Virus record (IMG/VR): IMGVR_UViG_3300034102_003182
Location: 1-23,295 of that record
Origin: a virus
Direction: 5' to 3' (one strand)
DNA: 23,295 nt
Shown: positions 1 through 23,295 of the stretch, one piece after another
How positions within the stretch are numbered: position 1 is the stretch's first letter
How the letters are laid out: every line of letters starts with the position of its first letter
Notes under the pieces: generated by a model
Told to the model about the DNA's origin: nothing
Database searches by the model: none
The model's input: the letters and a program-made list of their open reading frames with translations, nothing else
Made by a program: the position numbers and the translations under genes

Positions 1-1221
1 AACGCCCCACCAGTACATTCTTTTCCATTCGGCCGGGGTTAAGAAGTCGTAAATCTTAGTCCTGAGTACACACTCAAACTGCTCGGACCCGTTGGCAGTA
101 GATGGCCTGTTTTCAATAAAGTAAATCTTCCATTTACTGGATGTGTTTGATCCAGAAACTGCGTATGCAACTTCATTCTCTAGAACTTCATCGTTAAGCC
201 TGTCGCGCTGCTTAAAGATAGCAGGATAAGTCTCTGATTCCCAAATGCTCCAAGTTCCAGTTTCTAGGTTTAGCACGTAGATTTTTCCGCTAAACCAGAC
301 AATTGCGCGCTCTCCAAATACAGAGACGGCAAAACTTTTCTTCCAGGGCCCTGCTGCTTCGTCAACATCAAACACAACCTTTTGAGCATTTAATGGACTA
401 TAGCTGTCATTCATAAACTTGTACAAAATCTGATCATGCAAAACAACATAACCGTTTTGATAGTTTGCTACACAGTCAGGGTTTTCAGCACCGATACCCT
501 GCTGGATTAAGGAAATTACGCCTTCTTCTACAAGCGCGCTGTAAGCCAAGCTATATGTTGATTTACTCTTAAAGATGATGATCTTGCTGTAATCGGCAAG
601 CACATGACTAATGCGCTGTCCGTCTCCGCGACCAATGTTAAAAACTGAGTCAGCGTTCCAATTGTAAACACCCAAAGGCTCTGCCAGAGTAATAATGTCA
701 CTGTAGTAAAGCTTTGTTTGATTTGCAGAGTCTGCTACACCCCAGCCAAAGAATCTGTCCCGGAAGATCATAATGCCGTCCATTGCCGGCATGGTTGTTA
801 CGTTTGTCCCGCCACCAGCAACAGTCCAGCGACGTCCACCAGTAGTAGCTTTACAAAAAACAGCTTCGTCGTTATATTGAACGTATCCAGTGGCTTTAAA
901 TGCCCAAATCTCAACCCATGTTGGGCTAACTGCTTCTAGATCACGTGCCCATGTTTTAGCATCAGAGGTCGCAATGAGGTACCTGCTGCCGTTTGCGGGT
1001 AGATAGTATCCAAGGATGTCTGTGTATTGCCCATTTACAGGCGCGGGGATTTCGCTGTCGTAGATAGCCGGCCTAGAGATTAGCGCACCATTAGGCGAAA
1101 AATCCATGTTTAGTAGATATGGGACTTCATTGTCGGCAATTGAGCCTGGGTCCCAGTAGTTGTTTAGACCGCCGGAAAAATCTGTTAGCGAAACTGCACG
1201 CTCTCTTACAACGCTAGACAA
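1..1221 (-). CDS. Tail nozzle / stabilisation-like structural protein, partial (3' end outside window)
   Basis: An open frame of 407 codons runs off the left edge without a stop. The only usable upstream start is TTG at 1221-1219, because an in-frame TAG lies seven codons before it. This TTG overlaps the stop of the adaptor gene by 8 nt, which fits tight operon packing. The N-terminus carries the pattern DFSGGLNNYWDPGS followed by LLNMDFSPNGALISRP, which I associate with podovirus tail-tube or nozzle proteins of the P22 gp10 type; that assignment comes from memory and gene order, not a search. The rest is rich in Gly, Trp and Tyr with short beta-like segments such as VFGERAIVWFSGKIYVL, suggesting a beta-propeller-like fold. 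It would act at the distal end of the head-tail connector. It could equally be another tail structural protein. Confidence 0.6.
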   Translation of the reverse strand, partial: MSSVVRERAVSLTDFSGGLNNYWDPGSIADNEVPYLLNMDFSPNGALISRPAIYDSEIPAPVNGQYTDILGYYLPANGSRYLIATSDAKTWARDLEAVSPTWVEIWAFKATGYVQYNDEAVFCKATTGGRRWTVAGGGTNVTTMPAMDGIMIFRDRFFGWGVADSANQTKLYYSDIITLAEPLGVYNWNADSVFNIGRGDGQRISHVLADYSKIIIFKSKSTYSLAYSALVEEGVISLIQQGIGAENPDCVANYQNGYVVLHDQILYKFMNDSYSPLNAQKVVFDVDEAAGPWKKSFAVSVFGERAIVWFSGKIYVLNLETGTWSIWESETYPAIFKQRDRLNDEVLENEVAYAVSGSNTSSKWKIYFIENRPSTANGSEQFECVLRTKIYDFLTPAEWKRMYWWGV

Positions 1222-1885
1222 GGTAATCGTCCGGATCTGCTAGCACCTGAGGGTACTTCGAAATCTGCGAAGTGTTTTCCCTTAGGTACTGACGGTCAAG
1301 ACCTTCCCTAAACTGTCCTCTCTTTAGTTCGGCTGCGTTAAAGTTCTCGTCCATTTCAAGCGCCTGTGCCATTACGTAGTTAACTAGCTCATTTAGGTAG
1401 CGGTCGGGAATTGTTAAAAAGTATGAGGGGCCAATTGCAGTTACGGGCAGAGGCTGCTTTACAAACTCCATTTTTAAACCATTAGTAAAGTCTTTTTGTG
1501 GAGTTGGATAGAACGTAATAATACCAGCACGCTCTTGCCACAGGTTAGGAATGTCTGCCCTAGCGATAAGGTTTGGGTCTTCCTTAAGGATGTACTCTCT
1601 AAATTCCTGAGGAGTAGCGTTTCGCACAGGCCTGCCGTCAACATAAAGAGCCTCTATGTACTGGACCCTATCTGTTGGGAAGCTGTAGTCAGCCTGACCA
1701 GCGACTACGTTTGCGTATTTAGTGTCTTTAAGGATTGCGTTATTATTAACGATTTCTTGCTGACCGTCGTTGATCCATCGGATGATCATAACGTCTGTGA
1801 TCTGAGATCCAGAAAGATCTCCAAATGAGACTTTTATGCGGTCTGCGACGTCCTGGGTAGTCCTGGTAAAGGTTTCTGCTGGCAT
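1214..1885 (-). CDS. Head-tail adaptor / connector protein (SU10-adaptor or gp6-like)
   Basis: A 223-residue protein that starts with ATG overlapping the previous stop (TAATG, 1 nt). Near the N-terminus it has a helical segment reading SQITDVMIIRWINDGQQEIV, the type of helix found in ring-forming adaptor proteins that dock under the portal. A middle segment (VVAGQADYSFPTDRVQYIEA) is a typical beta region of such proteins, and the C-terminal third is helical and charged (ALEMDENFNAAELKRGQFR). The position after the capsid gene and before the nozzle-like gene matches the usual order portal, scaffold, capsid, adaptor, tail. The family assignment is by pattern and context. P22 gp4-like stabilisation protein is an alternative name for the same role. 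Confidence 0.65.
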   Translation of the reverse strand: MPAETFTRTTQDVADRIKVSFGDLSGSQITDVMIIRWINDGQQEIVNNNAILKDTKYANVVAGQADYSFPTDRVQYIEALYVDGRPVRNATPQEFREYILKEDPNLIARADIPNLWQERAGIITFYPTPQKDFTNGLKMEFVKQPLPVTAIGPSYFLTIPDRYLNELVNYVMAQALEMDENFNAAELKRGQFREGLDRQYLRENTSQISKYPQVLADPDDYLV

Positions 1886-2307
1886 TATTTAGTAAGAACC
1901 TTTCCGTCGTGACGGTATTCATGCTTCTTGGACTTCATGATTGATTTCATCATGTCTTTCTTTTCCCCCATCCATTCTAGCTCACGCTTTGCTTTCATGG
2001 CGGCTTCTGCCATCTCTAAAATCTGTAGTCTATTAACTTTTGAATTTGGGTCGCGCATGTTATTTTCAACAAGCCATGCAACTAGTCTCTGATCTACTTC
2101 TGACTCTTTCATGTATCTAATTACATAAGGGGGAAGCAAGTGTGGCTCATCTACTAGTGCAAAAGGCCTTTCAGGATCGTAAGACGGGTGAAGTGAATCC
2201 ACCTTAATTAGCCTAACGGTAGGAAAAAGGTCACTGATTACTTCCGCTACTCTGCGGTGATCAGTTGAGTAGAGTCCATCAATTTTATCAAATTCAATGT
2301 ATGACAT
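1885..2307 (-). CDS. Small protein of unknown function between capsid and adaptor genes
   Basis: 140 residues preceded by a strong ribosome binding site (TAGGAGACAAAATG), the same type used by other genes of this phage. The N-terminal half is mixed, with a proline-rich stretch (DEPHLLPPYVIRYMKESEV). The C-terminal half is a long, charged, Lys/Met-rich helix (EAAMKAKRELEWMGEKKDMM) ending in a basic tail, so it could be a coiled coil or a nucleic-acid-contacting region. I recognise no family. From its position it may be a head-completion or minor virion protein, but nothing in the sequence proves this. It is the first gene after the hairpin terminator that follows the capsid gene. Confidence 0.75.
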   Translation of the reverse strand: MSYIEFDKIDGLYSTDHRRVAEVISDLFPTVRLIKVDSLHPSYDPERPFALVDEPHLLPPYVIRYMKESEVDQRLVAWLVENNMRDPNSKVNRLQILEMAEAAMKAKRELEWMGEKKDMMKSIMKSKKHEYRHDGKVLTK

Positions 2308-2326
2308 TTTGTCTCCTATGTTAAAA

Positions 2327-2367
2327 CCCGTAGGGATCAGGTGAGACGGGGGCCTGATCCCTACGGG
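2327..2367 (-). terminator. Strong hairpin terminator or attenuator after the major capsid gene
   Basis: A perfect 15-bp inverted repeat (CCCGTAGGGATCAGG and its complement) is separated by an 11-nt loop. On the minus strand it is followed by TTTT. It sits 14 nt past the capsid stop and 19 nt before the next ATG. The T-run is short, so it may terminate only partly, reducing expression of the adaptor and tail genes relative to capsid, or it may protect the 3' end of the capsid mRNA. Confidence 0.75.
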
Positions 2368-2381
2368 CGTTTATTCGCTTC

Positions 2382-3614
2382 TTACTTCTCAGTGATGTTT
2401 GATAGTACCGCGTGTGCGTTTCTGCGGTAGGTACCAAGCTGTGAGTACTGGTAGATGCGAGCTTCGTAGGCGTCGGTGTCTGCGACACGGGACCACATTG
2501 ATCCGTCGCGGTCCATCCATGCCCAGTCCTTCTTGCGGTTCACAACGATTTCCTTGCTGCTTAGAGCGTACAAGGTTCCCTTTGGAGCTGCGTAGTCGGA
2601 TACGAACTTGATTGGCTTGCCAACTGCGTCGAATGTAAATGCACGCTGTCCACCCTCAAGGGTTGCGCCGTTTGTAAACTGGCGTAGTCCCTGAAGTAGG
2701 TCCCAGTAAGCGTTGAAAACGCCTGGGGATGCTAGCATAACGTCAACGTCGCCGCCCTTCTTGTCAACCTTCTGAACTAGGTTGATAAGAGCAAGCTCTG
2801 TTAGTGTACCGGTTGATGTTCCTGGAACTCCAAGAGCCTCAACAGTTGACTTCCATACTGGGTAAGTAGCTGGGTCAATGTCGTGCAATGATCCAGTTGC
2901 CTTAACGATTGCACCTAGACCGGTCCATTCCTTACCGAAGGAGTTTACTCCGTTGGAAGAACGAACTAGAATGTCGCCAGCGCTGATGTTGGTTCCAAAG
3001 GTACCTAGAGTACCAGTTACTGTAATAACACCAGTGGTTTCGTTGATAGCGGTGATCTCAATTGACGATGCTGCACCGGACTGCTGCTTTACACCAGTGG
3101 TTGGGTCAACAATGTCAATAACCATGCCCTCTTCGAGCCAGTTAGTTGAGTCAACGGTTAGTGTGGAAGATGAAGGCTGAGCTGAAACAACTGCTAGCTT
3201 TCCAGATCCGTCGCCGTAAACCTGACGGTTTAGGTCGTTTGAAAGGTCCTTCTTTAGACCACGGATTTCATTGTCAACAACGTTGATGAAAGCCTGGTAG
3301 TCCTCAGACGCCTGCTCGAATAGCTGACCGTCTACCTCAATTGAACCGTATAGGTTGGTTAGGTATAGGTGAGCTTGCTTGTACTTCTGGGCTCCGGCTA
3401 GTGGTAGCTTCTCGCGAACGCCACGTGCTCCGATTCCCTGGTTACGTCCAATGTGAGTATCGAAGATAACTTCTTTACCGTTCTTGGTGATGTTGGCTGA
3501 TGAAGCCTCAATGAGCTGCAGTGCTGGGGTCTTATCACGTAGCTGCTCGTGTAGGTCTCCATAAACCAACTTAATTGCCTCTGACGCAAAGGTCAGAATT
3601 GACTGTCCTGCCAT
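2382..3614 (-). CDS. Major capsid protein (HK97-fold, inferred)
   Basis: A 410-residue protein starting at ATG, with TAGGAG 8 nt upstream. It follows a scaffold-like gene and has its own promoter, as expected for the most abundant virion protein. N-terminal features such as LRDKTPALQLIEASSANITK, and the middle segment DNEIRGLKKDLSNDLNRQVYG, are the spine-helix type seen in HK97-fold capsid proteins. Residues from about 145 to 225 form a Thr/Ser/Val-rich beta region (TLTVDSTNWLEEGMVIDIVD, then ITVTGTLGTF), probably an inserted beta domain. The C-terminal part (WAWMDRDGSMWSRV, then YEARIYQYSQLGTYRRNAHA) fits the capsid A-domain end. No cleavage site is obvious. The fold is inferred; the role is well supported by context. 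Confidence 0.85.
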   Translation of the reverse strand: MAGQSILTFASEAIKLVYGDLHEQLRDKTPALQLIEASSANITKNGKEVIFDTHIGRNQGIGARGVREKLPLAGAQKYKQAHLYLTNLYGSIEVDGQLFEQASEDYQAFINVVDNEIRGLKKDLSNDLNRQVYGDGSGKLAVVSAQPSSSTLTVDSTNWLEEGMVIDIVDPTTGVKQQSGAASSIEITAINETTGVITVTGTLGTFGTNISAGDILVRSSNGVNSFGKEWTGLGAIVKATGSLHDIDPATYPVWKSTVEALGVPGTSTGTLTELALINLVQKVDKKGGDVDVMLASPGVFNAYWDLLQGLRQFTNGATLEGGQRAFTFDAVGKPIKFVSDYAAPKGTLYALSSKEIVVNRKKDWAWMDRDGSMWSRVADTDAYEARIYQYSQLGTYRRNAHAVLSNITEK

Positions 3615-3714
3615 GTAAATGACTCCTAAGTTGTTTTTATGAATGGGTTAAATAGCGATTTACGCTTAAGTCCTTTGCCCTGACCCCTTTGGGGCTGTAC
3701 ATATAGACAGTTTT

Positions 3715-3723
3715 ATTGTATCA
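3715..3723 (-). promoter_or_regulatory. Extended -10 promoter for the capsid gene
   Basis: On the minus strand the sequence reads TGATACAAT, matching an extended -10 (TGnTAnAAT). It lies about 100 nt before the capsid ATG and just past the scaffold terminator. A TTGACA hexamer lies upstream inside the terminator hairpin (3741-3746), but its 20-nt spacing is too long for a classical -35. The same TACAAT hexamer precedes genes at 11971 and 14460. Confidence 0.5.
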
Positions 3724-3735
3724 CAGGCAAAAAAA

Positions 3736-3758
3736 ATCCCTGTCAATCAGACAGGGAT
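3736..3758 (-). terminator. Rho-independent terminator after the scaffold gene (possibly bidirectional)
   Basis: A perfect 9-bp stem (ATCCCTGTC and its complement) with a 5-nt loop is followed on the minus strand by eight T residues. It begins 8 nt after the scaffold stop codon. On the plus strand the stem is followed by CCTTTTT, so it may also stop transcription in the other direction. It separates the packaging/portal/scaffold transcript from capsid expression. Confidence 0.85.
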
Positions 3759-3766
3759 CCTTTTTG

Positions 3767-4639
3767 TTAAAGGCTATTTGGACCAGATTTTAACTGCTGC
3801 TCAAACATTTGAGCAAGCATGTTTCTCTTGTCTTTAAAGTCTTTTGGAATGTTTACTGCCTCGAAAGGCACTCCACTTCCAGCGCCTACCACAACAGGAG
3901 CGTCAAGACCTGTAGCCTGAGCTGCACCAAGTTTCTTAAAGCCAACTCCAGTAATGCTTACAAGCTTCTTTGCAGCGTCGATAACAGAAATGTCCTGCCC
4001 TCTAGCTACTGCAGACTCCATTAGCTCAATAATTGCCTGCTCCTGCTGACTGGTAACTTCATAGACGTCTCTTAGGCCCTTTAGCTCGGCTTCGATAATC
4101 TGGTACTCTTCAGCAGTCTGACGCTCAAAGTCCTGCTCCGCTAGGTGAGCTTCTAGCTCTTCTAGCTTTGCGTCACGTGCAGCCAGTTCCTTCTTAAGCT
4201 TTGGAGAAAGCTCAGACTCTTCGTAGAAGTCCTCTTCTTCCATGATCTCAGCAGCAGCTTCTTCAGCCTGCTCTTTGATCAAGCCCTGTGCCATAAGCGC
4301 ACGTGTCAGGTTCTCGTGAATTGTTACTGGATCTTCTGAGATTGCCTTGGCTAGCTGGATGCTCTGATTGATGTAGTCAGCGTCAATGTTATTGTCAATA
4401 AAGTCCTTGTAAGGCGAGAACTTTTCCATTTGCTGCTGGTAGTACTTGTCCTGCTCCTGTAGGTGCGGAAGTACTTTCTGATGCCAAGCTTCAGGAAGCT
4501 CAGCTAGAAGCTTTTCGTGAGCTGGGTGTGCCTTAAAAGGCTCATCAGCTTTTGGAGCTTCAGGGGTTTCAAGATCTGATGATTCGATCTCAGGGGTTTC
4601 TAGACTTAGATCGTCTAGGGTTGTTTCTTCGTTGGACAT
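3767..4639 (-). CDS. Capsid scaffolding protein
   Basis: 290 residues, strongly acidic, Glu/Gln/Ala/Leu-rich, located between portal and capsid genes. The N-terminal 35 residues are disordered and acidic. Residues about 130-220 form a long predicted coiled coil (EQAEEAAAEIMEEEDFYEE, KKELAARDAKLEELEAHLAE). The C-terminus turns basic (KDFKDKRNMLAQMFEQQLK), typical of scaffold proteins whose positively charged tail binds the capsid shell. The start ATG has AGGAGAC upstream. Seven bases separate it from the portal stop, so the two are co-transcribed. The role is inferred from composition and order; there is no visible protease domain. Confidence 0.85.
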   Translation of the reverse strand: MSNEETTLDDLSLETPEIESSDLETPEAPKADEPFKAHPAHEKLLAELPEAWHQKVLPHLQEQDKYYQQQMEKFSPYKDFIDNNIDADYINQSIQLAKAISEDPVTIHENLTRALMAQGLIKEQAEEAAAEIMEEEDFYEESELSPKLKKELAARDAKLEELEAHLAEQDFERQTAEEYQIIEAELKGLRDVYEVTSQQEQAIIELMESAVARGQDISVIDAAKKLVSITGVGFKKLGAAQATGLDAPVVVGAGSGVPFEAVNIPKDFKDKRNMLAQMFEQQLKSGPNSL

Positions 4640-4646
4640 ACGTCTC

Positions 4647-6836
4647 CTATCCTAGTTGTTCTTCAGTCATCCCTGACTGCTCTGGAGATTCCCCAGCGGT
4701 TGCTGGTTCCTCTGCCGGTGCTCCAATTTGCTGCTCTGGACCCATCATACCCATTTGTGCAATCTGCATTTGACGCTGCATCAACGCAACTTCATGGGAC
4801 TGAATGTGCTTCTGGAACTCCGCCTTAACTTCCTCAGGAAGCAAGTCGAAGGACTGGCTCTTGCGGAATCTGTTGTGGACCTCGATGTGTACTGCGTGGT
4901 TGTCGTAGTCGTGAGCTGCAACAACGGCAGGTGGATCCATAGGAATTGGTGTGCCGGTCTCTTCTGCCGATCCTGGAATAAACTTGTCTTCGTCGCCACG
5001 ATCGACACCAGCCTGCCATTCGGCGTAGAACTGCTCGATCTGCTCTGGAGCTAGCTTCTTCATCATCAAGTTTTCGCGCTGAGCCTGGTTCTCGTCGATC
5101 TTGATCAAGTTGTAGTACTGCTTTAGCATACCCATCTCTAGAACGCGTAGACCATCCTGTGGAGAGATGAAGCCCATCTTCATCCATTCGGTGATTAGCG
5201 CCTGGCGTGCAGACTTTGATGTTGGAAGTGCTGAGCCGGATTCAATTCTGATGTCCGTACCAGATGCGATGTCTGCACCAGACAACATTAGCGCGTCAAA
5301 TGATCCATCTGTACCGACAGTCTTGATCAAGCGATCACTCTGTACGTACTGGACAAATAGGCTAAGGGCCTGCCTTGCTAGTTTTTCTAATGCAGCTTCG
5401 ATGCTGTTAAAGATAGTAGTGAGATAAGCATCATCTCTCTCACCTAGGTAAGCAATAGCAGTAGCAGCAGTTACACCCGGAGCTGAGTCGCCACGGCTGA
5501 TCTGGTGCTGACCGGATAGATCTTCAAAGTCAGACTGAAGCTGCTGGATCTCCTGGATCACGTAGCTTGGGATTGGCTGAATTGGAATAGGGGTAGGGAA
5601 CTGGAATCCTGGACGTACAGGAACCCATAGACCAGCCTTAGCGGTAATGCGCTTTGGATCTACTGAGCCCTCTGCGTACATCATCTGAGGCTTCGACATC
5701 AAGTTCTTAGCGTGGATGATCTGAGAACGAGTCCTGTTGTATTCGCGCTGTAGCGGAATCAAGTTCTTGATCACGGATCTGCGGTAGAACTTACCGTTCT
5801 GAATACCGTGCAGGTGAGCGATAGGGTACTGGCCGTGAGCATAAGGGATGCCGTTGTCCGAGTACTGGACAATCTCGTTATCTACAATTGTGACTAGACC
5901 ACCCTTTGGTAGCCATGGGGATCCATTTGGCTTTGCCCACATTTCAATTACAAGAACCATGTCAGGGCGAGCGCTGTCTACTCCACGAAGATCCATAAGC
6001 GCAGCTTCCTGAATGTCAGTTGCGTTTACCTTCGTAGGGACAAAGTTCTCAGGCAAAACATTCTTAAAAGTTGACTTAACCCACTGCTCTGACTTTGTGT
6101 ACACGTTAAAAACAAACGGCTGCTCTTCGATGTCTTCTTGAGCTAGGTCTGGCACAAATACATGGAACGGTGATACGGCCTCAAACTTAACGTCTCCCAT
6201 AGCGCTAACTTCCTGCACAACTTTTTTCTCGCCAGTAAGTTCGTCAACTTCTGCACGTGGAGTCTTGATCTCGATAGATGAGTCCCACATTGCTTTAATA
6301 AATCCATTACCGGTAATGGCTCTCCAGAACTCAGCCTTCTGCAAGATCTGAGTTTGGAAATTGTTCTTGTCGTAAACTGCTTGCCAAACTTGCTCTGCTG
6401 CAGTTGCAGCTAACAAATCATCATCATCATTAGATGCAGGAACTACAGAAGCTGAAGGCTGACCGGAAGTAGTCTTAGCAACCTCGGTGCGAACAATTGG
6501 CTCAATGCGGTTTACAGTAATGCGAGGAAGGCCTGATGGGTTTGGCTCTTCAGAAAGACCCTGACGGCCGTTGATTGTTGCCCAAGAGTGGTACTGCTGA
6601 CCGTTGTAAAAAGCAAGCTGAAGATACCAGTCGTTTTCTTCGGTGCGACGGTTAAGTCTGCACTTGTCGTACTCCGCTTTCATCCAAGCGACTAGCTTTT
6701 TAGACTCTTCCCTTTTCTTGAACTTGTTCAGAACGCTATCTTCTACAAGATCTGAGCTTTTAATTGTAGGGGCCTTTTCGACCATAGAAAGGTCTGGCCC
6801 AGCTTCGGTGATCTTGTCTAGTGGGTTAACTGCCAC
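4647..6836 (-). CDS. Portal protein (P22-portal-like)
   Basis: 729 residues, similar in length to P22 gp1 portal. The start is GTG, preceded by AGAGGAC at proper distance and one base after the stop of the preceding gene. The N-terminus is charged (NKFKKREESKKLVAWMKAEY), followed by NDWYLQLAFYNGQQY and a stretch reading LPRITVNRIEPIVRTEVAKT, which is typical for this portal class. The middle contains IPLQREYNRTRSQIIHAKNL and RGDSAPGVTAATAIAYLGER, likely parts of stem and wing domains. The C-terminal about 60 residues are Gln/Met/Glu-rich and low in complexity, perhaps a barrel or disordered tail inside the head. It forms the dodecameric DNA channel and terminase docking site. The call rests on pattern and position. 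Confidence 0.88.
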   Translation of the reverse strand: MAVNPLDKITEAGPDLSMVEKAPTIKSSDLVEDSVLNKFKKREESKKLVAWMKAEYDKCRLNRRTEENDWYLQLAFYNGQQYHSWATINGRQGLSEEPNPSGLPRITVNRIEPIVRTEVAKTTSGQPSASVVPASNDDDDLLAATAAEQVWQAVYDKNNFQTQILQKAEFWRAITGNGFIKAMWDSSIEIKTPRAEVDELTGEKKVVQEVSAMGDVKFEAVSPFHVFVPDLAQEDIEEQPFVFNVYTKSEQWVKSTFKNVLPENFVPTKVNATDIQEAALMDLRGVDSARPDMVLVIEMWAKPNGSPWLPKGGLVTIVDNEIVQYSDNGIPYAHGQYPIAHLHGIQNGKFYRRSVIKNLIPLQREYNRTRSQIIHAKNLMSKPQMMYAEGSVDPKRITAKAGLWVPVRPGFQFPTPIPIQPIPSYVIQEIQQLQSDFEDLSGQHQISRGDSAPGVTAATAIAYLGERDDAYLTTIFNSIEAALEKLARQALSLFVQYVQSDRLIKTVGTDGSFDALMLSGADIASGTDIRIESGSALPTSKSARQALITEWMKMGFISPQDGLRVLEMGMLKQYYNLIKIDENQAQRENLMMKKLAPEQIEQFYAEWQAGVDRGDEDKFIPGSAEETGTPIPMDPPAVVAAHDYDNHAVHIEVHNRFRKSQSFDLLPEEVKAEFQKHIQSHEVALMQRQMQIAQMGMMGPEQQIGAPAEEPATAGESPEQSGMTEEQLG

Positions 6837-6837
6837 T

Positions 6838-7194
6838 TTAGTCCTCTATGTCCTCTTGCTGTATTTTCCAAAGCGCGTCCATACGTGCTTCAGTGTTCAA
6901 TAATTCCTGGTATTCTTCGCCAGTCATATAGGGTCCATTATACACTGAAGTATCCATTGGTTCCGGTGTTACAGCCGATACCATTTGGTAAGCAATTGGG
7001 TCTTTGCTACTCAGCAGATTCAGTGCTTGGCTCAGAAGTTTTTGCTGATCCTTTGCTGCTCTTCTTTGTAGATCCAGAGATTCCTTCAGTGCTTCCAGCG
7101 TCGGCTTTAGAACTTTGAGATTGAACAGGCTTACTAGGGACAGTGACACTAGCAAGGCTAGTGACAAACTCACCGAGTAGAGAGTTGATGTCAT
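6838..7194 (-). CDS. Small membrane-anchored coiled-coil protein, overlapping the zinc-ribbon gene
   Basis: 118 residues with a hydrophobic N-terminal segment (about residues 5-25, LYSVSLSLALLVSLSLVSLF), then a charged helix (LEALKESLDLQRRAAKDQQK) and a more polar C-terminus. The ATG has an excellent ribosome binding site (AAAGGAG, 7 nt spacing) that lies inside the coding sequence of the upstream gene. The first 188 nt overlap that gene in another frame. The stop is one base before the portal GTG start. It looks like a type II membrane protein of unknown role. A holin-like or membrane-associated packaging role is possible but unsupported. Confidence 0.75.
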   Translation of the reverse strand: MTSTLYSVSLSLALLVSLSLVSLFNLKVLKPTLEALKESLDLQRRAAKDQQKLLSQALNLLSSKDPIAYQMVSAVTPEPMDTSVYNGPYMTGEEYQELLNTEARMDALWKIQQEDIED

Positions 7195-7477
7195 TGGTTA
7201 GCTCCTTTATTAACTTTGGTGCAGCCTCAACTTGGCTGGTCATGGTTTCGATTTTAGTGCGTAGCTCAGAAGTTTCCTTCTCATAAACGGCCTTCAATAC
7301 AAATCCGGCAAACAATGACAGATCTTGCAAGCAGGTGTCGCATAGGTAAGCTCCGCGGTTGGTTCCGCTGATCATGCCTAAGTCCCAAAGGTTGTTTACG
7401 TTTGAGCAGGCAAGGCAAACACCTGGGTATGGCGCTCCGGCCTGATAAAAGCGGTAGCTCTTGTTGAATACGTTCAT
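7007..7477 (-). CDS. Zinc-ribbon-like protein of unknown function
   Basis: 156 residues starting at an ATG that overlaps the terminase stop (TAATG). The N-terminus has CLAC (residues 21-24) and CDTC (46-49), a C-x2-C-x21-C-x2-C arrangement expected to bind zinc. A helix follows (ELRTKIETMTSQVEAAPKLI). The last 62 residues, rich in Ser/Lys/Thr/Gly, are exactly the part that overlaps the next gene in another frame and look disordered. Proteins with this layout are known near terminase genes in actinobacterial phages, but I cannot name the family. A DNA- or terminase-binding role is a guess from location. Confidence 0.7.
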   Translation of the reverse strand: MNVFNKSYRFYQAGAPYPGVCLACSNVNNLWDLGMISGTNRGAYLCDTCLQDLSLFAGFVLKAVYEKETSELRTKIETMTSQVEAAPKLIKELTNDINSLLGEFVTSLASVTVPSKPVQSQSSKADAGSTEGISGSTKKSSKGSAKTSEPSTESAE

Positions 7478-9015
7478 TATTGTCCTTCCAGAGACCTTAC
7501 GTCTGAGGCACCTTTCCAGCTGGATCCCCAGTCGTCGCTGTCATCAACGTCTCCAAGGGGCACAACAGGTGCAAATGCATCAGAAAAAGCATTATGAAAT
7601 TGTGTCCTGTCAGTAGGCAACTCGGTATTGTTGGGCGCTAGATCCGCCATAAACGTCATTGCATACTTAAGAGCATCATAGCAGTGATTGTCCTTGTCTC
7701 GGATATCTTCTAGCTTGTTATTCTGCTCTGCTACCTTAACACTAGCCCACTTCTTCCATTTAAGCTTAGGCAACTCGGCAATTAAATGGGGGCAATCGTC
7801 CGTGATCATTAGGTGGGGACGCTTGCTTTTCTTGTTAAGTTTCATGTACTGGCGAATGCGCTCAAGGCCAATTCGCCTATCAGTAGGGATCATGTCCACG
7901 GCAATAAAGATCCCGTGCTTCTGATACTCCTGCAATATAGAAGTACCGGTGTGCTCCTTGGTCTGCTTTATAGCCGGATCTCCCGTGGTTAGCCAAACCT
8001 TTGTACCAGCTTCTGCCTCGATCTCCCGGGTGATCTTATTGACAATAACGGCGTGCTCGGCCACGTTAAGCTTGGCTTGGTAATGCTCCCTAAACACAGT
8101 TACGTTGTTATCTTCATCTACGGCCATCCATAGCCAGACCGTGGGGTTGGTGTAGCCTGAGTCCATAGTGCGAATAATGCGGTGCTCTGGTCCGGGCTTA
8201 AACTCGCCTTTAGGAATACAGTGTGTAGCTGGGTTAAAGTCAGGGAAGACAGCGCCACCAAGGTGGACATACTGACCCTTGCTACGGATGATCCGTTCTT
8301 CCTCGGGCAGCATGTCTAGGAACTTGGCAATGGCCTCACGGGACAGGGTAGGGTTGTCAGCCATTTCAGCCTCAACAATACCAATGGCTTTCTGGCCCTC
8401 CTTGGCTGGGACGTAGATATCGTCAAAGATCCATTCCATACCCTGAACCGGGGTCTGAGACATCCACCAAACACCGCCAGTATCTACTAGACGGGCCAAA
8501 CACTCCTGAAATACTGACTTAGGGCACTCCTCGTCAAAGTGGATAAAGTGCCTAGAGGATCCAGCGAACTTATCTAGATCCTGATCCTGGGACATAAACT
8601 CCACAAAGGAGCCATTGTTTAGCGTAAGAACGTGGCGCTCTCGAGAATAGCTCTGTTCCCAGGATCCGTTGATCAGATAGGTCTTTGGAAGCCATTGTTT
8701 ATAAAGAGGTAGGATGATCTTGTCTACACCGTTTAGAAAGTCAACGGCAACAACTCGTCCTCGTATGGGTTCCTCGGGGGTCTTGCGAAACGGATGTGAA
8801 TGGGTAAGCCACCATATTGCTTCGATAGTAGAACCAAGTGACTTACCAGATCGGTTTCCTCCGATATAGAGTCGATCAGGATTTGGATCGTTGTGGAAAA
8901 GTCGCTGTTTTTCACTAGGTATGTAATCGTATAGATTTGGTTGGTGTGATGCTTCTTGGAGGCCTTCACCAAGCCTCCTAAGCGCTTCTGAGAAATCAAT
9001 ATCGTCCCTAGCCAT
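7477..9015 (-). CDS. terL: Terminase large subunit
   Basis: 512 residues, the normal length. The ATPase domain has Walker A GGNRSGKS (residues 52-59) and Walker B with catalytic acid FIHFDEE (D161, E162, E163). The C-terminal RNase-H-like nuclease has the expected acids: D285 in RTMDSGYTNP, D346 in TTGDPAIK and D447 in DNHCYDALKYA. It packages phage DNA into the head through the portal and cuts concatemers. The start ATG overlaps the end of the resolvase-like gene by 8 nt. A separate small terminase subunit is not recognisable next to it, where one would normally be expected. Confidence 0.95.
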   Translation of the reverse strand: MARDDIDFSEALRRLGEGLQEASHQPNLYDYIPSEKQRLFHNDPNPDRLYIGGNRSGKSLGSTIEAIWWLTHSHPFRKTPEEPIRGRVVAVDFLNGVDKIILPLYKQWLPKTYLINGSWEQSYSRERHVLTLNNGSFVEFMSQDQDLDKFAGSSRHFIHFDEECPKSVFQECLARLVDTGGVWWMSQTPVQGMEWIFDDIYVPAKEGQKAIGIVEAEMADNPTLSREAIAKFLDMLPEEERIIRSKGQYVHLGGAVFPDFNPATHCIPKGEFKPGPEHRIIRTMDSGYTNPTVWLWMAVDEDNNVTVFREHYQAKLNVAEHAVIVNKITREIEAEAGTKVWLTTGDPAIKQTKEHTGTSILQEYQKHGIFIAVDMIPTDRRIGLERIRQYMKLNKKSKRPHLMITDDCPHLIAELPKLKWKKWASVKVAEQNNKLEDIRDKDNHCYDALKYAMTFMADLAPNNTELPTDRTQFHNAFSDAFAPVVPLGDVDDSDDWGSSWKGASDVRSLEGQ

Positions 9016-9457
9016 GAATCAATTTTACTAGCTCGGCTAGCGTTATTCTTACAAGCGTCTTGTCAGTAAGCTCAAGGTTAGTGCGGAGATAGATAAGATC
9101 TCCCAAATTTGCATAAGCCCACCAATCGCCAGCACGGGGATAGCCAACCCCAGCACGCTGAGTGACAAGGAAACCCAGGCGCCCATCGGCGTTTTTTCTT
9201 TCCTTTTCTGCTTCTTCATACCATTTACCTATCTGCTGGAAAGAGGCTTCCTTGGCAGACTTCCCGCCCTTGACCTCAAATACAATAAGACCGTAGCTTT
9301 CGCGAAGCCAAACATCGCCTTCATCATCTTGTCCCTTCAGAACGTTTCGGTGTGCTGCTAGCGGGCTATAGCCCACGGACAGCAGGTAGTTTCTTACAGC
9401 CGTTTCGGCTCGAGTGCCGATCTGCTTTGCTTTGCTCATTTCCGTCTCCCTGGCCAT
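9008..9457 (-). CDS. Holliday-junction-resolvase-like PD-(D/E)XK nuclease
   Basis: Using the ATG at 9457 the protein has 149 residues. The motifs are those of Hjc-like or restriction-like resolvases: GTRAETAVRNYL near the start (E18), DDEGDVW (D48) and FEVKGG (E61, K63), with a basic stretch between. It may trim or resolve branched DNA before packaging, consistent with its place just before terminase. Start choice: a -10-like TATATT ends 6 nt before the ATG at 9457, suggesting leaderless translation, while an ATG at 9439 has a good AGGGAG ribosome site. An upstream ATG at 9487 lacks such support and would overlap the divergent gene more. Both shorter starts keep the full catalytic core. Confidence 0.82.
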   Translation of the reverse strand: MARETEMSKAKQIGTRAETAVRNYLLSVGYSPLAAHRNVLKGQDDEGDVWLRESYGLIVFEVKGGKSAKEASFQQIGKWYEEAEKERKNADGRLGFLVTQRAGVGYPRAGDWWAYANLGDLIYLRTNLELTDKTLVRITLAELVKLIHG

Positions 9458-9472
9458 ATACTTAATATATGG
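9454..9472. promoter_or_regulatory. Palindromic divergent leaderless promoter
   Basis: The 19-nt CCATATACTTAATATATGG is a near-perfect palindrome (7-bp arms). On the plus strand TATACT (9457-9462) is followed by 6 nt and then ATG at 9469. On the minus strand TATATT (9469-9464) is followed by 6 nt and then ATG at 9457. Each start codon therefore lies where transcription should begin. The two promoters share the same bases, so polymerase could bind only one direction at a time. Confidence 0.55.
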
Positions 9473-10071
9473 TGTCTTCGTCTTCATTCTATGGTCCTAA
9501 AGAGACCGATGCTGCAATTGTTAACTCGTTTCATCTTAGTTCCGATGTTGACAAAAGCGCTATTTCGCAACACCACACGCTGGGTATTCAGGCAACTCAG
9601 GCTAGCCCCGGAGATCACAACCACGACGGCACAACCTCTAAGCGGATCCAGCTTGGCGATTTAGCTAGTAACTCAATCCCATTTACCGTAGCAGGCGGCA
9701 CCCTGGGCACTCAGCCAACTTTTACTGGAGCTCCACTATTTACTGGCAGCTACACCAAGATAGGCAACCTCTGCCATTTCCAAATTGACGTAGACATGGA
9801 CAACATAACCAGCTTTGGAACTGGTCAATACTACATGACCCTGCCATTCCCAGCTGAGCACAACTACCTGGTCAGCGATGGCTGTCTGCACGACATCTCA
9901 GCAAATGACCAATACTCTGTCATGGGTCACGTTGTAGCTGGATCAAGCGAGCTTCGTTTGCTTAGCATTGCCTCAAACGGGAAACACGTCCCTTTTACTC
10001 ACAACGTGCCAGTGACTCTTGCCGTGGCAGATAACTTTCACGTCGCAGGAACATACGAAATACAGCAGTAA
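9469..10071 (+). CDS. Tail fibre / receptor-binding protein with His-rich motif
   Basis: 200 residues. The N-terminal part contains SQHHTLGIQATQ followed by SPGDHNHDGTTSKRIQLGD, where H50 and H52 sit in a DHNHDG motif common in phage fibres, probably coordinating metal in a trimer. The C-terminal 130 residues are beta-rich (YTKIGNLCHFQIDVDM, QYYMTLPFPAEHNYLV) and resemble head domains of short fibres. There is no Shine-Dalgarno sequence; instead TATACT lies 6 nt before the ATG, arguing for a leaderless mRNA. It starts the plus-strand adhesin block, so it may be the base or first segment of the fibre. The function is inferred from motif and location. Confidence 0.7.
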   Translation: MVSSSSFYGPKETDAAIVNSFHLSSDVDKSAISQHHTLGIQATQASPGDHNHDGTTSKRIQLGDLASNSIPFTVAGGTLGTQPTFTGAPLFTGSYTKIGNLCHFQIDVDMDNITSFGTGQYYMTLPFPAEHNYLVSDGCLHDISANDQYSVMGHVVAGSSELRLLSIASNGKHVPFTHNVPVTLAVADNFHVAGTYEIQQ

Positions 10072-10076
10072 TAGTG

Positions 10077-10082
10077 TAGAAT
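10077..10082 (+). promoter_or_regulatory. Leaderless-type -10 before cassette A
   Basis: TAGAAT ends 7 nt before the ATG at 10090, and no ribosome binding site lies between. It sits right after the stop of the preceding fibre gene. The equivalent position before cassette B holds TACAAT (11958-11963), also 7 nt from its ATG. Confidence 0.5.
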
Positions 10083-10089
10083 AGGCACT

Positions 10090-10503
10090 ATGCCTGTAGT
10101 AAATCTCATCCAACTTAGACGTGGTACCGCTGCACAGTGGACCTCAGCTAACCCGACTCTTTCAGCGGGTGAAGGTGGATTTGAAACTGACACTGGTAAA
10201 TTCAAACTAGGAAACGGTAGCCAAAGCTGGACAGCACTGAAGTATGCTGGCGGTGGCGGTATTGAAGTATCTGAGACTGCACCATCTAGCCCTGACCAGG
10301 GTGCTCTTTGGTTCAACTCAACCAACGGCATTACCTACATCCGCTACGATTCTTACTGGATTCAACTAAGTCCAGGAATTGCTGGTCCAGCAGGGGCAGC
10401 AGGAGCAACTGGAGCAACTGGAGCAACTGGAGCAACGGGACCAGCTGGATCAGACGCAAATACAGATGAACTATACGCAATTACACTTATGGGAGCTATC
10501 TAA
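10090..10503 (+). CDS. Collagen-like fibre stalk protein, cassette A
   Basis: 137 residues. Residues 5-50 (LIQLRRGTAAQWTSANPTLS, then GEGGFETDTGKFKLGNGSQSW) match the N-terminal domain type found in phage hyaluronidase and major tropism determinant proteins. A second small domain follows (APSSPDQGALWFNST to YDSYWIQL). Residues about 96-120 are Gly-X-Y triplets (GIAGPAGAAGATGATGATG), a collagen-like triple helix. The C-terminus ends in LMGAI. The codons for MGA (ATGGGAGC) also provide a ribosome site for the next gene, whose ATG overlaps this stop (TAATG). It probably forms a trimeric shaft. It is the counterpart of the gene at 11971. Confidence 0.75.
   Translation: MPVVNLIQLRRGTAAQWTSANPTLSAGEGGFETDTGKFKLGNGSQSWTALKYAGGGGIEVSETAPSSPDQGALWFNSTNGITYIRYDSYWIQLSPGIAGPAGAAGATGATGATGATGPAGSDANTDELYAITLMGAI
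10402..10437 (+). repeat. Tandem 9-bp repeat in the collagen-like region
   Basis: Four copies of GGAGCAACT (the last ends in G) encode GAT triplets of the collagen-like stalk. Near-identical in-frame units could change in number by slippage, altering shaft length without breaking the frame. Confidence 0.8.
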
Positions 10504-10808
10504 TGCCATCAACACCAAAAAACTTATTTCGTGGAGCTGCAACCACAACAACTTCAACTACTTTATACACGGTTCCTTCTGCAACCTCAACCGTAGTTAC
10601 GAACATCGTGGTTACAAACACTGCATCAAGTGCGGGTACTTTTACTCTTTCGCTAAACGATGTCTTGCTTGCTGACGCCGTAGCAGTAGGTGCAAAAGAC
10701 TCTGTTGTTCTTGACATTAAACAGGTCCTTGCTACTACGAACACAATCAAGGGCGGTGCTTCCGCAACTACAATCAACTTCCACATAGGAGGAGTTGAGA
10801 TTTCCTAA
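10503..10808 (+). CDS. Small beta-rich virion protein, cassette A
   Basis: 101 residues, Thr/Val/Ser-rich and almost certainly beta-sandwich. The key segment TTLYTVPSATSTVVTNIVV is shared with the gene at 12191 (TTLYTVPSAKQAVISTIVV), showing the two are homologous. It starts with ATG overlapping the stop of the stalk gene, with GGGAG 7 nt upstream, and its own stop overlaps the next ATG (TAATG). Similar small proteins occur beside fibre genes of aquatic phages, from memory. It may cap the stalk or link it to the glycine-rich adhesin. There is no enzyme motif. Confidence 0.7.
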   Translation: MPSTPKNLFRGAATTTTSTTLYTVPSATSTVVTNIVVTNTASSAGTFTLSLNDVLLADAVAVGAKDSVVLDIKQVLATTNTIKGGASATTINFHIGGVEIS

Positions 10809-11662
10809 TGGGAATTTATAAGTTTTCTGCTGCTGGTAGTTTTTTAACTGGTAAAACCGAATACAAATCCATGAAAGCAGGGTATGCCCCTGACATCCAA
10901 TACTTAGTTATCGCCGGTGGTGGTGGTGGTGGATACGGTTGGAATAATGGTGCCGGTGGTGGCGGTGCCGGTGGATACCTTGCTGGATTTTCCAGTTCAT
11001 ACTCTTTAGGGGCAACTTACACCGTTAGCGTTGGTGCTGGCGGTGGTGCTGCATCAAATGGAAGCGCTTCTTTCCTATCACTTCAAGGTATTGCGGCAAT
11101 CGGCGGTGGATCTGGTGGTCCTGTTTCTCAAATTGCAGGCTCTCCGGGTCAAGCTGGTGGTTCTGGTGGTGGAGGAAGCCACGGTCAAACAACACAGCAG
11201 GGTGCCGGCGGTGCGGGAACCGCGGGGCAAGGAAATAACGGTGGAAACTCTTCTAGTGACGGTGGATTCAGCAACTGGTCTGGTGGTGGTGGCGGTGGAG
11301 CTGGCGCTACTGGATCGAATGCGTCTGGTGGAACAGGTGGAACTGGTGGAGTTGGACTAAGCTCATCTATTACTGGAACCGCTGTCTTTAGAGGCGGCGG
11401 TGGTGGTGGGGCTGGAGCCTCAACTGCTGCTGGAGGTAATGGTGGAGGAGCCGGCGGAGGCACTGCAAACGGCACTGCAAATACAGGCGGTGGCGGTCGC
11501 GGCGGAGGCGGGCTTGGCGGCTCTGGCATTGTTATTTTGCGTTACCCAGCTACATACACCATTACAGTTGGAGCTGGCTTGACTAGCTCAACCGCAACAG
11601 TTGGATCAGATAAGGTGACTACAATTACAGCCGGTACTGGAAACATAAGTTGGGCAGCATAA
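10808..11662 (+). CDS. Glycine-rich tail adhesin, cassette A
   Basis: 284 residues. After a 30-residue leader comes YLVIAGGGGGG, then long glycine runs broken by short variable segments, and GGSGIVILRY near the end. This start and finish are hallmarks of glycine-rich phage domains. In the gp38 adhesin of T-even-like phages such as S16, glycine-rich segments fold as packed polyglycine-II helices, with the loops between them binding the receptor. After the glycine core a short beta tail follows (TYTITVGAGLTSSTATVG). It is probably the receptor-contacting tip, and the inter-glycine loops would set host specificity. It is the counterpart of the gene at 12530. Confidence 0.72.
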   Translation: MGIYKFSAAGSFLTGKTEYKSMKAGYAPDIQYLVIAGGGGGGYGWNNGAGGGGAGGYLAGFSSSYSLGATYTVSVGAGGGAASNGSASFLSLQGIAAIGGGSGGPVSQIAGSPGQAGGSGGGGSHGQTTQQGAGGAGTAGQGNNGGNSSSDGGFSNWSGGGGGGAGATGSNASGGTGGTGGVGLSSSITGTAVFRGGGGGGAGASTAAGGNGGGAGGGTANGTANTGGGGRGGGGLGGSGIVILRYPATYTITVGAGLTSSTATVGSDKVTTITAGTGNISWAA

Positions 11663-11955
11663 TGGCTCATTACGCATTCTTAGATGAAAACAATGTTGTT
11701 ACTGAAGTTATCGTTGGAATTGACGAGACTGAGCTGATCGAAGGTAAGAGTCCTGAGTCTTGGTACGGGGACTTCCGTGGGCAGCGCTGTGTTAGAACTA
11801 GCTATAACGGAAACATCAGAAAGAATTACGCAGGTATCGGTTTTACATACGATGAAGAACGGGACGCTTTTATTGCACCTAGGCCTAGTGAAGACGCAAC
11901 CTTTGATGAGGAAACTTGTACTTGGATTTTGCCAGCCGAAACCCCAGCAAAGTAA
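11662..11955 (+). CDS. Small conserved fibre-associated protein, cassette A
   Basis: 97 residues. ATG at 11662 overlaps the stop of the adhesin gene (TAATG); a TTG 12 nt upstream is a less likely start. The sequence MAHYAFLDENNVVTEVIVG followed by RKNYAGIGFTYDEERDAFIA belongs to a small protein family I know from cyanophages and other aquatic phages, usually next to tail or structural genes, with no assigned function. It matches the gene at 13333 closely in this core, but ends at about ETCTWILPAE and lacks the last repeat (YYWDPEVDNW) present there, so it may be slightly truncated. Confidence 0.72.
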   Translation: MAHYAFLDENNVVTEVIVGIDETELIEGKSPESWYGDFRGQRCVRTSYNGNIRKNYAGIGFTYDEERDAFIAPRPSEDATFDEETCTWILPAETPAK

Positions 11956-11957
11956 GG

Positions 11958-11963
11958 TACAAT
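11958..11963 (+). promoter_or_regulatory. Leaderless-type -10 before cassette B
   Basis: TACAAT lies two bases after the stop of cassette A and ends 7 nt before the ATG at 11971. The 7 nt (AGAAACC) contain no ribosome site. Together with the site at 10077 it suggests each cassette has its own promoter. Confidence 0.55.
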
Positions 11964-11970
11964 AGAAACC

Positions 11971-12189
11971 ATGCCAGCAATAGATTTTCCAAATAGTCCA
12001 GCCGTCAATGACACCTTTACAGTAGGTAGCATTACCTGGAAATGGGACGGCGCTACTTGGCAAGGCCAAGGTACTGCTGTAGCTGGTCCAACTGGTCCAG
12101 CAGGTACAAATGGAACCAACGGTACAAATGGTGCCCCTGGACCCGCTGGCGAAGCAAACTTTAGTTCATTCTTATTGATGGGAGCCTAA
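11971..12189 (+). CDS. Collagen-like fibre stalk protein, cassette B (short)
   Basis: 72 residues. The N-terminus (IDFPNSPAVNDTFTVGSITW, then KWDGATWQG) is a small domain common in phage fibres. Then come Gly-X-Y triplets (GPTGPAGTNGTNGTNGAPG) and a C-terminus ending in LLMGA, the same ending as the cassette A stalk. The codons of that ending (ATGGGAGC) again supply a ribosome site for the next gene. The N-terminal domain differs from that of cassette A, so the duplicated cassettes keep the stalk and ending but not the anchoring domain. Confidence 0.72.
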   Translation: MPAIDFPNSPAVNDTFTVGSITWKWDGATWQGQGTAVAGPTGPAGTNGTNGTNGAPGPAGEANFSSFLLMGA

Positions 12190-12190
12190 C

Positions 12191-12523
12191 ATGGCAACAA
12201 TATACAAAGTACTAGGTCAGTCTGCACCAGCAGCTACTACCGCAACAACCCTTTATACAGTACCTTCTGCAAAGCAAGCGGTAATATCTACGATTGTTGT
12301 TGCTAACAGGAACGCCTCTTCAAGGCTTTATAGAATTGCAGTAAGGCCTGCCGGGGCTACTTTAGCAAATGAGCACTACATTGCTTACGATGTTACTGTC
12401 GCAGGTGGAGACTCTAGCACTATTACCCTGGGAATTACACTAGCAGTTGGAGATGTGATTACAGTCTATGGATCCACCAACGATTTATCATTTTCGGTTT
12501 TTGGTTCTGAAATAGACGTCTAG
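12191..12523 (+). CDS. Small beta-rich virion protein, cassette B
   Basis: 110 residues, starting one base after the stalk stop with GGGAG 6 nt upstream. TTLYTVPSAKQAVISTIVV matches the cassette A homologue at 10503, followed by VANRNASSRLYRIAVRPAG and further beta strands (DSSTITLGITLAVGDVITVY). It is likely a beta sandwich. Its role is presumably structural within the fibre. It has more charged residues than its paralogue, consistent with divergence after duplication or with acquisition from a different phage. Confidence 0.7.
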   Translation: MATIYKVLGQSAPAATTATTLYTVPSAKQAVISTIVVANRNASSRLYRIAVRPAGATLANEHYIAYDVTVAGGDSSTITLGITLAVGDVITVYGSTNDLSFSVFGSEIDV

Positions 12524-12529
12524 GAAAAA

Positions 12530-13336
12530 ATGGCAATCCAAAGATTAGCTAAATCTGGCATTAAGAACTTTGCCAGGTATAAAAACATGCTAATGGATGT
12601 TCCCACCGCCTTGGTTACTCAGGCTAGCGGTGGAACGATTGTTACATCTGGTGGATATAGATATCACACCTTTACAAGCTCAGGGACTTTTACTGTCACC
12701 GCAGGTGTTGGTAATGCTGAAGTGCTCATGATTGCTGGAGGTGGAGGTAAAAATGGTTCTTGGCACGGTGGTGGTGGTGCTGGCGGTCTTCTCATTCAGA
12801 CGCTCCCATTATTGCCAGGAAACTACACTGTTGGCATCGGCGCTGGTGGTAATGGTGCTAGCGGGCAAAACACAACATTTACAGGATTGACTACAGCCGT
12901 TGGTGGCGGTACAACCGGTACCTCTGGTGGTTCTGGTGGTGGCGGTGGATTCGGTAGCAGCCAAGGTGGCGGTGGTGGTGGAACCGCAGGTCAGGGATTT
13001 GCTGGTGGTAATGCAAACGCTAACAACGCTGGTGGCGGTGGTGGTGGATCTGCAGGTGGTGGTGGCACTAGCTACTTTGACGGAAGCACGCAAAACCCCG
13101 GTGGTGGTGGTGGTGCAACCACACTATCTACTTGGGCAACTGCTACAGGCACAGGAGTAAGCGGAGCTTACGCTGGTGGAGCTGGTGGTGGTGGACCAAC
13201 CTACGCTGCAGGTGGTGGTGGTGGTGGTGCAGGAAACCCTGGTGCCGCTAATACTGGTAGCGGTGGAGGCTCTTCAAGTAGCGGTTCACAAATCGGTGGT
13301 TCGGGGCTAGTAATTGTGAGGTATAACACCATATGA
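12530..13336 (+). CDS. Glycine-rich tail adhesin, cassette B
   Basis: 268 residues. After an N-terminal segment including YRYHTFTSSGTFTVTAGVG comes VLMIAGGGG and a glycine-rich core with many GGGG runs, ending in GGSGLVIVRYN. The end motif matches that of cassette A (GGSGIVILRY), and the spacing of glycine runs is similar, while the segments between runs differ. This is what is expected for two receptor-binding tips with different specificity. GTCTAGGAAAAAATG gives a modest ribosome site. The stop overlaps the next ATG (ATGA). Confidence 0.72.
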   Translation: MAIQRLAKSGIKNFARYKNMLMDVPTALVTQASGGTIVTSGGYRYHTFTSSGTFTVTAGVGNAEVLMIAGGGGKNGSWHGGGGAGGLLIQTLPLLPGNYTVGIGAGGNGASGQNTTFTGLTTAVGGGTTGTSGGSGGGGGFGSSQGGGGGGTAGQGFAGGNANANNAGGGGGGSAGGGGTSYFDGSTQNPGGGGGATTLSTWATATGTGVSGAYAGGAGGGGPTYAAGGGGGGAGNPGAANTGSGGGSSSSGSQIGGSGLVIVRYNTI

Positions 13337-13659
13337 GCCATTTTGCAGAAGTAGATGAAGACAACTACGTCACTCGAGTTTTAGTTGGAGACAACGAAAT
13401 GCCAAACGAAGGTTACGATTGGTTTGTAGAAACATTCGGGGGGCGCTGGATTCAAACATCTTACAACGCAAACTTTAGAAAAAACTTTGCTGGAATCGGC
13501 TTTACTTACGATGAAAATCTAGATGCTTTTATACCGCCAAAACCATTTAATAAATGGGTTTTAAATGAGCAGACTTGTCAGTGGGAAGCTCCAGTACCAA
13601 AGCCAGAAGGCAATTATTACTGGGATCCTGAAGTTGACAACTGGATCAAGCTTAACTAA
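13333..13659 (+). CDS. Small conserved fibre-associated protein, cassette B
   Basis: 108 residues, overlapping the adhesin gene by 4 nt. It is homologous to the product of 11662: HFAEVDEDNYVTRVLVGDNE, then RKNFAGIGFTYDENLDAFIP. It also has the two C-terminal units NEQTCQWEAPVPKPEG and YYWDPEVDNWIKLN, the usual ending of this family in aquatic phages, from memory. Its function is unknown; association with tail fibres is by consistent gene position. It is the last gene of the plus-strand fibre block, meeting the convergent gene that ends at 13675. Confidence 0.75.
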   Translation: MSHFAEVDEDNYVTRVLVGDNEMPNEGYDWFVETFGGRWIQTSYNANFRKNFAGIGFTYDENLDAFIPPKPFNKWVLNEQTCQWEAPVPKPEGNYYWDPEVDNWIKLN

Positions 13660-13674
13660 GTCAAAACAGCTAAA

Positions 13675-14379
13675 TCAAAACATCTTTCTATATCTAGATC
13701 GACCTAGTTTTGACGATGAGATGTCAAGCGAAATCGCCCCGAAATTGTACGTTTCTTTTTCGGTTGCGTAATGCACATCTAGTTCAAACTCTTCACGCTT
13801 AATAGGAATGTACTGCACAAAGGGCGTTCCCCTCTTAATTTCAATGGACCGCTTTCCTTCACCATGAACTAAAACTTGGTGATTCGCTGTGTGATACTGG
13901 TCACTGCGAATAATCCCAGGCAGAACACTAAAGTCGTTATTGAAGTGATAAAACAGCGGAAGTTGCAAAATTGAGTACCCCTTAGGGGCAATAATCTTCC
14001 ATGGGCATTCCGTCTTGAATACGAACTGAGTATTGGCTCCTTGAAACGAAGCAGTAGGAACGTGGTCAATAAACTGACTGTTAGGGTGAATGTCCCACTT
14101 GTATGGCAATCCCTCCCTGACTTCCCACTTGTACCCCGTAGTCTCAGGATCATACTCCAAGGTTGTGTCAGCCCACATTGGTAAGATGAAACCCTGTGAA
14201 AAGTAATCTGGGAAAGCTGGACACGATTTAGCGGTGTAAGAATTCATCTCTTTGTCGTGAAATGGTATCTCTTTCCACCATTTAGGATAGAAATGCTTAG
14301 CCGGTACAGGCCTTAGGTCTTCTATCATTTCAAGGCCAGGTACGGTTGATACAAATTTAATAACTGGTTTTTTACTCAT
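13675..14379 (-). CDS. Conserved aquatic-phage protein of unknown function
   Basis: 234 residues from ATG at 14379, which has TAGGAGAC upstream; a longer in-frame ATG at 14397 lies before the ribosome site and is unlikely. The sequence has VPAKHFYPKWWKEIPF, KSCPAFPDYFSQGFILPMW, PKGYSILQLPLFYHFNNDF and RGTPFVQYIPIKREEFEL. I recognise this combination as a protein carried by many cyanophages and other aquatic phages, with no known function. It is a lone minus-strand gene between plus-strand blocks. Conserved His, Cys and acidic residues could bind metal, but no enzyme family is apparent. Its orientation suggests independent insertion as a single-gene cargo. Confidence 0.72.
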   Translation of the reverse strand: MSKKPVIKFVSTVPGLEMIEDLRPVPAKHFYPKWWKEIPFHDKEMNSYTAKSCPAFPDYFSQGFILPMWADTTLEYDPETTGYKWEVREGLPYKWDIHPNSQFIDHVPTASFQGANTQFVFKTECPWKIIAPKGYSILQLPLFYHFNNDFSVLPGIIRSDQYHTANHQVLVHGEGKRSIEIKRGTPFVQYIPIKREEFELDVHYATEKETYNFGAISLDISSSKLGRSRYRKMF

Positions 14380-14447
14380 GTTTTGTCTCCTAAACATTTT
14401 GGTTATTCAGAGCCTAGCATAACTTTAGGGTAGGCTGAGTAGTCTGG

Positions 14448-14453
14448 TACAAT
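14448..14453 (+). promoter_or_regulatory. Leaderless-type extended -10 before the lysis genes
   Basis: TGGTACAAT provides an extended -10, with TACAAT ending 6 nt before the endolysin ATG. There is no ribosome site in the 6 nt between. It is in the 80-nt gap between divergent genes starting at 14379 and 14460. Confidence 0.55.
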
Positions 14454-14459
14454 AGGGGT

Positions 14460-15083
14460 ATGCGAACTAAACCTCAGATGCCCCTTGATGGCAAATTCAA
14501 GAAAGACTGGAAGGTAACCAGTAGCTATGGGTACCGTGTGCATCCTATAGAGGGGTACAAAAAACATCATAATGGCGTAGACCTTTGGGGCCCAAAGGCC
14601 AAGATCTGGAACGAAGCCTGGCACGATGGCACTGTTATTGCAGCCGGCACTTCTAAGCTAAAGAACGCTGACGGCTCCCTTGGTGGAGTTGGATGGTACG
14701 TAGACATTAGATCAAAGATCAATGGCGAATGGTACGTAACCCGCTATGCCCACATGGTTGAGAACTCTCTCACCGTTACCAAGGGTGAGAAGGTCAAAGC
14801 TGGAACAAGGCTTGGCATCATGGGCAACACTGGCGCATCTGCCGGTAGACACCTACATTTCGAGATTTGCAAGGGCAAGGTTCACCGCTGGACATCAGAT
14901 GGTAAGGGCTTTGTAGATCCACTAAAGTTTGTTAGAGCAACTATTGAACAATGGGAGCTAAAGCAATCAGTAAACCTGGCTACACCTGATACGGGTGAAG
15001 TGTTGCCAGCTCCGGTGCATGGGCCGGAGAAAAAAGTTGAGACGGTTAAACCAGCTGTTAATACTAAAAAGACAAGGAAATAA
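14460..15083 (+). CDS. M23-family peptidase endolysin
   Basis: 207 residues. The LytM/M23 zinc sites are visible: HNGVD (H37, D41), the catalytic H98 in RYAHMV and HLHFE (H131, H133). This is a D,L-endopeptidase that cuts peptidoglycan cross-bridges. No signal peptide or transmembrane segment is present, so it depends on a holin, which follows 5 bp downstream. The last about 40 residues are Pro/Lys/Thr-rich and may act as a basic cell-wall-binding tail or linker. It could alternatively be a virion-associated lysin, but the adjacent holin argues for lysis. Confidence 0.88.
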   Translation: MRTKPQMPLDGKFKKDWKVTSSYGYRVHPIEGYKKHHNGVDLWGPKAKIWNEAWHDGTVIAAGTSKLKNADGSLGGVGWYVDIRSKINGEWYVTRYAHMVENSLTVTKGEKVKAGTRLGIMGNTGASAGRHLHFEICKGKVHRWTSDGKGFVDPLKFVRATIEQWELKQSVNLATPDTGEVLPAPVHGPEKKVETVKPAVNTKKTRK

Positions 15084-15088
15084 CCCGT

Positions 15089-15340
15089 ATGTTGTTAGAC
15101 ATCGCTCGTAGAACATTTGCAGTAATCATCCTAAAGGTGACTGGTATTTTTGTCGGTGGCTCTGTTATCGGCCTAGAGGTAATGCAGGCAGTGGCTATGG
15201 CCGCTTTTGCAGGTATTATCGACGTGGCTCAGGAGCTCTCAAGATCTTACTTGGCAGACGGCCAGATCGACATTGAGGACATCAACCGCACCTTCGGTAA
15301 GATCGCTGACAAGGAAGCAAAAACCCCTAAAAAGGACTAG
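15089..15340 (+). CDS. Probable holin
   Basis: 83 residues with two hydrophobic segments, about 10-28 (FAVIILKVTGIFVGGSVIG) and 31-46 (VMQAVAMAAFAGIIDV). A charged C-terminus follows (DGQIDIEDINRTFGKIADKE and a Lys-rich tail). Size, two membrane segments and a position directly after the endolysin fit a small holin. The layout resembles holins of actinobacterial phages that end in an acidic EF-like segment, from memory. An AAGGAA ribosome site precedes the ATG. It is followed by a hairpin terminator at 15359. Confidence 0.72.
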   Translation: MLLDIARRTFAVIILKVTGIFVGGSVIGLEVMQAVAMAAFAGIIDVAQELSRSYLADGQIDIEDINRTFGKIADKEAKTPKKD

Positions 15341-15358
15341 TAGACGGTTTTGCGACAC

Positions 15359-15383
15359 GCCGGGCAGAAATGCCCGGCTTTCT
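15359..15383 (+). terminator. Hairpin terminator after the lysis genes
   Basis: GCCGGGCA and TGCCCGGC form an 8-bp GC-rich stem with a GAAA tetraloop, followed by TTTCT. The T-run is short, so read-through into the next genes may be allowed. Confidence 0.7.
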
Positions 15384-15418
15384 ACTAGGCTGACTTTTGA
15401 AACATAAAGGAGACGATT

Positions 15419-15640
15419 ATGTTAGAAGGCCTTACCCCGCCAGTTAGAGAGCCCCTGTGCTCTTTTATTATTAATGCCACAAATCAGCTAAGTGACAAGG
15501 ACATGCGTGTCCTGCGAGAAAACCTTGATGATCCCAGATGGAGTCACAAAGGTTTGTCCGTAGCTTTAACCGAGCGTGGCTTCAAGTGTTATGATGATCA
15601 GGTACGCCAACACCGAACTGGGAAGTGCCGTTGTGCTTGA
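15419..15640 (+). CDS. Small helix-turn-helix-like protein
   Basis: 73 residues with a strong ribosome site (AAAGGAGA). The C-terminal half (SHKGLSVALTERGFKCYDDQ, VRQHRTGKCRCA) has the pattern of a helix-turn-helix, with a second helix followed by RHR-like basic residues and a CxC end, as seen in small DNA-binding proteins of actinobacterial phages near a phosphoesterase gene. The exact role is unknown; it may regulate late genes or assist packaging or cleavage. The next gene starts within its last codons. Confidence 0.62.
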   Translation: MLEGLTPPVREPLCSFIINATNQLSDKDMRVLRENLDDPRWSHKGLSVALTERGFKCYDDQVRQHRTGKCRCA

Positions 15641-16598
15641 TGACCTGAGACCGAAGCCTAAGTGGGATCTAATTCAGCCTGCTAAGCCGGTATATATAAA
15701 TAACCCTAAAGAGCCTCGTAAGGCCCGTACGCGCCACAAGGTATGGTCAGTACTGCCAGATCCACAGATCGGCTACCGCCACATAGACGGCCAGTGGTTG
15801 CCATTCCATGACGAAGCTGCAATGGACGTCGCGCTGCAGATCACGAACTGGCTTTACCATAACGATCGCGTTGATGGCGTAATCAACTTAGGTGACTTCC
15901 TAGATCTACCAAGCCAGGGTCGCTTTGAGCAAGAAGCGGCTTTTGCTGGCACGACCCAAAAGGCTTTTGATCGTGGCCACAAGTTCTTGCAAGAGCAGCG
16001 AGCTGCAGCTGGTCCAGATGCCGAGATCGTCTTGATCGAAGGTAATCATGATCGTCGTATGGAGAAGTTCATTATGATCAACGCTGCAAGCGCGTGGGGC
16101 TTGAAGAGAGCTAACATGGAAGAGCTCCCAGTAATGAGCATTCCTTATCTTCTAAGACTTGATGAGATCGGAGTTGAGTACATTGATGCCTACCCAGCCG
16201 GAGCCTATTGGCTTACCGACAACCTCCGAGCTATCCATGGAAACAAAGTTAGATCAGGTGGCTCAACAGCAGCAGCCTACACAAACGCAGATCCACACAT
16301 CTCTACAATCTTTGGACACGTCCACAGACAAGAACTTCAGTCCAAGACCACCTTTAACCGTGACGGATCTATTAAGTCAGTCGCAGTCAGTCCGGGATGT
16401 TTATGTAGAGTTGATGGAGCGGTCCCTAGCGTTAATGGATCTACACACATCGATGGAAGCTCTGCTAAATACTACGAGAACTGGCAGCAAGGAATAACAG
16501 TAGTCACACTAGAGGACGACAAGCCATTCTTTGAATTGGTACAGATCAATGAAGGTGTGGCTTGGTTTAGAGGACAGAAGTTTACTTCTAAGAAATAA
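15633..16598 (+). CDS. Calcineurin-like metallophosphoesterase
   Basis: All metal-binding motifs of the family are present in order: DPQIGYRH (D-x-Q variant of D-x-H), GDFLD, GNHDRR, IHGNK and GHVH. Such enzymes hydrolyse phosphodiesters or phosphomonoesters; the phage substrate is unknown, though similar proteins accompany phage nucleases. Start choice: GTG at 15633 overlaps the preceding stop by 8 nt and has GGGAAG 7 nt upstream, giving 321 residues. In-frame ATGs at 15591 and 15576 would overlap the preceding gene by 50-65 nt and have no clear ribosome site. The 3' end overlaps the convergent nrdH gene by 11 nt. Confidence 0.85.
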   Translation: MLDDLRPKPKWDLIQPAKPVYINNPKEPRKARTRHKVWSVLPDPQIGYRHIDGQWLPFHDEAAMDVALQITNWLYHNDRVDGVINLGDFLDLPSQGRFEQEAAFAGTTQKAFDRGHKFLQEQRAAAGPDAEIVLIEGNHDRRMEKFIMINAASAWGLKRANMEELPVMSIPYLLRLDEIGVEYIDAYPAGAYWLTDNLRAIHGNKVRSGGSTAAAYTNADPHISTIFGHVHRQELQSKTTFNRDGSIKSVAVSPGCLCRVDGAVPSVNGSTHIDGSSAKYYENWQQGITVVTLEDDKPFFELVQINEGVAWFRGQKFTSKK

Positions 16599-16839
16599 CC
16601 TTTGGGTCTTGCTTAGGTAGCTTTAGGCCGTTGATCATTTCCATTCGGAACCCGCTCCAGTGTGTGCCACCATTTATAATCACGGGTGCAGCGGTATAGC
16701 CAAGTTCTTTTACCATCTCAGCAGCAGCATCATCTTTACTTAAGTCCACTTCCTCAAACTCGATCTCGAGTCGCTTCATCATGCGCTTGCTAGTGTCACA
16801 CTGCACGCAGTTGGGAAGGGTATAGATGATTACTGGCAT
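16588..16839 (-). CDS. nrdH: NrdH-type glutaredoxin-like redoxin
   Basis: 83 residues with the redox site CVQC (11-14), a cis-proline loop YTAAPVI and the WSGFR motif at 61-65 that marks NrdH, the electron donor of class Ib ribonucleotide reductase. No nrdE, nrdF or nrdI gene is in this window, so it may work with the host reductase or one elsewhere on the phage. It starts 8 nt after the HNH gene stop and shares its transcript. It likely raises dNTP supply during phage replication. Confidence 0.9.
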   Translation of the reverse strand: MPVIIYTLPNCVQCDTSKRMMKRLEIEFEEVDLSKDDAAAEMVKELGYTAAPVIINGGTHWSGFRMEMINGLKLPKQDPKVIS

Positions 16840-16847
16840 TATGTTCC

Positions 16848-17450
16848 TTACTTAATAGCGTCTTCAACGCGCTGTTTTTCAGCGTTTAGAAGATCTTGGG
16901 TGGTGGCCTTGGTTATGGGGTCATGTGCCTCGTACGCGCCTTCTGGGACGAATGGGAGGGTATGATCAGGGCGCTCGCCGTAGTGCGGATCATTGGCAGC
17001 GTGCCAGGTATTGTGGCAATAGTCACAAATCCGGTGCACGTTGCCGGGAGCGTTGTTCATTGTGTTTTTGTCAGGACCATGATGGCGATCGCTAGCAGGG
17101 CGACCCAAGCAACCCACGATAGGAACCACGCCACCGCCTGCTTTGGCGAGATTAGCCCACTCACAGACCATCCCAACCTCAATCGGATACATCTGCGCAG
17201 CTCGTTTACGGCCCGTAGAAAGAGGGTCTTTGTACTTGTCAATGTCCTTGTAAGCTTCATAGCCGTCTTCAATGTAGCCACTGTCTTTGTCTCCCTGTAT
17301 AACATCACCGGCTGACTTTATGTCTCCGCTAGCAGTGAATACTATCTCTCCGCCACAGCAGCATTCTTGAACGGCATCCGACCAAGCTTCATGGCATTCA
17401 TTGTGGAATCCAGATCTGCAAGCGAAGCAGAAATCACCGCCAGTACTCAT
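16848..17450 (-). CDS. HNH-type endonuclease-like protein with Cys-rich N-terminus
   Basis: 200 residues. The N-terminal 33 residues hold a Cys/His cluster (FCFACRSGFHNECHE, then ECCCGG), probably a zinc site. The C-terminal half has CEWANLAKAGGG, then IVGCLGRPASDRHHGPDKNT, then NVHRICDYCHNTWHAAND. The HH pair followed by N and a late H, with C-x2-C zinc pairs, fits an HNH (beta-beta-alpha metal) nuclease. Such genes lie next to primase genes in other actinobacterial phages. It could cut DNA during replication, packaging or against host DNA. It overlaps the primase-helicase 3' end by 17 nt. Confidence 0.75.
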   Translation of the reverse strand: MSTGGDFCFACRSGFHNECHEAWSDAVQECCCGGEIVFTASGDIKSAGDVIQGDKDSGYIEDGYEAYKDIDKYKDPLSTGRKRAAQMYPIEVGMVCEWANLAKAGGGVVPIVGCLGRPASDRHHGPDKNTMNNAPGNVHRICDYCHNTWHAANDPHYGERPDHTLPFVPEGAYEAHDPITKATTQDLLNAEKQRVEDAIK

Positions 17451-19920
17451 CTTTTTCCTCGCCCGCCATGTCTTTAGGTGTTGGCTTCAAGTTCAACAGC
17501 TCGATGCCACTAAACATTCTGATACCCATCAATTCTACCTCAGGCACGTTCATGCGCGAGCGAACCTCGCGGTTAAGGGCATTCTGGGTAATCGGGCGCT
17601 CACCATTGTCATCACACCAGTCCCTATAAGCGTTGAAGACAGCTGTCTTAGTGGCGCTACCGTTGCTAGCAGCCACGACACGCTCGTCAAGGAACTTGGC
17701 GATGTGATCTTCTTCATGACGGTACTCAAGAGTTGATAGCAATACGCTGTTAGGTTCGTTAAAGCCTTGAACAGTGACGCGCACTGCACCTTCGATCATC
17801 CAGTGAAGGATGCCAGCACCCTCAGTTTCGATCATGAGTTGAGCGAAGTTTTCTTTCTGTCGATCCTTTGGGATAGTAACCCTGAAATCCATCTTGCGAA
17901 GTCTTCGCCAGAATCCATCTCCACCAGACTTAACAGCAGGCAAGTGGTTCACAGCTAGGAATAGTGTGTGTGTTGGTTTGAAGTCAAAGAAGTTCTTGTT
18001 CATGAAGCGTGCCGATAGCATGTCGCCACCGGTAAGCATCTTTACACGTGATTCGTTGAACTTACCGTCAGGTCTAGTCTCCGATGCCATAGCAAAGCGA
18101 ACACCACGCAAGCGAGCGATCTCAGTTGGGTGAGCGCTCGCGTTTGTGTCAAGCAAGAAGTTCTCAGGCATTGATGCTGAGTAGTCTCCAAGAATACCTG
18201 CAACTACATCTAGAAGCGTGGATTTTCCGTTAGCTCCGGATCCAGCGAGCACAGGAAGCACATGATACCTGGCGTCTCCGAATAGAGAGGCTCCGAGCAA
18301 CTCCTGCAGGTAGCTAACCCTCTCTTCGTCTTGTAGTACTTCTTTGAGGAATGCATCCCAGATAGGTGTGTTGATCTTCTTAGGAGCAACTGTAGTTTGA
18401 CGTGTGTTGAGGTCAAGGCCTTTAATAGCCGGCCTAATTTCCCCCGTCTGGAGATTGACCACGCCGTTTGGCGTACATAGATCGTTTGCCTGCGCGTCCA
18501 GCTCAATAGCCTGTACCAGGACTTCCGGATCCGTACCGGCAAGTGTGATTGCATTTACTATCCTTTCCTTGTTGGAGGATCCCTGGGCCCACTTGAGCTG
18601 GTCTCCCGATATTTGAGTTTGCTCTACAAATTGAGCAGCTTCGATGGCTGTCTGCATGATCGACTTATCTTTATCGAATACATAGCGCCCACCATCCCAG
18701 TAGTACCATCCAACGTCAGGGACATACTTGAACTTGCCCGCTGAGTAATAGACCAAGCGTCTAGCGTTGGCTGCATCAGTGCGTCCATAGGTGCCGTAAG
18801 AGCTCTCGTAGAGAAGGGTTAGCTCCTCAGTTGAACGCTCAACGTTGGCTGAAGGCTCCCCAAGGACGCTGGTTGGATCGCCTAACAAAAAATCTGAGTG
18901 AGAGTGTTGTCTTAGTTCTTGGCGCAACTTCTCATCACTAAAGGTCTCTACCTTGGCAATAGCCCAGCGTGATGCCGAGCCGATCTCGCCTTGGTTCATT
19001 GGCCTAGCTAGACCCTGAGACAAGAAGTATTCAAAACGCTCACCAGCGCGCTTGATAAGATCATCCTTGGTATCTGGTGTCAAGCAACCATTTCGGTGTG
19101 CAGCATGGATAAGCACGAACTGCTGTAGAAGCCAGCCGTGTCTGCTCTTTGGCACGCCGTTGGTAGGTCTGATGCCAGCGTAAAGGGTTGGGGTGAACTG
19201 GCAATCGTTTGCAGCATACTGCCACTTATCTGCAGTTTGAATTGGATCATAACTGTCAGGAAGGCTGTGTTCGTTTGTAATGCCGTGGGCGATAAGAATC
19301 TCATTGATCTCGTCGATCGAGATCGGACGCCAGTCCTTAGGGAATAGCGCGCTGACGCGTACTGGGTTCTCAGCATCCTTCATGTTCTGGGATCCTGGGA
19401 CACGGAAGATTCTTGGCAGATCGAACACTGAGTCCAAACTGATGTCCATCGTTCCACCCAGGAACTTAGCGAATACGCCCCATCGGTTTAGCACTCCCTG
19501 TGCTAACCCAAAGTCATAGTCTTCCTCAGCATCGATCGCCCAGTATGGCTGAATGCCGTGGCCTGAGAATACGATTGCGCTAGGACCAACACCGATCAGT
19601 GAGGTGAGTACATCCATAAACTCTTTAGCGTTGCGTGCAGATCCAGCGCCACCATCTTTGTAGTCGATGTCGATGTAGAAAGCAGCAAGCCTATTGATGT
19701 CTTGTGCAGTTGCTCTGCCGTTAGCTGACGATGGATTGATCTCGAACCAGATGTTGTTGCCAAGATCATCAAGTGCGTCAACTACTGAGTCGACTAAATC
19801 AACCTTGATTGTTTTTGCTGTAAACCGTTGTGATGGTGACTGGTATGCAATAGTCACCGCGTCGTCGTCAGTGCGACCTAGGCGGTACAGAAGCTCTTTG
19901 AACTGGGATGGTGAGTCCAC
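17434..19920 (-). CDS. Phage primase-helicase (PrimPol-like plus SF3 helicase)
   Basis: 828 residues. The N-terminal primase-polymerase-like domain shows the DxD acids in FYIDIDYKDGG (D84, D86) and SGHGIQPYW (from 119). The middle (about 470-550) resembles the D5 N-domain, including LCTPNGVVNLQTGEI. The SF3 helicase has Walker A GSGANGKST (560-568), motif B with E614 in FAMASET, and motif C PTHTLFLAVNHLP (N658), followed by FWRRLRKMDF. It unwinds and primes phage DNA. The ribosome site is AAAGGA, 5 nt before the ATG, and the 73-nt leader has a hairpin (see 19940). No DNA polymerase gene is visible in the window. Confidence 0.92.
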   Translation of the reverse strand: MDSPSQFKELLYRLGRTDDDAVTIAYQSPSQRFTAKTIKVDLVDSVVDALDDLGNNIWFEINPSSANGRATAQDINRLAAFYIDIDYKDGGAGSARNAKEFMDVLTSLIGVGPSAIVFSGHGIQPYWAIDAEEDYDFGLAQGVLNRWGVFAKFLGGTMDISLDSVFDLPRIFRVPGSQNMKDAENPVRVSALFPKDWRPISIDEINEILIAHGITNEHSLPDSYDPIQTADKWQYAANDCQFTPTLYAGIRPTNGVPKSRHGWLLQQFVLIHAAHRNGCLTPDTKDDLIKRAGERFEYFLSQGLARPMNQGEIGSASRWAIAKVETFSDEKLRQELRQHSHSDFLLGDPTSVLGEPSANVERSTEELTLLYESSYGTYGRTDAANARRLVYYSAGKFKYVPDVGWYYWDGGRYVFDKDKSIMQTAIEAAQFVEQTQISGDQLKWAQGSSNKERIVNAITLAGTDPEVLVQAIELDAQANDLCTPNGVVNLQTGEIRPAIKGLDLNTRQTTVAPKKINTPIWDAFLKEVLQDEERVSYLQELLGASLFGDARYHVLPVLAGSGANGKSTLLDVVAGILGDYSASMPENFLLDTNASAHPTEIARLRGVRFAMASETRPDGKFNESRVKMLTGGDMLSARFMNKNFFDFKPTHTLFLAVNHLPAVKSGGDGFWRRLRKMDFRVTIPKDRQKENFAQLMIETEGAGILHWMIEGAVRVTVQGFNEPNSVLLSTLEYRHEEDHIAKFLDERVVAASNGSATKTAVFNAYRDWCDDNGERPITQNALNREVRSRMNVPEVELMGIRMFSGIELLNLKPTPKDMAGEEKDEYWR

Positions 19921-19939
19921 GTAAATCCTTTCGGTTAGA

Positions 19940-19987
19940 GTGCGACGGGCCCCGTTGAAAGGAGGGAAAGGACGAGGCCCGCCACAC
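19940..19987 (-). promoter_or_regulatory. Leader hairpin with loop complementary to the primase ribosome site
   Basis: On the minus-strand RNA, about 12 pairs including G-U (GUGUGGCGGGCC with GGCCCGUCGCAC) enclose a 24-nt pyrimidine-rich loop. The loop has two copies of TCCTTTC (complement of 19957-19963 and 19966-19972). Both are exactly complementary to GAAAGGA in the ribosome site (19926-19932). It may mask translation of primase, or simply be a weak terminator remnant. Confidence 0.4.
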
Positions 19988-19993
19988 GTTTTG

Positions 19994-20620
19994 TTAGAAG
20001 GTTAGGGAGGCGTTTACTGCCTCAACACTAACTCCTAAGTTTTCTGCAATTTCAGCTGCATCGAAGCCGTTGCTCTGCAAGGTATTTGCAATGCTGATCT
20101 GCTTCTCTGTTAGCTTACTCATTTTAGCACCCTTCACCTCGGTGGCACCAGACGCTAGTAGCGCGTCCACTGCTGGGTTAGAAGTTGCTGGAGAAAGCTC
20201 GATGCCGTATAGCTTGACATCGTTGTAGCGAGGGTTCTTAGCCGGCTTGGTTCCGGTAAGAGTAATCTTGAACTTAGATCCGATCTCAAGTTTAGACATG
20301 CCCTTGCGCTTTAGCTCTTCTTTTGCAGCTGTCAACTTCTGGCCGAATAGAAACACACGGCGCTCGCCAGTGTCCTCGTCATCAGTTGCATCTTTGTAAT
20401 CAGTGTCTAGAGTGACTTCGATCTGGAGCTTAGGCTTACCGTCATCCCAGTACTCTAGCTTTGTAGGGTCGTCGTAGTTGCGAACCTGTACAGTGCGCAG
20501 TCCGGCGATGGTTCCTTCGTAAGAGTCGCCGACAGCGAAGTCCTTGAAAGATAGTGACTTGGAGCCACCACCTGCAAGTAGGTCGTCAACACTTGGTAGG
20601 TTCTCATTCATTTCATTCAT
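19994..20620 (-). CDS. OB-fold-like single-stranded DNA-binding candidate with C-terminal HTH
   Basis: 208 residues. Residues about 29-143 alternate strands and charged loops (FAVGDSYEGTIAGLRTVQV, KPKLQIEVTLDTDYKD, IGSKFKITLTGTKPAKNP) in the style of an OB fold. Context between primase-helicase and Cas4-like nuclease supports single-stranded DNA binding. Residues 169-207 (KLTEKQISIANTLQSNGFDA followed by AEIAENLGVSVEAVNASL) look like a helix-turn-helix. The usual acidic SSB C-tail is absent. No known SSB signature is seen, so this remains a candidate; a recombination mediator or transcription regulator are alternatives. The ribosome site is AAGGAA, 5 nt before the ATG. Confidence 0.6.
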   Translation of the reverse strand: MNEMNENLPSVDDLLAGGGSKSLSFKDFAVGDSYEGTIAGLRTVQVRNYDDPTKLEYWDDGKPKLQIEVTLDTDYKDATDDEDTGERRVFLFGQKLTAAKEELKRKGMSKLEIGSKFKITLTGTKPAKNPRYNDVKLYGIELSPATSNPAVDALLASGATEVKGAKMSKLTEKQISIANTLQSNGFDAAEIAENLGVSVEAVNASLTF

Positions 20621-20643
20621 TTAGTTTCCTTAGTTTTTATAGT

Positions 20644-21405
20644 TTAGATCATCGACTCGACGTCAGAATGATTTGTTTGTTCGTACCGACGGCAACTAAA
20701 GCAGAAGCTTGCCTTCGGTTGTTTCTCTATCACCTTGTCCCAGCCAACTAGCTCAGCTGCATCGATCATCGATTCAAGCGCTGCTAGCGCCTCAGTTGCG
20801 ATCTCTTTTTCGTAGCGAAGCATCGTGACGACTGCATCCTCGAGTTTCGCATCCCTTGGCAGGAATGTTAGTGATACGTGGCTAACCTTGTAGCCTTTTT
20901 GTTCCCAGCCATAGCCGTAAAGCATTGCCTGGATTCTGTACTGCTCCTTGATCTTGCCCCTACGGGCTTCAGCAAGGGCAGAGTCACCAACGACCTTCCA
21001 ATCGTTGACAACCCCGGACCATCCAGCATCGCCAGTGAAGGCCATCATGTCGCATGATCCGGTAAGTTTTAGATCCTTGTACTCATGTACAAAGAGTCGC
21101 TCTTCAAGTTTGTAGTCCATTGTGTAGCGCTCATTGAACCCGCGCTCCAACGCATCATGTACAGCTGTCCCGATGAATGGGAACCATGATCCATCAACGA
21201 TGCGAGGTGTCTTTGCGAGCTTGCGAGCAACGCATTTGCGACAGTCCATGCCGACCTCGCTGATGCCGATCTCGATCTGCTTAGATCGTTCAGTGACAAA
21301 GAGCTCCGGGATCCGGGCCATCCATGTTTGCGCCGATGCTATGGCGATGTTGTCTTTGTTGTCGTAGTCGCTTATCTCTACGCCAAGAATGCTGATCTTA
21401 GCCAT
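20644..21405 (-). CDS. Cas4-like PD-(D/E)XK exonuclease
   Basis: 253 residues. The nuclease motifs are GTAVHDALE (H83), LTGSCDMM (D119), VVNDWKVV (D135, K137) and EQYRIQAMLYGYG (Q155 region), the RecB/Cas4 layout. Cysteine pairs C55/C58 (CRKC) and C235/C238 (CFSC) flank the core and could hold an iron-sulfur cluster as in Cas4 and AddB. The start overlaps the helicase stop by 8 nt and uses AAGGAGAG as ribosome site. It likely processes DNA ends for recombination and replication. No cas1, cas2 or repeat array is nearby, so a CRISPR role is not implied. Confidence 0.85.
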   Translation of the reverse strand: MAKISILGVEISDYDNKDNIAIASAQTWMARIPELFVTERSKQIEIGISEVGMDCRKCVARKLAKTPRIVDGSWFPFIGTAVHDALERGFNERYTMDYKLEERLFVHEYKDLKLTGSCDMMAFTGDAGWSGVVNDWKVVGDSALAEARRGKIKEQYRIQAMLYGYGWEQKGYKVSHVSLTFLPRDAKLEDAVVTMLRYEKEIATEALAALESMIDAAELVGWDKVIEKQPKASFCFSCRRYEQTNHSDVESMI

Positions 21406-22963
21406 TTTTCTCTCCTTCTGAGATCATTACACTATCATGACCCTCCGACATTTTATTCAACACGCGGATCTTCTCAAGGATTTTCTTCTCAAAGTCGATC
21501 CCACGCCGGCCATCCATAGACTCTCGGGTGGTCTGGTATCGCTTTGATACCTTCTGGGCCACTGCCTGATCGATCGTACCGATGGCTAGCAGGTTCCAGA
21601 TCACTACTTGGTGGTTCCTTGATGCGCGGTGCACCCGGTCCTCGATCTGCTCTATCATGTCAGGGTCATAAGGTAGATCAAACATGATCAGATCATCAGC
21701 CGCATCAAGTGTGATGCCAACTCCCATGCGTCCCGATAGAAGCATGATGTTTAGATCACCATCTTGAAAGTCATGTTGTAATTTGGTACGCATCGTTTGG
21801 GGAGTACTGCCATCTATCACCGCTGAGTTGTAGCCGAGCGATGTCAATTCTTTTTGCAACCAACCGAGCACCATTGAGAACTGGCTAGCGATCACAACTT
21901 TGCCTTGACCTTCATCGAAGCCACGTTCATTGAGCCAGTCGATCAGCCAGTCAAGTTTTGCAGACTTACCGCCAACAAGGGGCACTGGGTTCTGAGGATC
22001 CTTGGTCCATTGGCAGGATGAGATTTGTCGCGCTCGCAATGCGAACACCATAGCCGAGGCTGTCATGCGATCTTCCTCGAGCGCCTTCTGTTTCTCTTCG
22101 TAAGCGTGCTTGATGGCTTGGCCGTAGTCAGCCTTCTGCTCTTTGGTGAGCTCGATCTCGACATAGTTGTATTGCTTGTCCGGTAGATCCTTCAGCACTT
22201 CTTTCTTGGTGCGACGGATGATCACATCGTCTTCCTTGTCAGCCCAGCGCTCAGGACTTTTGAGTGTGCCGATTGCTTTGATCGTTCGATTGCGCGCTAC
22301 TTGTTTCTCGAAGATCCAGAAGTTTTCCTCAAGCCATGCCCAGCGTGTGTACTTCGCGAATGATGCAGGTCGTAAGAATTTGTATGTACCGTACCTGTTC
22401 TCAAGCTTGCCTCGATCCGGTGTACCGGACACTGCAATGCGATGCTGTACGTAATTGAACTTGGTTAGGCCTAGCCAGAATGTAGTTAGCTTGCGGTCAT
22501 TCAAGATCGGTAGGACTAGATGCGACTCGTCGATGACGATCGCTGAGAAGTGTGCCTCGAATAGCTCTGGGATCCGAGGACCTTTGCCTCTTTTCCATTC
22601 GATGAGCGCGTGGTTAGCGATCACGATGGCAGGCAGGCCAGACTCAGATTGCATGGCCTCTTGGTAGCGCTTCACGCGCTGTGGTGTGGTGCCATAGGAC
22701 AGATCAATGATCTCAACCGGTGTCGATGGCATGAGATAGCGCTCAATAGTGTCGCGCCATGCTGTTTGAGCAGCAACGATCGGCGTGATGATCAATGTCA
22801 TCTGTCCCGGTCGGGTAAATAACTTCAGCTCTTCGAGCGCTGATAGTACCTCAAGTGTTTTACCCAACCCGGGTTGATCAGCTAGCAGGGCGATCTCTCG
22901 CTCTACTATCCGATCAACCGCGAGCTTTTGGTAATCGAATAACACGTCGTTATAGATTGTCAA
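21398..22963 (-). CDS. SNF2/SF2-type DNA helicase
   Basis: 521 residues. SF2 motifs are clear: motif I ADQPGLGKT (28-36), motif II IDESHL (DESH 145-148), motif III SGTP (179-182), VVIASQFS at about 357, and motifs V-VI GRMGVGITLDAADDLIMFDL then EQIEDRVHRASRN. This is an ATP-dependent DNA translocase likely serving replication, recombination or repair. The start is TTG at 22963, overlapping the WhiB stop by 4 nt, with GGAAAG 6 nt before. The residues from this TTG onward are needed for a complete Q-motif region, which supports the unusual start codon. Confidence 0.92.
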   Translation of the reverse strand: MTIYNDVLFDYQKLAVDRIVEREIALLADQPGLGKTLEVLSALEELKLFTRPGQMTLIITPIVAAQTAWRDTIERYLMPSTPVEIIDLSYGTTPQRVKRYQEAMQSESGLPAIVIANHALIEWKRGKGPRIPELFEAHFSAIVIDESHLVLPILNDRKLTTFWLGLTKFNYVQHRIAVSGTPDRGKLENRYGTYKFLRPASFAKYTRWAWLEENFWIFEKQVARNRTIKAIGTLKSPERWADKEDDVIIRRTKKEVLKDLPDKQYNYVEIELTKEQKADYGQAIKHAYEEKQKALEEDRMTASAMVFALRARQISSCQWTKDPQNPVPLVGGKSAKLDWLIDWLNERGFDEGQGKVVIASQFSMVLGWLQKELTSLGYNSAVIDGSTPQTMRTKLQHDFQDGDLNIMLLSGRMGVGITLDAADDLIMFDLPYDPDMIEQIEDRVHRASRNHQVVIWNLLAIGTIDQAVAQKVSKRYQTTRESMDGRRGIDFEKKILEKIRVLNKMSEGHDSVMISEGEKNG

Positions 22964-23253
22964 TTATCTTTCCATAGTGCTTTGCGTTGGGATGTACTCA
23001 TGCCACCCCAGATGCCAGCTGTCTCTTTGTGTTTGATTGCGTACTCAGCACATTGCTTGATTACCGGGCAGGCGTGGCAGGCTTTGATCGCCATCTTCAA
23101 GTGCGTAGCGTCATAGCCCATGCCATCGCCGATCTTGTCAGGGAAGTACAGATCCGGTGCTTGTCGGCAAGGGATCTGTCCAGCCTCTGAGTCGATTGAG
23201 TCATTCAGTGATAGCCAGTCTCTTAGCTGTTGGTGATCGCTAAAGGCTGTCAT
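22960..23253 (-). CDS. WhiB-family transcription regulator
   Basis: 97 residues with the four conserved cysteines (C29 in PCRQ, C59 and C62 in CHACP, C68 in KQC) that bind a [4Fe-4S] cluster, and the GIWGG turn (80-84) followed by a basic C-terminus (TSQRKALWKDN). WhiB proteins occur only in actinobacteria and their phages, where they bind the primary sigma factor. It heads the visible part of the DNA metabolism operon and may redirect host transcription. An AAGGAG site precedes the ATG at 10 nt. Confidence 0.93.
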   Translation of the reverse strand: MTAFSDHQQLRDWLSLNDSIDSEAGQIPCRQAPDLYFPDKIGDGMGYDATHLKMAIKACHACPVIKQCAEYAIKHKETAGIWGGMSTSQRKALWKDN

Positions 23254-23295
23254 CTAGAAGGCTCTCCTTGTAATTGTCGTATTGGTAGTCGCAAT
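23240..23295 (-). CDS. 3' end of an upstream gene (partial)
   Basis: In one frame the last 18 codons at the right edge read CDYQYDNYKESLLDDSL then stop TAG at 23242-23240, overlapping the WhiB start by 14 nt. Charged and aromatic composition makes this frame more protein-like than the other two, which end at 23254 and 23250. Too short to assign. Confidence 0.35.
   Translation of the reverse strand, partial: CDYQYDNYKESLLDDSL

Follow-up and report, generated by a model that had tools for sequence, protein, structure and literature searches.

A probable bidirectional promoter with back-to-back −10 elements at a divergent RusA/fibre junction in a virus clade

Prokaryotic bidirectional promoters, as described by the Grainger laboratory (PMC12825309, PMC10268837), fire from opposite-strand start sites placed around overlapping or abutting −10 elements, with no need for a −35 element. 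Five such promoters tested in E. coli showed little or no competition between directions at basal activity (PMC12825309), and one direction is inhibited when the other is strongly activated. Descriptions of these promoters so far come mainly from mapping start sites in a few bacteria. A second relevant class is the leaderless promoter of Actinobacteria, in which TANNNT precedes the ATG by 6–7 nt without a Shine-Dalgarno (SD) sequence or a −35 element (PMC3160421, PMC3898074). In mycobacteria, CGN is preferred before the hexamer and an extended −10 is linked to stronger promoters, and M. tuberculosis has no −35 conservation (PMC3898074).

The junction analysed here combines features of both classes. 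It shares with the Grainger promoters the opposing −10 elements and the dispensable −35, but its predicted start sites are 12 bp apart in the sequence under study and 15 bp apart in the main clade of relatives, whereas theirs favour spacings of 10, 18 or 23. It further differs in that one output is predicted to be leaderless, that the start codon supplies a T of the opposing element, and that it lies in a phage and is conserved across many lineages. With the actinobacterial leaderless promoters it shares the TANNNT spacing, the missing SD and −35 and, in the main clade, CGN before the hexamer; unlike them, it belongs to a virus and to a divergent junction, where an opposing promoter is laid over it. 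Judged by terminase, the nearest isolates are Arthrobacter phage Jasmine and its relatives (46% amino acid identity). They carry a homologous terminase gene with the portal and major head protein genes after it, but in these phages same-strand small genes precede the terminase and no divergent RusA/fibre junction lies beside it.

The junction, its gene arms and its relatives

The window, that is, the whole stretch of DNA analysed, is virus record IMGVR_UViG_3300034102_003182 (23,295 bases). An earlier note had read the bases at 9454-9472 as a palindromic promoter with a TANNNT-N6-ATG arrangement on each strand, and both readings match the window sequence exactly. The two ATGs are separated by 11 nt, and the A of each ATG lies within the hexamer of the other reading. 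TANNNT-N6-ATG occurs 12 times in the window against 10.6 expected; as this count is not above chance, single-sequence evidence was set aside. The junction feature is near chance from the window alone, and its meaning comes from comparison with relatives.

Two viral-contig scans yielded 37 RusA loci and 80 terminase loci, which collapse to 57 distinct junctions with the window counted, giving 56 relatives. A tree was built on RusA and TerL using a quick search. Minus-strand −10 registers were numbered from the T that pairs with the first base of the plus ATG: 0 (the window type), 3 (the main clade) and 6.

Leftward of the RusA-like gene lie terminase, portal and major head protein genes (PHROG/Pfam), and the 290-aa ORF that separates the portal gene from the head protein gene probably encodes the scaffold, judged by position only. 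The plus gene, whose weak PHROG matches are all to families of unknown function, is a probable tail-fibre-type protein gene; the series that it heads also includes an Mtd_N-domain protein (the next gene), an M23 peptidase and fibre-like proteins rich in glycine. By their gene content, both arms seem to serve late morphogenesis or lysis; further to the right, the minus strand carries replication genes. RusA relatives occur in Arthrobacter, Propionibacterium and Bifidobacterium phages, and these, together with the terminase relatives, make an actinobacterial host likely; we infer host and sigma factor solely from such phage relatives, and a bacterial-genome scan by terminase found no relative.

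Table 1. Features of the junction and of the adjoining genes in the window (coordinates in window positions).
Feature	Position	Strand	Basis
Plus reading: TATACT, N6, ATG	TATACT 9457-9462; ATG 9469-9471	+	Window sequence
Minus reading: TATATT, N6, ATG	TATATT 9469-9464; ATG 9457-9455	-	Window sequence
Plus −10 element TATACT	9457..9462	+	TANNNT before ATG in 57/57 distinct junctions
Predicted minus −10 element TATATT, register 0; first T pairs with A of plus ATG	9464..9469	-	TANNNT in 5/5 of the window's clade
Plus gene, 200 aa, predicted leaderless start, first gene of fibre/lysin arm	9469..10071	+	TANNNT before ATG in 57/57 and no SD in 53/57 junctions
RusA-like Holliday junction resolvase, first gene of packaging/head arm	9008..9439	-	phrog_244, E=1.4e-16; start codon and SD conserved
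SD AGGGAG of RusA-like gene	9446..9451	-	SD-like motif 4-10 nt before start in 57/57 junctions
Minus ATG of the earlier note, judged incidental	9455..9457	-	In frame with RusA at this distance in the window alone
Terminase large subunit, next gene of minus operon	7477..9015	-	phrog_2, Pfam Terminase_6N

Conservation of the two −10 elements

Once relatives are compared, the plus half of the junction is far beyond chance. TANNNT stands before the plus ATG in every distinct junction, at a spacing of 6 nt in 50 and 7 nt in 7, and its T, A and final T (columns 12, 11 and 7) show no change on the RusA and TerL tree. An SD is absent before the plus start in 53/57 junctions, the remaining four having a weak GGTG or GTGA. 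TANNNT 6–7 nt before a start that has no SD is the leaderless layout known from Actinobacteria, and the plus gene is accordingly annotated with a predicted leaderless start at 9469. A 24-member clade carries CGNTANNNT on the plus side in most rows, which fits the mycobacterial CGN preference. Shared −35 elements were looked for and rejected: there was no clear match, the best hexamers mostly reaching 3/6, close to shuffled sequence.

On the minus strand, 22 of the 30 thinned junctions carry TANNNT in register 0 or 3, where spacer shuffling gives 5.5 (p=0.0002). This p-value, like the others given here, is optimistic, since the relatives are not statistically independent, a problem that the tree lessens without abolishing. 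Among other leaderless-like starts, 3 of 22 showed the same arrangement (Fisher p=2e-5); these controls were picked by pattern and include the junction's own minus reading and some doubtful starts. Register 0 alone, the assigned register in eight rows overall, gave a weaker excess (8 versus 3.7 expected, p=0.02). Register 6 stood at chance (9 versus 8.7 expected), two of its three letters being already dictated by the plus −10, and this register, which corresponds to an 18-bp spacing, was rejected as the main arrangement. The minus −10 steps by 3 bp between clades (registers 0, 3 and 6; the related loci L087, L040 and L047 are examples) while the plus spacing stays fixed.

The cleanest evidence for the minus −10 comes from the 24-member clade, which has full tree support. 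There, minus T3, A4 and T8 never vary and G1 is present in 23/24, while any of the four bases occurs at positions 5 and 6; the element is nearly always TGNTANNNT, an extended −10 whose first T complements the A of the plus ATG. On the tree, positions 3 and 4 of the register-3 rows underwent no change, and positions 5 and 6 underwent nine each. The window's own clade, in which the minus −10 rests on few sequences (five members), carries TATATT, TAAGAT, TACCAT, TACAAT and TACTAT in register 0, with positions 1 and 5 fixed and positions 2-4 varying. In 6/7 members of the most distant clade, minus TANNNT is absent here, a gap which argues that two-way use is not universal among relatives. Taken together, −10 elements on both strands that share or abut the same bases are present in the window, in 22 of the 30 thinned junctions and in the 24-member clade, and an opposing minus-strand −10 is thus supported by the comparison.

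Start of the RusA-like gene and symmetry of the site

The proposal of two divergent leaderless genes holds for the plus gene, by its TANNNT and missing SD, and fails for the minus gene. An ATG at the 9457 position occurs in 0/56 relatives, an in-frame stop lies within the scanned stretch upstream of RusA in 35/57 junctions, and in 50/57 a stop or the limit of the scan is reached upstream of 9439 without any alternative in-frame start. The start codon at the 9439 position is kept in every relative, each time with an SD, and a minus gene starting at 9439 is among the outcomes that the earlier note had itself named as refuting its reading. No conserved start follows the minus TANNNT by 6–7 nt without an SD; conservation of the 9439 start and its SD, with an unconserved ATG at 9457, argues instead for a leadered minus gene with a leader of about 18 nt and a true start at 9439. 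Both the leaderless start at 9457 and a longer minus ORF from 9487 were rejected as not conserved.

Nor did the palindrome survive as a functional unit. The 19-bp dyad is imperfect in the window (8/9 pairs), where comparable dyads number five against 2.7 simulated, and its symmetry falls to 6/9 pairs in one near relative and to 1-4/9 in the other ten checked.

A probable shared promoter weighed against its alternatives

We consider it probable that the junction is a conserved bidirectional promoter with back-to-back −10 elements, giving one leaderless and one leadered output and expressing the two arms together; the plus element in all 57 junctions and the minus register 0 or 3 in 22/30 support the shared two-way promoter that the earlier note had suggested. 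The site would be of the housekeeping-sigma type, with both −10 elements within about 13 bp. Rightward, polymerase would start at or near the A of the ATG at 9469 and produce a leaderless mRNA for the fibre arm. Leftward, it would use TATATT, start at about 9457 and produce an mRNA in which RusA is translated from 9439 by way of the leader SD (9451-9446) and which runs on into the terminase, portal and capsid genes. The site could be melted by no more than one polymerase at a time, but successive initiations would serve both directions, so that the late arms are co-expressed. Little competition at basal activity in the E. coli examples favours such coordinate expression of two late arms, and competition may arise at high late activity.

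A different account keeps only a one-way leaderless plus promoter, with the minus operon transcribed from another promoter, such as one inside the plus gene, and TATATT a by-product of an AT-rich −10 element and an ATG. Register 0 indeed needs two free letters only, its T0 being fixed by the ATG, its excess is modest, and most of the most distant clade has no minus element. This account is nevertheless unlikely: against it stand the 24-member clade, with its invariant and mostly extended −10 whose middle letters vary, and the two fixed positions among varied neighbours in the window's clade, and RusA heads an operon with a conserved SD downstream of the predicted minus start in most relatives. 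Instead of a promoter pair, the dyad could also be an operator bound by a repressor or an activator, as its near-perfect two-fold symmetry in the window would suggest. We give this very little credence and rejected the palindrome as an operator, since the window holds no second copy at ≤3 mismatches apart from its own complement, and the −10 letters persist in relatives while the symmetry is lost.

The earlier note had gone further and raised a possible packaging-versus-fibre switch between two leaderless genes, with initiation in only one direction at once. That polymerases exclude one another sterically at such promoters is established, and in this one sequence a transcript from 9457 would begin with an AUG in the RusA frame; but all the relatives lack an ATG at that position, the frame is stopped in most junctions, and the 9439 start with its SD is universal. 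Exclusion without feedback gives no stable state, no regulator site or other operator evidence for a switch was found, the dyad is not conserved, and basal competition was absent in the tested E. coli promoters. Both arms appear late and structural and would be needed together, which makes co-expression more likely than toggling, and the switch is most improbable. More speculative, and in our view doubtful, is an extension of the two-way promoter to a large actinophage-like virus clade, in which the start codon of the fibre gene would also contribute to the opposing promoter (as the T of TGN or TANNNT) and the element of about 13 bp would set the ratio of packaging/head to fibre/lysis transcripts through polymerase competition when late activity is high, coupled to the balance of leaderless versus SD-led translation in the host.

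Bidirectional promoters and leaderless starts are both known ingredients, and as a new example their combination is well supported by the sequence comparison. What would be new is that leaderless and SD-led outputs share bases and that the arrangement has been conserved over the long term in a virus clade; the literature searched, mostly without subscription papers, contained no phage example. More than 50 related virus sequences provide evolutionary evidence of selection on both directions, with key letters frozen and the letters between them drifting. The junction would also offer a compact natural case in which one set of bases yields both a leaderless and a leadered mRNA. Polymerase competition could be tested on it, and it can help to correct gene starts in uncultured actinophages.

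Several other starts in the window bear similar motifs. A second divergent pair comprises the M23 peptidase gene at 14460 (+), which has TACAAT-N6-ATG, no SD and is of the leaderless type, and a gene at 14379 (-) that has an SD; their possible −10 elements lie well apart and do not overlap. The terminase start at 9015 (9013-9027, minus strand) has TAAAAT-N6-ATG without an SD, inside the end of RusA, and many, though not all, relatives that were checked keep TANNNT there. The motif may mark an internal leaderless promoter, or may simply reflect coding conservation with translational coupling. Within the fibre region, TANNNT-N7-ATG at 10090 and 11971 (+; TAGAAT and TACAAT) suggests separate leaderless promoters. 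Two glycine-rich fibre-like genes in the same region (10808-11662 and 12530-13336) are each followed by a similar small gene (11650-11955 and 13333-13659), and the two pairs look like a duplicated fibre cassette.
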